Positions 1-64,000 of a DNA stretch of 64,000 nt are shown piece by piece. The stretch lies in contig SUST01000004.1 of assembly GCA_015063285.1 (NCBI GenBank), forward strand, positions 78,561 to 142,560. Reading direction: 5' to 3'. The stretch's first letter is position 1. Each line of letters opens with the position of its first letter. A program made the translations under genes and the position numbers. Source of the DNA: Thermoplasmata archaeon. GTDB taxonomy: Archaea; Thermoplasmatota; Thermoplasmata; Methanomassiliicoccales; Methanomethylophilaceae. The notes beneath the pieces were generated by a model, which searched no databases, was not told the origin of the DNA, and saw only the letters and a list, made by a program, of their open reading frames with translations.

Positions 1-883
1 CCGCGTTGGTGTACTGTTTGTCCACATTCTTGTTGTAGAGTGAAAGAAGCTTGTTATTGAGATCCTGGATTGATGAGTTTTCAATAATGAAGGATGTCAT
101 ACTGGACTTACTTTGCAGATCCAATCTGGCGTTCAGATCGGATGTCAGACAGGACTTCACCTCATCGGCGGACATGGTGTAGTCGAAAGTCATTGGTACG
201 CCGTTGTACGCCCACGAATACGTCTTCTCCATCTTTCCGTAGTATGTCCCCGTTCCTACGAACACATCGTCCTTCTCTTCTGAGAAGCACTCGGCCGTGA
301 TCCAGAACTTACCGACACGGACGTTGTCCCATGTCACGCTGTAGATGCTGTCTGAATTAGTATGGTCCTTGGTGACCTTCTGGTAGAACGGATTCTTCAT
401 GTTAGTATCGTTGTAGGATTCCGTCATCACGTTCCATACGACCCTGTCATAATCGTTCTGATATCTGGGATTAAGCTCGAAGAATAATTTGAGCTCGGGA
501 TCGTAAAGGGGGAGGACCTTGATATTCTGGTTCGCGAAGTCGTCCACCAGGTCCAGATAGCCGTTGTTCTGCAGGTCGATGACGATTCCTTCAGGAACAA
601 GGGCATCTTCGTTGTTCGAATTGAAATTGCTGTCATAATAGTCGAAAATGACCAATGCGCCTGCGAATGCCAAAAGGAAGATGACTACTGACATGGTGAT
701 CCTTACCTTAGGACTCTTCATATCGATGTTCGTGGCCGTCTGAATGGAATTCATGATCGGGCCAAGATCATCCTTGTACATCTTCAGGTTCTGACCGCAG
801 AAAGGACAGACGTCATGATCGCCGCCGAAACTCCTGCCGCAAAACGGGCAGAATCCTTTTTCGGGTTTGTTCTTGGCGACCAT
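1..883 (-). CDS. Zinc-ribbon membrane protein, 3' end beyond window
   Basis: Partial gene; the reading frame is open from the ATG at 883 to base 1 (294 codons) with no stop. The N-terminus carries two CPFCG knuckles (about residues 12 and 26), a zinc ribbon. One hydrophobic segment follows at about residues 60-80, then a long polar region rich in Asp, Asn and Tyr that should lie outside the cell. An upstream GGAG supports this start. It is the third gene of a minus-strand run after the regulator and the PAS protein. I do not recognise the outer domain, so no function is offered. Two similar zinc-ribbon membrane proteins occur at 51224 and 53115. Confidence 0.75.
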   Translation of the reverse strand, partial: MVAKNKPEKGFCPFCGRSFGGDHDVCPFCGQNLKMYKDDLGPIMNSIQTATNIDMKSPKVRITMSVVIFLLAFAGALVIFDYYDSNFNSNNEDALVPEGIVIDLQNNGYLDLVDDFANQNIKVLPLYDPELKLFFELNPRYQNDYDRVVWNVMTESYNDTNMKNPFYQKVTKDHTNSDSIYSVTWDNVRVGKFWITAECFSEEKDDVFVGTGTYYGKMEKTYSWAYNGVPMTFDYTMSADEVKSCLTSDLNARLDLQSKSSMTSFIIENSSIQDLNNKLLSLYNKNVDKQYTNA

Positions 884-942
884 ATTTAAATCTCCTATTG
901 GGTGAGTTTCCTTTTTTATTGATAAGGGCCACTACAGGATTG

Positions 943-1314
943 TCAGAATTCGTAGAAACCAGATTGGTCTCTGTTGCGGTATTCGTGCTTTTCGTAGTAT
1001 CCGATGAGTTCGCCTTCGTCGTTGCGCAAGGCTATCATGTAGACATCCTTGTTCTGAAGGTTGTTGTAGAATGTGTGGACCTTATTATGGTCCTTACTGG
1101 AAGCGAACCAGTCGACGACTTTGCGTATGATCTCGTTGGATTTGCCGCTGTGGCAGTCGAAAATGTGAAGGCCGATGATCCCGGCACCGCCGCGTTCGCT
1201 GTATTCCTCGATGGCCGCCGGGTTCATGTAGACCACGATGTGCATCGTGTCGCATATTACGACAGGTGCATCATCCTGGTCCACGATACTTTTGAAGAAC
1301 GGGGAGAGATTCAT
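943..1314 (-). CDS. PAS-domain protein
   Basis: A 123-residue single-domain protein. The stretch DAPVVICDTMHIVVYMNPAA is a typical PAS opening, and GLHIFDCHSGKSNE plus a later YMIALRNDEGELIGYYE strand complete a PAS fold of usual size. No kinase, HTH or other output domain is attached, so it is probably a small stand-alone sensor or ligand-binding protein. Its start lies 2 bases after the stop of the membrane-anchored regulator at 1317-3761, so the two are probably co-transcribed and may act together; that link is inference. The ligand cannot be told from sequence. Similar stand-alone PAS proteins are common in anaerobic bacteria and methanogens. Confidence 0.7.
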   Translation of the reverse strand: MNLSPFFKSIVDQDDAPVVICDTMHIVVYMNPAAIEEYSERGGAGIIGLHIFDCHSGKSNEIIRKVVDWFASSKDHNKVHTFYNNLQNKDVYMIALRNDEGELIGYYEKHEYRNRDQSGFYEF

Positions 1315-1316
1315 GT

Positions 1317-3761
1317 TTAGTGGAATCCCTTTTCCTTACTGTCAACGTGTATGTCCTCTCCGGGGATGACATCGATGATGAATCCGCCGTCCTGATCCTG
1401 CTCGACGAGTTTGCCGTTGACGTATACCTCGGCATTCCTGTCGTCCGCTGGTTTCAGGGTTATGGTAGGGACGTCCCCGTCAATGACGAACTCGTCAGCT
1501 ACCTTTTCGCCGCTGAAGTAGTATTCCCTTCCGTCGTCGATGTAGACTGTGTTCGTTCCGACAGGGGTCTCGATGACGTCGAGCATCCCGTAGGTGATGT
1601 TGCTGCGGGTGACGCTGGGGAGGTAGGCACCGCCATCCTCCGAAACGATCCTGAAGCCAGCCTCGGTTATGACGAACACAATCTGGTTGTGGGGTGTCAC
1701 ATAGAGGCCGGAGGACATCTCTTCGTACTCCGATGCTCCTTTGAAGGTCACAGGCGTGTTGCTGTCGATCTTCTTGTCGGAGCAGTAGATCGAGAAGTCG
1801 TACCTGCTGTCGTTCTTCAGGTAGGAGATGTCGATCAGAGGCTCGATGGTGAGGTTCGAGTTCATCGTAAGGCTGTACGATCCGTCGCCTTCAGGTTTGA
1901 TCAGATACGCAACACCGCTGTTCACGTATCCGATGTTCTGAGGTTCGTCGAGCACCATTGTGATGGCGGTACCAGATTCAAACACATAGGGCGAAGCGAG
2001 TTCGACCCCGTCCGCATCATAGACCGTCGCATCGATGCTGTCGTCTATGGTAAGACTGAATGTTCCCGCGTCGTTCTCGTGACTCATGCCGAAACCGAAG
2101 ATAACGACTCCGAGCAGAAGGGCCATGAACACACCTGCAGTGATGTACCTGACCGCCCTAACGGGCTGTTCGGATTTCTTCTTGCTGCGGTTTAGCAGGG
2201 CCGTCTTGACCGACGATGTACGTTTCTTGGGTGCGGCGGCCGCCGTGAGGTCGTCGACCATGACTCCCTTCACGGGCGTCATGCTGAGAGCGGGGTAGAT
2301 CTCCTTGAAAGAGATGTTCTCTCCCTCGGGCTTCTCATCGGTACTCCTGACGAATATTCCGCTGCTAGCCATCTCCAGTCCCTGGTGGGCCATTCCCTTG
2401 ATGAACGTCATCGCCTGCGACATCTCCGACTCGGGGTCGGTGCTTGTGATGCCGATGGTCAGCGGGTAGATTGAAACTATGCTGAGCGACAGTCCGATCG
2501 CCTTTGCGATGTCGGACATGTTTCCGAAGTAGGTGTCGAAGTTGCCCTGGACACTGACGTCACCTGTGGCCCTCATGTATTTGGCACCGAGGACGACCAT
2601 TAGGTATTCGGAATCGAATCCCAGCTTCTTGAGGTAGGCCAGTGTGTAAAGGAGCTGACCTTCCATGAATGAACCTTCCTTGTCCTTGACGATGTCGAGC
2701 ACGTTACGAAGCTCCTCGTTGTCCGTCGAGATAGGGCGCGACTTCTTGAGAAGTATTGAACATGCGAGGCCGTAGTATGCCGATCCGGATTCTGAGTAGA
2801 ATACCGAGATGACACCTTCCTCGACCATCCTGAGAAGGTTCGATGTAATGGTGGATCTGGGTGCGTCCACCTTGTTGACTATATCTGTGATGCACAGGGG
2901 CCTCTCGTAGATCGAATCGACTATTTCGATCTGGACGTCGCTTGTCATGAGACCTGCTGCGCCGTCCACGTCCACCATCATGAAGCGCTCTGTATCCTTG
3001 TGTTGCATCGTGGTGTTGATGTAGGGCTCCTCAGATTTCTCGCAACGGTCCATGACGACTTTTACCATTGTATCGGAGCCGTTGAAGTTCTCGATACTGG
3101 TGATCTTGTGGCATCTGCCTGTTGCGTTCTCGATGAGCCTTATCACGAACTGCATCAACGTGGGCGTCCTGTCGATGATGCCTTCATCGCCGGTCATGAC
3201 GAGAGTGAGCGGCGAGGATGCGAATAGGGTGAAGTTGTAACCGGTTAGTTTCGCGAAGATGTCCCTAGCGTTCATGATCGCGTCTTCGAACCCGACCTTC
3301 TCTACCTCGACGGCATCAGCTAAGGCATTTGCGTACTTCATCCTCAAAGGATCGATGTTGACACCAATCTCGGATGTGTAGCAGTCCAGCATGTTGGCCA
3401 GAGATGATAGTCCCTTGTAGTTCTTCAAGGGATCCACGAAGGTCTTGTCGGAGATGCTCTTGAGCCTATCATTAGTCTCCGATGAACTGGCCAGCACCTT
3501 TGCACTGGTGGAGTAGTAGACCGTCTTCTTGTCGGAGTCCGGTTTCGTCCTGTCGATTATACCCGATTCTGACATCTTGTCTATGACGAAGTGCAGGGAT
3601 GAGGAACTCAATCCCAGCTCTGCGGTAAGGTCACTGGGCCTCTTCATTCCGCCTACCAGACTCTGGTAGACTGAGATCTGAAGGGGGTCAGTTAACGGAA
3701 CCACACCCTTGTCGGTGAGCAGGATGCAGAAGTTGCGCAAATACTCGTCTTGTGCGCCCAT
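1317..3761 (-). CDS. Membrane-anchored regulator with two winged-helix domains
   Basis: 814 residues. Residues 25-95 form a winged helix (SDLTAELGLSSSSLHFVIDK then a wing) of MarR/TrmB type. A second appears at about 285-345 (ITDIVNKVDAPRSTITSNLL). A single transmembrane helix lies at about 545-565 (TAGVFMALLLGVVIFGFGM), followed by about 250 residues rich in beta strands, probably extracytoplasmic. This is a one-component, membrane-tethered transcription regulator that could couple an outside signal to DNA binding. A TATA-like TTTAAAATAA (3780-3790) lies 26 bases before the ATG, so the mRNA is probably leaderless. It heads the run with the PAS and zinc-ribbon genes. The target genes and signal are unknown. 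Confidence 0.7.
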   Translation of the reverse strand: MGAQDEYLRNFCILLTDKGVVPLTDPLQISVYQSLVGGMKRPSDLTAELGLSSSSLHFVIDKMSESGIIDRTKPDSDKKTVYYSTSAKVLASSSETNDRLKSISDKTFVDPLKNYKGLSSLANMLDCYTSEIGVNIDPLRMKYANALADAVEVEKVGFEDAIMNARDIFAKLTGYNFTLFASSPLTLVMTGDEGIIDRTPTLMQFVIRLIENATGRCHKITSIENFNGSDTMVKVVMDRCEKSEEPYINTTMQHKDTERFMMVDVDGAAGLMTSDVQIEIVDSIYERPLCITDIVNKVDAPRSTITSNLLRMVEEGVISVFYSESGSAYYGLACSILLKKSRPISTDNEELRNVLDIVKDKEGSFMEGQLLYTLAYLKKLGFDSEYLMVVLGAKYMRATGDVSVQGNFDTYFGNMSDIAKAIGLSLSIVSIYPLTIGITSTDPESEMSQAMTFIKGMAHQGLEMASSGIFVRSTDEKPEGENISFKEIYPALSMTPVKGVMVDDLTAAAAPKKRTSSVKTALLNRSKKKSEQPVRAVRYITAGVFMALLLGVVIFGFGMSHENDAGTFSLTIDDSIDATVYDADGVELASPYVFESGTAITMVLDEPQNIGYVNSGVAYLIKPEGDGSYSLTMNSNLTIEPLIDISYLKNDSRYDFSIYCSDKKIDSNTPVTFKGASEYEEMSSGLYVTPHNQIVFVITEAGFRIVSEDGGAYLPSVTRSNITYGMLDVIETPVGTNTVYIDDGREYYFSGEKVADEFVIDGDVPTITLKPADDRNAEVYVNGKLVEQDQDGGFIIDVIPGEDIHVDSKEKGFH

Positions 3762-3823
3762 ACATCACTGTATTTGTTTGTATTATTTTAAAGACCACTG
3801 TTTTTGGTCAGTAAAATCACAAA

Positions 3824-4447
3824 TCAAAGACGAGCCTTTAATATGAGGTCTCTGAGGTCGTGTGCGGCTTTTTTCACGTCATCCTGTGCCACAACGGCAG
3901 AAACAACTGCTGCGCAGTCTGCTCCCGCCCTTATGACTGACTGTATGTTTCCCTGGTTGATCCCGCCTATCGCGACGATAGGGATGTCTACAGCCTGCCT
4001 TATCGTGAATATGGCGTCGAGTCCCAATGATTGTGTGGCATCGGGCTTGGTCGAAGTGGCGAAAATCGATCCCACACCTACGTAGGACGCCCCTCCCGCC
4101 TCTGCTTTCTTGGCCTCTTCTACCGTTGTGACCGATATGCCTATGATCTTGTCCGACCCCATCAGATCGACCGCTTCCTCAAGAGGCATATCCGACTGTC
4201 CCAGATGAACCCCGTCTGCGTTCGATTCTATTGCAACTTCGATGTTGTCGTTCACTATGAAGAATTTGTTCATTTCATCGGCGATTTTCTTGATCTGCAG
4301 AGCATCTCTGAGCATATCCTCCTTAGAAGCATTCTTCATCCTCAGCTGTACGACGTCCGCTCCTCCCTCATAGGCCAGTCTGGCGATTTCCATGTTGGAG
4401 CGTCCTTTCGACAGCGATTCATCAGTGACGACATACAGGTCGAACAT
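3824..4447 (-). CDS. thiE: Thiamine-phosphate synthase
   Basis: Joins HMP pyrophosphate and thiazole phosphate to give thiamine phosphate. Family motifs are present in order: VVQLRMKNAS, ADGVHLGQSD, GVGSIFATSTKPDA and VAIGGIN, in a TIM barrel of 207 residues, the usual ThiE length. I chose the ATG at 4447 (MFDLYVVTDE). The frame also extends to an ATG at 4519, but that codon is only a few bases from an archaeal TATA element (about 4524-4532), whose transcript should begin near 4503, so the longer form is unlikely. No TPP riboswitch is seen. A ThiD-ThiN fusion at 7020-8306 can supply the same synthase step, so the window holds two routes. Confidence 0.9.
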   Translation of the reverse strand: MFDLYVVTDESLSKGRSNMEIARLAYEGGADVVQLRMKNASKEDMLRDALQIKKIADEMNKFFIVNDNIEVAIESNADGVHLGQSDMPLEEAVDLMGSDKIIGISVTTVEEAKKAEAGGASYVGVGSIFATSTKPDATQSLGLDAIFTIRQAVDIPIVAIGGINQGNIQSVIRAGADCAAVVSAVVAQDDVKKAAHDLRDLILKARL

Positions 4448-4522
4448 GAATCTGCCATGTCCGGTCGGATAGATAACACGTTCTGTGCCTTCTTTCTTCT
4501 TTGTAAATAATAAAGGCATAGG

Positions 4523-4535
4523 ACTTTTATATGGG
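4523..4535. promoter_or_regulatory. TATA element(s) between thiE and FKBP gene
   Basis: The AT-rich stretch ACTTTTATATGGG reads as TTTATATG on the plus strand and CATATAAAAG on the minus strand. On the plus strand it lies about 28-30 bases before the ATG at 4561, giving a leaderless FKBP mRNA. On the minus strand it gives a transcript starting near 4503 with about 55 bases of leader before thiE. Position-based inference. Confidence 0.5.
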
Positions 4536-4560
4536 GTTTCAAATCGGTTGCTCGGTTAAA

Positions 4561-5445
4561 ATGACTGGCGAAAATACTGCCAAAAAGGATAGAGACCCGA
4601 TTTTTACAATCTGTCTCGCGATATTCCTGGTTGCAGCTGTCATCGCTCTCGGTTCGTTCGTTGTGAAGGAATACTTCCCCAGCGGAGACGAGACGGCATC
4701 AACTGGAGACACAGTGACTGTAGACTACATTGGAACGTATTATGACGCATACGGAGAGAAAAACGCTGTAGTGTTCGACACAAACATCTCCAGCATCGGC
4801 AACGATGACGATATTCAAAAGTCAAACGATTGGACTGAGAAGACTACCTATAGCGGTCTGAAGTTCAAGATCGGAGACAAGACAATGCTCGAAGGGTTCG
4901 AGAACGCTGTTATCGGACACAAGGTCGGAGAGACCGTTAAAGTGTACCTTACAGCATCCGAAGGATATGTCGGACCTTCAACAGAGGGAAAGATGAGTAC
5001 AGTCGGAAACATGATCGAATCCACTCAGTTCGTCTCCAAGAAGGGCTTCTCGGAGATGTATCCCGACATCACACTCGAAGAGGGAAAGGCAATATCTTTC
5101 GAGTCCAAGTATAAGTTCCCTGCACAGGCCATCCTTACCAATTCAGGAAGGGATGTTCTGGTCACATACTTCCCTGTTGTTGGAGAGACCTATGAGGCCT
5201 ACAAACAGGGAGAGACCACCGTTGAATTCAAGGCAACCAGTGTAGGCGACATCATCGTGTTCGATATTATCATCAAGAACACCGTGACCGTCGATGACGA
5301 AGGCCACATCCAGATGATCAAACTCGAGCTTGAGGATAACATATACATAACCGCTGTCAACGGTACCGAGATCACATATAAGACTGGATCCGAGAAGATC
5401 AACCAGCCTTTGTATTTCGAGATCAAGATTACCAACATCGAATGA
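4561..5445 (+). CDS. Membrane-anchored FKBP-type peptidyl-prolyl isomerase
   Basis: 294 residues. A hydrophobic N-terminal anchor (about residues 14-36, FTICLAIFLVAAVIALGSFV) is followed by an FKBP domain with the core strands TVTVDYIGTYYD, VVFDTN, LKFKIGDKTMLEGFENAVIG and KVGETVKVYL. The rest (about residues 150-294) is a beta-rich extension ending in VTVDDEGHIQMIKLELED. It probably folds or holds proteins at the outer face of the membrane. The ATG at 4561 fits the TATA box position; an upstream ATG at 4531 lies inside that TATA box and would put GFQIGCSVK before the anchor. A GC-rich terminator follows directly. A second, cytoplasmic SlyD-like FKBP is at 62884. Confidence 0.8.
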   Translation: MTGENTAKKDRDPIFTICLAIFLVAAVIALGSFVVKEYFPSGDETASTGDTVTVDYIGTYYDAYGEKNAVVFDTNISSIGNDDDIQKSNDWTEKTTYSGLKFKIGDKTMLEGFENAVIGHKVGETVKVYLTASEGYVGPSTEGKMSTVGNMIESTQFVSKKGFSEMYPDITLEEGKAISFESKYKFPAQAILTNSGRDVLVTYFPVVGETYEAYKQGETTVEFKATSVGDIIVFDIIIKNTVTVDDEGHIQMIKLELEDNIYITAVNGTEITYKTGSEKINQPLYFEIKITNIE

Positions 5446-5456
5446 CCAGTCATTTT

Positions 5457-5484
5457 CCCCGGGCTCAGCCCGGGGTTCTTTTCA
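5457..5484 (+). terminator. Terminator after FKBP gene
   Basis: CCCCGGGC-TCA-GCCCGGGG is a perfect 8-bp stem with a 3-base loop, followed by TTCTTTTC, 12 bases after the stop codon. Confidence 0.8.
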
Positions 5485-5526
5485 CTGAATAAACATCTTA
5501 CCGGTTGCTTTTTGTTGATTGTTTTT

Positions 5527-5578
5527 CATTAATGTTGAGAGATTCAACATAATAACTAGTTCGTAACTAGTTCGGAAT
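5527..5578 (+). repeat. Regulatory repeat copy 1
   Basis: A 52-base unit that recurs almost exactly 89 bases downstream (5616-5667). It holds an inverted repeat ATGTTGA-N5-TCAACAT and then two tandem AACTAGTTCG decamers. The spacer inside the inverted repeat differs between copies (gagat versus tgatt) while the arms are identical, as expected of protein-binding sites. Confidence 0.8.
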
Positions 5579-5615
5579 TTTGTTATCAAAATGGCATTTT
5601 TATTGAGTTTCAATC

Positions 5616-5667
5616 CATTAATGTTGATGATTTCAACATAATAACTAGTTCGTAACTAGTTCGAAAT
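5616..5667 (+). repeat. Regulatory repeat copy 2
   Basis: Second copy of the 52-base unit, ending 4 bases before a TATA-like TTTAATAG (5671-5678) and 33 bases before the ATG of the AlbA-type regulator. Between the copies lies another small palindrome, ATTGA-GTT-TCAAT (5602-5614). The layout looks like paired operators plus TFB/TBP sites. Confidence 0.8.
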
Positions 5668-5680
5668 AGGTTTAATAGTA

Positions 5681-5697
5681 TTGGAGATATACTCCAA
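5681..5697 (+). promoter_or_regulatory. Palindromic operator before AlbA-type gene
   Basis: TTGGAG-ATATA-CTCCAA has perfect 6-bp arms, placed between the TATA element (5671-5678) and the leaderless start at 5701. It belongs to the GGA-N7-TCC palindrome group also seen at 21789, 24842, 30036 and 48840. Confidence 0.6.
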
Positions 5698-5700
5698 CTA

Positions 5701-7011
5701 ATGGATGATGTAGAATCCCTCAGTGTCACCGTTGAAAGCGAATCGGTAGAATTCGTTCCGGATATAGCTCATCTTGATGAAGCGTCCAAATCATTGGCCG
5801 CTATGCTGAACAAAGGGCATGAGGGGACCGTTTATTTCGGTGTCGATGACAACGGAAAGATAATCGGTCTCGAGGTGGACAGCGGAACGATAGAGGGGAT
5901 CAGGGGTTTCTTCACAGGTATCATCGCACCCTTTCCTGTATTGGACATAGATCTTCGTGTGAATAAGAGCGGGAACCGTTACATCGTTCTATCAGCAAAG
6001 GGTAATGTCGTGCCGTATTCTTGTGATGGACGCTATTACATCAGAAGAGGAAATGAAAACGTACTGGCAGGGGCAGATGCAATCGCCCGTCTGGCGCTAT
6101 CAAGGGGTCTGGACCCTCTTAAGGATACGCCGTCGGCGTTCCAGGAACTGACCTTCAACTATCTGCTGGGGATGTTAATCTCATACCGTATATATCCTCA
6201 TCAAGGCGGATTGTTCGACAGTTACAACATGCTTGATATGGACGGAAGGTTCAATCTTTTGGGATATCTACTGTCGGATCAGAACGTCCTTCCGATGCAG
6301 ATAATAGAGTTCAGGGGCAAGGACAAGGGATTCATCTACAAGAAGCTGGATTACGGGGGGCAGAGCATAATCGGTTCCTTCACAAGAATATTGGATGCCA
6401 TGAACGGATACATGTGCAACGGAACTGATGAAGATGGTAACAATGTGGCCCTTTTCGATTTCGCAGCATTCCAGGAGGCTTGGGTAAACGCATGTATCCA
6501 TAATGCTTGGTGGAATATGATTCCTCCTTCGGTGTTTGTCTTCGATGACAGGATAGAGGTCACCTCCTTCGGCAACATCCCTTATGCGCTGTCCTTGGAG
6601 GATTTCTACACAGGTGATTCATTCCCGGTCAACCAGTCCCTTTTCGAAGTATTCGCGGAACTTCATTTCATCGGAGACGGGGGTCACGGGGTTCCGCTGA
6701 TCGTCAACAGTTGCGGCAGAGATGCATTCCGTTTCACCGGCAGCAATGTCATCGTTACGATCCCGTTCCGTTTCAAACCGCCTTTCGTTGAATACAGGGA
6801 GGCAAGGGACAGGAGCAGAAGCGATCTGGACCATCTGAAGCAGGGTATCCTCAATTATCTGGAGAGGAACCCTCGTGCAAAGTTGAGCGAGGTCTCTGAA
6901 GCATCCGGTATCTCGCTATCTTCGGTGAAGAAGATCGTTACCTCATTGAAGGCAGACGGACTGCTGGACAACACCGGTACGAACAGGAACAGTCAATGGG
7001 TAATCCGTTGA
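5701..7011 (+). CDS. Schlafen/AlbA-2 domain regulator with C-terminal winged helix
   Basis: 436 residues. The N-terminus (about 10-130) is a Schlafen AlbA_2 domain: ESVEFVPDIAHLDE, then GTVYFGVDDNGKIIGLEVD and YIRRGNENVLA. The middle (about 255-350) resembles the RecG-like ATPase_c_4 module (NACIHNAWW, FDDRIEVTSFGNIPYAL). The C-terminus (about 375-436) is a winged helix, AKLSEVSEASGISLSSVKKI. Such proteins are annotated as ATP-dependent helicase-like or transcription regulators; DNA binding is likely, the target unknown. The ATG lies 26 bases after a TATA element, so the mRNA is probably leaderless. The two large repeats and one palindrome just upstream suggest that it controls itself. The long AlbA-type genes are often mobile or defence-linked, but no such neighbours are seen. 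Confidence 0.75.
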   Translation: MDDVESLSVTVESESVEFVPDIAHLDEASKSLAAMLNKGHEGTVYFGVDDNGKIIGLEVDSGTIEGIRGFFTGIIAPFPVLDIDLRVNKSGNRYIVLSAKGNVVPYSCDGRYYIRRGNENVLAGADAIARLALSRGLDPLKDTPSAFQELTFNYLLGMLISYRIYPHQGGLFDSYNMLDMDGRFNLLGYLLSDQNVLPMQIIEFRGKDKGFIYKKLDYGGQSIIGSFTRILDAMNGYMCNGTDEDGNNVALFDFAAFQEAWVNACIHNAWWNMIPPSVFVFDDRIEVTSFGNIPYALSLEDFYTGDSFPVNQSLFEVFAELHFIGDGGHGVPLIVNSCGRDAFRFTGSNVIVTIPFRFKPPFVEYREARDRSRSDLDHLKQGILNYLERNPRAKLSEVSEASGISLSSVKKIVTSLKADGLLDNTGTNRNSQWVIR

Positions 7012-7019
7012 TTTAGATA

Positions 7020-8306
7020 TCAGAGGATGCTGTCCAGTTTGTTCATCATCAGCTCAGGGTTCCTGGCGATGAGCCTAATGATCCTGTCCTTCTTTGAACC
7101 TTTATCCACAATGGCGTCAGGGATCTTCCCAGCTATGTCGATGGCCTTCTTGGTGGCCTCAGCGACCTTGTCCTTGGGCATCTCTATGGTGACAGCGGTC
7201 ATCCCGACCTCCTCCATGACATCGAGGATGTCCTGACGATATGCTAGGCTCATGATGCATCTGGACTTAGGTTCGTGCTTCATGATCTCCATGAGTACGT
7301 AGGACAGATGCTCAGCGGCACCGAATTTGGCAGGTCCTCCCTTCTTCAGGATACCGTTGTGGACAAACAGCCTCTTGTCGATCGCAGCGATCTCCTCCGG
7401 TCCTGCAGCATCCTTGAGAGCGTATGCGATGTTCATTCCCGTTTTGGGAACGAATTCGTTGGGGACCAGGTCGACGATCCTGTTGGCAGCGCCGTCCAGG
7501 GCATCCAGGATCTTGAATTTGTCCGAGTCGCCTTTGAGCTTGACCATCGGGTTGACGACCACATCTCCCTTTCCTATAGGGTATTGGGTAGCTATGGACT
7601 CCTGAATCAGTTCCCTTGACTTCATCACCGCGTTCACGATGTCAAGTCCCTTGGCCATGTTGGCAGTGATGAACGCAGACAGACAGCATCCGCTTCCATG
7701 TCCTGATTTGGCCAGGCGGGGGTATTCGAGCTTGTTGAATTCTGACGATAGGTAGAGGTAATCTGTCACCTTGGGGCCGTTGAGGTGGCCTCCTTTGAAC
7801 AGAACTGAGGATCCCTGTTTGCCGATGAGTTCGCAGGCCAACGTGATGTCGTCCTCATTCTTGATCTTCATACCGGCGAGGATCTCTGCCTCGAACCTGT
7901 TGGGGGTAACCAATTCACAGATTGGAAGGAGTTTCTTCTTCAATGCTCTGACGAAGTCATCGTCACAGAGGGAGCATCCGGTTCCGGATACCATGACCGG
8001 ATCCACAATGAGCGGGACGTCATGGTCCTCGAGGATGTCCGATACGGTCTCTACTATCTCTGCGCTGTACAGCATACCGGTTTTGACTGCCTTTATATCG
8101 CAGTCTTTCAGCACCGATTCGAGCTGGGCCTGTATGAAATCTACAGGCATTGGGAAGATGCCGTCGACGCCCTGTGTGTTCTGGGCGGTGACAGCTGTGA
8201 TCACGGAAGTGGCGTGTACTCCGACGACCGCCATGGCCTTGATATCCACTTGGATACCTGCACCGCCGATGGAGTCCGAGCCAGCCACTGTAAGAGCTGT
8301 TCTCAT
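7020..8306 (-). CDS. thiDN: HMP kinase fused to ThiN thiamine-phosphate synthase
   Basis: 428 residues. Residues 1-260 are ThiD (hydroxymethylpyrimidine and HMP-phosphate kinase): TVAGSDSIGGAGIQVDIK, VKTGML, DPVMVSGTG and SGHGSGCCLSAF are all present. Residues about 270-428 are a ThiN domain (ANRIVDLVPNEFVPKTGMNI, GGPAKFGAAEHLS, IVDKGSKKDRIIRL), the archaeal thiamine-phosphate synthase that replaces ThiE. The usual ThiN C-terminal Gly-Lys-Glu-Pro stretch reads SKKDR here, so activity of this half is less certain. A ThiE gene lies 2.6 kb away. The start is 26 bases from an AT element shared with the divergent gene at 8359, so the mRNA is probably leaderless. Confidence 0.9.
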   Translation of the reverse strand: MRTALTVAGSDSIGGAGIQVDIKAMAVVGVHATSVITAVTAQNTQGVDGIFPMPVDFIQAQLESVLKDCDIKAVKTGMLYSAEIVETVSDILEDHDVPLIVDPVMVSGTGCSLCDDDFVRALKKKLLPICELVTPNRFEAEILAGMKIKNEDDITLACELIGKQGSSVLFKGGHLNGPKVTDYLYLSSEFNKLEYPRLAKSGHGSGCCLSAFITANMAKGLDIVNAVMKSRELIQESIATQYPIGKGDVVVNPMVKLKGDSDKFKILDALDGAANRIVDLVPNEFVPKTGMNIAYALKDAAGPEEIAAIDKRLFVHNGILKKGGPAKFGAAEHLSYVLMEIMKHEPKSRCIMSLAYRQDILDVMEEVGMTAVTIEMPKDKVAEATKKAIDIAGKIPDAIVDKGSKKDRIIRLIARNPELMMNKLDSIL

Positions 8307-8324
8307 TATCTGACTGTAAGAAAA

Positions 8325-8338
8325 GGAATTAAATAAAG
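8325..8338. promoter_or_regulatory. AT element serving two divergent leaderless genes
   Basis: GGAATTAAATAAAG is centred near 8332. It is 26 bases from the thiDN start (8306, minus) and 27 bases from the start at 8359 (plus), the normal archaeal TATA-to-start distance in both directions. Either strand can supply a TATA-like octamer. Confidence 0.55.
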
Positions 8339-8358
8339 TGTTACAAGTTCCCTTGTCA

Positions 8359-8724
8359 ATGAAGGTCAGCAGCGTTCATTTCATTCTCAAAGGCAAATCC
8401 GACTACAAGGACCTGGCGCCAGTGTTCCCCGACATACTCAAAATGTTCCTGGAATCCATAGACCAGATGCCCGAAGAGGAGGAACTTCTCCAGATGCTGA
8501 TCGAGCTTAACACCGCTGATCTCGAGATGAACAGGAAACCCGAGGGATACAACAGGAAGGGAAAGGTCAGACTCGTCTTCCCCATGGATTCCAAGGAGTT
8601 CTACCTCAAGACCTACAGCAAAGCTTCTGAGCTCAAACCTATCGCGGACAAGATCAGCGAGATGCTGACCGCTGCGAAGATCAAATTCGAAGTGAAAGAG
8701 AACGACCGCGTGGATTTCGACTGA
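8359..8724 (+). CDS. Conserved small protein of unknown function
   Basis: 121 residues beginning MKVSSVHFILKG. It has a predicted beta-alpha-alpha-beta pattern and an acidic helix (PDILKMFLESIDQMPEEEEL), then KVRLVFPMDSKEFYLKTY and a final helix-strand with IKFEVKEN. I do not recognise the family. No signal peptide or membrane segment, so probably cytoplasmic. The ATG at 8359 is preferred over a GTG at 8338 because the latter lies inside the TATA element. It is divergent from thiDN with a shared AT element. The stop codon abuts the stop of argH with no base between, and both lie in one hairpin. Confidence 0.65.
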   Translation: MKVSSVHFILKGKSDYKDLAPVFPDILKMFLESIDQMPEEEELLQMLIELNTADLEMNRKPEGYNRKGKVRLVFPMDSKEFYLKTYSKASELKPIADKISEMLTAAKIKFEVKENDRVDFD

Positions 8725-8737
8725 TCATCCGATCAGT
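8720..8737. terminator. Hairpin spanning two convergent stop codons
   Basis: ACTGATC-ATCC-GATCAGT forms a 7-bp stem that contains the TGA of the gene at 8359 and the TGA of argH, then TTCTTTCC on the plus strand. It could stop transcription, mainly on the plus strand. Confidence 0.5.
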
Positions 8738-10167
8738 TCTTTCCAGCAGTTCTCGATGAGCTGTTTCTCCTGACGCAGTACCTCTTCGCGCTGCATCAGT
8801 TGCTCTATGGCCTTGGACATCTCCATGTCCACCGATGATGAGGATGTTCCTCCGTAGGATATCCTCCTCTCCACGCAGCTCTTTACAGGGATGAACTTGT
8901 AGACATCGTCCTCGATCTTATCGGAGAATGTCCTGAGCTTATCGAGGGGCATGTCCTCGAGGTTGACTCCCGATTCGATGCTCTCCCTGACTGCTGCGCC
9001 TACTATAGCGTGAGCCTCGCGGAAGGGGATACCTTTTGTGACGAGATAATCGGCAAGATCGGTCGCGTTGATCTGTCCCTTGCTGGTGACCTCCATGAGC
9101 CTATCGCCCTTGAAGGTGGTCGTCGCCATCACCTTTGCCATGATCTCAAGGCAGGAGATCACGGTGTCCATGGAGTCCATCACGGCCGCCTTGTCCTCCT
9201 GGAGGTCGCGGTTGTATGTGAGGGGAAGTCCCTTCGTGAGAACGAGCATGGATACCAACGAACCCACCACTCCTCCGGTCTTCCCTCTGACGAGCTCCGC
9301 TATGTCGGGATTCTTCTTCTGGGGCATGATCGAGGATCCTGTGGTGAACTTGTCGTCCATCTCTATGAATCCGAATTCCTGGGAAGACCAGTAGACCAGT
9401 TCCTCGCAAAGCGATGACAGGTGGAGCTGAGTCTGGGCTGCGCAGAAAGCGAGCTCGTTGACGAAGTCTCTGTCGCTGACGGAATCCATGGAGTTCTCTG
9501 TGGGCTCCTTGAATCCGAGGGCGCTCGCCGTCATGAAACGGTCTATGGGGTATGTGGTGCCTGCGAGAGCGGCCGATCCCAGAGGGCATTTGTTCATCCT
9601 GTCGAACGCGTCCAGGAACCTGTCCGCATCCCTTGAGAACTTGAACACATACGCGAGCATGTGCTGAGCGAGTGTGACTGGCTGGGCGTGCTGCATATGT
9701 GTGAAACCGGGCATGATCGTGTCGAAGTTGGTCTCCGCGATCTTGAGCAGGCTGGTGATCAGACCTTCTATGTCTGTAACCACTTCCAGTGCCTTATCCC
9801 TCAGGTACATCCTGAAGTCCACGGCCACCTGGTCGTTCCTGCTCCTTCCCGTATGAAGTTTGCCGCCTGCGGGGCCGATCCTTTCGGTCAGCGAGAACTC
9901 GATGTTGGTGTGGATGTCCTCGAGCTTGTAGTCCAGCTCGAACTCCCCAGCCTCGATTTCCTTGAGGATGGCCCTGAGGCCTTGAATGATACTGTCGACG
10001 TCCTCTGCCGGAAGGATGTGACATGCCTTCAGCATGTTCACATGGGCGAGGGACCCCATGACATCGTAGAATGCCATCCTGGAGTCTACATCCAGAGAGG
10101 ATGTGAACTCCAGTGTGGAGTCATCCATCTTGTCTTTGAATCTTCCGGACCAGAGGGCTTGTTTCAA
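8725..10167 (-). CDS. argH: Argininosuccinate lyase
   Basis: Last step of arginine synthesis: splits argininosuccinate into arginine and fumarate. 480 residues, normal length. The fumarase/aspartase-superfamily signature GSSIMPQKKNPD is present, as are LHTGRSRNDQVA and the N-terminal LWSGRFKDKMD. It follows argG on the same strand 4 bases after the argG stop, so the two form an operon, divergent from argCJBD. The C-terminal tail (VLRQEKQLIENCWKELIG) is helical. No sign of truncation or unusual codon use. Confidence 0.96.
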   Translation of the reverse strand: MKQALWSGRFKDKMDDSTLEFTSSLDVDSRMAFYDVMGSLAHVNMLKACHILPAEDVDSIIQGLRAILKEIEAGEFELDYKLEDIHTNIEFSLTERIGPAGGKLHTGRSRNDQVAVDFRMYLRDKALEVVTDIEGLITSLLKIAETNFDTIMPGFTHMQHAQPVTLAQHMLAYVFKFSRDADRFLDAFDRMNKCPLGSAALAGTTYPIDRFMTASALGFKEPTENSMDSVSDRDFVNELAFCAAQTQLHLSSLCEELVYWSSQEFGFIEMDDKFTTGSSIMPQKKNPDIAELVRGKTGGVVGSLVSMLVLTKGLPLTYNRDLQEDKAAVMDSMDTVISCLEIMAKVMATTTFKGDRLMEVTSKGQINATDLADYLVTKGIPFREAHAIVGAAVRESIESGVNLEDMPLDKLRTFSDKIEDDVYKFIPVKSCVERRISYGGTSSSSVDMEMSKAIEQLMQREEVLRQEKQLIENCWKELIG

Positions 10168-10171
10168 GTGA

Positions 10172-11503
10172 TCACTTCTTCTTGGTTGCTGTCTTCTTCG
10201 CTGTCTTGGCAGGAGTCTTCTTCTTGTCAGCCTTCATGTGGGCCTTAGCCGCGGTCTTTCCGGGAAGTCCCCAGCAGTAGATGAATCCGACAGCGGATTT
10301 GTGGTCGAATTCGTCTCCCTTGGCGTAGGTGCTGAGGCCGACATCGTACAGCGAGTAGGGCGATCTTCTACCGACGACCGTCGCGGTTCCCTTGTAGAGC
10401 TTGACTCTTACGACACCTGTTACGTATTTCTGGCTTGAATCGATGAAGGCCTGGAGGTTCTCGCGGAGACCCTCGTACCAGAGACCGTCGTAGATCAGCT
10501 GGCTGAACTTCTGCTCGATGATGCGCTTGAATTCGATTGTGTCCTTGGGCAGTGTGAGTGCCTCGAGTCCTCTGTGGGCTGCGATGAGTGTGATCGCTGC
10601 AGGGCATTCGTAGGTCTCACGGCTCTTGATTCCGACGAGACGGTCCTCTACGTGATCGATTCTTCCGACACCGTACTTTCCTGCGAGCTCGTTGAGGGTC
10701 TCGATGAGCTTCACTCCGTCCATGCGGACTCCGTCAAGACATACTGGAATACCCTTCTCGAATCCGATCTCTATGTACTTGGGTGCTGCGGGTGCCTTCG
10801 CGGGGTCGACAGTGTATGCCCATGCTCCTGCGGGAGGCTCCTCCCAGGGATCCTCGAGTACTCCACACTCGCAGGAGTTGCCCCAGAGGTTCTCGTCACG
10901 GCTGTAAGGGCTGGACTTTTTCACGATGATCTCGATTCCGTTCTTCTTGGCGTAATCGATCTCTTCCTCTCTGGTGGTGATCCACTCTCTCATGGGTGCG
11001 ATGATCTTCAGGTCGGGATTCTGTGAGATGAGTCCGACATCGAATCTTACCTGGTCGTTTCCCTTTGCGGTGCATCCGTGGGCGATGTACTTTGCGCCTT
11101 CCTTCTTGGCGACATCGGCAAGGACCTTTGTGATGAGGGGTCTTGCGACTGCGGTGCTGAGGGGGTAAACGTTCTGATACATGGCGTTCGCCTTGAGAGC
11201 GGGCCAGATGTAGTCCTCGACGAATTCTTTTCTGACGTCGATGAAATCTGCTTTGATGGCTCCGTTCCTGATTGCACGTGCAACGATGTCATCCTTGCTG
11301 GGTGGCTGTCCGACGTTGACCGCGATCGCGATGACGTCGACGTTGTAGTTCTCTTGGAGCCAGTGAATGTCGACAGATGTGTCGAGACCTCCTGAGTAGG
11401 CGAGAACGACTTTGTCTCTCTGCGCCTTCTTTGCAGGGGTCGCTTTAACGGCCTTCTTGGCTGTGCTAGCTTTTTTTGTTGTGGTTTTCTTCGCTACTGC
11501 CAT
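10172..11503 (-). CDS. argG: Argininosuccinate synthase with lysine-rich tails
   Basis: 443 residues. It joins citrulline and aspartate using ATP. The PP-loop AYSGGLDTS is at about residue 33, with TAKGNDQVRFD and the GRIDHVEDRLVGIKSRE block further on. Unusual: the enzyme core is flanked by basic low-complexity tails, an N-terminal one of about 28 residues (AKKTTTKKASTAKKAVKATP) and a C-terminal one (KKKTPAKTAKKTATKKK), resembling histone H1 tails; most ArgG proteins lack both. The start at 11503 (MAVAKK) is chosen because an ATATATTTATG TATA-like stretch lies near 11535-11545; the frame extends further upstream but through that promoter. First gene of argGH. Confidence 0.93.
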   Translation of the reverse strand: MAVAKKTTTKKASTAKKAVKATPAKKAQRDKVVLAYSGGLDTSVDIHWLQENYNVDVIAIAVNVGQPPSKDDIVARAIRNGAIKADFIDVRKEFVEDYIWPALKANAMYQNVYPLSTAVARPLITKVLADVAKKEGAKYIAHGCTAKGNDQVRFDVGLISQNPDLKIIAPMREWITTREEEIDYAKKNGIEIIVKKSSPYSRDENLWGNSCECGVLEDPWEEPPAGAWAYTVDPAKAPAAPKYIEIGFEKGIPVCLDGVRMDGVKLIETLNELAGKYGVGRIDHVEDRLVGIKSRETYECPAAITLIAAHRGLEALTLPKDTIEFKRIIEQKFSQLIYDGLWYEGLRENLQAFIDSSQKYVTGVVRVKLYKGTATVVGRRSPYSLYDVGLSTYAKGDEFDHKSAVGFIYCWGLPGKTAAKAHMKADKKKTPAKTAKKTATKKK

Positions 11504-11756
11504 GCTAACCGTCCGAACGATACCCATCCCATCATAAATATATGGCGAATAAATAGAACAGAAAAGGGTCGTAGTTGTCTCCTTCTCGTACAACTTACAT
11601 GCCGACACAGAGCGTATCATCCCTATGTCGTTGGATAGTCTGTCTAGGTCTGGTATCAACCTAATGTCTTACATGTAACATTTTTGTCTGAAATTTAACA
11701 TCACCCTTAATATAGATGAAAACATGGGCCTTAATGATATGATTCGAGGGAAATCT
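11504..11756. promoter_or_regulatory. Divergent arginine control region
   Basis: 253 bases between argG and argC. It holds a minus-strand TATA-like ATATATTTATG (about 11535-11545) for argG and a plus-strand TTAATATAG (11707-11715) for argC. TTACATGTAA (11674-11683) is a perfect 10-bp palindrome and a candidate operator for an arginine-responsive factor; no binding protein can be assigned. Confidence 0.45.
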
Positions 11757-12776
11757 ATGGTTAAAGTCGGAATAATAGGTGGAACCGGGTACACGGGAGG
11801 AGAGCTCTCCCGTCTGCTGTGCACGCATCCCGATGTCGAGATAGCTGCGCTCACGTCCCGTCAGAACGCCGGTAAGAAGGTCGAAGATGTGCACACGTTC
11901 CTCAAAGGATACGTTGGCGATCTGATGTTCACCGAGAGGATATCCGACACAAAGGACCTGGATTTCGTGTTCGTCGCCACACCTCACGGAGTCGCAATGA
12001 AGGAGGTGCCTTCTCTGTTGGAGCAAGGCATCAAGTGCATAGATCTTTCAGGAGACTACCGTCTGCATGACGTATCCGTGTACGAGAAATGGTACGGACA
12101 CCAGCACACGGATGTGGAGAACCTCCAGAAGGCAGTATACGGGCTTCCTGAGTTCTTCCGCGATGAGATCAAGGGAGCAGATCTGGTGGCTAATCCAGGC
12201 TGCTATGCGACATCTATCATCCTGGCATGCGGGCCGCTCCTCAAGGCAGGAGTCGTGTCTGAGGACATCATCGTTGATGCAAAGTCCGGTACGTCAGGTG
12301 CGGGAATGGTCCCCTCGGAGAGAACGCATCACTCCACATGTGGCGAGACGATAATCCCATATAGCGTCGGGAAGCACCGTCACACGCCTGAGATCGAGAT
12401 GGCAGTGGACAAATTTGCGGGATCCCATACGAAGGTCACGTTCGTACCGCAGCTTCTCCCTATCGTGCGCGGCATCCTGTCATCATGCTACTTCAGCATC
12501 AACAAGGAACTCTCGCAGGAAGATGTGGATTCGATTTACAGTAAGCAGTACGGCAACGAGGCGTTCGTACATTACGTCCCCGAGCCGTCCATACGCGCAG
12601 TGGTGGCATCCAACCACGCTCAGGTGTCGTCTAAGGTCCTGGGGGACAAGGTGGTCTCCTTCGGTGTCCTGGACAATCTGGTAAAAGGGGCATCGGGACA
12701 GGCCGTTCAGTGCATGAACTTGATGCTGAACTTGGATGAGAAGAAAGGATTGAATATACCCGGATTGGGGGTTTGA
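11757..12776 (+). CDS. argC: N-acetyl-gamma-glutamyl-phosphate reductase
   Basis: NADPH-dependent third step of ornithine synthesis. 339 residues; the dinucleotide-binding GIIGGTGYTGGELSRLL opens the protein and the catalytic cysteine lies in VANPGCYATS. The start ATG at 11757 has GAGGG seven bases upstream; earlier in-frame ATGs at 11724 and 11739 lack such a site. First gene of argCJBD. The TATA-like box at 11707-11715 predicts a short leader of about 20 bases. The next gene begins 2 bases after the stop. Confidence 0.95.
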   Translation: MVKVGIIGGTGYTGGELSRLLCTHPDVEIAALTSRQNAGKKVEDVHTFLKGYVGDLMFTERISDTKDLDFVFVATPHGVAMKEVPSLLEQGIKCIDLSGDYRLHDVSVYEKWYGHQHTDVENLQKAVYGLPEFFRDEIKGADLVANPGCYATSIILACGPLLKAGVVSEDIIVDAKSGTSGAGMVPSERTHHSTCGETIIPYSVGKHRHTPEIEMAVDKFAGSHTKVTFVPQLLPIVRGILSSCYFSINKELSQEDVDSIYSKQYGNEAFVHYVPEPSIRAVVASNHAQVSSKVLGDKVVSFGVLDNLVKGASGQAVQCMNLMLNLDEKKGLNIPGLGV

Positions 12777-12778
12777 AT

Positions 12779-14005
12779 ATGGTAGAAGTAATAGATGGAG
12801 GAGTCACGACCCCGCAGGGGTTCAAGGCGGCAGGAGTTCACAGCGGAGTGAAATACCGTTCATTGGACCTTGCGCTGCTGTACTCCGAGACGCCCGCGAC
12901 GGCATGTGTCGGATACACCAGCAACAACGTGAAGGCCGCACCCGTGCAGGTGATGATGAAAGAGAACTCCGACAAGCTCCAGGCTGTCGTGGTGAACAGC
13001 GGTAACGCGAACGCACTCACCGGACGCCGCGGAATAGAGGATGCTCTGGAGATGAAGAAGGTCACCGCTAACGAGCTCGGACTGGATCCGCTCACTGTCG
13101 GTGTGATGTCCACGGGACTCATCGGACGTTTCATGGATATGCACAAGGTACGCTACGGAATCTCCCGTGCAGCAAAGGAGCTCTTCGATGGACGTCAGGC
13201 AGATGCCAATCTGGCAGAGGCCATAATGACGACTGATACTATCAAGAAGGAATGTGCCGTGCGCGTGAGACTCACCGACGGTACACTGGTCTACATAGGG
13301 GCCATCTGTAAGGGGAGCGGAATGATCGCACCCCACATGAAGGTCCTCCACGGGACGACGCTGTCCTTGATAACCACAGATGCGAACCTGTCCCCTGCGT
13401 TCCGTGCCAAGTGGCAGGAGATCTTAGACGGATCTCTGAACATGGTCTCGGTCGACGGAGATCAGTCCACCAACGATACCAGCATCCTTCTGGCCAATGG
13501 AATGGCCGGAGGCAAGTGCGCAGACGATGATCCGGAGTTCTATAACGCTCTGAACTTCGTGATGACGAAGATCGCACGCACCGTCGCCTCTGACGGAGAG
13601 GGAGCCACCAAGCTAATAGAGGTCAGCGTCACCGGGGCGAAGACGAAGGAAGACGCCACAAAGCTGGTCAAGACGATCATCAACTCACCTCTGGTGAAAT
13701 CAGCGATATTCGGGTCCGATCCCAACTACGGTCGTATCATGATGGCCCTGGGGAACAGCGGATGCGAGTTCAAGCTCGAAGATGTCCGCCTGACCATCAA
13801 GGGCGGAGACATGGAAGTCCCGATCCTGGATTCAGGAGCACCTGTCTTCCAAGACGAGCGCTCTGTTGAAGTGGTCCGTATGGCGATGGACAACAAGGAG
13901 GTCTCTATCCTGGTGGATCTGGGAATCGGAAAGGAGACCGCTACTGGATGGGGATGCGACCTCACGTACGACTACGTCCGCATCAACGCGGAATACGCCA
14001 CGTGA
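12779..14005 (+). CDS. argJ: Glutamate/ornithine N-acetyltransferase
   Basis: Transfers acetyl groups from N-acetylornithine back to glutamate, closing the acetyl cycle; some members also act as N-acetylglutamate synthase. 408 residues. Typical features: VVNSGNANALTG near the N-terminus, CKGSGMIAPHMKVLHGTTLS containing the self-cleavage threonine (about residue 190), SVDGDQSTNDT, and the C-terminal GWGCDLTYDYVRINAEY. The ATG at 12779 is 2 bases after the argC stop; a TTG at 12773 overlapping that stop is a weaker option. It lies between argC and argB in the operon. No separate argA or argE was seen in the window, consistent with the cyclic route. Confidence 0.95.
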   Translation: MVEVIDGGVTTPQGFKAAGVHSGVKYRSLDLALLYSETPATACVGYTSNNVKAAPVQVMMKENSDKLQAVVVNSGNANALTGRRGIEDALEMKKVTANELGLDPLTVGVMSTGLIGRFMDMHKVRYGISRAAKELFDGRQADANLAEAIMTTDTIKKECAVRVRLTDGTLVYIGAICKGSGMIAPHMKVLHGTTLSLITTDANLSPAFRAKWQEILDGSLNMVSVDGDQSTNDTSILLANGMAGGKCADDDPEFYNALNFVMTKIARTVASDGEGATKLIEVSVTGAKTKEDATKLVKTIINSPLVKSAIFGSDPNYGRIMMALGNSGCEFKLEDVRLTIKGGDMEVPILDSGAPVFQDERSVEVVRMAMDNKEVSILVDLGIGKETATGWGCDLTYDYVRINAEYAT

Positions 14006-14009
14006 TATC

Positions 14010-14828
14010 ATGGATAACCTGTATGTCCTGAAGTTCGGAGGCAACGCCATCCGCGGAAAGGAGGCGATGATGCGCCTGGCTAAGGAGATATCACAGATGA
14101 TGTCGCAGGGCGCCAAGGTCATCCTGGTCCACGGCGGAGGCCCTGAGATCTCGGAGGAGATGGAAAGGAGGGGGCTGAAACCGAAGAAGGTAGCAGGGAT
14201 AAGGGTAACGGACGCTGACGGTCTGGAGGTTGCCGAGAAGGTGCTCTCCAATCTGAACAATGATGTGGTGGGATGCCTGACGGAGGCCGGTGTGAAGGCC
14301 ATAGGCATGCCCGGATACCATTGCACCCTCTGCGTGAGGAAGGCTCCCGTGAAGGTCGTCGAGGACGGCAAGGAGATCACGGTTGACGTCGGACTCGTGG
14401 GTGAAGTGTCCGAATGCGACCCGAATGTCCTGCTGGACCTTCTGGAGAATGAAATAGTCCCCGTGATCTATCCTATTGGTAAGGACAAGGACGGAAAGAA
14501 ACTGAATGTGAACGCCGACACGATGGTGGCGGGAATCGCCGCAGCGGTTCCATGCAAGGAGATGATCGCGATAACGGATGTCCCCGGGATACTCATGGAC
14601 GTGAACGACCCCGGTTCCAAGCTGGACAAGGTGACGCTGAAGGACATCGACGATCTGATCGAGAAGGGAGTGATTTCCGGAGGTATGATCCCCAAGGTGG
14701 ATGCCTGCCGCAAAGCGATACTCGCAGGAGTGAGCGAGGTCCGTATGGTGAACGGAACCGATCCGGAATGCATCGTGGCGGATGTGATGAAGGAGGGTAG
14801 CCTCCACGGAACAATCATAGTGAGATGA
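14010..14828 (+). CDS. argB: N-acetylglutamate kinase
   Basis: Phosphorylates N-acetylglutamate, the second step of ornithine synthesis. 272 residues with amino-acid-kinase motifs: LKFGGNAI (residues 6-13), LVHGGGPEISEEM, NADTMVAGIAAAV and GGMIPKVDAC. The ATG at 14010 gives MDNLYVLKFGG and lies 4 bases after the argJ stop. The frame continues upstream inside argJ, but that part is not family-like. Its stop overlaps the argD start (ATGA), suggesting coupled translation. It is the usual pathway control point through arginine feedback in many organisms; sensitivity cannot be read here. Confidence 0.95.
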   Translation: MDNLYVLKFGGNAIRGKEAMMRLAKEISQMMSQGAKVILVHGGGPEISEEMERRGLKPKKVAGIRVTDADGLEVAEKVLSNLNNDVVGCLTEAGVKAIGMPGYHCTLCVRKAPVKVVEDGKEITVDVGLVGEVSECDPNVLLDLLENEIVPVIYPIGKDKDGKKLNVNADTMVAGIAAAVPCKEMIAITDVPGILMDVNDPGSKLDKVTLKDIDDLIEKGVISGGMIPKVDACRKAILAGVSEVRMVNGTDPECIVADVMKEGSLHGTIIVR

Positions 14829-16012
14829 ATCAAATGAATTTCGAAGAAGTAAAGGAACTCAGTACACAGTACCTCTTCCAGAACTACGGCCGTATCGAGC
14901 TGTCGTTTACACACGGTGAGGGCTGCTATCTGTATGACACCGAGGGAAAGAAGTATCTGGACTTGGTGGCTGGAATCGCTGTCAACTCCATCGGTTACTC
15001 CCACCCCGAGTGGGTGAAGGCCATGCAGGAGCAGGTTGCCAAACTGATTCATGTTTCAAACCTATACTACGTCGAGGAGCAGGCGAGATTGGCGGAGAAG
15101 ATCGCGACTATAACACCTGGTGATCTGAACCGCACCCTGTTCGTCAACAGCGGAGCAGAGGCCAACGAGGGTGCACTGAAGCTAGCAGTCAGATACACCG
15201 GACGTTCCAAGGTCATGGCCGCTCTGAACGGTTTCCACGGAAGAACCTCTGCGGCACTGGGGGCAACAGGACAGACCAAATATCAGGCATCGTTCGAGCC
15301 CCTCATCAGCTCCGCATACCAGTACTATGAGTACGGGGACTGCGAGTCCGTCAAGAAGATGATGAACAAGGATGTCGCTGCACTCATCGTCGAACCAATC
15401 CAGGGAGAGGGCGGAGTCAGAACAGCGTCGCAGGAGTTCTTCAAGACCGTTCGCGACCTGTGTACCGACAACGGCACTCTGATGATCGTGGATGAGGTCC
15501 AGACAGGAATCGGACGTACAGGAAAGTGGTTCGGTATTCAGAATTTCGATGTGACTCCCGATATAATCACAATGGCGAAGGCCTTGGGAGGAGGAGCACC
15601 TATCGGGGCAGTCACCTCGACAGAGGAGATCTCCAAGGTCATGACGCCCGGAACACACGGTACGACATTCGGAGGAAATCCCCTCGTCACCGCTTCGGGA
15701 TGCGCAGTGTTGGACATCATGAAGAACGAGAAACTGGTGGAGAACGCCCGCGATGTCGGCGAGAGATGGATGACCGACCTCATGGCAATCGGATCGGACA
15801 AGATCAAGCAGGTCCGCGGATACGGACTCATCATCGGTATCGAGATGGATACCAATGAGACCGCTACAATGGTCCAGAAGGTATGCCGCGCATCCGGCGT
15901 GCTGGTGAATGTCTGCCACGGCAACACAGTGCGTCTGATACCTCCTCTCATCATCAACGACGAGCAGAAGGACACTTTCACCAAGATCCTGAAGGAAGCA
16001 CTGTCCGTTTGA
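14825..16012 (+). CDS. argD: Acetylornithine aminotransferase
   Basis: PLP enzyme that forms N-acetylornithine from the semialdehyde. 395 residues. The PLP lysine lies in IITMAKALGGGAPIGAV; the cofactor-binding aspartate is in LMIVDEVQTGIGRTGKW, and VNSGAEANEGALKLA holds the phosphate-binding region. The start ATG overlaps the argB stop (ATGA). It is the last gene of argCJBD, followed 8 bases later by a strong hairpin terminator. Close relatives include succinyldiaminopimelate and ornithine aminotransferases; the operon settles the call. argF and carbamoyl-phosphate synthase are not in the window. Confidence 0.95.
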   Translation: MNQMNFEEVKELSTQYLFQNYGRIELSFTHGEGCYLYDTEGKKYLDLVAGIAVNSIGYSHPEWVKAMQEQVAKLIHVSNLYYVEEQARLAEKIATITPGDLNRTLFVNSGAEANEGALKLAVRYTGRSKVMAALNGFHGRTSAALGATGQTKYQASFEPLISSAYQYYEYGDCESVKKMMNKDVAALIVEPIQGEGGVRTASQEFFKTVRDLCTDNGTLMIVDEVQTGIGRTGKWFGIQNFDVTPDIITMAKALGGGAPIGAVTSTEEISKVMTPGTHGTTFGGNPLVTASGCAVLDIMKNEKLVENARDVGERWMTDLMAIGSDKIKQVRGYGLIIGIEMDTNETATMVQKVCRASGVLVNVCHGNTVRLIPPLIINDEQKDTFTKILKEALSV

Positions 16013-16020
16013 AACTCATT

Positions 16021-16047
16021 CCGCACGGGAGACCGTGCGGTTCTTTT
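16021..16047 (+). terminator. Terminator of argCJBD
   Basis: CCGCACGG-GAGA-CCGTGCGG, a perfect 8-bp stem, followed by TTCTTTT. Confidence 0.85.
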
Positions 16048-16051
16048 CAAT

Positions 16052-17005
16052 TCATAGCATCAAATCGGGGACCATAGCGATAACCGCAATGTATGCCGCA
16101 TAGATAGCTACCAGCACTATTCCTGATTTCCTATCGATCTTGTTCCTGAAACGCACCATAAGGAACATCACGACGCTGAGGAGAATCATCATAGGCAGGT
16201 GGAACATCAGCATCGAATCGGATACGGGTACATCCACGAGGACCGATCCGATTCCAAGCACGAACAGGATGTTGAAGATGTTGCTCCCGACGATGTTCGC
16301 GACAGCCATATCGGCTTCTCCGCGGTAAGCGGCTAGAACGCTGATGCAGAGTTCCGGAAGGGATGTTCCTATAGCGACGACGATCAGTCCGATGATGAGA
16401 TCGGGTACGCCGATCAGCACTGCAAGGTCCTTCGCTCCGTCGATGAAGAAGCGGGCCCCGAAATAGAGCACGACAAGACCGAGGATGACCAGACCTACCA
16501 GAAGAGGGGTGCTGAGCGTATCAGGAGTGACATCCTCTTCATACGCTTCCTTGCCTTCCTCATCGTTCCCTTTCTTCTTGAAGACGAAGAACAGGAACAC
16601 GAACAGAAGGGCGATAAGTACGATTCCCTCGATCCAGTTGATGTAGTGGAAGAATCCCAGAATGAAAAGCCCTACGGATGCGACCAGCATTGCGATGATC
16701 TCGATCTTCATGCCGCTGTATTTGGCGACCATCGGTCCGGCCAGGGCTGCGATTCCGATTGCCAATCCGATATTGGCGATGTTGCTTCCCACGACGTTTC
16801 CGATGATCAGGTCCGGAGTATCCGAACTGACAATCGAAGTTATGGCCTCGGGTGCTGATGAACCGAAGGCGAGTACGGTGAGTCCTATGACGAACGGTGT
16901 TATGCCGAGGCGGAGGGCCAGACCTTTGCCTCCGCGCACCAGCCATTCAGAACCGAAGTAGAGCATTATCGCCCCGACTATGAGACTCAACGCTATCCAA
17001 ATCAT
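16052..17005 (-). CDS. Sodium/calcium exchanger family antiporter
   Basis: 317 residues and about ten membrane segments in two inverted halves, the mark of the CaCA family (YrbG-like). Both alpha repeats are visible: AFGSSAPEAITSIVSSD (about residues 47-63) with GNVVGSNIANIGLAIG, and AIGTSLPELCISVLAAYRGE with VANIVGSNIFNILFVLG. The acidic loop between halves (KKKGNDEEGKEAYEEDVTPD) separates them. It should exchange Ca2+ (or another cation) for Na+ or H+ at the cytoplasmic membrane. It stands alone on the minus strand, convergent with argD and downstream of the binding-protein operon, whose terminator lies between. Confidence 0.88.
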   Translation of the reverse strand: MIWIALSLIVGAIMLYFGSEWLVRGGKGLALRLGITPFVIGLTVLAFGSSAPEAITSIVSSDTPDLIIGNVVGSNIANIGLAIGIAALAGPMVAKYSGMKIEIIAMLVASVGLFILGFFHYINWIEGIVLIALLFVFLFFVFKKKGNDEEGKEAYEEDVTPDTLSTPLLVGLVILGLVVLYFGARFFIDGAKDLAVLIGVPDLIIGLIVVAIGTSLPELCISVLAAYRGEADMAVANIVGSNIFNILFVLGIGSVLVDVPVSDSMLMFHLPMMILLSVVMFLMVRFRNKIDRKSGIVLVAIYAAYIAVIAMVPDLML

Positions 17006-17093
17006 TAGAGGTGTGTATCAGTTGGAGTTATTAGTTAATTGGGGAAGAATTGAATATCTAAAGTCATAAGTTATTCTACTTGAATGGAAAGAA

Positions 17094-17109
17094 CAGGGGT
17101 TTCCCCCTG
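17094..17109 (-). terminator. Terminator of the binding-protein operon
   Basis: Read on the minus strand: CAGGGG-GAAA-CCCCTG followed by TTCTTTCC, 5 bases after the stop at 17114. Confidence 0.75.
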
Positions 17110-17113
17110 AGTT

Positions 17114-19408
17114 TCACGGTTGTGAGTTCAATATCGCTTTCACGATATTGTTTGCTTCGTCTACGGTATAGTTGGGATCATCGATCCTTAGGCATATGTC
17201 GACGTAGCATCCGTCCTTCATTCCTACGTAGTAGATCATCCATGCCATAAACGCACCGTCTCTGTGACGGTCAGACAGATATCCGTATGCTTCGTCAAAG
17301 CCTGCAATATCCATGACGTAACATTTCGTATCAGTGCCTTCGTATCCTGCCACCTTCTCTTCAAACGTCGATTTCTGAATTGCGAAGTTAGTGTATGCGT
17401 CTTTCTTTGAGCTGAAGTTGATATGACGGTCACCCGATCCGCTGTCTGCCGCCTTAATGCTGGCGAACTCCTCGTCAGCCCCAAGCAGCATTGTGTAAGG
17501 TGCGCCCGCATATTTGTCAAGCATAGAGGTGTTGACAGAATTCGCCCAGGCTTTTGCATCCACATCAGAGATGGGAGGATAGGCTGAATAGATCAGTTTC
17601 TCGATGTCATCCAGCGTCAAGTTCGGCCTTTTGACAATCTGGAGGTCGACAAGGCACTCATCGATGTATCCGACGTATTTCATGCTTCCAAGTACATATT
17701 GGGCATCGGGGTTGGAATTGACATAATAACCGAATCCTTCAGTGAGAGCATTGGAGAATGGAATTTCTTGGCAGATTCCTGTGGTTCTTGCCTCTGTACC
17801 GATTTTGGCCTCATATGTGGCTTTCAACTCGTTAAACTTGGCTATAGGATCCTTTTCCAGAGAGTATTTGATGAAGTATGTCTCACCATCAGATACAACT
17901 TTAGCCACCTGGGAGTTGTTATCCTCTGACAACTTGTACGGTGTGTAGGAATAATCAATCATCGGATCGGGGTTGGAATTGAGATCATCCTTCATCAGAT
18001 CCCAGAATCTTTCAGCCAGTCCGATGACATCGATGTCCGACTCTATATCGTCATCTCCGGACCCGCCTTTCGCATCCATGTAGTTCTGGTAGGTACAGAT
18101 TGTCGTCATGTCCTGAACTACGTTGAAGTCTTGGTCCGGAACAGTGCTGTTCAGATAGTTCAGATACTTGTCCACCATTGTTTGGAAGTAGTTATGTGCT
18201 TCACTCATGGAGACGATATCTGGGTAGAACATTGCTGCAACATACATTACCCTACACGGTGTGGGTATTGACAGATTCAGATAGAACATGTTCTCGAATT
18301 CGCTGGATTTCTTCAAAATGTCTATTCTGCTGTCTTCCCACAGTTTGATCGGGTCCACGTTGATACAGTCGCATGTACGACAATTCATGATGTAGTCGAT
18401 CTTATCGTTGTAGATCGTTATTGCCTCCACATCGTTCAATGGATTGGATCCATTTCCAGGTAGATTGGCCACATCGATTCCTCCTGCCTGAAGTCCCATC
18501 TTGGTATATTGGGAATCATGCTGGGAGATATATTTCCACATGCACAGTGCGATGAATTTGGTGCGTTCATCATCGCCGAGTTTCTCAAGTTTGTCATTCA
18601 AGTCTACTATGGCTTTACGACTGTCGTTGGCATAATTCAGTGCTTTCTTGGAGTAATCTGGGCCTAAGAGGAATCCCAGAAGCATGGTGGCATCAATTGA
18701 GTGCACAGGGTCCGTACATCTGATGTAGATGACAGGTATACCTGTGGTTTCGATGTCATCCTTGTAATCAGACAAAGCTGCATCGTTGTAGGCCAGAATT
18801 GCACCGATACCCTCTCCTTTCTTATAAAGTTCTGAATCAAGGTCCTTTATCGCTTCCCATTCGACCTGAGTTATCATCCTGGGGGATGTTCCCAGGCATC
18901 TGGTGAAACCGTTGTTGTCAGCCTTGTAGAATGTCACTCCGTACGAGTCTCTGTTGGCTATGTATCCGATGACTTTCTCATCACCATCGAACATGAATGT
19001 GAGCTGGAGCATATCGGGGTTGATAGTTATGACATTCTCCAGAGGATAGTTGACCTCGACGATGTTCGTTTTTCCGACATCATAGACATATTGGTCTATG
19101 AAACGCACCTTTGTTTTTTCACCGTTGATGAGCTTCTTTACAATTTCCGCATCCGTTGCGGTTATGGCTCCATCCCCGTCTGCGTCTGCAAATGGGTGCT
19201 CGGATACCTTCGTCCCGATCAGTTGGTTGATGAGATCCACATCTTTCTGGTCTATGGTGTAATCCTCGTTGGCGTTACCATAGACCGGAAGGTTGGTCAT
19301 TTTAAGATTCTCGTAATTGCTGCTGCCAGATCCCAGGAAAAGGATTGCACCGCCTGCAGCTATCGCTACGATTGCCACTACAGAGATTATGACTATGTTC
19401 TTCTGCAC
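17114..19408 (-). CDS. Dockerin-like/substrate-binding protein of an ABC importer (copy 1)
   Basis: 764 residues. An N-terminal membrane anchor (residues 4-26) is followed by two dockerin-like calcium loops (GNANEDYTIDQKDVDLINQL about 43-62; DADGDGAITATDAEIVKKLI about 74-93). Next, about 100-410, comes a class III periplasmic binding domain of BtuF/FepB type (PRMITQVEWEAIKDLD, GIPVIYIRCTDPVHSIDATM). About 460-600 and 630-762 are two copies of a module with a Tyr-Glu-x-Lys helix, a Gly-Tyr-Gly-Tyr-Tyr strand and YVGYIDECLVDL (YVGMKDGCYVDI in the second). The start is GTG with AGGTGA upstream. It lies 9 bases after copy 2. Ligand (siderophore, corrinoid or cobalt complex) is inferred from family and neighbours. 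Confidence 0.75.
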   Translation of the reverse strand: MQKNIVIISVVAIVAIAAGGAILFLGSGSSNYENLKMTNLPVYGNANEDYTIDQKDVDLINQLIGTKVSEHPFADADGDGAITATDAEIVKKLINGEKTKVRFIDQYVYDVGKTNIVEVNYPLENVITINPDMLQLTFMFDGDEKVIGYIANRDSYGVTFYKADNNGFTRCLGTSPRMITQVEWEAIKDLDSELYKKGEGIGAILAYNDAALSDYKDDIETTGIPVIYIRCTDPVHSIDATMLLGFLLGPDYSKKALNYANDSRKAIVDLNDKLEKLGDDERTKFIALCMWKYISQHDSQYTKMGLQAGGIDVANLPGNGSNPLNDVEAITIYNDKIDYIMNCRTCDCINVDPIKLWEDSRIDILKKSSEFENMFYLNLSIPTPCRVMYVAAMFYPDIVSMSEAHNYFQTMVDKYLNYLNSTVPDQDFNVVQDMTTICTYQNYMDAKGGSGDDDIESDIDVIGLAERFWDLMKDDLNSNPDPMIDYSYTPYKLSEDNNSQVAKVVSDGETYFIKYSLEKDPIAKFNELKATYEAKIGTEARTTGICQEIPFSNALTEGFGYYVNSNPDAQYVLGSMKYVGYIDECLVDLQIVKRPNLTLDDIEKLIYSAYPPISDVDAKAWANSVNTSMLDKYAGAPYTMLLGADEEFASIKAADSGSGDRHINFSSKKDAYTNFAIQKSTFEEKVAGYEGTDTKCYVMDIAGFDEAYGYLSDRHRDGAFMAWMIYYVGMKDGCYVDICLRIDDPNYTVDEANNIVKAILNSQP

Positions 19409-19417
19409 TCAATCACC

Positions 19418-21688
19418 TTAACTCACTGAAGATATTGCTTTAGCAATGGCGTTCACTATTTCGGTGGTGTTGGTATCATCGAATGCGGTGCTGTCGCTTC
19501 TCAGGTAGACTGTTGCGAAGCATCCGTCCTGATATCCGACGAATTTGAGCATCCAGAAGCCACCTTGTCTGACGGCTTGAGCATAGAATCCGTATCCATC
19601 TTCCAGGTTATTCTTCTCAACAGCCATTGCGATTCCGCCCATGTAGTCTTGACCGATCTTATCGATGTATTCTTGTTTGGCGGCCATATAGCCGATGAGG
19701 GCATCGGATCTGTTGTCAAAGGTGATGTAATAGTCTTTTCCATCGTCATTCTTGCTGCATTGGATTTTAGCGAATTCGGCTGTGCTGTCCTCTGTTATCG
19801 AGTAAGGCGAGAACTTCATGTTGTTGAGGAGGCTGAGATCGAATTTCTTGGCAATCTCCAAAGCAGACTTTTCGCCGTCAGTTCCCCACAGGGCATCAAC
19901 TATGTTCTCAAGATCATCATCGGTCAGAAGCGGTTTCTTACCGAGATGGATTTCAATCAGACATTCCTTGATGTATCCGACATAGAACATGGAACCGATA
20001 CTGTCCTCGTTCTCTGTGTTGACATAATAGCCGATTCCATCAGTAAGTCCGGTCGGCAGATCGATTTCGATGTATGTGCCTCCCATGGAGGACTGTTTAC
20101 CGATCTTATCCTCATATTCCGCTTTCTTTTTCTGGAATTCCGGTACAGGGTTCTTGTACAGTTTTACATCCAAGTAGTATTTGCCGGATGTGGGCAGGGC
20201 CTGTGCATGCTGGTCGTCACCGCTAGTAGTATACGGTACGCCCTGATAATCGGAAAGGTCCATCTCATTGAGGAAGTGTTTTACGACATTCAGAGAATTG
20301 ATGTCAGAGATGACCTTCTCTCCTGGATCGGGATCCTTGGAATCCTCGTAATCCTTGTAGGTGATGATAGTGAACATATCTTCTTTGATGTCAAAATCTC
20401 CATCACTAACTGTTTTGTCCAGATATGACATGTATCTGTCAACGGTATTCTGGAGATAGCTGTCCGCATCTGCTCTTGAGACTATATCTGGATAGAAAAT
20501 CGCAGCTGCATACATGACTCTGCACGGAACGGGCATGGACATGTTGATCCACACCATGTCTTTGAAGTGGGTGCTCATCTCCAGGAATCTCATATCAGTC
20601 AATTCCCATAAGTCGACAGGGTTTACCCACGCGCAATCCTGTGTTGAACAGTTGAGCATGCAATCGATCTTGTCATTGTACTTTGTGATAGCTTCAACAT
20701 CCTGCAGCTTCTGTGAGGATGTGCCTTCCAATCCGCTCTCTTCGATACCTCCTGCCTGGATACCCATGTTTGTGTACTGTGACTGGTTCTCGGCAACATA
20801 GATCTTCATGGTAAGCGAAATGAAGTGTTTTCTTTCGCTATCCGAGAGTTTGGATACTTTCTTCTGGACATTTGCTATAGTTGTACGGCAGTCATCGGAG
20901 AATGCCACGGCCTTCTTAGCATAATCGGGGCCCAGCAGGAATCCCAGAAGCTCTGCAGCCTCAATCGAGTAAACAGGGTCTGTGCATCTCAGGTAGATTA
21001 TCGGTATTCCTGCAGCTTCGATATCATCCTTGTACTCACCGAGGGCGGCATCGCTCATCACAATTATTGCGCCTATCTTGCTCCCTTTTTCTTGCAGTTC
21101 GACATCGAGGTTCTTTATCCCTTCCCAGTCGGCAGCTGCAATGAATCTGGCCGTGGATCCGACCTGTTTGCTGACACCGTTGTGGGTCGCTTTATAGAAT
21201 TCATTGGGGTAGTTGTCGATGTTGGCGACAAAACCTGCGACCTGGTCATCTGCGTCGATGAGCATGGTCATCAAAAGCATGTCTGCATTTTGGGTTACAA
21301 TATCCCTCAGGGGATAGTCCACCGTTACGTAATGGAAATTGGATTTGATCAGGTCGTACTGGTCTACAAAGGTGACTTCGGTTTTCTCCCCCTTGATCAG
21401 TTTCTCCACTATAGAGATATCTTCAGAATCAAGGATTCCATCTCTGTTGGCATCTGCGAAGGGATGTACCGAGATCGGAGTTTTTTCTGTGATCATCGAA
21501 TTGATCAGTTCTATATCTTGATCGTCAACGACATCGTCGTCGTTGGCATTCCCGAAAACGGGAAGGCTTCCTTTGACGATATCGCCTCCGCCGCCTGAAT
21601 TATTGCTGTTCAGGACAAAAATGGCTGCGCCAACGATCACTATTACCGCGACTAACGCGATTCCAATTGTTGTGACATTGGATTTCAT
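19418..21688 (-). CDS. Dockerin-like/substrate-binding protein of an ABC importer (copy 2)
   Basis: 756 residues, same architecture as its downstream neighbour: anchor (residues 7-27), dockerin-like loops (GNANDDDVVDDQDIELINSM; DANRDGILDSEDISIVEKLI), a BtuF/FepB-like binding domain (AAADWEGIKNLD, GIPIIYLRCTDPVYSIEAAE), then two C-terminal modules (EYEDKIGKQ with DGIGYYVNTEN and YVGYIKECLIEIHL; EYIDKIGQ with DGYGFYAQ and FVGYQDGCFATVYL). The two proteins are clear paralogues from a tandem duplication but have diverged a good deal. First gene of a two-gene minus-strand operon, divergent from the permease genes by 115 bases. A role in docking binding proteins to a surface partner is speculation. 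Confidence 0.75.
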   Translation of the reverse strand: MKSNVTTIGIALVAVIVIVGAAIFVLNSNNSGGGGDIVKGSLPVFGNANDDDVVDDQDIELINSMITEKTPISVHPFADANRDGILDSEDISIVEKLIKGEKTEVTFVDQYDLIKSNFHYVTVDYPLRDIVTQNADMLLMTMLIDADDQVAGFVANIDNYPNEFYKATHNGVSKQVGSTARFIAAADWEGIKNLDVELQEKGSKIGAIIVMSDAALGEYKDDIEAAGIPIIYLRCTDPVYSIEAAELLGFLLGPDYAKKAVAFSDDCRTTIANVQKKVSKLSDSERKHFISLTMKIYVAENQSQYTNMGIQAGGIEESGLEGTSSQKLQDVEAITKYNDKIDCMLNCSTQDCAWVNPVDLWELTDMRFLEMSTHFKDMVWINMSMPVPCRVMYAAAIFYPDIVSRADADSYLQNTVDRYMSYLDKTVSDGDFDIKEDMFTIITYKDYEDSKDPDPGEKVISDINSLNVVKHFLNEMDLSDYQGVPYTTSGDDQHAQALPTSGKYYLDVKLYKNPVPEFQKKKAEYEDKIGKQSSMGGTYIEIDLPTGLTDGIGYYVNTENEDSIGSMFYVGYIKECLIEIHLGKKPLLTDDDLENIVDALWGTDGEKSALEIAKKFDLSLLNNMKFSPYSITEDSTAEFAKIQCSKNDDGKDYYITFDNRSDALIGYMAAKQEYIDKIGQDYMGGIAMAVEKNNLEDGYGFYAQAVRQGGFWMLKFVGYQDGCFATVYLRSDSTAFDDTNTTEIVNAIAKAISSVS

Positions 21689-21788
21689 GCTATCAATTGA
21701 GTTTGGTTAGTCTCTAATAATATAAAAGTCGGAAGTATCGTCCATCGGAAGATGTGAAAAAGGTTATTCATAAATATTCAAAAGGCTC

Positions 21789-21803
21789 TGGATGTGACAT
21801 CCA
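21789..21803 (+). promoter_or_regulatory. Palindromic operator before the permease operon
   Basis: TGGAT-GTGAC-ATCCA, perfect 5-bp arms, ends directly at the ATG. The TATA-like ATAAATATT (21770-21778) puts the transcription start near 21800, inside the palindrome. The same arms occur at 24842. Confidence 0.65.
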
Positions 21804-22886
21804 ATGGTCGAAGATATCAACGAAGCCAGGAAGGAAGAATATCGCTCTTCCATTTCAAGAAAAATCACGTTCTTGGTGGTATGTTTTGCTATACTGTTAG
21901 TAACGACTATTGTGTCATGTTCTGTCGGGACAGGTTATGAATTCGGAAAAACAGCGCAAGTAATTTGGGACCATATCACAGGCGTTACGTACCCCGTAAG
22001 GAGTCCAGACTGGTGGGCGGATTACTATATCTTCAACAATGTCATGCCCGGTGTAATAATGGCCCTCGTGGCCGGAGCGGGATTGGCCTTGGCCGGTACC
22101 GTCATGCAGAGTATGATGGAGAATCCTTTGGCCGATGCATACACGACCGGTATCTCTTCGGGAGCTTGTTTGGGTGCAGTCGTTGCAATCATTATGGGCT
22201 ATTCATACTCCACCATAGTTGCTGGTGCAGGAATAGTGATAAACGCTTTCATAGGGTCGCTGATTCCCGCCGTTATAATCATTCTGATGATCAGATATGT
22301 GGGCAATTCTCCCTCAACGATTATTTTGATAGGAACGGCGTTGACGTTCTTCTTCAATTCGATGGTCACTTTGATTATGATGACGTCGAGTGCAGAGAGT
22401 CTTCAGGATGCATACATATGGCAAGTGGGCAGCGTTACTAACGCTTCCTGGTCAGATATGCCTTTGATGATTGTGATGTGTATAGCCTCGGCAGTACTCG
22501 TACAGATATCATCGAACAAGCTTAACATAATGGCATTGGGTGAGAAGAGCGCAAAGAGTCTGGGACTGGACGTTGTTCAGTTCAGGATGCTTTGCATTAT
22601 TCTGACATCTGTTTTGATCGCATCTATCATCTCGTTCACAGGAGTCATAGGTTTCATCGGTCTTGTCGCTCCTCATATCACACGTTTCCTGGTGGGAGGG
22701 GATAACAGATTCGTCGTTCCAGGATCGATAATAATGGGTTCGACGATTCTCGTGGTAGCCGATCTGATATCGCGCATGCTGATGACATTCGGCAACATCC
22801 CTCTGGGAGTCGTAATGTCTTTCATCGGAGCTCCCGTATTTCTGTACCTTATCATCAGGCGCAGATCTGAAAGGGAGGTATTCTGA
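21804..22886 (+). CDS. BtuC/FecCD-type ABC permease 1
   Basis: 360 residues, about ten membrane helices. Family motifs: GAGLALAGTVMQSMMENPLADAYTTGISSGA (about residues 92-122; the conserved Q-x-x-x-x-NPLA-P stretch) and GFIGLVAPHITRFLVGGDNR near the C-terminus, which contacts the ATPase. It forms the channel of an iron-siderophore, haem or cobalamin importer. Its stop overlaps the next start (TGATG), so the two permeases are made together, perhaps as a heterodimer. The start follows a TATA box and a palindromic operator. Divergent genes encode two binding proteins. Confidence 0.88.
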   Translation: MVEDINEARKEEYRSSISRKITFLVVCFAILLVTTIVSCSVGTGYEFGKTAQVIWDHITGVTYPVRSPDWWADYYIFNNVMPGVIMALVAGAGLALAGTVMQSMMENPLADAYTTGISSGACLGAVVAIIMGYSYSTIVAGAGIVINAFIGSLIPAVIIILMIRYVGNSPSTIILIGTALTFFFNSMVTLIMMTSSAESLQDAYIWQVGSVTNASWSDMPLMIVMCIASAVLVQISSNKLNIMALGEKSAKSLGLDVVQFRMLCIILTSVLIASIISFTGVIGFIGLVAPHITRFLVGGDNRFVVPGSIIMGSTILVVADLISRMLMTFGNIPLGVVMSFIGAPVFLYLIIRRRSEREVF

Positions 22887-23935
22887 TGGGAAAGGAGGAC
22901 TACAAGCGTGCAGTCCAAAAGAAATGGCTTTTCATTATCCTGTGCGCGGTGGCTACGTTGGTGGCCTTGGTGTTCTCACTCTCAATAGGTCTTTACGACA
23001 TCAGTTTCGCAGATTGCTATAGGGTGCTGATAGAGCATTTAACGGGGAACATCACCAATCCCTATGAGGACGATATCGTCATCAATACCAGGCTCCCGAT
23101 TTCGGTATTTGCGGTCATTGTAGGCGCTGTGCTTGCCTTGGGCGGAGCTGTGATGCAGTCTATGCTCAGGAATCCTCTTGCCGACCCTTATACGATGGGA
23201 GTATCGTCCGGAGCTTTGCTGGGCGCATCTCTTGCCATCATCCTTGGAGAATCAATTATGCCGTTCTTCAGCGATAAATGGGTGACCATTGTTATGGCAT
23301 TCCTATTCTCGCTGATACCGGTCACAGTCATTTTGATGGTTTCGACAAAACGTAAGGTTACTGCGACCAAAGTGATACTTATCGGAATAGCGATGATGTA
23401 CATCTTTTCAGCCATCGTCCAGCTCATAATGATTACCTCTTCAGAAGAGACTCTGGCCGAGATCTATTCCTGGAGGGTAGGTACCCTAACTCTGACGGAA
23501 TGGGATACAATCCCCATCCCTCTCGCAATCAGTCTCGTTTGCGGGATCATAATCATGTATCATTACAGACGCATCAACGTCATGATGGCTGGAGCAAATT
23601 CGGCACACTCTATGGGTGTGGATCCTAACAGGACTCTGCTGGTCGAGACAACACTGGTTTCGCTGATGACAGCAGCAGTCGTCAGTTTCACAGGTACGAT
23701 CGGATTCGTAGGACTTGTGGGACCTCACATCGCTAGGCTTTTCGTGGGATCCGAATCAAAACATCTTCTTCCCGCTTCCGCAGTTTTCGGAGGATTGTTC
23801 CTTCTGTTGGCCAATTGCATCGCCAGGGTTTCAGGAGAATACGGTCTGCCCGTGGGAGTGGTCAGTGCGGTCATAGGTTGTCCGCTTTTCATATTCATAC
23901 TGGTCAAGATGCGCAGGAAGAGCGCGTGGAATTGA
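22886..23935 (+). CDS. BtuC/FecCD-type ABC permease 2
   Basis: 349 residues, about ten membrane helices. It carries GAVLALGGAVMQSMLRNPLADPYTMGVSSGA and GFVGLVGPHIARLFVGSESKHLLP, both highly typical of the FecCD family. Similar to permease 1 but clearly distinct. Because only one ATPase gene follows, the likely complex is a permease heterodimer with an ATPase homodimer, as in FhuB-like or FecCD systems; two separate homodimeric importers sharing one ATPase are also possible. Nothing looks truncated. Confidence 0.88.
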   Translation: MGKEDYKRAVQKKWLFIILCAVATLVALVFSLSIGLYDISFADCYRVLIEHLTGNITNPYEDDIVINTRLPISVFAVIVGAVLALGGAVMQSMLRNPLADPYTMGVSSGALLGASLAIILGESIMPFFSDKWVTIVMAFLFSLIPVTVILMVSTKRKVTATKVILIGIAMMYIFSAIVQLIMITSSEETLAEIYSWRVGTLTLTEWDTIPIPLAISLVCGIIIMYHYRRINVMMAGANSAHSMGVDPNRTLLVETTLVSLMTAAVVSFTGTIGFVGLVGPHIARLFVGSESKHLLPASAVFGGLFLLLANCIARVSGEYGLPVGVVSAVIGCPLFIFILVKMRRKSAWN

Positions 23936-23944
23936 GGTGTTAGA

Positions 23945-24769
23945 ATGAGGTTAATTATCGACGGAATTGAATTCGGATACTCCAGTGTCCCTGTCCTCAA
24001 GGATATCACATTGGATGCTAACGGGCCCCAGCTATTATCCATAATCGGGCCCAACGGAGTCGGTAAATCTACTTTGATACACTGCATCAACAGGATTCTT
24101 TCTCCAAACAAAGGAACCGTTATGATTGACGGGGACAATGTAAATGATGTTTCATTGAAGGACCTGGCTAAAAAAGTAGGTTATGTTCCTTATTCCGCTA
24201 ATGATACTTTCCCATTGTCTGTCGTCGATACGGTCTTAATGGGTCGTCACCCTCACGCTACGTACAAGTCTCTTGATAAGGATCTAGACATAGTTTATGA
24301 TACGCTCAGACTTCTGGATATTGAAGATCTGGCCATGAGGAATTTCAATGAACTGTCGGCAGGACAGCATCAGAAGGTCATGCTTGCCAGAGGTCTTGTT
24401 CAGGAGCCTGAGATCCTGCTTCTGGACGAACCCACTTCCAATCTCGATATAAAGCATCAGATGGAGGTAACTCGTATACTGAGAGGTCTTTCTCAGGAGA
24501 AGGACATCCTAGTGATCATGATAAGTCACGACCTGAACATAGCTGCGAAGTATTCAGACACGATGATCATGCTCCACGGCGGTTCGATTTATGCCATCGG
24601 AACCCCCAGCCAGGTTATCACCAAGGAGAACATCAAAGCGGTCTACGATGTCGATTCAGAAGTGATCGAGAGCCACGGCAGGCCTCATTTGATCATGCTC
24701 GATGATGATTTCGATAATACGGAGCATAGTTTGCCCTCGGACACTTATGCCGTCAATGAGATGAGGTAA
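23945..24769 (+). CDS. ABC transporter ATPase, BtuD/FecE type
   Basis: 274 residues. Walker A is GPNGVGKSTL (about residues 36-45), the Q-loop region follows at YVPYSANDTFPLSV, the signature is LSAGQHQKVMLARGL, Walker B is ILLLDEPTSNLD, and the switch histidine is in MISHDLN. It powers the two permeases encoded just upstream. The signature reads SAGQ where most have SGGE or SGGQ, a tolerated variant. A GAGGTG ribosome site lies 5 bases before the ATG. The C-terminal 35 residues (after VIESHGRPHLIML) form an acidic tail. Third gene of the operon. Confidence 0.92.
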   Translation: MRLIIDGIEFGYSSVPVLKDITLDANGPQLLSIIGPNGVGKSTLIHCINRILSPNKGTVMIDGDNVNDVSLKDLAKKVGYVPYSANDTFPLSVVDTVLMGRHPHATYKSLDKDLDIVYDTLRLLDIEDLAMRNFNELSAGQHQKVMLARGLVQEPEILLLDEPTSNLDIKHQMEVTRILRGLSQEKDILVIMISHDLNIAAKYSDTMIMLHGGSIYAIGTPSQVITKENIKAVYDVDSEVIESHGRPHLIMLDDDFDNTEHSLPSDTYAVNEMR

Positions 24770-24841
24770 TCGGATTCTATATCCACCTATATTTAACGTA
24801 CAATGGTGAATGATTAAGTACTATATTCATGATTAATCAGA

Positions 24842-24856
24842 TGGATACTTCATCCA
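24842..24856 (+). promoter_or_regulatory. Palindromic operator before gene 24866
   Basis: TGGAT-ACTTC-ATCCA, with the same arms as the site at 21789. A TATA-like CTATATTCA (24821-24829) predicts a start of transcription near 24850, inside the palindrome. Confidence 0.65.
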
Positions 24857-24865
24857 GTTGATATC

Positions 24866-25627
24866 ATGGAAAAGAAGACAATGACTATCATCGCCGTAGT
24901 GGCGGTTGTCGCGATTGTGGCTATCGTTGCAGCGGTTGTTCTGATGAACAACAATTCCAAAGAGTACAACGCTCAGGAATTGGCTCAGAAATTCGTAAAA
25001 GACTATGATGGTGAATTCGGAGATTTCACTATCGCAACAGGCGGATCTGCAACTGAAGCAGAAATGAATTATGTTGCTACCCAGAAGAACTGGAAAGGCG
25101 AAGACCTTTCTGGAACCAGAAGCATGAACATCAAGATTGTCACCTGCGAATCAAAGGAGAAAGCAGCACAAGAGTTTGAGAAATACATCAGTGTTGCGGA
25201 TGCGCCATACAACTCTAAGAATGGAAGCACAGCAGGAAACACAATCTTGAACAAACTCGACAAACTCGGAATGGCTGGCGATTATGTTACAGTTCTGAAT
25301 GGAACTAAGAACATTGACATTACCACCATACCGGATAACACAACTCTCAAATCTGTCAAAGCTTCTGATTACGGAGCAGACCAGATTTATGTCCTCTATG
25401 CAGCATATCACAAGACTGATGATGCTACCAAACAGCAGTACAGTCAGTTCTCGATGGTTCTTCTCGACGGAAAGAACATTGTAGTCATCAACCAGTCCTC
25501 TAAGGACGAGTTCAGTATGTACTACAACATTTCTATCAATGAGAAGTCCAAAGCAAAGGAAGGAGAAGCCTTCATCACTGTTGAGGATTTCGAGAAGGAA
25601 CTCATTAAGTTCGCAAAAGCATTCTAA
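24866..25627 (+). CDS. Membrane-anchored protein of unknown function
   Basis: 253 residues. A long hydrophobic anchor (about residues 6-30, IIAVVAVVAIVAIVAAVVL) is followed by a soluble domain with no cysteine pair, rich in Lys, Asp and Asn: a helix EYNAQELAQKFVKDYDGEFG, a Gly-rich loop, EKAAQEFEKYISVADAPYNS and a C-terminal VEDFEKELIKFAKAF. The helix-strand pattern faintly recalls the C-terminal modules of the two dockerin-like binding proteins, but I cannot prove homology. It should face outward. It has its own promoter with the same operator palindrome as the permease operon, so it is probably part of the same uptake system. A strong terminator follows. Confidence 0.65.
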   Translation: MEKKTMTIIAVVAVVAIVAIVAAVVLMNNNSKEYNAQELAQKFVKDYDGEFGDFTIATGGSATEAEMNYVATQKNWKGEDLSGTRSMNIKIVTCESKEKAAQEFEKYISVADAPYNSKNGSTAGNTILNKLDKLGMAGDYVTVLNGTKNIDITTIPDNTTLKSVKASDYGADQIYVLYAAYHKTDDATKQQYSQFSMVLLDGKNIVVINQSSKDEFSMYYNISINEKSKAKEGEAFITVEDFEKELIKFAKAF

Positions 25628-25638
25628 AACCATTAATT

Positions 25639-25667
25639 GGCGGGGGGTTTCCCCCCACCTCAGTTTT
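25639..25667 (+). terminator. Terminator after gene 24866
   Basis: GG-C-GGGGGG-TTT-CCCCCC-A-CC hairpin (one mismatch) followed by CAGTTTTT. It overlaps the last codons of the convergent flavodoxin gene. Confidence 0.8.
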
Positions 25668-26280
25668 TAGGGACAAAGCCGACAGAGTCTAACCAAGTGT
25701 AGATTTCTTGTTCTGAAAATCCGCTTGGGAATGAGGCACTTTTTTCCATGTGTGCATTTGGTTCAGCAGTTGTAATTCTGTTTAAAGCACCTGCAATTCC
25801 GGCGCTCCAAGATGTACAAAATGGTGCGATATTAAGACCGCTCAGATCATAAATGTCCAAGAAAGAATCGATTATTTTAGGTTCTTTATGGTACCATATC
25901 GGAAATCCTAGAATTACTGTCGAGTACCTTGATAAATCGATTTTATTGCCAGCTATCGCTGGTCTGAAATTGGGGTCAGCGTTTTCTTTGCTAACACGGC
26001 TATTAGGGTCATCACGGTTAAGGTCTTCTTTTGTATACGGGATAACGGGTTCAATACGGTAAATATCGCATCCAAGATAGTCTTGAATCTTTTTAGCAAC
26101 ACCATCGGTCACTTCCGTTGCGGAGAAATAGACTAGGATCACGTTCTCATTCAGGTCTGGGAATACAGGATCTACAGGATCGTCCGAATTGTTCCCGTTC
26201 ATCATTATAACTGCAGCGGCCACACATGCGACGACAGCCACAGCAGCTATCACGATAATCATTGTCTGTTTTGTTTCCAT
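25660..26280 (-). CDS. Membrane-anchored flavodoxin-like protein
   Basis: 206 residues. An N-terminal membrane anchor (about residues 7-27, IIVIAAVAVVACVAAAVIM) and a short acidic linker precede a flavodoxin domain: VILVYFSATEVTDGVAKKI (FMN phosphate loop, with Glu where most have Gly), IPYTKEDLNRDDPNSRVSKE, RPAIAG, TVILGFPIWYHKEPKIIDSF and a C-terminal PFCTSWSAGIAGAL. This matches the Flavodoxin_4 group. The anchor would place an electron carrier outside the membrane or just on it, which is odd for a flavodoxin. The start is 9 bases after the cobN stop, so it shares that transcript; a role in reducing imported metal or corrinoid is inference. Confidence 0.75.
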   Translation of the reverse strand: METKQTMIIVIAAVAVVACVAAAVIMMNGNNSDDPVDPVFPDLNENVILVYFSATEVTDGVAKKIQDYLGCDIYRIEPVIPYTKEDLNRDDPNSRVSKENADPNFRPAIAGNKIDLSRYSTVILGFPIWYHKEPKIIDSFLDIYDLSGLNIAPFCTSWSAGIAGALNRITTAEPNAHMEKSASFPSGFSEQEIYTWLDSVGFVPKN

Positions 26281-26289
26281 TTTATCACT

Positions 26290-29200
26290 TTACTGATTCC
26301 TATCTGTAACTTCCTCTATTCTCTCTTCAACATCGAGGTAAAGGTCCTTCAATTTCTGTCTATAATCGTCTTTTGCATCCCACAATCCGCGTTCTATGGC
26401 CTCTTCCAAACGGTTGAGGATGTTCATCATCGCATACGGGTTGACATCCATCATCCATTCCTGCGTGCTCTTGTCGAAGAGATACTTATCCGCAATGCCC
26501 TCGTACATCCAGTCTTCGCCTATGTCCGATGTGGCATCCCAAGCCATGGTGAATTCCGTGAGGTTCGCCATCTCGCCGGCGCCGCGGTATCCGTGCTCCT
26601 TTAGTCCGTCGATGAATTTGGGATTCAGGATCTTGCTCCTGAACACGTAACGCAGTTCCTGCTGAGTGTCCCTGAGCTTGGACCTCTTGGGGTCCGAATC
26701 GTCGCCCATGAACGACATGAAATCCTTGTTCTTGCCATAGGCCCTCACGAATGCGTTCATGCCTCCGAGATATTCGTAGACATCGTCGCAGTCCAGAAGG
26801 TCAATCTCCCTGTCAGGCATGTTCTTGACAGTGATGGACACGCTGCTGAAGCGTCTCATGAACTCATCTTTGAGCTTTTCCCCGTAGTGGCCTTGGGAAT
26901 AACCGTTGCTGCACCAATCAAGATACACGTTCGCAAGGTCCTGGACGCTATCCCAAGTGCTGTTCTCAATCGCCATGTTAACTCCGGTACCGTATCCTCC
27001 GGGAGGGGCACCGAATATCCTTACCGCGTTGCGCCTGCGAGCCTCATCTGGAGACAGTCCGGATAATATGCCCTCGACCACATCCTTCCTCAGATTGGCG
27101 GCCAAGGCATTGTCCTCATCCTTCTCGTCCAGACCGGCCACCAGATTCACCGCCCTGTCGATGAGATCGATGAGGTTCGGGAAGGTGTCCCTGAACAATC
27201 CCGTAATGCTCACGGATACGTCCAGTCTAGGTCTTCCAAGCTCCGAAAGGGGAACTACTTCCAAGTCCACCACCTGTCCGCCTGTGCGTGCCCATATGGG
27301 CTTTACTCCCAGTAGCTACAGGATATAGGCGACGTCATCCCCTCCGGTTTTCATTATGTCCGTCGCCCAGATGACCATACCGATCTCTCTGGGGTATTCC
27401 CCTTTCTGATCCACATAGCGCTGGACCATCTGGTCCGCCATACGTTTACCTATCTCCCAAGCGGTGCGGGTAGGGACTATGTCCGGATCCAGCGAGAAGA
27501 AATTCCTTCCCATCGGAAGGATACCTGCGCTTCCGCGTGTAGGTGCACCGGAAGGTCCGGGCACGATATGCTCCCCTCTGAGGCCGTCGGCCATATGCGA
27601 GATCTCATCAGTCATCCTCTTGATGTTGGGTACAAGCGTTCCGCAGGCGTATTCCAAGCTCCTTTTCAGTTCATCGGTCGCTTTCCCGATGTGCGATAAC
27701 GTGCGCTCGAGGTCGTATCCGTCCTCCCGCATCCATTCTAGGAGGTCCATGAGCTCCCCGTCGATCCTATCGACGGCAACGGAGTTGAACTCTCCCGTAG
27801 AACATACGCCAGCAGGATCCTCCAGGGCCTTCTACATATCGACTCCCTGATTCTCTGCGAAGGCATCCCTGAGGGATCTGATGTCTCCGTTGTCTAGGCG
27901 CATCAATGAATAGAGTGCCTCGTCGAAATGGTGCCCTTCGGGTACCTTTCCGAGGATGTGGAGGTCTGATCTGATCAGTGCATCCTTCACCTCCGATATG
28001 TATTCGTGAAGCGGGATAATGTATTCCTCGAAACCTTCTGGACCGGGGTCGTTCTCATCTGTTATCCCGATGTCCTTCAGAAGATTGTTCCTCTTCGCTG
28101 TCTCGTACACATTGGCGACTGCCTGCGCCTTCCTCTGGGCGTTCGGGGTGCCCTTCAGCCTCAGCAGGTCCTGCAGTTGGACGTTTACCTCGTCTAGCTC
28201 GGGATAGGAATCCGCACGGGCCATCGTAGGAGGCATATGGCCGATCAGTACGGATTCGATCCTGCGCTTGCACTGTATTCCCTCTCCGGGGTCGTCTATA
28301 ATGTAGGGGTAGATGTTAGGGATGCAGTCCAGAACAACGTCCGGATCGCATTTTGCAGATAATCCGACGTTCTTCCCGGGGAGCCATTCGATGGTCCCGT
28401 GTGTCCCCATATGGAAGATTATGTCGGTCCTGAACGTCTCCTTCAGCCAACGGTAGTATGCAAGATACTGGTGCTGTGCGAACAGGATTGGGTCGTGGAT
28501 GTTCTGCTCCATCTTGTCGGCCCATCCTCTGAGCGGCTGGTATCCCACGAACACGTTGCCTTTGATGATACCTGGGACGATGATGTCATGTCTGTCGACG
28601 CATATCGATCCCGGGGGCTCTCCCCAGGCATCGATCATCTCCTTCTGATCCCATTCAGGGATGCGTATGAACTGACCTTTGTATTCCTTGTCCGGTATCA
28701 GGTCCACGGCCTTCTCTCTGAGAGCTTGTGATGACAGGTTGTCTAGATCGTTCGTGACTCCGTTCAGTATCTCATCGATCAGAGCCCTTCCGTCCGCAGG
28801 TACGTTATCGACGGTGTATCCCTCGGCCTCCAAGGTCTTCAGGATGTTAGCGACACTCTCCGGGGTGTCGAGTCCCGCGGCCCCGCCTATGTTCCCGGAA
28901 TCGGGGCGGTTCTGCCACATGAGGATGGCGACCCTCCTTTCGGATACGGGTTTGGAATGGAGGGCGCCCCAGTTCTTGGCCAATTTCACAAGATGACCGA
29001 TCCTCTCCGGTATCGGATGGTAGCGGGCGGTTCCGTCAGTTTTGGACTTGTAGGCTACCGGTACGCTGACGATGCACCCTTCCAGCTCAGGATAGATGAC
29101 GTTCATCTGCATGTCCTTTTTGGATAGACCGATCTTATCGTCCTCGAAGTCGTGATATGCCCCTTGGACGGAGATTCCGAACACAAGGGGAACGTTCAGC

Positions 29201-30033
29201 TCGTTGCGGTAGAAGTTCCATTCGTCGAGACATCTGTCGTGCCCATGTCCGTCTATGGCCAATCTTGAAACAGATATTATGCATGATACCAACGGTTTTC
29301 CGTTCTCGGTCATGTAGTTGCGCAGAACGGAATCCACCTCATTCGTCAGATCCTTGTTGAAACTGGAGCAGAATATGGGGATGACGTTCATGCCCTGTCT
29401 CTCGATCTCGTCAGTTATGGCGTCGATATGCTCCGTGGTGCCGTATATCCAATTGTTAGTGGGGAATACGAGGCCTAACGTCATCTTCTTTGGATCCAGA
29501 GTCTTGAGATAATCCTCTTTGGAGATTTCCGTATCCATGCCGCGATGGTAGATCCCATGAGGTCTGTGGACGATCGGAGGATCAGGGAATCTATCGCAGA
29601 ATCCAAGCCTGTACATGGCCCACCATATGATCCCTCTGTCATTTTCGGGACATCTGTCCTTCACATAGGAATACAGTTCACGATATTCCTCGTCCGTTCC
29701 TTTGAATAGAGGTCTGGCCAGAAGATTCATCTCCGGATTTCCGGAGAATACTGCAGGGAACCCCTTCACATTCTTCAGAACATCCTCGTAGCGGTCCCAT
29801 TTCTTGAAACGATAGAGGTCCCCCATCCCTCTGACGTAGATGAAATCGGCCTGTTGTGTGCGCTGAATGAGGTCATGGTAGACCAGAACATCCTCGTCGG
29901 CATCATCGGCGTAGATCCCGTAGAATTCCACATCCAAACCCAGGTCCTCTCCGAGCTTCTCGGCGGTGCTCTGGAGCTGATCGGGCTCGTTCTCCAGAAT
30001 GGAGATGAATACCATGCGGAATACCCTGGGCAT
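26290..30033 (-). CDS. cobN: CobN-type metal chelatase subunit with two in-frame TAG codons
   Basis: One continuous frame of 1247 codons interrupted only by TAG at codons 734 (27832-27834) and 906 (27316-27318). No frameshift is present, and CobN family sequence continues through both: upstream LGLVFPTNNW, FHMGTHGTIEWLPGKNVGLS and IGHMPPT; downstream LLGVKPIWARTGG, LGRPRLDVSVSITGLFRDTFPNLI and GAPPGGYGTGVN. Total length equals normal CobN. At codon 906 related proteins usually have Tyr (LYLLGVRP-like). Pyrrolysine insertion is the simplest explanation in this order. CobN is the large subunit of cobaltochelatase; archaeal members beside FecCD-type importers may act in corrinoid or other metal handling. 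TATA (30056-30063) implies a leaderless mRNA. Pairs with the flavodoxin gene. Confidence 0.88.
27316..27318 (-). other. In-frame TAG, second in cobN
   Basis: Lies between AYIL and LLGVKPIW, a position normally held by Tyr. The next stop in frame is the natural TAA at 26290. Read as pyrrolysine by inference. Confidence 0.75.
27832..27834 (-). other. In-frame TAG, first in cobN
   Basis: Lies between NQGVDM and KALEDPAG. The frame then runs open for 171 codons to the second TAG. Read as pyrrolysine by inference. Confidence 0.75.
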
Positions 30034-30035
30034 CA

Positions 30036-30056
30036 GGTAGGAGATATCATCCTACC
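30036..30056 (-). promoter_or_regulatory. Palindromic operator before cobN
   Basis: GGTAGGA-N7-TCCTACC, perfect 7-bp arms, between a minus-strand TATA-like CAATATAG (30056-30063) and the leaderless start at 30033. Its GGA-N7-TCC core matches the palindromes at 5681, 21789 and 24842. Confidence 0.6.
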
Positions 30057-30179
30057 TATATTGCTTATCCTTGTTCTAGCAATATTATGCTGATAATCTG
30101 TCGAGAAGACAAGTTGTTTTAATACCGACTTATTTGTTCGAGAATAGACTTTATTATTCCGTTCGTCATTATGACCTGC

Positions 30180-30863
30180 ATGGCAAAGAACGAGATGAAG
30201 GAAAGTCTCGCAGAGAAGACAAGGATCTACATCGATGCGCATCCCAGTGTCAAGGATTGCGTGGCCAAGGGACTGATCAACTATTCGTCCCTGGCCAGGA
30301 TGATCATGAAGGATATTGATGTAGATAATGAGGAGGCTGTGATGATCGCATGCCGCAGGTATGCATCGAAGCTCAATGTCACCACGGATCACGAGCTCAA
30401 CATCCTCAAGGTCCTGAAGGACAGCAGGCTGGAGATGAGAACGAAGACCTGTATCGTCACTGCGAAGAACGATTGGTCCGTTCTCCACAAGATGGACAAT
30501 CTGTTCAAGGACCTCTGGAACGAGAATTCCATCATGCAGTGCGTCCAGTCCGCCTCGGCTGTGACCATCATCGCCGACAGGATGCTCAAGGACAGGATCA
30601 CCGACACCGTAGGAAGGTTCAACATCATCAAGATCAGGGAGAATCTCGTTGAGATCGCCGTGAAGTCCCCCGAGCTCATCGTGGACACAAGCGGAGTCAT
30701 AGCCTATCTGATCACCAACCTCTCGGATGCGGGAATCAACATCGAGGAGACCGTCAGCTGCCATACCGATACGATATTCATTGTTGCGGAGAGCGACATG
30801 ATCAACGCCTATTCCGTGTTGACCAAGTGCATACAGTCGGCAGAAGCTACGGCAAGGGACTGA
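30180..30863 (+). CDS. ACT-domain regulatory protein
   Basis: 227 residues. The N-terminal part holds a helical region with CVAKGLINYSSLARMI, a stretch shared by small archaeal ACT proteins, and the C-terminus has ACT-like strands and helices (VDTSGVIAYLITNLSDAGINIEET, TIFIVAESDMINAYSVL). ACT domains bind amino acids and control enzymes or transcription; the ligand is not visible. The ATG at 30180 lies 26 bases after TTTATTATT (30150-30158), suggesting a leaderless mRNA; another ATG at 30171 would add three residues. Its stop is 4 bases before the pseudouridine synthase, so they are co-transcribed. Confidence 0.7.
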   Translation: MAKNEMKESLAEKTRIYIDAHPSVKDCVAKGLINYSSLARMIMKDIDVDNEEAVMIACRRYASKLNVTTDHELNILKVLKDSRLEMRTKTCIVTAKNDWSVLHKMDNLFKDLWNENSIMQCVQSASAVTIIADRMLKDRITDTVGRFNIIKIRENLVEIAVKSPELIVDTSGVIAYLITNLSDAGINIEETVSCHTDTIFIVAESDMINAYSVLTKCIQSAEATARD

Positions 30864-30867
30864 TCCT

Positions 30868-31575
30868 TTGTCTGAGGGAACGCGTCTCAACAAATACATC
30901 AGTGAGGCCGGCGTGGCCTCCCGCAGAGCTGCCGACAGGCTCATCGAGGAAGGCAGGGTGACCATAAACGGGAAGCCCGCTGTGGTGGGCGACAGGGTGT
31001 ACGAGGACGACATCGTCGCAGTGGACGGAAAGAACATCACCATAGAGGAAGAGGACATCATCCTGGCGTTCAACAAGCCCCGCGGGATTACCTGCACCTC
31101 CAACCCTGACGACAAGGACAACGTCATCGATTTCATCGGCTATCCCAAGAGGATATACTCCGTCGGAAGGCTGGACAAGGATTCACAAGGTCTTTTGCTC
31201 ATGACCAACAACGGTGAGCTGGCCAATCAGATCATGCGCTCCAGGGGGGAGCATGAGAAGGAATACATCGTGACCGTGGACAAACCGGTAACCAAAGCTT
31301 TCATCAAGGGGATGTCCAATGGGGTACCCATCCTGGAGGACAGGATAACGAAGAAGTGCTTCGTCGAGATGACCGGAGAATGCGAGTTCAGGATAATCCT
31401 GAAGCAAGGTCTTAACAGGCAGATACGTCGTATGTGCGAGTACTTCGGTTACGACGTGGTCAGGCTCGAGCGTATCAGGGTGATGAACATCGAGCTCGGT
31501 AAACTGAAAGAGGGGCGTTACAGAAACATCACTAAGCAGGAACGCGAGGAATTATTCAGAGAATTGGGGTTGTAA
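30868..31575 (+). CDS. RsuA/RluB/RluF-family pseudouridine synthase
   Basis: 235 residues: an S4 RNA-binding domain (about 1-60, RLNKYISEAGVASRRAADRLIEEGRVTING begins it) and a catalytic domain with the active-site aspartate in SVGRLDKDSQGLLLMTNNG and the family block GLNRQIRRMCEYFGYDVVRLERIR. It changes uridine to pseudouridine in rRNA; closest in look to RluF/RluB. The start codon is TTG, 4 bases after the ACT gene. This family is mainly bacterial and rare in archaea, so transfer from a bacterium is likely. Confidence 0.88.
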   Translation: MSEGTRLNKYISEAGVASRRAADRLIEEGRVTINGKPAVVGDRVYEDDIVAVDGKNITIEEEDIILAFNKPRGITCTSNPDDKDNVIDFIGYPKRIYSVGRLDKDSQGLLLMTNNGELANQIMRSRGEHEKEYIVTVDKPVTKAFIKGMSNGVPILEDRITKKCFVEMTGECEFRIILKQGLNRQIRRMCEYFGYDVVRLERIRVMNIELGKLKEGRYRNITKQEREELFRELGL

Positions 31576-31576
31576 T

Positions 31577-32092
31577 ATGGTAATGATAGGTTCGCCAATA
31601 AGCAGATTGTCTCCAGAGGTCTATGCATTGTATGATTATTCCTTCTCGAAAGAGGAGAAGATCCCCGCGGCCAATCTCAAAAGGGCCATGGAGAAAGGGG
31701 CGGTCCTCAACGTGTTCAATGAATCCTGGAGGTTCATCGGCTTCACTTTTTCATTCATCGACGGCGATAAGATGTTCCTCGTCTATTTCGCCACCAAGCC
31801 TGAACTCAGAGGTAAGGGATTCGGCAGCCAGATATTGGATGAGATGCGCTACATGTATCCGGACAAGCGCATCTTCCTGGTTACGGAGATCAAGGATCCC
31901 GAGGCCCCTGACTACGATCTCAGGGTGAGGAGGCAGAACTACTATCTCCGCAACGGATGCAAGGAGACCGGGATCAGGGTCCTTTCAGACGACGTGTGGT
32001 TCGACACGATGTTCGTCAAGGGGGAGCTTACCGAACAGGAGATGGTGGACACCATCCGCCTGTATGAGGACATTCATAACGGCAGGGTTTGA
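31577..32092 (+). CDS. GNAT-family acetyltransferase
   Basis: 171 residues. The acetyl-CoA loop is PELRGKGFGSQILDEMR (motif A, about residues 76-92), preceded by the strand KMFLVYFAT and followed by RIFLVTEIKDPEAPDYDLRVRRQNYYLRNGCKE, the usual end of GNAT folds. The substrate is unknown. It starts one base after the pseudouridine synthase stop, so the two belong to one transcript with the ACT gene. Enzymes with this C-terminal pattern often act on small molecules or drugs rather than proteins, but that is only a tendency. Confidence 0.8.
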   Translation: MVMIGSPISRLSPEVYALYDYSFSKEEKIPAANLKRAMEKGAVLNVFNESWRFIGFTFSFIDGDKMFLVYFATKPELRGKGFGSQILDEMRYMYPDKRIFLVTEIKDPEAPDYDLRVRRQNYYLRNGCKETGIRVLSDDVWFDTMFVKGELTEQEMVDTIRLYEDIHNGRV

Positions 32093-32136
32093 CGGGACAG
32101 GCATAGCATCATAAACCTGTTGGGAAATCATCTCTC

Positions 32137-32907
32137 ATGGCGTTCGATGGAAGGGCAAGCATCGTCGAGATCGACGAGGAAGAGAAAACGGTCATTTTCG
32201 ATATCTACAGGTTCAAGAAGATAACAGGGACCAAGGTCGGGCCGATCCTCGGCATGAGCGAATTCTCCACTCCTTTCAAGGTCGCATGCGAACTTGCCGG
32301 ATTATATCCCGGGGACAAGCCCAACAAGTACATCGATGCTGGGAACATCCTGGAACCGGTCCTGAGGGAATATCTTGCGGCCAGGCCGACCATTTTGAAG
32401 GAATGCCTCGGGCTCTCTGAAGGCCAGAAGGTAGGCGTGGAGGAACCTGTTGCCAAAGAGAAGTGCGGGTATGACCATTTCCATGACAACAAGGTCTTCG
32501 GAGGACTCGTGGACGGCTATATCCAAGTCGACGGGGTCAGAGATACGATCCTGGAGATCAAGACCTCTCACGACATGGATAAGTGGAGGGATGAGAACGG
32601 GGGTTTCACGAACATCCCCATGACATACATGCTCCAGGCATCACTGTATGCCGAACTCTCCAATCTTGACAGGATAGTCTTCCTTGTCGGTTTTCTCGAG
32701 GAGAAGGATTACGACCGTCCCAAGCAGTGGGTGCCGACACCTGACAACACGAAGGTCATCGTTGTTCCGAAACTGGACATGACAGAGTACATGAAGCAGT
32801 GCGAGGATTGGTACAACGAGTACATCAAGGGCGGATACACCCCTGAGTGGACCGATAAGGACGAAGAGGTTCTGAAATACCTCAAAGCCTACAAACCGAA
32901 GAGATGA
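32137..32907 (+). CDS. YqaJ-like PD-(D/E)XK nuclease
   Basis: 256 residues. The core is KVFGGLVDGYIQVDGVRDTI then LEIKTSHD, giving the Asp and Glu-x-Lys of the PD-(D/E)XK fold at about residues 128-150; MTYMLQASLYAEL is the helix typical of phage YqaJ/lambda-type exonucleases. A conserved N-terminal ITGTKVGPILGMSEFSTPFK block matches the same family. These enzymes degrade DNA ends for recombination. No phage genes lie nearby, so it is a stray, virus-derived or repair gene. The ATG follows a TATA-like CATAAA about 30 bases upstream. The convergent permease gene begins 3 bases after its stop. Confidence 0.75.
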   Translation: MAFDGRASIVEIDEEEKTVIFDIYRFKKITGTKVGPILGMSEFSTPFKVACELAGLYPGDKPNKYIDAGNILEPVLREYLAARPTILKECLGLSEGQKVGVEEPVAKEKCGYDHFHDNKVFGGLVDGYIQVDGVRDTILEIKTSHDMDKWRDENGGFTNIPMTYMLQASLYAELSNLDRIVFLVGFLEEKDYDRPKQWVPTPDNTKVIVVPKLDMTEYMKQCEDWYNEYIKGGYTPEWTDKDEEVLKYLKAYKPKR

Positions 32908-32910
32908 ATC

Positions 32911-34032
32911 TCAATTGAACAGGTAGTAGGTCGGTATCAATACCGCCAGCATCACAATGTTTACGAGGAGGAAGATTTTCAGATACGACAGTATCGATGA
33001 ATCCTCTTCCTGAAGATAGAATTTCAAAGAAATGATGCTGGCCATCGAGGCTATGGGGGTACCGAAACCTCCTATGTCCGCACCTACGAGTACCGCACCC
33101 CAATCCGATGTGAAAGGCTGCAGAAGGATGGTGGAAGGCACGTTGCTGGTGAATTGGGATGTCAGCACCGTTGTGAGCATAGGGTCCCAGGCCATCAGGT
33201 CGCTGATCAGGCTGTGAACGCTCTCCATATTCGTGAGTCCGTTCGCGAATATGAACAGGAAGAAGAAGATGAACAGTATGCTGTAGTTCACCTTCACGAA
33301 TATCTTTGGCATCATGATCAGGAAGGCGACAATGAAGATGATTAGCGTGATGTAGAAAGGTATCAGGTCGATGACCGTTATTATCGCCAGGGTGAAAAGT
33401 GCGATCAATACGAACACTACCCTTTTGTCCTTGATCTCATCGTTGTTCTGTATCCTCGAGTCCAGCGGCATGTTCTTGATCAGCATGGTCATGATCAGGA
33501 GTGCTATCGCGCCTATCGCCACTATCGGGATTAGTTTCATCTCGTATTCCCAAAGATCGAAATCGTACAGATCGTGCAGGTTGAAGATGTAAAGGTTATG
33601 GGGATTGCCGAAGGGTGTGAGGTAGCTGCCGACGTTTGCTGCCACTGTCTGCAGGACGACCACAACGATCATCATCCTCTTCATATCAGCCATCCCGAGG
33701 ATGGCGATCGCCAGCGGAACGAATGTCAGCAGGGAGACATCGTTGGAGAAAAGCATGGCGCAGAAGAAGGGTAAAAGGATCAGGACCAGGCATAGCGCCC
33801 TTGTGGTCTTGATGTTTGATAGTGCAAGCTGGGCCATCTTGTTCAATGCGTTGCATTCCCTCAATCCCGCTACGATCAAGAGAAAGAGGAGCAGTGTGCA
33901 GATCGTTTCCAGAATCCTGTCGTACTTGTACGACATCACCGTGTCGAAGGGGACCAGGAACAGCGAGATCAACGCTAAAAACGCGGATATCACGAGTAGG
34001 TAATCTTTTTTGACGAAACCTATGATATCCAT
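32911..34032 (-). CDS. SLC13/ArsB-like anion permease
   Basis: 373 residues and about ten membrane helices. The C-terminal half carries FTSNVPSTILLQPFTSDW and GADIGGFGTPIASMASIISLKFY, the asparagine-proline and glycine-rich loops of the ion transporter superfamily (CitMHS, ArsB, NhaD). The N-terminal half has the matching FFCAMLFSNDVSLLTFVPLAI. The substrate may be a dicarboxylate, arsenite or Na+/H+; I cannot choose. It has its own promoter and is divergent from the Na/Pi cotransporter, with a shared 155-base region holding an inverted repeat. Confidence 0.8.
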   Translation of the reverse strand: MDIIGFVKKDYLLVISAFLALISLFLVPFDTVMSYKYDRILETICTLLLFLLIVAGLRECNALNKMAQLALSNIKTTRALCLVLILLPFFCAMLFSNDVSLLTFVPLAIAILGMADMKRMMIVVVVLQTVAANVGSYLTPFGNPHNLYIFNLHDLYDFDLWEYEMKLIPIVAIGAIALLIMTMLIKNMPLDSRIQNNDEIKDKRVVFVLIALFTLAIITVIDLIPFYITLIIFIVAFLIMMPKIFVKVNYSILFIFFFLFIFANGLTNMESVHSLISDLMAWDPMLTTVLTSQFTSNVPSTILLQPFTSDWGAVLVGADIGGFGTPIASMASIISLKFYLQEEDSSILSYLKIFLLVNIVMLAVLIPTYYLFN

Positions 34033-34064
34033 ATACGGTTGAATGATACAACCATTATAACGGT

Positions 34065-34096
34065 GTTGTCGTCAGTTGAGTCGACTATCAGACAAC
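34065..34096. promoter_or_regulatory. Inverted repeat between two transporter genes
   Basis: GTTGTC (34065-34070) and GACAAC (34091-34096) flank a small AGTCGACT palindrome. The left half reads TTGTCGTCA, a motif that appears again, twice in opposite directions, before the gene at 43215-45830. Confidence 0.4.
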
Positions 34097-34187
34097 CGAT
34101 AGATTCAACCATTTGCGGAAATCATTTTAATGCTTAATCGATACGACTTTCTGTAGAGGAACGAAGAATCACCCTGGAGGATTGTTT

Positions 34188-35861
34188 TTGGACGATTTGT
34201 TGATCGCGACAGCAGTACTGACCTTGCTCGCCGGAGTGGGCGTCTTCCTCACCGCATGCATAATGCTCAGTTCCAATCTAGAGTCCCTTAGCAGCGGCAA
34301 ACTCAAGAAGATGTTCGCGAAGGCATCTAAGAGCAAACTTTACGGTGTCGGTATCGGTACAGTAGGTACCGCGGCGATCCAGAGTTCCGGAGCGATGACC
34401 GTCATGGTCATCGGATTCGTCAATGCGGGAATCATGACATTACCGCTGGCGGCCACCATCATATACGGTGCCAACATCGGTACCACCATAACCGCTCAGA
34501 TAGCCGCAATTGGAATGTTCAATGACGACACATTATCCCTTTCTGTCATCTTCGCCGCTCTGGCAGGTATCGGGGCGTTCGTCATGGCATTCTCCAAAAA
34601 AGAGAAAACCAAGGTTTGGGGCGGTGTTATAGCAGGTTTCGGTCTTCTCTTCGTCGGTTTGATGATGATGGCCACATCCATGGAAGACTTCGCCAAACTC
34701 CCTGAGGTCGTAGAATTCCTTTCCAGCATCCACAACATCTTCCTCGTTCTTCTGATCGGTATCCTTTTGACAGCCTTGGTCCAGAGTTCATCGGTCGTGA
34801 CCACTCTGGCGATCACAATGGTCGTTAGCGGATTGATTGATCTCGAACAGGGTATTTATCTGACCCTGGGTTCAAACATCGGTTCATGTATAGTTGCTAT
34901 CCTGGCAGGATTCTCGGGCGGAAGGAATGCCAAGCGTACCGCGGTTATCCATCTATTGTTCAACGTGTTCGGAGTGACACTATTCGTAGTAGCCGACATG
35001 TTCTTAGGAATATTCGGTATAGAATATGCAGAGATATTCCAGACCATATTCCCCGATGTGCCTTCAACGCAGCTCGCGATGTTCCATACCGTGTTCAACG
35101 TCATCACTGTGATCATAATGCTCCCGCTGACCGGATTGCTCATCAAACTGGTCATGAAGATCGTTCCCGAGAAGGAAGGGGAGAAGGAAGAGGAGTTCAA
35201 ACCCAGGCTCTACTTCATCAACGAGTATATGCTCAGAACGCCCCCCATGGCCGTTCAGCAGGTAATGAAGGAGGTAGTGAACATGTCGCATATTGCCATG
35301 GACAACTACCGTACGGCATGCCACATGATACGTACCATGGACTTCGAGGAAATGGACAAATTCTGCAATAACGAATAGGAGCTGAATTATCTGAACAAGG
35401 AGATCGCCAGATTCCTGGTCAAGCTGTCGGAAAACCAGCTTTCAGAGAGGGATCAGATCTATGTCTCCACAGTCTACCATACAATTTCTGATTTGGAGCG
35501 TATCGGGGATTATTCCAAGAATATAATGGAATATGCTCAGAAGCTCAAGGAACAAGGAAACACCTTCTCCGAGGTAGCCTTGAAGGAGACCATGGTCATG
35601 GAATCGCTGATCGAGCAGCTCTATGAGAAGATCGAGATCGCCTACACGGAGACCAACGAGGCCGCATTGGAGGCAGCATATGATATCGAAGAGAACATCG
35701 ACATCATCACTGAATCCATGGCGGAGAACCATGTAAAGAGGCTCAATGAGGGCGTCTGCACATTGGATGTCGGTTCCGAATTCCTCGCAATGACGTCGGA
35801 TTCCGAGAGGGTAGCCGACCATCTTATCAACATGGGAAAGGTCATCAGGCTGTATTCCTGA
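34188..35861 (+). CDS. Na/Pi cotransporter with PhoU-like tail and one in-frame TAG
   Basis: 557 codons with TAG at codon 397 (35376-35378) and no frameshift. The N-terminal 330 residues are NptA/NPT2-type repeats: GVGIGTVGTAAIQSSGAMTVMVIGF and ALVQSSSVVTTLAITMV carry the paired Q-S-S motifs. The C-terminal 200 are PhoU-like helices, and this domain spans the TAG: METAC-like helix before it, and NKEIARFLVKLSENQLSERD then DLERIGDYSKNIMEYAQKL after it. Translation ending at the TAG would remove most of the PhoU part. Start is TTG at 34188, 7 bases after GGAGG; the TTG at 34182 is too close. Imports phosphate with sodium, or regulates by PhoU. Confidence 0.87.
35376..35378 (+). other. In-frame TAG in Na/Pi cotransporter gene
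   Basis: Lies between DKFCNNE and ELNYLNKEIARF. The frame stays open for 160 codons more and keeps PhoU-type sequence to a TGA at 35859. Read as pyrrolysine by inference. Confidence 0.75.
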
Positions 35862-36230
35862 TCAGACATATTCCGTCTTTATCCGCTTTCCGTTCTTTAC
35901 CCGGCCATAGAACATCTGCACCATCTCGCAGTCATCTGCCGTGAGGTCGCCCAATTTGTAGTTGAATCTCGGACGAGACACGCTGAATGTCCTGTCGGTA
36001 CGCACGGTCGACGTCTTGTCCAGCATCACCTCGTACGGGTCCACAAGTTTGATGTCGGTCTCGGGATGGTGGCCATGAGAGGTCACCATGAATACGATGA
36101 ATGATTCGCCCTTCTTATCCAAAACGATAACTGGACGGTTCTTCGCTCCCGACGAGCCGTCAAAATCCACCTTGGCATTCCACACTTCCATCGGCCTAGG
36201 TGTCGATGTGTCCGCCTTGAATTTCATCAT
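35862..36230 (-). CDS. MazF/PemK-like protein
   Basis: 122 residues. RPMEVWNAKVDFDGSSGAKN followed by RPVIVLDKK is the N-terminal barrel signature of MazF/PemK (G-D-V-W ... G-x-E-x-x-x-x-R-P-V-L-V-type). The C-terminal half fits the fold less well. MazF toxins cut mRNA, but no antitoxin gene adjoins: the gene upstream is a UbiA prenyltransferase whose stop lies 1 base before this start. It may be a solitary, domesticated member of the fold. Its stop abuts that of the convergent Na/Pi gene (TGATCA). Confidence 0.6.
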   Translation of the reverse strand: MMKFKADTSTPRPMEVWNAKVDFDGSSGAKNRPVIVLDKKGESFIVFMVTSHGHHPETDIKLVDPYEVMLDKTSTVRTDRTFSVSRPRFNYKLGDLTADDCEMVQMFYGRVKNGKRIKTEYV

Positions 36231-36231
36231 A

Positions 36232-37062
36232 TCACGCCAGGAAGCTGAAGTAGATGGCGCTTAGGATGAATGCGAGCAGTCCGAAGAGCATACCGATCTT
36301 CGCTTTCTTCTCTGCCGCATGAGGGTCCTTGAATACGATGTATGCACAGTAGAAGAATGCTACATCTGCCAGGATCACAGAGTAGTAGAGATAGTTCTCC
36401 GGATGGAGATAGATCGGATACCAGCTGAGGATAGGGCCCGCAATGTAGAAGATCGAAGCGACGATGGATGCATTCTTCACACCGATCGCCATGGGAAGCG
36501 TCCTTCTGCCTATATCCGAATCCATATCCTCGATATCCTTCGAGATCTCCCTTCCTACTGTCACGAGTGCCGCCATACCGCCGACGGCGATGTTGGCCGT
36601 CCAGTCGCCCACAAGAGCTCCTGCCAGAAGGAAGACCATACCGGTCATCAGGGCTATCGTTATGTTTCCGATGAATCCGCGCTTCTTGGTCAGCAGTTCA
36701 TATGAGAACATCAGGATGACTGCGATGATGACTATCGCGATGCAGGAAACATCCATTGTGATAAGGGACAGCAGCGCCGAAAGCACCAGCATGAAGATCC
36801 CTATGTTTCTGGCCTGTATCGCGGTCAGTTCCCCTGAAGGTACAGGCCTGTCAGGATGTGCCGTTCTGTCGATCTCGACATCGATGTAATCGTTCAGGGA
36901 ATTGCCTCCGGCGATGAACGCGAATACCACGAAGAAACCGACTATGAGGTTCTGCCAATAGTCGATCATAGCGGTACCGGTAGCCATGAATGCAGCGATC
37001 AGAATGGCAAAGGAGCCGATAAGGACATTGCCCATCCTGAACAGCCGGAGGTACTTGTTCAT
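36232..37062 (-). CDS. Digeranylgeranylglyceryl phosphate synthase, UbiA family
   Basis: 276 residues, about eight membrane helices. The two Asp-rich sites are GNSLNDYIDVEIDRTAHPDR (about 44-63) and REISKDIEDMDSDIGRRTLP, the arrangement of archaeal geranylgeranylglyceryl phosphate geranylgeranyltransferase, the second ether-bond step of membrane lipid synthesis. The start ATG at 37062 has GGAG nine bases upstream. The frame reaches 37209 but that part has no family match and would run into the divergent gene's promoter. Downstream is a MazF-like gene; upstream and divergent are other isoprenoid lipid genes. Confidence 0.88.
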   Translation of the reverse strand: MNKYLRLFRMGNVLIGSFAILIAAFMATGTAMIDYWQNLIVGFFVVFAFIAGGNSLNDYIDVEIDRTAHPDRPVPSGELTAIQARNIGIFMLVLSALLSLITMDVSCIAIVIIAVILMFSYELLTKKRGFIGNITIALMTGMVFLLAGALVGDWTANIAVGGMAALVTVGREISKDIEDMDSDIGRRTLPMAIGVKNASIVASIFYIAGPILSWYPIYLHPENYLYYSVILADVAFFYCAYIVFKDPHAAEKKAKIGMLFGLLAFILSAIYFSFLA

Positions 37063-37174
37063 GCATCTCCATCGCAGAAGTGATATAATTCCATTTGTCG
37101 GGAACAGGTCGCTCATGTCGAACATATCTTTATCTCTAACTTGAGTATATCTAAGAGTATCAGGTGTGTGGCAC

Positions 37175-37903
37175 ATGGGGATGGAAGACATATTCCAGAT
37201 GACGACCAACGACGTTATTGCCCTGGTGCTGGTCTACGCCCTGATCATCGTGGTTCTCGCCGTCGCACTCATAACACAGAAGAAGACCGGCGACAAGTAT
37301 GACATCCGCAAGATAATCCACATCGGCATTGGAAACTTCGTATTCATATGGTGGATGTTCGAGAACGCTTGGGTTATGGAAGCTTTTTTCGCGATACCGT
37401 TCGCCATAATTCTGTTCCTGGCGATGCTGAAGGATAACGTTATCGCGAAATCGACTTTAGGGGACATCTCAAAGAACAAGGGGCATAAGCAGGGCCTCTT
37501 CCTGTATGTGGTCAGCATCGTTATCTTGGTCGCCCTCTGTTTCAACGAGCACTGGACTGCCGCTTCCATAGGTATTGTCGCAATGACCTGGGGAGACGGT
37601 TTCGGAAGCATCATCGGTAAGAGGTTCGGTAAGCATCACATAATCAAAGGAAAATCCGTCGAAGGTACTTTGGGTGTGTTCGCAGCCACCGTGATTGTGT
37701 CTCTCATCCTGGTGGTGTTCCTGGGATCGGTCACCCTTCCAGATCCAACTGGGATCAAACTCACTGCCAGTATACCTATTTGGGCGTGCTGTGTGATAGC
37801 CGGTGCGACAGTCTCTGTCACGGAGATGGTAACGCCCGGATGGATTGACAATATAGTGAACTGTATGGCCGTCACAGGCGTCATGATTCTCCTGGGGCTC
37901 TGA
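37175..37903 (+). CDS. Dolichol/phytol kinase-like CTP-transferase family protein
   Basis: 242 residues and about seven membrane helices. Family (SEC59/DGK1/VTE5) motifs: KYDIRKIIHIGIGNFVFIWW, TLGDISKNKGH and MTWGDGFGSIIGKRFGKH followed by IKGKSVEGTLGVF. Members phosphorylate polyprenols or dolichol with CTP, or diacylglycerol. Here it probably makes a polyprenyl or archaeal lipid phosphate. I chose ATG 37175 because a TATA-like AGTATATC (37145-37152) is about 27 bases before; a GTG at 37166 and an ATG at 37181 also fit. It leads a run with a dTMP-kinase-like gene and a PAP2 gene, divergent from the prenyltransferase. Confidence 0.8.
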   Translation: MGMEDIFQMTTNDVIALVLVYALIIVVLAVALITQKKTGDKYDIRKIIHIGIGNFVFIWWMFENAWVMEAFFAIPFAIILFLAMLKDNVIAKSTLGDISKNKGHKQGLFLYVVSIVILVALCFNEHWTAASIGIVAMTWGDGFGSIIGKRFGKHHIIKGKSVEGTLGVFAATVIVSLILVVFLGSVTLPDPTGIKLTASIPIWACCVIAGATVSVTEMVTPGWIDNIVNCMAVTGVMILLGL

Positions 37904-37907
37904 TCCG

Positions 37908-38495
37908 ATGACCTGGTATGCTGTTGACGGAATGGATGGTTCGGGGAAGACAACCTCATCCGATTTCATCCGCGAACAGCTGATATCAGAGGGAAGGAAG
38001 GTCTTGGAGATCACGCACCCCAATTCGGAGACGTCCTTCGGCAGGACTGCAGCGAAGTACCTATTGAAGGAAGGCAAAGGCGCAGTGATGATCTCCACGC
38101 TCTACTACATCCTTGATGTGCTCCATTCCCTGAGGATCAAAAGGAAGCACGGCAAGGAGTATGACGACATCATCTTCGTAAGGTACAGTCTGGCAGCGGC
38201 ATATATGCCTGAGAAGCTGTGCAAGCCCATTTACAAGCTTATCGAGTTCGTACTTCCGGTCCCCGACGTCAAGATCTACGTCGATGTGGAACCCAAGATC
38301 GCATTGGATAGGATTCTGGCAAGAGGAGAGGCTCTCGAGACCTTCGAGACCGAGGAGAGTCTGGAGAAGACCCGCCGCAGGATGAAGCTCATAACGGACT
38401 CATGGATAACTATAGACAATTCGGGCACCCCTGAGGAGACGCATGAACAGACCAGGAAGATCCTTGAAAAGGTGAGGAGCGAGTCCGATGCATGA
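37908..38495 (+). CDS. Thymidylate-kinase-like P-loop kinase
   Basis: 195 residues. Walker A is VDGMDGSGKTTSSDFI at about residues 6-21, with the dTMP kinase-type lid/second half DVEPKIALDRILARGE. The usual DR-Y/H motif (residues near 90) reads VRYSLAAAYMPEK, so nucleotide specificity is unsure. The start is 4 bases after the kinase-like membrane gene and its stop overlaps the PAP2 gene by 8 bases. The lipid context suggests a substrate other than dTMP may be possible, but that is only a guess. Confidence 0.72.
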   Translation: MTWYAVDGMDGSGKTTSSDFIREQLISEGRKVLEITHPNSETSFGRTAAKYLLKEGKGAVMISTLYYILDVLHSLRIKRKHGKEYDDIIFVRYSLAAAYMPEKLCKPIYKLIEFVLPVPDVKIYVDVEPKIALDRILARGEALETFETEESLEKTRRRMKLITDSWITIDNSGTPEETHEQTRKILEKVRSESDA

Positions 38496-39111
38496 TCCCA
38501 CCAGTAAGTTCAGCGGTACGATATCGCCCAAGACTGAGAAGGTCGCAAAACTCCTCTCGTTGATCGGTCAGCCCCCATTTCTCTCCATTATACCTTTCGT
38601 AGCAATATGCATCGCATTCTCGGACGAGCTGACCAGTGGAATAGCTTGTTCTGTTGCTGCTGTATTCGCGGCAGTGGTACTCCCCATCGTCAACATCGTG
38701 TTTTTCTCAAAGAAGTATAACAATTCAGATAAACTCGACGTGGAGAAGAAAGAGGACAGGTTGTTCCCGCTAATTGCAGGCGTAATCGGATATGCCGTAG
38801 GGGTGGTCCTCCTGTACTTCCTGGAGGCGCCTTGGCTGGCCACAGTTTTGATGATCTGCTATGCGGTAGTGACATTCGCTATCCTTCTTATCACGCCTTT
38901 TTGGAAGATCAGTATCCATTCATGCGGTGTTATCGGCCCTACTATGGGGCTGGCAGTGGCATTCTGGCCTTTCGGAATCCTCTATATTCTGCTGCTGCCC
39001 CCGATAGCTTGGAGCCGTTATGTTTTGAAGAAGCACACTCCTCTCCAGTTGGCGATGGGTGCGGTCGTGGGTTTCATCCTAACCGCATTGATATTTTGGA
39101 TTTTCCTTTGA
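38488..39111 (+). CDS. PAP2-like lipid phosphatase
   Basis: 207 residues with about six membrane helices. The three PAP2 motifs can be traced: VEKKEDRLFP (K-x6-R-P type), ISIHSCG (P-S-G-H type, with Ile-His-Ser-Cys) and SRYVLKKHTPLQLAMG (S-R-x5-H). The middle motif deviates from P-S-G-H, so catalytic potential is probable rather than sure. Likely hydrolyses a polyprenyl or archaeal lipid phosphate. It overlaps the preceding kinase gene by 8 bases, so the two are coupled. Third member of the isoprenoid-lipid run. Confidence 0.65.
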   Translation: MHDPTSKFSGTISPKTEKVAKLLSLIGQPPFLSIIPFVAICIAFSDELTSGIACSVAAVFAAVVLPIVNIVFFSKKYNNSDKLDVEKKEDRLFPLIAGVIGYAVGVVLLYFLEAPWLATVLMICYAVVTFAILLITPFWKISIHSCGVIGPTMGLAVAFWPFGILYILLLPPIAWSRYVLKKHTPLQLAMGAVVGFILTALIFWIFL

Positions 39112-39144
39112 TGAACAGGAACGGCTTGCGATCGTGCCGACGAC

Positions 39145-40545
39145 TCAAATGCTCGGTATGATGCCGTAAGTCAGGTAGAAGTATCCAAGGAAGATCAGTC
39201 CGAGTATCCAAATGATCAGCGGGACCTCCTTATACCTCTTGGTCACTAGCATTCCGAGAAGGTATGCTAAGAGACCGAATGCGATACCGTCAGTTATGGA
39301 TCCAGAGAGAGCCATCATGAACATTGTCAAGAACGCTGTGGCGATGTTCACAGGTTCGGTCCATTCGATATCTTTGACAGAGGTTATCATCATCAATCCA
39401 ACGAGGACCAGCGCACCGACGGTACAGGCCGAGGTGATTATCGAGAATAACGGTACGAAGAATAGCGCTACGAAGAACAGAATTCCAACGGTCACCGCCA
39501 TCAGTCCTGTCCTCGCACCTGAAGCGATACCAGTGCTCGACTCTATGAACGAGGTTGTGGTCGTGGTTCCTGCTATAGCACCGAAGATGGAGCCCACTGC
39601 ATCGGTCTGAAGTGCCTTCTCGTTACCTTCTATGTTCCCGTCCTCATCAATGATCCCTGCTACCTGGCCTATTCCCAGAAGGGTTCCGGCGGTATCGAAC
39701 ATATCGACTATCAGCAGAGCTACGACCGATGCTAAGAAAGCAGGGATAAGTGACGAATCGAACATGGTGAATTCGGTGAACATGGCTCCGAACAGACCGA
39801 AATCAGGCATGGAAATGAGTTCAGTGACGGCTGCGGTACCTACTCCGGGAATCAGACTTGTACCATCAATCGTCGTGTCCCAACCGAAAAGCTGTCCTCC
39901 CATGAAACCGAATGCGACAGAGAACACTACTCCGACCAGGACGGCGTACCAGAGCTTCTTATACCACAGGATTAAGGTGATTATTATGCACATGATGGAG
40001 AGATTCACACCAGGTGATGCAATGTCTCCCAGCTGAAGGGCCGACCCCTCTCCATGTATGATGATTCCTGAGTTGTAGAGCCCCACCAGGACTATGAAGA
40101 ATCCGATACCCGCGGTGATGGCCAGTCTTACGATGGCAGGTATGCTGGAAAGCAGTTTTTTCCTGACTCCGGAGACAGTGAGAACAAGGAATATTATTCC
40201 GGATATCAGAACCACCAACAATGCTTGGTAGTATGTGAAGCCCATCGCGATCACGATGGTGTATGCGATGAATGCGTTGATACCCATTCCTGGAGCCAAT
40301 GCTACGGGGAATCTTGCATAGATTCCCATCAGGATGCATGACACAAAAGCTGCCAGTCCTGTGGCGGTGACTAACTGTCCGAACAGTTCGGGCCCGGCCG
40401 CCTCCTGTAGGATTAATGGGTTGACGGCCATTATGTAGAACATTGCAAGGAAGGTTATCAGACCGCCTCTCACTTCTGTTCCGATCGTTGATCCTCTTTC
40501 GGTGATGTGGAAAAAATGATCGATGCGCTCCGATACTCCAGACAT
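39145..40545 (-). CDS. NCS2-family purine permease, AzgA/PbuG type
   Basis: 466 residues and about twelve membrane helices. AzgA-type features: GLITFLAMFYIMAVNPLIL at about residues 28-46, GIYARFPVALAPGMGINAFIAYT, DMFDTAGTLLGIGQVAG and AGTTTTTSFIESSTGIASGARTGL. This clade imports hypoxanthine, guanine or adenine with protons. The ATG at 40545 lies about 28 bases after a TATATAAT-like element (near 40572), suggesting a leaderless mRNA; a TTG at 40557 would extend it by four residues. It stands alone, convergent with the PAP2 gene. Confidence 0.9.
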   Translation of the reverse strand: MSGVSERIDHFFHITERGSTIGTEVRGGLITFLAMFYIMAVNPLILQEAAGPELFGQLVTATGLAAFVSCILMGIYARFPVALAPGMGINAFIAYTIVIAMGFTYYQALLVVLISGIIFLVLTVSGVRKKLLSSIPAIVRLAITAGIGFFIVLVGLYNSGIIIHGEGSALQLGDIASPGVNLSIMCIIITLILWYKKLWYAVLVGVVFSVAFGFMGGQLFGWDTTIDGTSLIPGVGTAAVTELISMPDFGLFGAMFTEFTMFDSSLIPAFLASVVALLIVDMFDTAGTLLGIGQVAGIIDEDGNIEGNEKALQTDAVGSIFGAIAGTTTTTSFIESSTGIASGARTGLMAVTVGILFFVALFFVPLFSIITSACTVGALVLVGLMMITSVKDIEWTEPVNIATAFLTMFMMALSGSITDGIAFGLLAYLLGMLVTKRYKEVPLIIWILGLIFLGYFYLTYGIIPSI

Positions 40546-40740
40546 GTAGTTGGACAACGTTTTCTGAGTATATAATGGACTTTCGTAATACCAGAATATG
40601 ATGTACAGTATCTGCCCTAATGATTATGTATTAACATTTAGAAGTCAATAATCCTGTACTCTTTTGTCCATCACATGCCATAAAATGTCATATAATGCAT
40701 AAGGACGAACATTGTTATATTCACAACATCTTACACTTTC
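40546..40740. promoter_or_regulatory. Divergent promoter region
   Basis: 195 AT-rich bases between the purine permease and the ACT regulator. It holds a minus-strand TATATA element (about 40570-40577) and a plus-strand GTTATATTC (about 40714-40722), each about 26 bases from its gene. No other clear signal is seen. Confidence 0.5.
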
Positions 40741-41238
40741 ATGGACCAGCTCACAGCTATGCTCAAAAGATATCCTTCGCAGCGCAAGGTGGCAAGGAAG
40801 CTTCTCGAATACGGGATAAGGGTTGAGAACGGTGTTGCTTACTGTGGGGACATAGAGCAGACGGATGCGGGAATCGCGCGTGCGTGCGAGGTCGACAGAA
40901 GGGTCGTCAGGACCACTTTGGAGCACATCTCTGCCACTCCGGAGCTGGACAGCATATTCTCAAAACTAAGGCCGATGCTTTCTATGGTCGATATGGCGGA
41001 TGCGATCAACTGTTCGGCTGTCGTCATCATCCCGACTGATGCAAGGGTGCCCGGCATTATCGCCGATGTCACTACCGTCCTTTACAATTCAGGCATCACG
41101 CTCAGACAGGCCATGGTAAGCGATGACGGCGAGAGGGACAGGTCCACCCTTCAGATCGTTGTCGACGGTAAGCTGCAGGAGAATGTGATCATGCTCCTCA
41201 AGAACTGCCGTGGTGTCGCCAGCGTCCTTATAAAGTGA
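40741..41238 (+). CDS. HTH plus ACT-domain regulator
   Basis: 165 residues. An N-terminal helical part (RYPSQRKVARKLLEYGIRVE and GIARACEVDRRVVRTTLEHI) looks like a helix-turn-helix, and the C-terminal half is an ACT domain (AVVIIPTDARVPGIIADVTTVLYNSGITLRQA, LQIVVDGKLQENVIMLLKN). It matches archaeal proteins described as predicted allosteric regulators of homoserine dehydrogenase. It may sense an amino acid and act on transcription or an enzyme. A TATA-like element 26 bases upstream suggests a leaderless mRNA. The next gene is a tiny lysine-rich protein. Confidence 0.75.
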   Translation: MDQLTAMLKRYPSQRKVARKLLEYGIRVENGVAYCGDIEQTDAGIARACEVDRRVVRTTLEHISATPELDSIFSKLRPMLSMVDMADAINCSAVVIIPTDARVPGIIADVTTVLYNSGITLRQAMVSDDGERDRSTLQIVVDGKLQENVIMLLKNCRGVASVLIK

Positions 41239-41288
41239 AATCCCAAACTTTAAGGCGATTAAAGCAATCGCGAACATAGGTAGTTAAA

Positions 41289-41426
41289 ATGCCTATGTCA
41301 AAAAAGCAGCTGGAGAAGAAACAGCAGGCAAAGAAAGCTGAATTGGCGGAATTGGAAAAACAGGCCGCTGCCGGAGACGGTGAGGCCAAGAAGAAGATCG
41401 CCAAGCTCAAGAAGAAGATGAAATGA
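41289..41426 (+). CDS. Small lysine-rich protein
   Basis: 45 residues: MPMSKKQLEKKQQAKKAELA, then an acidic-basic helix ending in AKKKIAKLKKKMK. The whole is a single charged helix, with Lys about one third of residues. TTTAAGG near 41251-41257 may serve as TATA, and AGGTAG lies 6 bases before the ATG. It lies alone between the ACT regulator and an unknown gene. The composition suggests nucleic acid or ribosome binding, but that is a guess from charge only. Confidence 0.55.
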   Translation: MPMSKKQLEKKQQAKKAELAELEKQAAAGDGEAKKKIAKLKKKMK

Positions 41427-41481
41427 CCTTTTATCCTGGCCAGTCATTTTAAACCTTTTCAGCTATTTTTGAAACGATACT

Positions 41482-41883
41482 ATGGTAAATGCATGTCCAC
41501 CACAATCGGATCCCCGTCCGAACGTAGCCAATTTCATATCAAACGAGGAGACGAAGGCATTGGCTGGTCTGACTGTCGAAGGTCTGGACTCGCTGGTGCA
41601 AGTGGTCTACGATGAGCTTGTCAGGCAGGACCCCGAATCCAATACAGTTAAGGTCGATCGCGATCTTCTGTCTGATGAGGACATAACCTTCGCCAAGGAC
41701 CTTGGAAGATTCATCGACAATAAGCTGTCCGAAGGAAAGAGACTCAATCTGATCATTTGCGGAGACATACCTGTCATTGGCTGGAATCTTCAGCTGGAGA
41801 AATACAGAGGCCAGAATATCAGAGCATATTACGTAGCCCTGGCCTGCAGACAGGTCCCCCTATGTACGAAGATAGAGTTGTGA
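41482..41883 (+). CDS. Conserved protein of unknown function
   Basis: 133 residues. The N-terminus (MVNACPPQSDPRPNVANFIS) is followed by an acidic helical region (LSDEDITFAKDLGRFIDNKLSEGKRL) and a hydrophobic strand LNLIICGDIPVIGWNLQLEK, ending in YYVALACRQVPLCTKIEL with three cysteines in the protein. No membrane helix is evident; the short hydrophobic strand seems internal. I do not recognise the family. TTTTAAACC lies about 26 bases before the ATG, consistent with a leaderless mRNA. The stop abuts that of the convergent cysteine-containing gene at 41884. Confidence 0.6.
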   Translation: MVNACPPQSDPRPNVANFISNEETKALAGLTVEGLDSLVQVVYDELVRQDPESNTVKVDRDLLSDEDITFAKDLGRFIDNKLSEGKRLNLIICGDIPVIGWNLQLEKYRGQNIRAYYVALACRQVPLCTKIEL

Positions 41884-42222
41884 TCAGGCCTCTGAGTCAT
41901 CATCGATGAATTTGATGCTGACATCACGTTTCAGGCCCAGATCTCCTGCTACTTCTATGGCCTTGACCATTGCAGACGGTACGGGGCATGCCGTATGAGG
42001 GATCGGGGTTTCCTGGGCGAGTTTGTAGACTTCGGATTTATAGAATTCAGCCTCAACTTCGGAGTAAGGGCTGAATGATTCCATTTTCCAAGTCATCCTC
42101 AGGATGTTGGGGCAGTCGCTCTTTATGTCAAGCTCAACCATCCCCATTTCGTTCGCCCTAGCGGTTATGATGGTCTTCATCTTACAAACGCCGGCATCAA
42201 CACAGAGCTTACAGTCAGGCAT
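41884..42222 (-). CDS. Small cysteine-rich conserved protein
   Basis: 112 residues. CKLCVDAGVCKMKTIITA at residues 4-21 and a later DCPNILRMTW and TACPVPSAMVKAIEVAGDLG suggest a metal- or cluster-binding protein, of a kind seen in anaerobes with four conserved cysteines. No enzyme function is known to me. The ATG at 42222 is favoured because a TATA-like CATATAAG (42251-42258) implies a transcript starting near 42228, downstream of another ATG at 42249. Convergent with the gene at 41482; the stops abut. Confidence 0.6.
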   Translation of the reverse strand: MPDCKLCVDAGVCKMKTIITARANEMGMVELDIKSDCPNILRMTWKMESFSPYSEVEAEFYKSEVYKLAQETPIPHTACPVPSAMVKAIEVAGDLGLKRDVSIKFIDDDSEA

Positions 42223-42325
42223 GATATTCGAGGACTGATGGATATCCAATCATATAAGTGTGTTGTGTAGAGCTCGTCATCTGAAATGGTGTAAAAACCA
42301 TCCATTTTGGCTGAAGATGAATGGT

Positions 42326-42342
42326 CCCGGAGTTCATCCGGG
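42326..42342 (-). terminator. Hairpin after gene 42349
   Basis: On the minus strand CCCGGA-N5-TCCGGG, 7 bases after the stop of the gene at 42349. No strong T-run follows, so it may be a weak terminator or a 3' stabiliser. Confidence 0.45.
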
Positions 42343-42348
42343 TTGGAT

Positions 42349-43218
42349 TCATTCCTTTTTGACAGGAACGAGGAATTCGGCGATACCGAAACCGACCTTT
42401 CCGTTGTAAATCGTCTGAGAGATGGTCTCGATAAGCATCATGTCCTTGCTTCCCTGCATGGGGAGCTGTGCACGCTGGAGTATCTTACCTTCGATGTCGT
42501 AGGTCCTACCGCTCTTCCCGGTCATCTTCATGATATAGGATGCAGGCATGTTTCCGTCGTATCCTATGTCGACGTCGATCTTGACCACAGGATCATTGCA
42601 GCTCTTCGTACCGACGAATCCTGCGTCGACATCCCCTATCTGAGTGGACAGCTTGGTCGCGTTCCATCCGAGGTCGGTTCCGTAGACGGAGTTCAGCCAA
42701 AGCCACATTTTGGGGGAGCCCCAGTCGCGCACACCTTCGCTCTTATCTCTTTCTCCTGTCGCTTCGATTGAGAACTCATCTTCGCCCACCTTGATCTTTC
42801 CGGTAACGACTCCGAATTGTTCGAAGTGTTCTGATGCCGTTTTGGCAGACATCGCGGCTCCGCGTTCATCCACGCAGTCGTGGTAATCCATGAGCGGATT
42901 CACCGGAACCCAATCCAGGTCCAGAGAGGACATGGTGGGAACGGGCTCCTTTGAAACGTCGAAGAGAGGCCCGCTATAGGTGATCTTCCATTTGCCTTCG
43001 CATTCCTTGAATTTCAGTCCCGAGCACTCTGTGTGGCGATCATCGCAAGGCTCGGTGTTCCTGATTCCAAATACGCCTTTCTTGCTCATAACGAACAGGA
43101 AGACGGATTTCTCGTTCCTGTTGGGTTTGTTCCCTATGCGCATGAATCCTGTGACGCCCTGTTTGGGGTCGAACAGGTTGAAGTAGTAGCTCTCATTCCA
43201 ATCCAATTCTGTGCTCAT
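42349..43218 (-). CDS. CrtC/AttH-like lipocalin-type protein
   Basis: 289 residues, beta-rich. YYFNLFDPKQGVTGFMRIGN and KWKITYSGPLFD, plus a second half with MWLWLNSVYGTDLGWNATKL and YDGNMPASYIMKMTGKSGRTYDIEGKI, resemble the double-barrel CrtC/AttH fold (DUF7064/7065 group), which sometimes accompanies PEP-synthase-like enzymes. It starts at 43218, overlapping the stop of the gene at 43215-45830 (ATGA), so the two are translationally coupled. The frame continues upstream into that gene, but the sequence there is not family-like. The substrate is unknown. No signal peptide. Confidence 0.6.
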   Translation of the reverse strand: MSTELDWNESYYFNLFDPKQGVTGFMRIGNKPNRNEKSVFLFVMSKKGVFGIRNTEPCDDRHTECSGLKFKECEGKWKITYSGPLFDVSKEPVPTMSSLDLDWVPVNPLMDYHDCVDERGAAMSAKTASEHFEQFGVVTGKIKVGEDEFSIEATGERDKSEGVRDWGSPKMWLWLNSVYGTDLGWNATKLSTQIGDVDAGFVGTKSCNDPVVKIDVDIGYDGNMPASYIMKMTGKSGRTYDIEGKILQRAQLPMQGSKDMMLIETISQTIYNGKVGFGIAEFLVPVKKE

Positions 43219-45830
43219 TGCGTTTCCTCCAGTATCGTTACTTCTCCCTTGCTTCCGTCCACAGACACCAGATCGCCTGTGTGAAGCGCAGTGGTTGCGG
43301 ATTTGACTGCGGTGACCGCAGGTATCCTGTACTCTCTTGAGATGACCGCTCCGTGGCAGAGGATCCCGCCGGTCTCGGTGATGAGCCCTCCGAGTTTGGA
43401 GAACACCACGGTCCATCCTGGGTCGGTATTGCTTGTGACAAGTATCTCTCCTTTCTCGACCTGTCCGAGGTCCCTCACATCCATGATGATGCGTACCCTT
43501 CCCTGGTATCTTCCGGGACTCGATGCGGCCCCGTAGAGCATAGCGCCGTGTGAAAGCGGCTCGTCGTCGAAATCCACTCCGTTGAGAAGGAATTTGGGCG
43601 GCAGTCTGTCCCTGTATTTCATGAACTCTGCCTTCCTGGGTGCGATTATCGCCTTTATGTCGCCGATATTATCTCCGTTCAGATACGCTATGGCCTCCAG
43701 ATCCTCCAGGAAGAATATGTCCTCGCGGTCATCGATGAGCCCTTTCTCGGCCATCCTCCTTCCCTGCTCCAGGAATATCAGCCTGTTCCTGTACATCATA
43801 TGGTCAAGGTAGAATCTCTGATTCTCCCTGAAGATGAGGTATGTGCGTGCGAACTTCAGAACTGTGAACAGCAGTTTCCTTCTGAAGAATCCGAGCTTCT
43901 TGGTGATCTCTTTCTCGGTCTCCTCTCTGCGCTTGACCCCGTTCTCGAATTCAGCTCTCAGGTCAACATCCCCAGCGCACATCTGCAGGGCTATTCCCAT
44001 GACGTAATCGGGGTCCTCTGCCCATCTGAGAGCGTTGAGTTCCCTTGTGCCGGATCTGTGTCCGAATTCCTTGATGAAGTTGTCATAGACCTGCTTGAAC
44101 GGGACATCAGATGTCTTCAGCCATTCCACGAACTCCTTTGGTTTCATGGATTCCGCCTTTGCCCTGACCTCAGGGTCTTTCCTCAGGGCAACTCCGAGGT
44201 CGGAGAATCCTTTGTTGGTCTCTATGGTCTTATTGTCCTCCAATCCGGACATCAGGCCTGCATAGATGGATCCGTCATCGCCGAGCCATTTGCCGCACCA
44301 GTTTTTGACCAAGAGGTTTGTCATGATCGAATGGGAGACCATTCCGTAACGGATGAGCTGATAGTGCTTTATGGATCCCTTCTGTATCTTGAAATACCAA
44401 TCCGCAAGTTCCTTGTCCTCTAATGCTGTCAGATCCAAAGAGTCGAATTCATCGCACAGTTTGAGGAACCCTTGTGCCCATTTCCTGTAGACCTTATCGG
44501 TCTTCCAGATCATACCGTCGCGGTCGCGTATCAGAAGGCAGATCTGCGATTTGATCATGCCGAGGAAGTCATTGGGGTATTTGGAGATCCTCTCCTGCTC
44601 GCTGCGGGGGAAGTAGTCCAACAGTTCCCTGGAACGGATGAGTTTCGGATAGTGGGCGAATATCCTCTCTAGAACCGTTGCAGAGAAGTATACTCTTGAC
44701 TTGTGCAATTTAGTGAGGGGGCCGGATTCGAGATCTTTGTACCCCATCATATGTGCCCCCTCGTGGTTGACGTAGTCGGTGAGCAGCTTTCCCATCACGG
44801 TATAGAACATAGGCGTGGTAGCATCCGCCCAGTATTCGTCACCGTATCCTCTGGACCAGAGGATGTCATCCTTTTCTGAAGCATCAGGAAGCGTCGTGAT
44901 CGCCCTGGATTGCAGGATGTAGACCTTTCCTCCCTCAACGGCCCATTCTATGTCCTGAGGGCATCCGAAGTGGTTGCGTAGTTTGTCGCCCTCTGCGGCT
45001 ATGAGTCTGAGGATGTTGTCATCAGCACAGCGCGCGTTGACCTTCTCCTGTTCTATATCTACCAGTTTATTCTCGCCGTCGATGAGGAAGAATCCCTGCG
45101 TCTTCTCTTTGATGACGGCCTTGATGATCTTTCCGTCTCTTGATAAGACATACCTGTCCGGGGATACCAATCCCGACACGATGGATTCTCCGAGACCCCA
45201 TGAGGCCTCTATGACCGTATTGTCCTCGCCTGTGACGGGATCCGATGTGAACATGACTCCGCTGATCTCGGATCTGACCATCATCTGGACCACTACAGCC
45301 ATTCCTTTGGCGAGGTGATCCATCGACGCATCCTCTCTGTATTTCATCGCTCTCGCATTCCAGTAGGATGCCCAGCATGTGATGACCATTTTTGCGATAT
45401 CATGCTTCCTGACATTCAGATACGTGTCCTGCTGGCCTGCGAAACTCGCGTCTTCCAGATCCTCTGCCACTGCTGAGGAACGGACTGCGAAATACTCCCC
45501 TTCAAGGTTGAAACAGTTCTCCTTCAGGAAAGCAAGTTCCTTTTCAGGAATGGGCGTCTCGAAGAACAGGCGGCGTATCTCCTGGGAGGATGCCTCGAGG
45601 GATTCTTCGTCATCGAAGTCCGTAGAATCAAGGATATCAGAGATCGTCTTCCTAATCCCTGTCAGGTCCAGGAACATCTCGTATGCATCGACCGTCACGG
45701 AAAGGGCCGGAGGAACGCTGAAACCGTTGGAGATCATCTTTGCTAGATTGATTCCCTTTCCACCGACCAGGCTTATTTCTAAGTCGGGAGAATCCAAAGG
45801 GATTATAGGGCGCAACTCAGGCGTTGTCAT
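43215..45830 (-). CDS. PEP-synthase-like phosphotransferase, Rph type
   Basis: 871 residues. The N-terminal ATP-grasp part has VGGKGINLAKMISNGFSVPP and YFAVRSSAVAEDLEDASFAG; the C-terminal swivelling part holds the phospho-histidine in ETGGILCHGAVISREYRIP. The PEP-binding barrel of true PEP synthase is absent and a different, helical middle region (about 330-760) stands instead, as in rifampicin phosphotransferase and RedH-like enzymes. It probably moves phosphate from ATP through His to an organic substrate, unknown here. Translation couples to the CrtC/AttH-like gene. It is the last complete gene before the methanol block. The upstream region holds inverted repeats. Confidence 0.82.
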   Translation of the reverse strand: MTTPELRPIIPLDSPDLEISLVGGKGINLAKMISNGFSVPPALSVTVDAYEMFLDLTGIRKTISDILDSTDFDDEESLEASSQEIRRLFFETPIPEKELAFLKENCFNLEGEYFAVRSSAVAEDLEDASFAGQQDTYLNVRKHDIAKMVITCWASYWNARAMKYREDASMDHLAKGMAVVVQMMVRSEISGVMFTSDPVTGEDNTVIEASWGLGESIVSGLVSPDRYVLSRDGKIIKAVIKEKTQGFFLIDGENKLVDIEQEKVNARCADDNILRLIAAEGDKLRNHFGCPQDIEWAVEGGKVYILQSRAITTLPDASEKDDILWSRGYGDEYWADATTPMFYTVMGKLLTDYVNHEGAHMMGYKDLESGPLTKLHKSRVYFSATVLERIFAHYPKLIRSRELLDYFPRSEQERISKYPNDFLGMIKSQICLLIRDRDGMIWKTDKVYRKWAQGFLKLCDEFDSLDLTALEDKELADWYFKIQKGSIKHYQLIRYGMVSHSIMTNLLVKNWCGKWLGDDGSIYAGLMSGLEDNKTIETNKGFSDLGVALRKDPEVRAKAESMKPKEFVEWLKTSDVPFKQVYDNFIKEFGHRSGTRELNALRWAEDPDYVMGIALQMCAGDVDLRAEFENGVKRREETEKEITKKLGFFRRKLLFTVLKFARTYLIFRENQRFYLDHMMYRNRLIFLEQGRRMAEKGLIDDREDIFFLEDLEAIAYLNGDNIGDIKAIIAPRKAEFMKYRDRLPPKFLLNGVDFDDEPLSHGAMLYGAASSPGRYQGRVRIIMDVRDLGQVEKGEILVTSNTDPGWTVVFSKLGGLITETGGILCHGAVISREYRIPAVTAVKSATTALHTGDLVSVDGSKGEVTILEETQ

Positions 45831-45846
45831 CTAAAGTCCGTATAGT

Positions 45847-45922
45847 ACAACTCATTATTTGAGTTGTCGTCATGATATACGGCGATTGACGACAATTACT
45901 CGTTATTATCGACTATTGACGA
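45847..45922 (-). promoter_or_regulatory. Repeat-rich upstream region of the PEP-synthase-like gene
   Basis: ACAACTCA-N5-TGAGTTGT (45847-45867) is an 8-bp inverted repeat. TTGTCGTCA (45864-45872) and TGACGACAA (45887-45895) form a 9-bp inverted repeat with 14 bases between. ATTGACGA occurs at 45885 and again at 45915, and once more at 48893 near mtaC. Confidence 0.55.
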
Positions 45923-45931
45923 AAATTGTGC

Positions 45932-45954
45932 GGCCGGACCATAGTGGTCCGGCC
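45932..45954 (-). terminator. Strong hairpin downstream of gene 46012
   Basis: GGCCGGACCA-TAG-TGGTCCGGCC, perfect 10-bp stem, in the region between the gene at 46012 and the next gene on the same strand. On the minus strand GCACAATTTTCG follows. Confidence 0.7.
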
Positions 45955-45976
45955 AGGGGGAATGAAATGGCTTTAT

Positions 45977-45992
45977 GGCCCCTTTCGGGGCC
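45977..45992 (-). terminator. Hairpin downstream of gene 46012
   Basis: GGCCCC-TTTC-GGGGCC, 6-bp stem, 20 bases after the stop at 46012 and 23 bases before the stronger hairpin. Confidence 0.5.
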
Positions 45993-46011
45993 TAAGTGTT
46001 TTAGTGTTCAA

Positions 46012-46503
46012 TCAGAACACGGGGAACTTTCCTTCGGATGCAAGTGCGGATGCCATGTAGAAGGTGAGAACGAAGTTCAGGAGAGAAACGATTCCAAGAA
46101 CTGTCGCCAGATCTACATCGCAGATTCCCTCGATCGCAATGACGAGGAAGATCGCTGCCGTGGTGCATAGGATGAGGGTCAGGTTCTTCGGGGTCTTCGC
46201 GAGTATCGACCATATGATACACATCACGAAGATTATTCCGAATGCCAGGTTTCCTATGATTCCAATTCCGTATCCGCTTGCGAATACAGCTGCTCCGACG
46301 AGTAAGAACACTGTGAACCCGAAGTTGCTCTCTGCCCTGTATGCGAGCAATGCCACGACGGTGATGAGGGCACCGAGGAGCAAGAAGAGTTCAGCAGGTA
46401 CGGAGAACTTGCTGTCGAAGCATGAGACCGCCAAGGGGAGCGAGATTGCCGCCACGAGGAAGAGACCGCATGCTGTCGGATCTAATGGCTTGAATTCAGA
46501 CAT
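46012..46503 (-). CDS. Six-helix membrane protein, YaaH/GPR1-like
   Basis: 163 residues and six membrane helices. The start LDPTACGLFLVAAISLPLAV recalls the N-P-A-P/T-G-L opening of the GPR1/FUN34/YaaH family, and LLLGALITVVALLAYRAESN then FGFTVFLLVGAAVF matches the F-G-x-T-x-F part. Those proteins carry acetate, succinate or ammonium. Length is slightly below the usual 180-200. Its start follows a hairpin terminator after mtaB but has its own GGAGG ribosome site, so some read-through from mtaCB is likely. Association with methanol metabolism is from position only. Confidence 0.6.
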   Translation of the reverse strand: MSEFKPLDPTACGLFLVAAISLPLAVSCFDSKFSVPAELFLLLGALITVVALLAYRAESNFGFTVFLLVGAAVFASGYGIGIIGNLAFGIIFVMCIIWSILAKTPKNLTLILCTTAAIFLVIAIEGICDVDLATVLGIVSLLNFVLTFYMASALASEGKFPVF

Positions 46504-46519
46504 TACAAAACCTCCATCG

Positions 46520-46548
46520 AAAAAATGGTTCCCGGGGTCTCCCCCGGG
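46520..46548 (-). terminator. Terminator after mtaB
   Basis: On the minus strand CCCGGGG-GAGA-CCCCGGG followed by AACCATTTTTTC: a 7-bp stem and a T-run. It separates mtaCB from the YaaH-like gene and may let part of the transcripts pass. Confidence 0.8.
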
Positions 46549-46570
46549 TTTAGAGTTTGATCAGTTCAGC

Positions 46571-47962
46571 TCAGAGACCGTAGTTCTTCAGGTTGAAGTT
46601 GGGGACGTCTGCGTACTTCTTGCAGCAGTACTCGAAGAACTTGTCCTCGTCATCGGGGAGGGCGGACAGGTCCTTGATGATTCCCTCGAGAACCTCTCTC
46701 TGCTTCCTGGTGAGCTGGAGTTCCTTCGCGTCGTTGTGAGCCTTGATGAGCTCTGCTGCCTTGAGTCCGGCTGCCTTGGCCCTGAGGTAGTAGTTGTCTC
46801 CCTCAGATACGATTGCCTTTCCGATCTCGTAGGCGTTGTCGTATGCGAGGATGTGTCCCTCAGGTCCTCTCTCCCTGTCGGTGATCATGTACAGGTCTCT
46901 CAGGTCCTTCTCCTTTCCGGTCTGGATTGCGGTGTTCATCAGAGCAACCTCGTATCCAAGGGATCCCATCCAACACTGGACTGAGGTTCCTCCGAACTCG
47001 GGGTGGTACTCGATGGACTCGTTGGACCACAGGTCGCAGACCTGGGCCATCAGGTTACCCTGAAGGTCGGCGTGTGCGCACTGACAGTTCTTTCCTTCCT
47101 GTGCACAGGGCTTTCCTGCGATTGCCTTACAGATGGGTCCCTCGTATCCACAGTCCTTGTCAGGTCCGGATGCTCCCTGCTCCCATGCGACAAGGGTCCT
47201 TGCGGATGCGATTGCACGGGTGACTGCAGAGTAGGTCCTCTGGACATCCTGGTCGAGCATACCTCCTGCCATGAACATCGAGGTGTTGGCTCCGGAACAG
47301 TTGGTGTCTCCTCCTGCGATGGTCTTGTTCTTCTTGGCGATGTTGACGAACTCTTTCCACACGTACTCCATATCGATAGATCCGAGGTATCCGATTCCGA
47401 ACAGGAATGCGACGATATCTCCGTTGGTGGTTGCGTAGTCTCCGATCTCCTTTCCTCCGAGGGTCTCACATGAGAGGACATCTGCTCCGTTCTCACATGC
47501 AACCTCTGCACACTGGAACAGGTGCTCGGGGTAGCTGTGCTTTCCGCCCATTCCAGGCCTGTATCCCTCTTCAGCCTCACGCTGGTCAGGGATGGTCTGC
47601 CTTACTGCACAGTTGATTCCGTATTCCTCGTGGAATTTCTCACAGATTGCCTTCTGTCCCTCTACGACGGGTGTGGACATCTTGGGGTCTCCCATCTGAG
47701 AGATCCACTCGGTCTCCAGCTGGACGTCGGGGAATCCGAGTGTTACACACCTGTTGAGGACATCCTTGGAGATGTAGTCGACGTATTCTTTCCTGAGTTT
47801 CTCAGGGGATGACTCGGAACCGGGCCTGGGTCCATAGTTGAGCTCAGGGATAACCCTTCCTGCTCCTACTTTGATTCCGAATCCGTAGGAGACAGGCTCC
47901 TTTGCGGTTCCGAAAACCATCTCATCCGCACTGCTGTATGCCATCTTCGTGTACTTTGCCAT
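46571..47962 (-). CDS. mtaB: Methanol:corrinoid methyltransferase MtaB
   Basis: 463 residues. MtaB transfers the methanol methyl group to the corrinoid on MtaC. The three zinc ligands known for MtaB are all present: Glu in VLSCETLGG, Cys in GGDTNCSGAN and Cys in GPDKDCGYEG. Other family blocks: MAYSSADEMVFGTAKEPVS, ITDRERGPEGHILAYDNAYE. The ATG at 47962 is 5 bases after the mtaC stop; the frame reaches 47992 inside mtaC, but MAKYTKMAYSSADEM is the family start. No pyrrolysine codon occurs here, unlike the methylamine methyltransferases. mtaA (CoM methyltransferase) is not in the window. Confidence 0.96.
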   Translation of the reverse strand: MAKYTKMAYSSADEMVFGTAKEPVSYGFGIKVGAGRVIPELNYGPRPGSESSPEKLRKEYVDYISKDVLNRCVTLGFPDVQLETEWISQMGDPKMSTPVVEGQKAICEKFHEEYGINCAVRQTIPDQREAEEGYRPGMGGKHSYPEHLFQCAEVACENGADVLSCETLGGKEIGDYATTNGDIVAFLFGIGYLGSIDMEYVWKEFVNIAKKNKTIAGGDTNCSGANTSMFMAGGMLDQDVQRTYSAVTRAIASARTLVAWEQGASGPDKDCGYEGPICKAIAGKPCAQEGKNCQCAHADLQGNLMAQVCDLWSNESIEYHPEFGGTSVQCWMGSLGYEVALMNTAIQTGKEKDLRDLYMITDRERGPEGHILAYDNAYEIGKAIVSEGDNYYLRAKAAGLKAAELIKAHNDAKELQLTRKQREVLEGIIKDLSALPDDEDKFFEYCCKKYADVPNFNLKNYGL

Positions 47963-47967
47963 ATAAA

Positions 47968-48747
47968 TCACGCTCCTACGATGTGGTCCCACTCTTCTCT
48001 AATCTTTCTCCAGTCGTATCCCTCAAGAACCTTGTCGGCAATTGGGGGAGTCTGGGGTGCTTTCTCCGAGTAGATACCGAGGTCGAATGACTCTGAGAAG
48101 TCTCTGTTCACTGCACCACCGGCTGCCATGAACGGGATGTTGATTCCAGCGGCAACGAGCTTTGCAGCGGCGCGGGGGAACGCGGTCATGGTGGTGGTCA
48201 TCAGAGCGGTTCCGGTAACCATGAAGGGCTTGACTTCCTTGACCTTTGCGACGACATCGTCGACTGCGACGTCCTTACCCATGTCGATGACTGTGTATCC
48301 AGAGGACCTCATCATAACGGCAGCGATGTTCTTACCGATGTCGTGGGGGTCTCCCTCTGCAGCATGCATGACGACGGTTCCCTTGGTGGTCCTTCCACCG
48401 GGGATCTGCTTCTCAGCGAGTGCGATTCCGATCTCCATGGTCTTTGCGGCCATCATGATCTCAGGCAGGTAGTAGATGTGCTCTGCGTACAGCTTTGCGA
48501 CACATTCCATTCCAACGACAAGTCCGTTGTTGATGATGTCGAGCGCATCCTTAGACTTCAGTGCCTCAGCAACTGCGGGCCCTACGTCCTTGAACTTCAT
48601 GTACAGGACACAGTCTGCGACTTTGGCCAGGACGGGGTCCTTAGGCAACATGGTCTTTGCGATTGCTTCGGGTGTCATTTCGTTCTCACCCTCGACGTCG
48701 TAACGCCTGAGGATCTTTGCGAAATCGACTTTAGAATAGTCTATCAT
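47968..48747 (-). CDS. mtaC: Methanol corrinoid protein MtaC
   Basis: 259 residues. The C-terminal cobalamin-binding domain has the cobalt ligand histidine in AAEGDPHDIGKNIAAV, then GTALMTTT and AAGGAVNRDFSESF; the N-terminal four-helix cap (about residues 1-100) is also present. It carries the methyl group from MtaB to MtaA. A strong ribosome site, AAGGAGG, precedes the ATG. The leader is about 95 bases long, unlike the many leaderless genes here, and the promoter carries a palindrome between TATA and start. Cotranscribed with mtaB; divergent from ramA. Confidence 0.96.
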   Translation of the reverse strand: MIDYSKVDFAKILRRYDVEGENEMTPEAIAKTMLPKDPVLAKVADCVLYMKFKDVGPAVAEALKSKDALDIINNGLVVGMECVAKLYAEHIYYLPEIMMAAKTMEIGIALAEKQIPGGRTTKGTVVMHAAEGDPHDIGKNIAAVMMRSSGYTVIDMGKDVAVDDVVAKVKEVKPFMVTGTALMTTTMTAFPRAAAKLVAAGINIPFMAAGGAVNRDFSESFDLGIYSEKAPQTPPIADKVLEGYDWRKIREEWDHIVGA

Positions 48748-49014
48748 TTGTTTTTCCTCCTTCTTGATTTCAGGTGCTGCTTGCCCAACACCCTACTGTT
48801 AGTTGGATGGGTGACGAAGTATATAATTCGGTGGATGGATGGATGCTCTGTCCATGCTTTATTTATATACTCGGAGGTATTCTTTAAATAATATTGACGA
48901 TAAATCATTTTTATTGACTAATCAATTTATATCCAACGAATATAAAGATATTCTATTAATAATAATAAGAACAATAAGGAGTTAGCAAGAAGGCCAGCAG
49001 GTCAGGAAGGTAAA
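48748..49014. promoter_or_regulatory. Divergent mtaC/ramA control region
   Basis: 267 bases, very AT-rich in the half next to ramA. It holds the long mtaC leader, the mtaC promoter and palindrome (48840-48869), an ATTGACGA motif (48893) and short runs such as AATATAAAG and TATTAATAATAATAAG. The ramA side also holds AAGGAG about 33 bases and AGGAAGG 7 bases before the ATG. Confidence 0.5.
48840..48869 (-). promoter_or_regulatory. mtaC promoter with palindrome
   Basis: A minus-strand TATATAAATAAA (48858-48869) predicts a start near 48840. Between them lies TGGA-N7-TCCA (48840-48854, arms extend to ATGGA/TCCAT), the same kind and place as the other GGA-N7-TCC palindromes. A second TATA-like stretch lies near 48822 (AATTATATACTT). 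Confidence 0.5.
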
Positions 49015-50631
49015 ATGAGTTACGGGATTTCTTTAGACATAGGAACTAGTGGAACGAGAGGTCATGCAGTCGATCTCTCAAACGGCAAGATATTGTCTAC
49101 GTCTGTTACGGAGTGTCATCCCCTACCGGGAGCGAACATCATGGATCATCTCACATTCTGCATCAACGCAGGTACTGAGACGGCCCATAAGATTCTCATA
49201 GATACGGTCAACAAACTAATCGCCACACTCGGTGTGGATCTGAATCAGGTCGAAAGGGTCAGTATCTGTGGAAACCCTATTCAATTGTCTTTATTCCAAG
49301 GAATACCGGTGGACGATCTCGCATTCGCTGGTGAGAATGCCCACAAAGCAAGAGGCATCGTTGCCCAGAAGAGGGATGCAGGAGTATTCTCAGCTGTGGA
49401 TGTGGGGCTTAATGTCAAGGACGGATGCGAACTTTGCGTCCCTCCGGCAATCAGGCACGAGATCGGAGCCGACGCTCTCGCCATGATGTACAAGAGCGGA
49501 TTCTTGGATCAGAAGGAGAACTGTCTCGTAACAGATTACGGTACCAACGCGGAGATGGCCCTCAAAATAGGGGACAACATATACACGGGATCAGCCGCAG
49601 CAGGACCCGCTATGGAAGGTCAATCCATCAAATGCGGTATGCTCGCGGGACCCGGTGCAATCTCTGATTTGGAATATGACTTCCAATACATCTGTAAGGT
49701 ACTCGATGAGAACATCATGCCTCAGAACGGATCCAGATGCGATTTCGGACTGGAGACTGTGGTCGATGAAGGCCCGATGAGCGGAAAGGCCACAGGAATC
49801 ACAGGAACCGGTGTCATCGCAGCCGTGGCCGCAGTTCTGGATTCCCATCTTTGGAGGAAGGGAAAGCTCACCACCTCTGACGGAAAACTGCATCTCCAGG
49901 ATGGGGTCTACATCGATTCCCACGACATCTCCGAAGCCATGAAGGCCATCGGCGCCATGAGGGCCGGTCACTTCACCCTGCTGGAGCATGCAGGAATCAA
50001 GTTCAGCGACCTGAAGATCATGTACATGGCTGGAGCCTCTGGAACCTATGTGGATGCGGTCAAGGCAAGGGAGGTAGGACTTCTGCCTCCGTCATGCGAC
50101 ACCATCTACCAGTATGGAAACACCTCGCTGGCGATGGCCACCGATATCCTCAGGGATCCAGAACTTCTCGATACTCTCCAGGATATCGCCAACGGAATCA
50201 GGGCAAACCACATAATGTTCGCTGGAGACCCGATATTCGAGCAGATCTACACTCAGGAACTCGCCGTCTGCGACGAGGGTATGAGCATGGAGATGTACAA
50301 CAGGAACAACGCGATCGCAGGTATCCAAGAACTACCCAAGCCGAAGGGCAACCCGACCGTCCACAGGATGGTCCAGCGTGACATCCCCGATCTGGGAGAC
50401 AGAGGTCTGTACATCCTTCACGACATCGGTACCGAGCTGCGCGGATACATGGACGGGTGCATTGGGTGCAAGAAGTGTGAGAAGGAATGTCCCGAGCACG
50501 CTTTGACAGTCACCGATGACAAGGAGATCGTCGTCAAGACCAAGAACTGTCTCGGAACAGCATGCTACAGATGTCAGTTCAGCTGTCCCGAGAAGGTCTA
50601 CAAGTACGACAACCTCAAGCTGACGTTCTGA
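49015..50631 (+). CDS. ramA: Corrinoid-activating iron-sulfur protein RamA
   Basis: 538 residues. RamA uses ATP and low-potential electrons to reduce Co(II) corrinoid back to active Co(I) on methyltransferase corrinoid proteins. The N-terminal part has an ASKHA-like ATPase opening (SLDIGTSGTRGHAVDLSNGK); the middle has NCLVTDYGTNAEMALKIGD; the C-terminus carries two [4Fe-4S] motifs, CIGCKKCEKECP and CLGTACYRCQFSCP. The location next to mtaCB fits reactivation of MtaC. It is divergent from mtaC, with the CobW-like gene 9 bases downstream. AGGAAGG lies just before the ATG. Confidence 0.93.
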   Translation: MSYGISLDIGTSGTRGHAVDLSNGKILSTSVTECHPLPGANIMDHLTFCINAGTETAHKILIDTVNKLIATLGVDLNQVERVSICGNPIQLSLFQGIPVDDLAFAGENAHKARGIVAQKRDAGVFSAVDVGLNVKDGCELCVPPAIRHEIGADALAMMYKSGFLDQKENCLVTDYGTNAEMALKIGDNIYTGSAAAGPAMEGQSIKCGMLAGPGAISDLEYDFQYICKVLDENIMPQNGSRCDFGLETVVDEGPMSGKATGITGTGVIAAVAAVLDSHLWRKGKLTTSDGKLHLQDGVYIDSHDISEAMKAIGAMRAGHFTLLEHAGIKFSDLKIMYMAGASGTYVDAVKAREVGLLPPSCDTIYQYGNTSLAMATDILRDPELLDTLQDIANGIRANHIMFAGDPIFEQIYTQELAVCDEGMSMEMYNRNNAIAGIQELPKPKGNPTVHRMVQRDIPDLGDRGLYILHDIGTELRGYMDGCIGCKKCEKECPEHALTVTDDKEIVVKTKNCLGTACYRCQFSCPEKVYKYDNLKLTF

Positions 50632-50640
50632 GATGATAGT

Positions 50641-51240
50641 ATGCATGTGTTCATCATCGGAGGATTCCTGGGAAGCGGAAAGACAACCATGCTCCTTGAG
50701 CTGGCCAAGGTCTACGTGGACAAAGGGCTGAAGACTGCCATCATAGTGAACGAATCCGGAGAGGTCGGTGTCGACGGAGCCACGATAAAAGCCGAAGGAT
50801 ACAATGCGACTGAGCTTCCGGAAGGCTGTATCTGTTGCACGCTAGTGGGAACCCTCCAGGCAACCCTCAGGAACATCAAGAGGGATCTGGACCCTGACAT
50901 CCTGATCATAGAGCCTACCGGTCTGGCGCTGCCCCATAAGGTAAAGCAGTTCGTGCACACGGCCATGATCGATGAGGAGTCCTGCTCCATCATCGGTCTT
51001 GCGGATGTGGAGAGGTTCGACTTGCTTCTGGAGAAGAAGGAGGCGTTCTACAAGATGCAGATGTCGGGGGCGGATCTGGTCCTAATCAACAAGGTGGATC
51101 TGGCCAAACCTGGGCAGGTTGAGCATATCAGACAATGGTTCTCTCAGAACTTTCCGGAGAAGCCGGTTGAGGCCGTATCGGCCAAGACCGGTGAGAATAT
51201 GGACAAGCTCTTCGATTTCACGCTTAAGCAGCAAGAATGA
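50641..51240 (+). CDS. CobW-like (COG0523) GTPase
   Basis: 199 residues. Walker A is GGFLGSGKTTML (about residues 6-17), the metal-binding Cys block is GCICCTLVG, the G3-like stretch DPDILIIEPTGLALP, and the G4 motif is LINKVDLAK. The usual C-terminal CobW domain is missing, so this is the short G3E type. It likely delivers a metal or helps assemble the cobalamin enzyme. It follows ramA by 9 bases, hinting at a role in corrinoid protein activation. Its last 17 bases overlap the convergent zinc-ribbon gene. Confidence 0.8.
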   Translation: MHVFIIGGFLGSGKTTMLLELAKVYVDKGLKTAIIVNESGEVGVDGATIKAEGYNATELPEGCICCTLVGTLQATLRNIKRDLDPDILIIEPTGLALPHKVKQFVHTAMIDEESCSIIGLADVERFDLLLEKKEAFYKMQMSGADLVLINKVDLAKPGQVEHIRQWFSQNFPEKPVEAVSAKTGENMDKLFDFTLKQQE

Positions 51241-51595
51241 AATAATTTATCAGGAGGGCGACCGCCGTCCCTCCTGACAATCCTACTAATGCACCTAGTG
51301 CAATGCTCAGTCTCCTTGAAGGGATCAGGAGAGGTATGCAGAAGATCAGTACAGTGAATCTCCAAAAGAACGTGATTGAGAAGGCGATTGCAAAAGCAAT
51401 GACCAACGCTACGAAGAACCATTTCTCGAATATCATTTCCCTAAGGCTCTTGGGTGATCCTTTCTCGTCGTAGAAATCCGAGAATCCGGGAGGTGTATGG
51501 TCCACGTGCGGCATCTGGCGTACTATATTGCCGCATTCAGGACATTGGTATTCATCGTCCTTCAGATACCGGCCGCAATTCGGGCAGAACTCCAT
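51224..51595 (-). CDS. Zinc-ribbon membrane protein
   Basis: 123 residues. Two knuckles, CPNCG and CPECG (residues 4-8 and 18-22), form a zinc ribbon, followed by a short hydrophilic stretch and three membrane helices (about 55-120, WFFVALVIAFAIAFSITFFW and two more). The function is not known; its architecture resembles the genes at 1 and 53115. The 3' end overlaps the CobW-like gene by 17 bases, so transcription must be balanced between the two. It is the neighbour of the asparagine-synthase-like gene, with an 81-base gap. Confidence 0.7.
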   Translation of the reverse strand: MEFCPNCGRYLKDDEYQCPECGNIVRQMPHVDHTPPGFSDFYDEKGSPKSLREMIFEKWFFVALVIAFAIAFSITFFWRFTVLIFCIPLLIPSRRLSIALGALVGLSGGTAVALLINYFILAA

Positions 51596-51676
51596 GATAT
51601 CGGTTACAATGCATCTTGTTTAAAAGATTGATTATCGGACGTTCGTAGAAACCGTCAGCTTCCAAATCGATGGGAA

Positions 51677-52681
51677 TCACTCATCTTTCTTGTCTTCTAG
51701 GAAACGAATGTTCTTCTCAGATACCAGTCTCTTGTAGAACGCAGACACTGCTTCTGAATGAGTCATTCCCAGTTCAGACAGTACCTTCTCAGCATCGTAT
51801 AGGAGGATCGGATCCATTCTCACATCCACTGCCGCATCGCGCAGAAGGTTGGCATCTCTGAGCCCTAGCGATTCGTAGATTCCGGCAATGTATTTGTTGT
51901 ATCTGAGCCCTTTGGATCTGGCCGCATCGCGGATCAATTCTGTTGTGTTCGATCCGTATTGCGAGGCCTTTTTGGTGCGGTGGGCCAGCACAGGGTATCC
52001 AAGGTCAGATACGACAGTCTTCAGCACGCTCTTCCTGTTCTCCAGGGACCTAGGTCTGAGCTCTTCAGGATCTATTTCGGAGACACATCTGAGGACATCG
52101 GCATCCAAATAGGGGTACAAGACCTTCTTCTTGAAATTGGAAGCCATCTTCTGTTCGCACGGTATCGAGACCTTCATCAGTCTATCGATTCCCCAGTCCT
52201 TGAAGGATTCATAGCCTGCATCATCCTCGTTGATCGAATTGGCGCATCCACCGAAGTATTCGTCCGACCCCTGTCCGCTGAGGACGATCCTCTCATCTGC
52301 GGTCCTGCATACGGTGAAAAGTTGCATCTCATAGCTTATCGTGAAAGGGTCGCTGACCTTGGTGGCCGATATCAGTTCGCGGATGTCGTCTTCTATCCTA
52401 TCTTCGCTGATCCTGCAGTGTACCCAAGGAAGACCAAGTATCTCAGCCAGTTCTTTTCCCGCAGCGACGTCGAATGAATCATCAGTTCCGCATGTGTAGC
52501 AGGTGACCGATTTGGCATACTTAGAAGCCAATGCTGCAATCAGACCGGAATCCATTCCGCCCGAGAAGGCAACGCCTACGCGCTTCCCCTCGCTAACCCT
52601 TTTGACCGATTCTTCGATCGCCCTGCCGAGTTCGTCGTATTTTGCCACTCTTCTTCCTCTTGAGAAACGTTGATTCACCAT
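51677..52681 (-). CDS. Asparagine-synthase-like ATPase fused to RelB/DinJ-like domain
   Basis: 334 residues. Residues about 35-230 are a PP-loop domain of asparagine-synthase C-terminal type: VAFSGGMDSGLIAALASKYA and RIVLSGQGSDEYFGGCANSI. The N-terminal glutaminase domain is absent. The last 45 residues, VDVRMDPILLYDAEKVLSEL with GMTHSEAVSAFYKRLVSE, look like the ribbon-helix-helix of RelB/DinJ antitoxins (T-V-R-x-D ... L-G-L-x-x-S-x-A-I-x-x-F). This fusion is unusual. No toxin gene adjoins. It may be a self-binding DNA regulator or an enzyme with an acquired dimer module. Ammonia or another nitrogen donor would be needed for the PP-loop part. Confidence 0.72.
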   Translation of the reverse strand: MVNQRFSRGRRVAKYDELGRAIEESVKRVSEGKRVGVAFSGGMDSGLIAALASKYAKSVTCYTCGTDDSFDVAAGKELAEILGLPWVHCRISEDRIEDDIRELISATKVSDPFTISYEMQLFTVCRTADERIVLSGQGSDEYFGGCANSINEDDAGYESFKDWGIDRLMKVSIPCEQKMASNFKKKVLYPYLDADVLRCVSEIDPEELRPRSLENRKSVLKTVVSDLGYPVLAHRTKKASQYGSNTTELIRDAARSKGLRYNKYIAGIYESLGLRDANLLRDAAVDVRMDPILLYDAEKVLSELGMTHSEAVSAFYKRLVSEKNIRFLEDKKDE

Positions 52682-52821
52682 TTGCGGATGATTCGGATAC
52701 TTTGGACCCTCTGTTTGAGAGAAGTGATGGTTATCGAGTAGATAAGAAATTGTCAGACCAACGGATCGACCGCATGTTCATATACTATGTGTGAATGGAT
52801 ACGGTGAATGGAGGTAAAACC

Positions 52822-52998
52822 ATGATGTCCATCGAAGAAGAGAAGGATATGGTCGCAAAGATGAAGGCAAAGAACAATTCTGAAGCGGATTACGCTGACG
52901 GGATGCTCAGTGTGTTGACCAAGGTGGCCGAGGGAAAGTCTCCCGAAGAGATCAAGGCATACGTCAACAACACTCTGAGATGCCTGATGAACGACTGA
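52822..52998 (+). CDS. Small acidic-basic helical protein
   Basis: 58 residues (MMSIEEEKDMVAKMKAKNNS, then EADYADGMLSVLTKVAEGKS and PEEIKAYVNNTLRCLMND), predicted mostly helical and soluble. GGAGG lies 8 bases before this ATG, which decides the start over ATG 52795. A TATA-like CATATACT (52778-52786) is upstream. No family is recognised. It stands between the asparagine-synthase-like gene and a Pro/Gln-rich membrane protein. Small helical proteins of this type are often regulators or subunits, but nothing in the sequence says which. Confidence 0.6.
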   Translation: MMSIEEEKDMVAKMKAKNNSEADYADGMLSVLTKVAEGKSPEEIKAYVNNTLRCLMND

Positions 52999-53114
52999 GA
53001 ATGAACAGCGGCGGTCCGAAGGAAAAACCCTTCGGGTCCGTCGCAGAAACATTTCTAGAATTCTAACAACGGTCGCTCCAGACTCGAATAAACAGGGTTT
53101 ATTATTTATCCACA

Positions 53115-54065
53115 ATGCCCTATCCTCCTAATCATAGGGAAGGTGAGCATATCACATTCTGCGGCAGATGCGGTTATAACAATTCAGAAGGTCGCACTGA
53201 GTGCATCAATTGCGGTGCACCGATGCAGGTCGGTATCAGAAGAGATTCCATGGAGGTTGAGCGCTTGGGTGCGTACAACCCCAACAGGCAGTACTCTGCA
53301 TCTCCATATCGTTCCTTTCAGAGGCCGCCGGTACAGCAGGCCTATACATTCAGACCTCCAGCACAACAGCAGTACGCTACGAGGCCCCCGATGCAGCCAC
53401 AGTATTCTTCCAGGCAGCCTGTGCAGCCACAGTATGCTCCGAGACCCCCAGTACAGAGGCCGTATGCCCAGGAACCCATAGAACGCATCGGCCCTGCACC
53501 TATGGTGCCGGTTACCCCAATGCAGCCGGTGAACAACCCTCCGGTTTCTCAACCTGTCAGTCCCCCCGTTCCTCAGAAGGCTGATGTCCAAGAAGAAAAG
53601 GGGCCGGATAGGAAGGAGTATAACAGCTCGGGAAGGCGCCCCGCGATCGTATTATCGTTGGCAGCATTCGTTCTGACCATGGTCGCATTGTTCGCCCTGC
53701 CTCTGGATTTCAGCTCTTTCGATACCACTTTGCTCAGGATAGGTATGCTCGATGGGCAGACGGTTATCCTGGCCACCACGATAATCACTATGGTCTTCGC
53801 GCTGGTAGCAATCCTCATGCCCATGGTGTCCGTTGTCTCGGGAATATGCATGATGGCGACCGCGATCATGGCATACGGAGTCGAGGGGCTGTTTGATTTC
53901 CCGACAGGTGCAGGATGTGCCGTGTTCGTCATGTTGGCAACATACATCATCGGATGCGGTATTGTCTCGACGATGTTCATGAAAAAGTTCATCACAAGCA
54001 ACCTAGACGATGTTCCGATCCTAAGGGCCTGCTACCTTACATGGACCGGAATACCTCATCTGTGA
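53115..54065 (+). CDS. Zinc-ribbon protein with Pro/Gln repeat and four membrane helices
   Basis: 316 residues. A zinc ribbon (CGRCG and CINCG, residues about 16-37) is followed by a low-complexity region with repeats near RPPVQPQY and RPPMQPQY (about 70-130), then a charged stretch and four membrane helices (about 175-300). The repeat probably forms a flexible, proline-rich tether. The function is unknown. It is the third zinc-ribbon membrane protein in the window. The start is judged from MPYPPNHREGEHITFCGRCG; a TATTATTTATCC lies unusually close upstream. Followed by a TATA-bearing gap before the homocysteine genes. Confidence 0.65.
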   Translation: MPYPPNHREGEHITFCGRCGYNNSEGRTECINCGAPMQVGIRRDSMEVERLGAYNPNRQYSASPYRSFQRPPVQQAYTFRPPAQQQYATRPPMQPQYSSRQPVQPQYAPRPPVQRPYAQEPIERIGPAPMVPVTPMQPVNNPPVSQPVSPPVPQKADVQEEKGPDRKEYNSSGRRPAIVLSLAAFVLTMVALFALPLDFSSFDTTLLRIGMLDGQTVILATTIITMVFALVAILMPMVSVVSGICMMATAIMAYGVEGLFDFPTGAGCAVFVMLATYIIGCGIVSTMFMKKFITSNLDDVPILRACYLTWTGIPHL

Positions 54066-54165
54066 AGCCGTTGGCTGAACTTTGAATCAAACCATTTCCG
54101 TTCCCCTTTAATTAAAATATATAAGGGTGGCCAACTATACTCGCTACCCATTCAGAGGGGAGCTT

Positions 54166-55317
54166 ATGTCAAAGACGTATGAGCAGATAAACGAGAAGAT
54201 CCGCTCCGGAAAGGCTGTCGTGTACACCGCCGAAGAGGTAATCGATCTCGTGAAGAAGAAGGGTGCCGAAAAGGCCGCTGAGGAGGTAGATGTTGTGACG
54301 ACAGGTACCTTCGGAGCCATGTGCTCATCAGGTGCTTTCGTTAATTTCGGACACGCATCCCCGCCCATACGCATGACGGACATCAGACTCAATGATGTCA
54401 TGGTCGACGGAGGTCTTGCTGCCGTCGATACGTTCATTGGTGCGACCGCTACCGTTCCCGGCGAGAAAGGGGGATACGGAGGCGCTCATGTCATAGAGGA
54501 TCTTATTGCTCACAAGAAGATTCATCTTCACGCTTGGGGCCCTGGTACAGACTGCTACGTCAGGAAGGATATAGACACATGGATCTCCATCGATGACGTC
54601 AATGACGCTTACTTGTTCAACCCCCGCAACTGCTATCAGAACTACGGGGTCGCTACGAACACCTCTGACAGGACGATCTACACATACATGGGAAAACTGC
54701 TCCCCAGGGTGAAGAATGCATCATACTCTTCGGCCGGACAGCTCTCCCCGCTTCTGAACGACCCCCATCTGGAGACCATCGGCATGGGGACCAAGATATT
54801 CCTCGGAGGTGGAGAGGGATACGTTACATGGCCGGGTACGCAGTACAAGACCAATGTGGAAGAGGTCAACGGTGTGCCTGTGGCAGGATCAAGGACGCTT
54901 GCGCTCATCGGTGACATGAAACAGATGGATTCCAAATTCGTAAGGGGCCTGGACATCACAGGTTATGGCATCTCGATGGCAGTCGGGGTCGGCATACCCA
55001 TCCCAATTTTGAACAAAGATATCATCCAGCGCTGTGCAATATCGGATAAGGAGATATTCGCGGATATGGTAGATTACAGTCAGCCCATAGACAGGCCTCC
55101 GATGGCCAGGTACAGCTATGCCCAGCTCAGATCCGGAAAGGTCGAATACAACGGAAAGGCGGTCAGGACTTCCTCGCTGTCCTCATACAGCGGGGCCAGG
55201 AAGGTCGCAGGCATCCTGAAGGATTGGATAGAGCACAAGGAGTTCACACTCAACCAGCCCTGTTTGACATTCCCCAAGGATGTGAAGCTTAACAAACTGC
55301 AGGAAAGGGGGTGCTGA
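54166..55317 (+). CDS. Homocysteine biosynthesis protein (COG1900/DUF39)
   Basis: 383 residues, family COG1900a, shown in methanogens to work with a NIL/ferredoxin protein in direct homocysteine formation from aspartate semialdehyde and sulfide. Visible blocks: TTGTFGAMCSSGAFVNFGH with a conserved Cys, GATATVPGEKGGYGGAHVIED and IFLGGGEGYVTWPGTQY. The ATG at 54166 has GGGGAG seven bases before and lies below a TATA box (TTAAAATATATAAGG); a GTG at 54127 sits too near that box. Followed by its known partner genes, with the next ATG one base after the TGA. Confidence 0.9.
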   Translation: MSKTYEQINEKIRSGKAVVYTAEEVIDLVKKKGAEKAAEEVDVVTTGTFGAMCSSGAFVNFGHASPPIRMTDIRLNDVMVDGGLAAVDTFIGATATVPGEKGGYGGAHVIEDLIAHKKIHLHAWGPGTDCYVRKDIDTWISIDDVNDAYLFNPRNCYQNYGVATNTSDRTIYTYMGKLLPRVKNASYSSAGQLSPLLNDPHLETIGMGTKIFLGGGEGYVTWPGTQYKTNVEEVNGVPVAGSRTLALIGDMKQMDSKFVRGLDITGYGISMAVGVGIPIPILNKDIIQRCAISDKEIFADMVDYSQPIDRPPMARYSYAQLRSGKVEYNGKAVRTSSLSSYSGARKVAGILKDWIEHKEFTLNQPCLTFPKDVKLNKLQERGC

Positions 55318-55318
55318 G

Positions 55319-55720
55319 ATGGAGAGAAAGCTGAAGATAGAGTTCGAGGAATCGAACGTCCAGGATTCCGTCGCGTACATATTGGTCTCAGAGTTCGACC
55401 TGAGGCCCAATGTCCTGAAGGCAGAGATTTCCGGTGATGGAAGCGGAGTTATGATCCTCTCGTTGGTCGGAGACGAAGAGAAACTGACAGCAGCGGAGAA
55501 CAGGCTCAGGGAGGCCGGTTTCGTTGTATGCCTGACCAAGCATATCACTCGCGATGAGAATCTATGTTGGCATTGCGGTGCCTGCGAATCCATCTGTCCA
55601 GCCTACTGTTTCTCGTCCGACAAGGATACCTACGAGATTAAACTGGACAGCTCCAAGTGCATCGCATGCGGCGCATGCGTCAACGCCTGCTCCGTCCATG
55701 CTCTGAAGCTCGATCTATGA
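55319..55720 (+). CDS. NIL-domain ferredoxin for homocysteine synthesis
   Basis: 133 residues. The N-terminal 75 form a NIL domain (LKIEFEESNVQDSVAYIL, EKLTAAENRLREAGFVV), which binds a ligand in related methionine transporter ATPases; the C-terminal half holds two [4Fe-4S] clusters, CWHCGACESICP and CIACGACVNACS. It supplies electrons or sulfur to the COG1900 enzyme. It starts one base after that gene's stop, and its own stop overlaps the next start (ATGA). This gene order is typical for methanogens. Confidence 0.92.
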   Translation: MERKLKIEFEESNVQDSVAYILVSEFDLRPNVLKAEISGDGSGVMILSLVGDEEKLTAAENRLREAGFVVCLTKHITRDENLCWHCGACESICPAYCFSSDKDTYEIKLDSSKCIACGACVNACSVHALKLDL

Positions 55721-56415
55721 GGGTCCATTTCCAGGTCAAGGAGACGATAGTCAATATCGTCAGCGACGAGCAATACATCAGGGTAGCCCAGGATGCTATA
55801 TTCTCGGCGAGAGACATCATAGAGTCCAAGGTCGCTCAGGATCAGTTCTTCCAAATAACCTATGAGCCTTATCCTCCCGATTCCGGTGATGATGAGCTTA
55901 TACGCAGGATGAGTAACGCTTCCGTCCTGTCTGGAGTAGGTCCTTTCGCCGGAGTAGCCGGCGCTGTCGCAGTTTTTGCGGTCGAGAAGATGAGGGAAGC
56001 CGGTGCGAAAGAGGCCATTGTGGAGAACGGAGGGGACATAGCTTTCCTCTCCGATCGCTCGGTCCCGATAGGGCTCTTTGCCGATCACCCGGTCCTGAAG
56101 GATGTGGCCTTCAAGGTGAGTTCGGACGATATCACGGGGATATGCTCATCCTCTGCCAAGATAGGGCCTTCCGTCTCATTGGGCAACTCCAATGTATGCA
56201 CCGTGTTCTCTGACGATGTGATCCTGGCCGATTGCTGTGCAACCGCTCTGGGGAATCTTGTCAAGGACGAAGGATCGGTTACTGATGCTTTGGAGCAGAT
56301 CGGATCCATAGAAGGGGTCAAAGGCTGTCTCGCCTGTATTGGTGACAAAGTCGCCATTTACGGAGAGGTGCCTGAGATGGTCCCATGTGCGGACATAACT
56401 GAACGGTTATACTGA
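55717..56415 (+). CDS. UPF0280/COG2122 ApbE-like protein
   Basis: 232 residues. Matches archaeal UPF0280: RVHFQVKETIVNIVSDE opening, GPFAGVAGAVAVFAVEKMRE, EAIVENGGDIAFLSDR and GLCA-like ICSSSAKIGPSVSLGNSNV, then LADCCATALGNLV. Reported as the third protein needed, or helpful, for homocysteine synthesis in methanogens (COG2122). It resembles ApbE, which attaches flavin to proteins. The ATG at 55717 overlaps the preceding stop; the frame reaches back to 55657 inside that gene. Last of the three-gene run. Confidence 0.88.
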   Translation: MRVHFQVKETIVNIVSDEQYIRVAQDAIFSARDIIESKVAQDQFFQITYEPYPPDSGDDELIRRMSNASVLSGVGPFAGVAGAVAVFAVEKMREAGAKEAIVENGGDIAFLSDRSVPIGLFADHPVLKDVAFKVSSDDITGICSSSAKIGPSVSLGNSNVCTVFSDDVILADCCATALGNLVKDEGSVTDALEQIGSIEGVKGCLACIGDKVAIYGEVPEMVPCADITERLY

Positions 56416-56472
56416 ATTACTAGGGCCAGCGTCTTTATACCACCTCGTTTTCCTTATCATGAGGTTACATAA

Positions 56473-57018
56473 ATGGCAAAGATTGTAGCAGTCATTTCCA
56501 GCCCTAGGAAGGGAGCTAACTCCTCCACCATCCTTAATTCCATGGTAGAGGCGGCCAAAGGCAAGGGACACGATGTCCAGGTCTTCAACGTTGCAGAACT
56601 GAAGGACAGGCGCGGATGCATCGCATGCATGGGATGCAAGAAGGCTGGCAAGTGCGTACTTAAGGACGAGATCACACCCGTACTCGACGCCATCAGGGAT
56701 GCAGACGGTGTCATTCTTTCAACAGCGGTCTACTTCGGACAGCCCACAGGCCAGTACAGGCTTCTTGAGGACAGGTTCTTCAGCTTCCTCGACGGAACGA
56801 TGGCCCCCAACGTCGCACCCAAGAAGTTCGCAGTAATTGTCACGGCAGGAACTGCCGGTGCAGACGAGCTCGCAGCCCAGATCGCAGGACGCATGACCGC
56901 ATACTTCAAGTTTGAACCTCTCGGAGTCGTCACGATGGTGGATGGAAACCCTCCCCATGCAGCTGAGCAGAACCCCGAGATCCTGGCGAAGGCTGCAGAG
57001 ATCGGAAGCAAATTCTGA
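56473..57018 (+). CDS. Iron-sulfur flavoprotein
   Basis: 181 residues. An NADPH-dependent FMN reductase fold: FMN-binding AVISSPRKGANSSTILNSMV, then a cluster motif CIACMGCKKAGKC (about residues 49-61; the compact Cys-x2-Cys-x2-Cys-x5-Cys type of Isf), and STAVYFGQPTGQYRLLEDR as the flavin ring loop. Isf proteins in methanogens move electrons between ferredoxin and other partners or help against oxygen stress. It has its own promoter region of 57 bases after UPF0280, with AGGTTA before the start, and is followed by a strong terminator. Confidence 0.88.
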   Translation: MAKIVAVISSPRKGANSSTILNSMVEAAKGKGHDVQVFNVAELKDRRGCIACMGCKKAGKCVLKDEITPVLDAIRDADGVILSTAVYFGQPTGQYRLLEDRFFSFLDGTMAPNVAPKKFAVIVTAGTAGADELAAQIAGRMTAYFKFEPLGVVTMVDGNPPHAAEQNPEILAKAAEIGSKF

Positions 57019-57041
57019 TTACGTTCAGACAAACAATTTAC

Positions 57042-57064
57042 GTGCCTTTGCGGCACTTTTTTTT
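57042..57064 (+). terminator. Terminator after iron-sulfur flavoprotein
   Basis: GTGCC-TTTGC-GGCAC followed by eight T residues. It overlaps the stop of the convergent EtfA-like gene. Confidence 0.85.
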
Positions 57065-57729
57065 CAGAAATATTTTCTGGTTTGCCAGTATATAGCGGTT
57101 CCTTGTCCTTCCTTCGGTTCGGGGGTAGGATAGCTGTCAATTCTTACCGTTGCTACACGCGGGAACTTTTTCTTGTTCGATATGAGGAACTGGTCTAAAG
57201 GTGCGGGTTCTGTTGAGAGGATCCTGCCTTCCATTGTTATCTTGGTGCAATCTGGGTTGAGCTCAGCACCAAGCATCGAAGCGATCTTCTCTCCCAGCTG
57301 ATTCCCTCTCTCCGTTGCTGCCAGCAATACGGCCGCAGGTACGACCCTGTCTATGATGTCGCAGAGGGTTATGGAGTATGTGTTGGAATCGTAACAGTCC
57401 GAATCAGGATCCCTAACATGGTAAATCGTCCCTACACCCAATCCGAATATCGTTGGGTACAGAGGTTTGAGGTCAGCACCTCCGAACATAACGGCAAAGG
57501 TCCTGCTAGCGTTAATCTCGCATATTTCCGCCAATACCTGCAAGCTAGCATCTGCAATCCTTGGTCCGTCAGGACATCTCAGTATCTCAAGCCAGACCAA
57601 GGCCCCATCTGCAGTGGATTGATCCAGGTTGTATCTGGATAGCATTCCTGGCGGTAGCTCGTTATCATCTCTTCCGTCGGTTGACGAGCATGATGAACAT
57701 GAAGAACAGGATCCGCCGCTGCAACCCAT
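57064..57729 (-). CDS. Half EtfA-like protein with cysteine-rich tail
   Basis: 221 residues. Residues about 40-200 match the first domain of electron-transfer flavoprotein alpha: ADGALVWLEILRCPDG, LLAATERGNQLGEKIASMLG, LNPDCTKI and FPRVATVRIDSY. The second domain, which binds FAD, is missing; the frame closes with a normal TGA, so it is not a recent break. The N-terminus MGCSGGSCSSCSSCSS holds a Cys-x3-Cys-x2-Cys-x2-Cys run, likely to bind a cluster or metal. No EtfB is nearby. It may be a new electron carrier or a regulator, but this is inference. Confidence 0.65.
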   Translation of the reverse strand: MGCSGGSCSSCSSCSSTDGRDDNELPPGMLSRYNLDQSTADGALVWLEILRCPDGPRIADASLQVLAEICEINASRTFAVMFGGADLKPLYPTIFGLGVGTIYHVRDPDSDCYDSNTYSITLCDIIDRVVPAAVLLAATERGNQLGEKIASMLGAELNPDCTKITMEGRILSTEPAPLDQFLISNKKKFPRVATVRIDSYPTPEPKEGQGTAIYWQTRKYF

Positions 57730-57841
57730 ACCACAAACACCTGCTCCGTTTACATGTTTTCACCGTTTTGAATGTTTGGTTTCTGATAGTAAGGATTATC
57801 CACTATGTCCTCCAGACGGCATAATTTATTAACTTATGTTA

Positions 57842-57858
57842 GTCGATTCTCAATCGAC
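57842..57858 (+). promoter_or_regulatory. Palindrome upstream of uspA
   Basis: GTCGATT-CTC-AATCGAC, perfect 7-bp arms. A TATA-like AATTTATTAAC (about 57822-57832) would place the transcription start near 57854, inside the palindrome. Confidence 0.5.
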
Positions 57859-57888
57859 ACCATTGGTTAGACATAGGAGAGTAGACTC

Positions 57889-58683
57889 ATGAAGTTCGAT
57901 AAAGTTCTGGTTCCAATCGACGGCAGCTCCCTTTCCGAGGTCGCTGTGGATCTTGCGGTCCATTCGGCAGGTACGTTTGCAGCCCACATAACCTTCGTGT
58001 ATGTGGTCGATGTTACCGAATACAACAGGTTCGGATCCATCGATGGCGGGGCGATGATCTCGTTCAGGATGCAGACTGAGGGTAAGATGTTTTTGGAGAA
58101 CGCCGCTGCCATGGCCAAGGCTGCAGGGCTAGAGGTTGAAACCCAGCTAATCGAAGGGGTCCCCCACCAAGTGTTAAGTGATCTGTCCAAGGACCATGAT
58201 ATGATAATCATGGGAGTCACCGGAAAATCCGGCGGATACGGTCGTGTCGGAGGTACGGCGGAAAAGGTCATAGAGAATGCGTACTGTCCTGTCTTGACCT
58301 TGAAATCCGGTTCCAACAGAATAGAGAGTGTCCTCTTGCCAGTAAGCAACAAGAACAATGCGGCAATCGACGTTGCCATCGAAACAGTCAAACGCATCAA
58401 CGGAAAGCTGACGGTATACGCGGTCAAATCAAAGGATTTCGACGCAGAGACTCTGGTCAAGGATGTTGCAGACAAATGTGTGGCAGAGGGCATCAATGTT
58501 GTGACCGAGATCGGTGTGGGCAACCCGGCTGAGATGATCATAAACAAATCCGGATTGTACGACCTGGTGGTCATGGGGACCGAAGGCCGCCACGGTTTCA
58601 AGAAGATCCTTAATGGAAGCGTTGCCGAGAAGGTTATGCTCCACGCAACATGTCCTGTCACCATCGTCAGAGATACAGAATAA
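57889..58683 (+). CDS. Tandem universal stress protein
   Basis: 264 residues with two Usp domains. The first has VLVPIDGSSLSEVAVDLAVH and DMIIMGVTGKSGGYGRVGGTAEKV, the ATP-binding G-x2-G-x9-G-S/T signature; the second is less exact (VLLPVSNKNNAAIDVAIETV and LVVMGTEGRHGFKKILNGSVAEKV). Usp proteins bind ATP or AMP and help in stress or starvation. AGGAGAG lies about 10 bases before the ATG. Divergent from the EtfA-like gene, with a palindrome in the gap. A terminator hairpin follows. Confidence 0.88.
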   Translation: MKFDKVLVPIDGSSLSEVAVDLAVHSAGTFAAHITFVYVVDVTEYNRFGSIDGGAMISFRMQTEGKMFLENAAAMAKAAGLEVETQLIEGVPHQVLSDLSKDHDMIIMGVTGKSGGYGRVGGTAEKVIENAYCPVLTLKSGSNRIESVLLPVSNKNNAAIDVAIETVKRINGKLTVYAVKSKDFDAETLVKDVADKCVAEGINVVTEIGVGNPAEMIINKSGLYDLVVMGTEGRHGFKKILNGSVAEKVMLHATCPVTIVRDTE

Positions 58684-58690
58684 ACATATT

Positions 58691-58708
58691 CTGGGGGTTC
58701 GCCCCCAG
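58691..58708 (+). terminator. Terminator after uspA
   Basis: CTGGGGG-TTCG-CCCCCAG, 7-bp stem with the stable TTCG loop, then TCTTACC. Confidence 0.8.
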
Positions 58709-58787
58709 TCTTACCATTTCTTGATATGTTCGCACGAATATCATTTCGGTTACACATTTTTAATCTGCTCAAAGCATTTGGCAGTCG

Positions 58788-60176
58788 ATGGCTGAAGAAG
58801 TTCAGATGACGAAAGATGCCAAGACCATGCTCGGTGACCCCAAGAAGGCACTGATTGCGATGGCGATACCTATTGTCATTTCGAACTTCATACAGAGTGC
58901 GAACAACATTATCGATACCTTTTGGCTCACATCCATCGGTGTAGATGCTCAGGCTGCGGTGAGTGTGATATTCCCGATATTCTTCATAGTGATCGGACTA
59001 GGGAACGGTATTGCTGTCGGAGTGTCGCAGGCCTTGGCCAGAAGGGTCGGTGCAAATAACAAAATCGAGGCCAACCATGTAGCCGAACAGGCCATCATTC
59101 TCAGTCTGATCATCAGCATATTCCTCACAGTGGTGTTCCTAATCTTTTCAGAGGAGATCATCTTCGCAGGCGGGGGTTCCTCCAACATGGATGCCTGTAT
59201 GGCCTATGCGATCCCCATATTCCTCGGATTCCCGGTGATTATCCTTAGCGACATCTTCAGTGGGCTGCTCAGATCGGAAGGTTCTTCGAAACGCGCCATG
59301 TACATAATGGTGCTCGGTGCAGGATTGAACATAATTCTCGACCCCATATTCATCTTCGTACTTGACATGGGCATCTCCGGTGCCGCTTGGGCAACTACGA
59401 TCGCCATGATCGTGCCGATGTTCCTGGTGGTCTATTGGTATTACCTGAAGAAGGATACGTACGTCCATCCGACATTCAAAGGTTTCAGCTTTGATAAGGC
59501 CCTCATTATGGACATCCTCAGGGTCGGCATTCCCGCATCCCTCGAGATGGTGCTGCTCTCGCTCATGATGATGGTCATGAACCTAATCATCGAAGGTGTC
59601 GGATCCGTGGACGGTGTCGCGATATACGGTAACTGCTGGAAGCTGATGGATCTGTTCTTCATGCCAACGCTGGCCATAGGTTTCGCCGTGGTCCCTCTAT
59701 GTGCTGCCGCGATAGGTGCCAAAGATTACCAAAGGGTGCGGTCGATCTATCACCTTGCACTGAAGTACGGTATTCTGATATCGATCGGGATCACAGTCGT
59801 GCTCCTGCTGTTCTCTGAATTCTTGGTCATACCGTTCTCGTATTCCGAGGAGACGCTGCATCTCAGGTCTCAGATGGTCACGATGCTCATGATATGTTCG
59901 CTAATGATGCCTTTTGGTCCATTGGGATACACGTCGTCAGGATACTTCCAGGGAATGGGGTGGGGCCTGAAGTCCCTGAGCATCATTTTGGTATTGAACC
60001 TGCTCCGCATCCCAATATGTATTGCTATGGCATCTATATATGGTACCCTGGAGTCCATCTGGTGGGGGGTAGTTGCCGCAGAGACCATCGGTTCGCTCTA
60101 CGGCGGGGTATTAGGATTCTATTCCATACACAAGCTTGTTACCGGTGGATATCCGAAATATCCTTTATCTGAATGA
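58788..60176 (+). CDS. MATE-family efflux transporter
   Basis: 462 residues, twelve membrane helices in two halves. Family motifs: IAMAIPIVISNFIQSANNIIDTFWLTSIG near the N-terminus, the second-half GIPASLEMVLLSLMMMVMNL, and GLGNGIAVGVSQALARRVGA. It exports drugs, cations or metabolites using Na+ or H+. Own promoter (TTTTTAATC about 28 bases before the ATG). Convergent with the carboxylesterase. The clade is common in gut anaerobes; its substrate cannot be told from sequence. Confidence 0.9.
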   Translation: MAEEVQMTKDAKTMLGDPKKALIAMAIPIVISNFIQSANNIIDTFWLTSIGVDAQAAVSVIFPIFFIVIGLGNGIAVGVSQALARRVGANNKIEANHVAEQAIILSLIISIFLTVVFLIFSEEIIFAGGGSSNMDACMAYAIPIFLGFPVIILSDIFSGLLRSEGSSKRAMYIMVLGAGLNIILDPIFIFVLDMGISGAAWATTIAMIVPMFLVVYWYYLKKDTYVHPTFKGFSFDKALIMDILRVGIPASLEMVLLSLMMMVMNLIIEGVGSVDGVAIYGNCWKLMDLFFMPTLAIGFAVVPLCAAAIGAKDYQRVRSIYHLALKYGILISIGITVVLLLFSEFLVIPFSYSEETLHLRSQMVTMLMICSLMMPFGPLGYTSSGYFQGMGWGLKSLSIILVLNLLRIPICIAMASIYGTLESIWWGVVAAETIGSLYGGVLGFYSIHKLVTGGYPKYPLSE

Positions 60177-60269
60177 CCTTAGGGTATTGGTCCTGTGTGA
60201 AAAAGTAAAGATGTTTCCCGGAGGGTGCGGAGGATCATCCGACGCCCTTCAGGTTCTTTGCATCAGTCT
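60177..60269. terminator. Intergenic region between convergent genes
   Basis: 93 bases. The stretch GGGTGCGGA-N6-TCCGACGCCC (60226-60250) makes an imperfect hairpin with one mismatch and could end transcription of the carboxylesterase or the MATE gene. Nothing else is seen. Confidence 0.4.
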
Positions 60270-61877
60270 TCAGATGCAGTAGTATTTGGTCAGGAAGTAG
60301 GCCTTCTCCCAATCGAGGATCTTCCTCTCTGATTCCTTCTCAGGGTGGATGTTGAACTCATCGAAGACCATGACGTACTTGTTCTCGAGATCGTACAGGG
60401 GCCAGTCCTTTGCCTTTCCGTCGGGAGAGATGTCAGCGCTGAGGGATGGGTTGCCTGTCTTCGAGAACTGTACCCAGATCTTACGCATGGTCTTTCCGAA
60501 TGTCTCGTCGAACATCCTTCCGGTGACGAGGGTCTCCTCGGGATGGTTGAACACGGTCGAGAGCTCGACTGCATGTCCGCTCCTCAACATCGGTACGGAG
60601 GACTCGGGTGTGAAGAAGTAGGCGTAGGTCTTACCTCCTGCCTTCGTCTGGTTCTCGGACATCCTGAACAGGGGTGCGATGAAAACTATCTGGTCGAAGA
60701 GACGGCTTCTGCCGTCGTACTCCTCGCACACATCTTTGGCGTTCTCGCAGAAGCTCAGGGCGAGCTTCTTCTCATCTTCCGTCAACTGGGAGAGCTTCCT
60801 CTTCATGCGTTCGTCTACGAATGCCCCGTATCCCTCCACACCGAAACCGGCCAGGAAGTAGGACATCTCGTCCTTGGTGCAGCCCTGCATGAAGACGATG
60901 TCCTTTGCCGCTCCCCTCTCATATTCTCCGTAGGGATCCAGAGGTACTGTCCTTCCGTCCCTCTCAGCCCATACGCGCAGCCCTAGCACGCCAGAGGCTT
61001 TTATGAACTCTTGGACATCGACCTTCTGAAGATCCGCTACCGTTTTGCAGCCGAGAATCTCCATTACCTCGTTGGTGCACTGTATGGCCTCTTCCGTGGA
61101 CCTTGTGAATACCGGGGAACCGCTCATCACTATGTCACGCTGGAAGTACTCGTGTGTTCCCTTGATCAGCGGGAGCAGCGATACGCTTCCTCCTCCCGCG
61201 GACTGTCCGAAGATCGTGACCTGTCCGGGATCCCCTCCGAATGCCGAGATGTTCTCATGGACCCATTTCAGTGCCATTGCCTGGTCCAGCAGTCCGAGGT
61301 TCTGTGCGTCAGGGTAATCCTTTCCGTCCGGCAGATGGGAGAGATGGAAGAAGCCGAAGACTCCCAGCCTGTACTCGATGGAGACCAGGATGATGTCCGG
61401 ATTCTCCTTGACGAAGTTGGTTCCCTCCTCCCTGGGTTCGGCTGTGCCGCCCATCTCGAAGGCGCCCCCGTGGATCCATACCATCACCGGTTTCTTCTTA
61501 TCCGAATTGTCGTCTGCCTTCCAGACGTTCAGATACAGGCAGTCCTCGCCCTGGACATAGAGGGAACCCATCTGACCGATGTTTCCTTCCTGGCAGGGAC
61601 ATTTCCCGAAGTAATAGGCTTCGTAGACCCCATCATCGGGGACGCAGTCAACAGGCGCTTTCCAGCGCAGATCCCCTACGGGCTGTTTGCCGACGAACGG
61701 GACGCCTTTGAATGCGATGACATTGTCGGTCTTCTTCCCGACGAACGTTCCGTTGATGCACTTCACGGCCAGCGATTTATCGTAATCGCCGTTCGTGATC
61801 TTTTTGTTCTCTCCATAGAGTGCATGCATCCGTTCCGTTACTTCCTTTTCGAGTTCTTTATTGTAAATGTCAATCAA
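60270..61877 (-). CDS. Type B carboxylesterase
   Basis: 535 residues, the usual length. The catalytic serine is in FGQSAGGGSVSLLPL (about residue 223), the glutamate in CTKDEMSYFLAG and the histidine in SGHAVELSTVFN. Oxyanion-hole glycines are in VMVWIHGGAFEMGG. EDCLYLNVW is also typical. It hydrolyses carboxyl esters; the substrate is unknown. No signal peptide, so cytoplasmic. The start is TTG, with GGGAG 8 bases before. Type B esterases are bacterial or eukaryotic in the main and rare in methanogens, so transfer from gut bacteria is likely. Confidence 0.9.
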   Translation of the reverse strand: MIDIYNKELEKEVTERMHALYGENKKITNGDYDKSLAVKCINGTFVGKKTDNVIAFKGVPFVGKQPVGDLRWKAPVDCVPDDGVYEAYYFGKCPCQEGNIGQMGSLYVQGEDCLYLNVWKADDNSDKKKPVMVWIHGGAFEMGGTAEPREEGTNFVKENPDIILVSIEYRLGVFGFFHLSHLPDGKDYPDAQNLGLLDQAMALKWVHENISAFGGDPGQVTIFGQSAGGGSVSLLPLIKGTHEYFQRDIVMSGSPVFTRSTEEAIQCTNEVMEILGCKTVADLQKVDVQEFIKASGVLGLRVWAERDGRTVPLDPYGEYERGAAKDIVFMQGCTKDEMSYFLAGFGVEGYGAFVDERMKRKLSQLTEDEKKLALSFCENAKDVCEEYDGRSRLFDQIVFIAPLFRMSENQTKAGGKTYAYFFTPESSVPMLRSGHAVELSTVFNHPEETLVTGRMFDETFGKTMRKIWVQFSKTGNPSLSADISPDGKAKDWPLYDLENKYVMVFDEFNIHPEKESERKILDWEKAYFLTKYYCI

Positions 61878-62155
61878 TATGTCATCTCCCTATCATTCTG
61901 CTTATCTGATAGTTTAGGTCTGAGGTGAAGAGGGTTTGTCCTTAAAAATAGTAGTCTTCCGATGAGTACAAGGTTTTGTCATGCTTTCAGGATCAAATCC
62001 TATTGCCGGTGTATCTATGTGAATAGACACTTCCGCTTATACCAGACCTTGTTTATTGTTCAGGCATATCAATTGTATCTCGTTATGCAAGCCTCAAGTT
62101 TCTTTTACCTCCATACCATTTTTTATTTCACCATAAGATTCTTAAAGTGATTCCG
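61878..62155. other. Intergenic region, nothing recognised
   Basis: 278 bases, AT-rich, between divergent genes. TTTTTTATTTC (about 62117-62127) may be the TATA of the following gene. A 62-codon frame at 61962-62150 lacks a ribosome site and has composition unlike its neighbours; I do not call it. Confidence 0.5.
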
Positions 62156-62542
62156 ATGCCCCAAATGAAATGTCTAGTCTGCGGAGGGACCACGCTCGTC
62201 CCTTACAAGTTCGCAGACCACTCTTTCGCAACCCAATGCTTCATGGATGCATTCGCATGCGTCAGATGTGGCCGTATAGAGTTCTATGCCAGAGATGATG
62301 TCCTCAAAAAGTGCATCTCCGATACCGTCCGTGTAATGGCTGCGGACAGAGAATCATCGAACAAATCAAACAATCTGGCAGCCCAGCTCACCAGTCTGAA
62401 GAAGGAGCTCGAGCACTGTGTCGAGAGGTCCAAGGACGATGATCTGACTGATGATGAGGCTAAGGAGTTGGAGGGCAGGATTCTCGATCTCTACAACAAG
62501 ATCAACGTTATCGAACACAAACTGGCCTCTCTTAAAGGCTGA
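62156..62542 (+). CDS. Zinc-ribbon plus coiled-coil protein
   Basis: 128 residues. CLVCGG and CVRCGR (about residues 6-11 and 35-40) form a zinc ribbon of the nucleic-acid-binding sort; the rest (about 60-128, NNLAAQLTSLKKELEHCVER and EAKELEGRILDLYNKINVIE) is an acidic-basic coiled coil. The start could be GTG 62147, ATG 62156 or ATG 62165; 62156 fits the TATA position best. The function is unknown; the build suggests a dimeric nucleic-acid or protein binder. It lies upstream of tRNA-Thr on the opposite strand. Confidence 0.65.
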   Translation: MPQMKCLVCGGTTLVPYKFADHSFATQCFMDAFACVRCGRIEFYARDDVLKKCISDTVRVMAADRESSNKSNNLAAQLTSLKKELEHCVERSKDDDLTDDEAKELEGRILDLYNKINVIEHKLASLKG

Positions 62543-62610
62543 GGATGTGGCCACCGGTGTCAGAATCGGTCATTTTCCATAACAATTGAGTTGGAGATAA
62601 TTGAAAAGAG

Positions 62611-62687
62611 TGGAGCCGCCTCTGAGATTCGAACTCAGGACCTGCTGATTACAAGTCAGCCGCACTACCGGGCTATGCAAAGGCGGC
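62611..62687 (-). tRNA. tRNA-Thr (anticodon UGU)
   Basis: Read on the minus strand: acceptor GCCGCCT pairs with AGGCGGC, the D-arm GCAT pairs with GTGC, the anticodon stem GCTGA/TCAGC encloses loop CTTGTAA with anticodon TGT, and the T-arm CTGAG-TTCGAAT-CTCAG is complete. The discriminator is T and CCA is encoded. No intron. The TATA box should lie in the 62700-62720 region. Confidence 0.95.
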
Positions 62688-62827
62688 AGGTAGTAATCCA
62701 TGGTATATGCATCTCGTTTATATGCGTTTCCACAGTCCGTATGGAGAAAAAGCTGGTGCCAGAGGCTAGGTAAGTATCCTGAAAAACGGCTGTCCAGTGC
62801 CTTATACGCGCTTTACTTTGCGATACC

Positions 62828-62840
62828 TATATAATAGGTG
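62828..62840 (+). promoter_or_regulatory. TATA element of the SlyD-like gene
   Basis: ACCTATATAATAGGT is a near-symmetrical AT core, about 50 bases before the ATG at 62884, so the leader would be about 20-25 bases and carries GGTGA 6 bases before the start. Confidence 0.5.
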
Positions 62841-62883
62841 ACGCTATCGGCGCAGTAGTTAATTACCAATCACGGTGAATATC

Positions 62884-63582
62884 ATGGCAGACGCAAAGAA
62901 GCTCGTTCGCCTTACATACAAGGCTTACCTCGCCGATGCAGACGAGAGACTCTATGACACTACAGACGCAGAAGCAGCCAAAGAGGCGGGAATCTTCAAC
63001 GAGAAGATGACCTACGCACCTATGGCTTACCTCTTCGGATCCAAGACCCTCTTCCCTGACCTCGAGGAGGCCATCGAGAAGGCAGAGATCGGAAAGGAGA
63101 CGACCATCACAATCCCCTGCGAGAAGGCAGCCGGAGCAAGGAACCCCAAGCTCATCGAGCTTCACCCTATCAAGGAGTTCTACAAGCAGGAGATCAACCC
63201 CTACCCTGGAATGTCCGTCTCACTGGGCAACAGGTCCGGAGTCATCATGTCCGTCGCAGCAGGACGTGTCAAGGTCGACTTCAACAACCAGCTCGCCGGC
63301 CACGACCTGAAGTACGTCTTCACCGTCACCGAGGAGATCACCGAGGCAGTAGCAAAGGCAAAGGCAATCATCGAGCTCACTTCCGGAACATCCGAGGGAT
63401 TCGAGGTCGCTGTCGAGTCCGACAAAGTCGTCGTCACCGAGGCCGAGACCTGCAAGTTCGATCAGAACTGGGCAATCGCCAAGTACAAGATCGTCGCAGA
63501 CCTCAGGGCAGCTTTCGATGTCACACGCGTCGAGTTCGTCCAGGTCTGGGAAGCCGCCAAGAAAGACGACAAGAAAGAGTGA
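62884..63582 (+). CDS. SlyD-like FKBP peptidyl-prolyl isomerase
   Basis: 232 residues. FKBP strands VRLTYKAYLADADERLYDTT and AYLFGSKTLFPDLEEAIEKA then an IF chaperone insert with ITIPCEKAAGARNPKLIELH, and the closing NNQLAGHDLKYVFTV, all SlyD/archaeal FKBP26-like. A C-terminal extension (about 150-232) ends in a charged tail. It speeds proline isomerisation and holds unfolded protein in the cytosol. The ATG at 62884 has GGTGA 6 bases upstream; an earlier GTG at 62875 is unlikely. The codon use is strongly biased (many GAG, AAG, ATC), suggesting high expression. A terminator follows. Confidence 0.9.
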   Translation: MADAKKLVRLTYKAYLADADERLYDTTDAEAAKEAGIFNEKMTYAPMAYLFGSKTLFPDLEEAIEKAEIGKETTITIPCEKAAGARNPKLIELHPIKEFYKQEINPYPGMSVSLGNRSGVIMSVAAGRVKVDFNNQLAGHDLKYVFTVTEEITEAVAKAKAIIELTSGTSEGFEVAVESDKVVVTEAETCKFDQNWAIAKYKIVADLRAAFDVTRVEFVQVWEAAKKDDKKE

Positions 63583-63584
63583 TG

Positions 63585-63602
63585 TTGGGGTTTACACCCC
63601 AA
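63585..63602 (+). terminator. Terminator after SlyD-like gene
   Basis: TTGGGGT-TTAC-ACCCCAA, 7-bp stem, just after the stop. A smaller hairpin ACCC-TTTC-GGGT followed by AATTTTT lies about 25 bases further on (63623-63641). Confidence 0.8.
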
Positions 63603-63663
63603 CTCCCCCAAAACTCTTTATCACCCTTTCGGGTAATTTTTGAACAAGTTTGATCCATCCATC

Positions 63664-63810
63664 TCAATCGAAGAACGCCAGTATGGTGTTCATCTCGTTG
63701 CTTCTGCTGCGGTCGATGCGGCAGCCGTACTTGTCGTACTTCATGTAGTTCTGTTCCCTTATCCTGCTGACCGGAAGAGGGCACAGAAGGGTCTGTTTGT
63801 AGTTGTTCAT
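63664..63810 (-). CDS. Candidate small protein
   Basis: 48 residues: MNNYKQTLLCPLPVSRIREQ, then NYMKYDKYGCRIDRSRSNEM and NTILAFFD. AGGTGAG lies 4 bases before the ATG. It is a basic, Tyr-rich peptide with two cysteines. I do not recognise it; it might bind nucleic acid. A TATA-like ATTATATTC lies about 55 bases before the start. Coding status is uncertain because of its size. Confidence 0.4.
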   Translation of the reverse strand: MNNYKQTLLCPLPVSRIREQNYMKYDKYGCRIDRSRSNEMNTILAFFD

Positions 63811-64000
63811 GTTTCTCACCTGCAGTCTTGGGGGCTGCAATTGGAATATGTCCGTAGGAATATAATAACATCAAATTGTAATTGTTGTTATGTTTGTAAT
63901 GTTTGTTATTTGCGGGTAGGACGCGTATTTTCGACATGTCTGGATTTATAAATAAAGTATATAAAGGGTAAAAACGAAAAACAGGTACTATTCTTCGATT
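63811..64000. other. Unassigned AT-rich region at window end
   Basis: 190 bases, AT-rich, with many short T- and A-runs (AATTGTAATTGTTGTTATG and similar). It holds a probable promoter for the small gene on the minus strand and a TATA-like TTTATAAATAAAG (about 63946-63958) for a plus-strand gene beyond the window. No open frame is supported. Confidence 0.4.

Follow-up and report, generated by a model that had tools for sequence, protein, structure and literature searches.

A CobN/ChlH-family chelatase gene of 1,247 codons, closed by TAA and reading through two in-frame TAG codons, lies on the reverse strand of the window (26290-30033), the 64,000-nucleotide stretch of a Methanomethylophilaceae genome analyzed here, and it is most likely a single gene in which both TAGs are read as pyrrolysine. 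From 30033 down to 26290, the frame consists of 733 codons, a TAG at codon 734 (27832-27834, reverse strand), 171 codons, a second TAG at codon 906 (27316-27318, reverse strand), 341 codons and the terminal TAA (26290-26292, reverse strand). Over all 1,247 codons there is no frameshift and no stop beyond the two TAGs and the final TAA, in agreement with a sequence-only reading of this DNA that had placed the three parts in one frame, joined only by TAG. The pyrrolysine assignment is based on the presence of pylB, pylC, pylD and part of pylS in the genome, together with the scarcity of TAG stops in a 276-kb sample of it.

When TAG is translated as lysine, the chelatase model PF02514 covers residues 122-1223 without a break (1142 bits), and the CobN model TIGR02257 scores 876.7 bits against a cut-off of 822.05. 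Because the first match forms one stretch and the second exceeds its cut-off, homology crosses both TAG sites, as the sequence-only reading had proposed. The closest neighbors in the PDB are the CobN chains 7c6o (620 bits, residues 185-1234) and 9uk9, followed by ChlH and the heme dechelatase HmuS, and long homology is shared with these class I chelatases (7c6o, 9uk9, 4zhj, 9d26). By its family-model matches the predicted protein is a full-length member of the CobN/ChlH/HmuS superfamily, with a putative cobaltochelatase role. How archaea use such chelatase proteins has been described as unclear (HmuS paper, PMC12583661, in its available text).

It is scarcely credible that the region holds three genes in their own right, or a chelatase that is split by nature. 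Start codons do occur downstream of each TAG (ATG at 27750, GTG at 27273), but they lie 27 and 14 codons into conserved sequence, which would be lost, and the family model spans all three pieces in one stretch. Moreover, among the loci examined, 36 of the 37 full-length relatives with at least 50% identity are free of in-frame stops; the exception, L029, has a single TAG at a place other than 734 or 906. Two partial matches (L012_2 and L015_2; 26-28% identity) were left out of this comparison. The ortholog in genome G064 is intact and 79% identical. The single frame, the full-length family match and this intact ortholog with the same neighbors together indicate that 26290-30033 is one predicted chelatase gene and not three, a point on which the earlier reading holds up.

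The assembly to which the window belongs comprises 1.79 Mb in 33 contigs and is 96.7% complete. One contig, C13, starts inside PylS, of which the last 86 residues are present, and continues with pylB, pylC and pylD. PylB, PylC and PylD each score above their NCBIfam cut-offs; the PylS fragment scores 86 bits, below the family cut-off since it is partial, and at E 1e-20 only Methanosarcina acetivorans gave a match to PylS among 14 control genomes. The model for the PylS N-domain (TIGR03912) has no match in the genome; Methanomassiliicoccales are not known to carry this domain. A search for the tRNA gene, pylT, with tRNA-Pyl patterns and the G064 pylT DNA as queries, run without a positive control, recovered no such gene from the assembly; the expectation of a full set of pyl genes was borne out for pylBCD and the end of pylS but not for pylT. 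Nine weak tRNA-Pyl pattern matches were no more than those of a reversed control, and ARAGORN reported one tRNA-Ser only in those places. In other genomes, ARAGORN placed pylT near pylS in four of five loci (G064, G050, G067 and G055), and did so in 5 of another 20 pylS loci. Since the contig breaks inside pylS, the pylT of this genome would lie in the assembly gap next to it.

The usage of TAG elsewhere in the genome is consistent with its decoding as pyrrolysine. Two MtmB genes and one MttB gene carry one TAG each. Stop codons were tallied for coding-scored open reading frames of at least 100 codons in a 276-kb sample made up of the window, 200 kb of C1 and 12 kb of C13, in which 223 frames end with TGA (197), TAA (22) or TAG (4). 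Three of the four TAG-ended frames correspond to the two CobN sites and to a site in a nearby Na/Pi cotransporter gene, and are followed by 160 to 513 more coding-like codons; the extension of the fourth is 18 codons only. Because the sample contains TAG and TAA trinucleotides in roughly equal numbers, one terminal TAG among 23 is improbable (1.6e-6), and TAG in this genome is best read as a sense codon. Sense TAGs nevertheless appear to be rare, since no other TAG-interrupted gene was found in 200 kb of C1. The chance of both stops in the CobN frame being TAG is 0.04-0.11, which is weak evidence alone; the strength of the argument therefore comes from the genome and family data. A separate in-frame TAG was seen in the window at codon 127 of a UbiA prenyltransferase frame (36232-37614, reverse strand), upstream of the domain (residues 206-442), where it probably reflects merely the place at which the gene starts.

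The residues that occupy the two sites in relatives differ in their degree of conservation. Among the best 120 of 325 public proteins, with gapped rows excluded from the residue shares (3 at 734 and 5 at 906), position 734 is variable, with Gln commonest (Q 40, D 26, R 18, E 10, G 8, and others), while at position 906 Trp occupies 111 of 115 rows, the remainder being Tyr (2), Arg (1) and Lys (1). The claim that Tyr is usual at the second site must therefore be corrected to Trp. In the available structures, position 906 is Ala in both CobN chains (7c6o and 9uk9) and Trp in ChlH (4zhj), which suggests that substitutions at this residue are tolerated within the superfamily. In the nearest relative, P0001 (96.6% identity), position 734 is Leu and position 906 is Trp, for which reason both TAGs appear to have arisen recently. 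Aligned public proteins show amino acid residues at both sites, and TAG at 734 or 906 is absent from the 52 other aligned records among the loci examined, of which 2 and 3, respectively, are gapped there. The TAG is kept in orthologs in the case of MtmB, MtbB and MttB; such conservation was not found at the CobN sites. They have the look of missense changes that arose recently and are tolerated, and not of a catalytic role for pyrrolysine that has been conserved. The proposal of a pyrrolysine-containing chelatase subunit accordingly gains from pylBCD, part of pylS, the TAG-bearing MtmB and MttB genes and the scarcity of TAG stops, and loses from the lack of conservation of the sites.

The same lack of conservation is what would be seen if this CobN copy had recently lost its function and gathered two chance TAG nonsense changes while a second CobN-family gene continued to work. 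Both TAG sites occur in this lineage only, one replaces a nearly invariant Trp, and each seems to have come from the Gln, Leu or Trp of relatives by one base change, as judged from the genetic code. A second CobN-family gene without TAG is present in the same genome (C2:189438), so loss of the TAG-bearing copy could be tolerated. A separate scan of genome contigs yielded a single distant relative. We nevertheless regard a recent pseudogene as unlikely. No TAA, TGA or frameshift has entered the 1,247 codons, the known pyrrolysine genes of this genome carry TAG, and hardly any gene in the sample ends with TAG. Conservation is highest over the last 341 codons, even against the 96.6% identical relative: residue differences from P0001, leaving the TAGs aside, number 23 of 733, 11 of 171 and 7 of 341 in the three successive parts. 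Against the G064 ortholog, pN/pS in the same parts is 0.22, 0.24 and 0.11, with synonymous sites near saturation, and the pattern recurs in two uninterrupted pairs (0.28, 0.27 and 0.14, and 0.25, 0.24 and 0.16). The codons 3' of both TAGs are under constraint no weaker than that on the codons before them and show no decay, although the G064 test is silent on the time since the TAGs arose because these are too young.

If both TAGs are sense codons, pyrrolysyl-tRNA would compete with release factor for codons 734 and 906 on the ribosome, and termination at TAA would yield a full-length chelatase with two pyrrolysines; the pyrrolysine itself, the full-length product and the pylT gene are the inferred parts of this scheme. 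Each TAG would have come from its precursor (TGG at one site, CAG or else a codon for Leu at the other, as deduced here from the residues of relatives) by a single-base change, and because the cell would always decode TAG, each would be a missense change and not a stop.

A regulated version of the same events can also be envisioned, in which decoding of TAG requires abundant pyrrolysine, as during growth on methylamines, a 733-residue fragment is made otherwise, and the amount of full-length chelatase tracks methylamine supply. Such control seems very improbable. Methylamine methanogenesis requires corrinoid proteins, and two serial TAGs would sharpen the dependence on pyrrolysine. Competition between pyrrolysyl-tRNA and release factor is, moreover, a proposed view (PMC9499178, in its available text). 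The sites, however, are not conserved and thus give no sign of selection for control; the scarcity of TAG stops suggests constant decoding, a position argued likewise in the available part of PMC4153887; and there is no unusual RNA fold just 3' of either TAG (z -1.09 and 0.42).

The broader pattern of stops in CobN-family genes was surveyed across 102 genomes of Methanomethylophilaceae, with at most six candidates scored per genome and counts taken from the matches listed. CobN-family matches occur in 76 of these genomes. Among the 150 matches listed, nine genes are interrupted by TAG only (12 codons in all), one gene contains TAA and none contains TGA; one further TAG-bearing CobN-family gene was found in G036. 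In this listing it is TAG, not TGA, that interrupts CobN-family genes of the family. When shared columns are merged and kinship is otherwise ignored, the distinct in-frame stop sites among the matches listed amount to 10 TAG columns, 1 TAA and 0 TGA, and the chance of at least 10 TAGs among 11 sites is 1.3e-4 if the three stops are taken in equal thirds or 1.5e-6 from the local trinucleotide share. Stops elsewhere in the gene among related strains had been named beforehand as a sign against read-through; such stops do exist, but with a single exception they are TAG. That exception, the only genuine in-frame TAA among the matches listed (L066), belongs to G092, a genome without a pylS match, while a pylS match is present in eight of the nine genomes with a TAG-bearing CobN-family gene, the exception being G061, which is 82% complete. 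This contrast is weak by itself because 76 of the 102 genomes of the family have pylS.

Some of these TAG sites are shared. Query column 178 is TAG in the CobN paralogs L051, L052 and L053 (from G055, G054 and G017), which represent two genera and are 69% identical, and a second TAG stands at column 425 in the G055 and G054 paralogs. Apparent single TGA or TAA codons in many relatives were taken for terminal stops inside the aligned span, since the frames inspected are open and the same genes show none in the list of 150 matches; the alignments of two other such rows, G018:C99 and G023:C47, reach residue 1246. In L011, L031 and L057, TAGs that fall past the C-terminal limit of homology were left uncounted. 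Among the public proteins, P0011 and P0123, both recorded on a contig of length 76,548, represent an ortholog split by a stop at Trp 766/767 and are 99.9% and 99.6% identical to the intact P0012; as this stop need not be TAG, they were excluded from the TAG count.

A Na/Pi cotransporter gene with a C-terminal PhoU domain, 4 kb away (34182-35861, forward strand), is a stronger candidate for read-through than the CobN-type gene, as its in-frame TAG is conserved. The TAG is codon 399 (35376-35378, forward strand) and falls inside the PhoU domain (residues 366-451). In a search of 31 genomes of the genus, 20 gave an aligned ortholog; codon 399 is TAG in all nine orthologs with at least 77% identity, this gene included, and encodes Lys (8), Glu (2) or Arg (1) in the other 11 (53-62% identity). 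The codons after the TAG are under purifying selection, with pN/pS of 0.12-0.27 in seven comparisons. Among the best 120 of 7,711 public protein clusters, 49 end exactly at residue 398, and because they end at the TAG, the PhoU half is missing from those records; the type of stop is invisible in protein clusters but is TAG in the nine genomes. One other close cluster (76%) among the same 120 has Arg at 399, and the distant clusters have N (40), D (8), K (8), E (5) and others.

Taken together with the CobN survey, these data point tentatively, and in our estimate with slightly less than an even chance of being right, to TAG as an ordinary pyrrolysine sense codon that drifts through large housekeeping genes of Methanomethylophilaceae, appearing in CobN at ten sites (one common to two genera) and in the Na/Pi-PhoU protein clade-wide, at a position that in relatives is polar (Lys, Asn or another such residue). 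If so, pyrrolysine would be needed for the handling of metal cofactors and phosphate, beyond methylamine methanogenesis.

In-frame TAGs outside the methyltransferases have precedents in related archaea. In Candidatus Methanomethylophilus alvus, 16 predicted pyrrolysine proteins beyond methyltransferases were described, TAG stops are very few (1.6%), and half of the candidate genes have TAG-less homologs in two other species; the change of a codon to TAG was argued to be missense, and incorporation of pyrrolysine was left to experiment (PMC4153887, in its available part). In strain ISO4-H5, 46 genes with an in-frame amber codon were reported, methyltransferases included (PMC5011839, in its available part). 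The present genome resembles both in bearing pyl genes and carrying in-frame TAGs in non-methyltransferase genes; it differs in that a single, very large protein has two of them and that TAG sites recur among CobN-family genes of Methanomethylophilaceae; neither CobN nor the Na/Pi transporter stands in the M. alvus table, as far as the available text goes (PMC4153887). The interest seen in two sites within one protein outside the methylamine methyltransferases has to be tempered by the TAGs already reported in the order (PMC4153887, PMC5011839).

A closer precedent is a TAG-containing CobN of Methanosarcina acetivorans, put forward in 2005 (PMC1242214) and judged in 2007 to be probably a pseudogene (PMC1914089), according to the available parts of those papers. 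Both cases involve a CobN-family gene with an in-frame TAG in a pyrrolysine-decoding archaeon. The M. acetivorans gene is said, in that partly available literature, to have an in-frame TAA too, whereas the present gene is interrupted by TAG only and appears to be constrained in sequence after both sites. In the main texts of the literature searched, supplements aside and as far as those texts were available, neither a CobN with pyrrolysine from Methanomassiliicoccales nor a Na/Pi transporter of this kind is named. The CobN-type gene would add one more case to a TAG habit already known in these archaea.

A 2025 paper in Science reportedly argues that in some archaea all TAG codons are decoded as pyrrolysine; the genes discussed here may already be listed in it. 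If the present interpretation is right, standard gene calling splits a CobN-type chelatase, as it does the Na/Pi transporter in its public clusters, and cells would rely on a supply of pyrrolysine to grow, not for methylamine use alone. The finding would also add to the case for TAG shifting from stop towards sense in these archaea. A large chelatase with two sites, one of them at a nearly fixed Trp, would offer a simple gauge of pyrrolysine tolerance by mass spectrometry.

The neighborhood of the CobN-type gene is largely shared with G064, where the same genes flank cobN on both sides, the flavodoxin-fold gene excepted. This gene (PF12682; 25660-26280, reverse strand) lies 9 bases downstream of the CobN-type gene on the same strand and has no match within a 20-kb region inspected at the G064 ortholog. 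The neighborhood also holds a putative ABC importer of the cobalamin/iron-complex type (21804-24769, forward strand), with permeases at 21804-22886 and 22886-23935 and an ATPase at 23945-24769 (all forward strand); its best family matches all fall below curated cut-offs, and its gene order is kept beside cobN in G064. As a guess, the importer and flavodoxin-fold neighbors may hint at tetrapyrrole import and metal exchange. Two large proteins of 764 and 756 amino acids are encoded beside the importer genes (17114-21688, reverse strand), the former with a dockerin domain (PF00404) and the latter with no Pfam match, and both are kept in order beside cobN in G064 with 51-55% identity.
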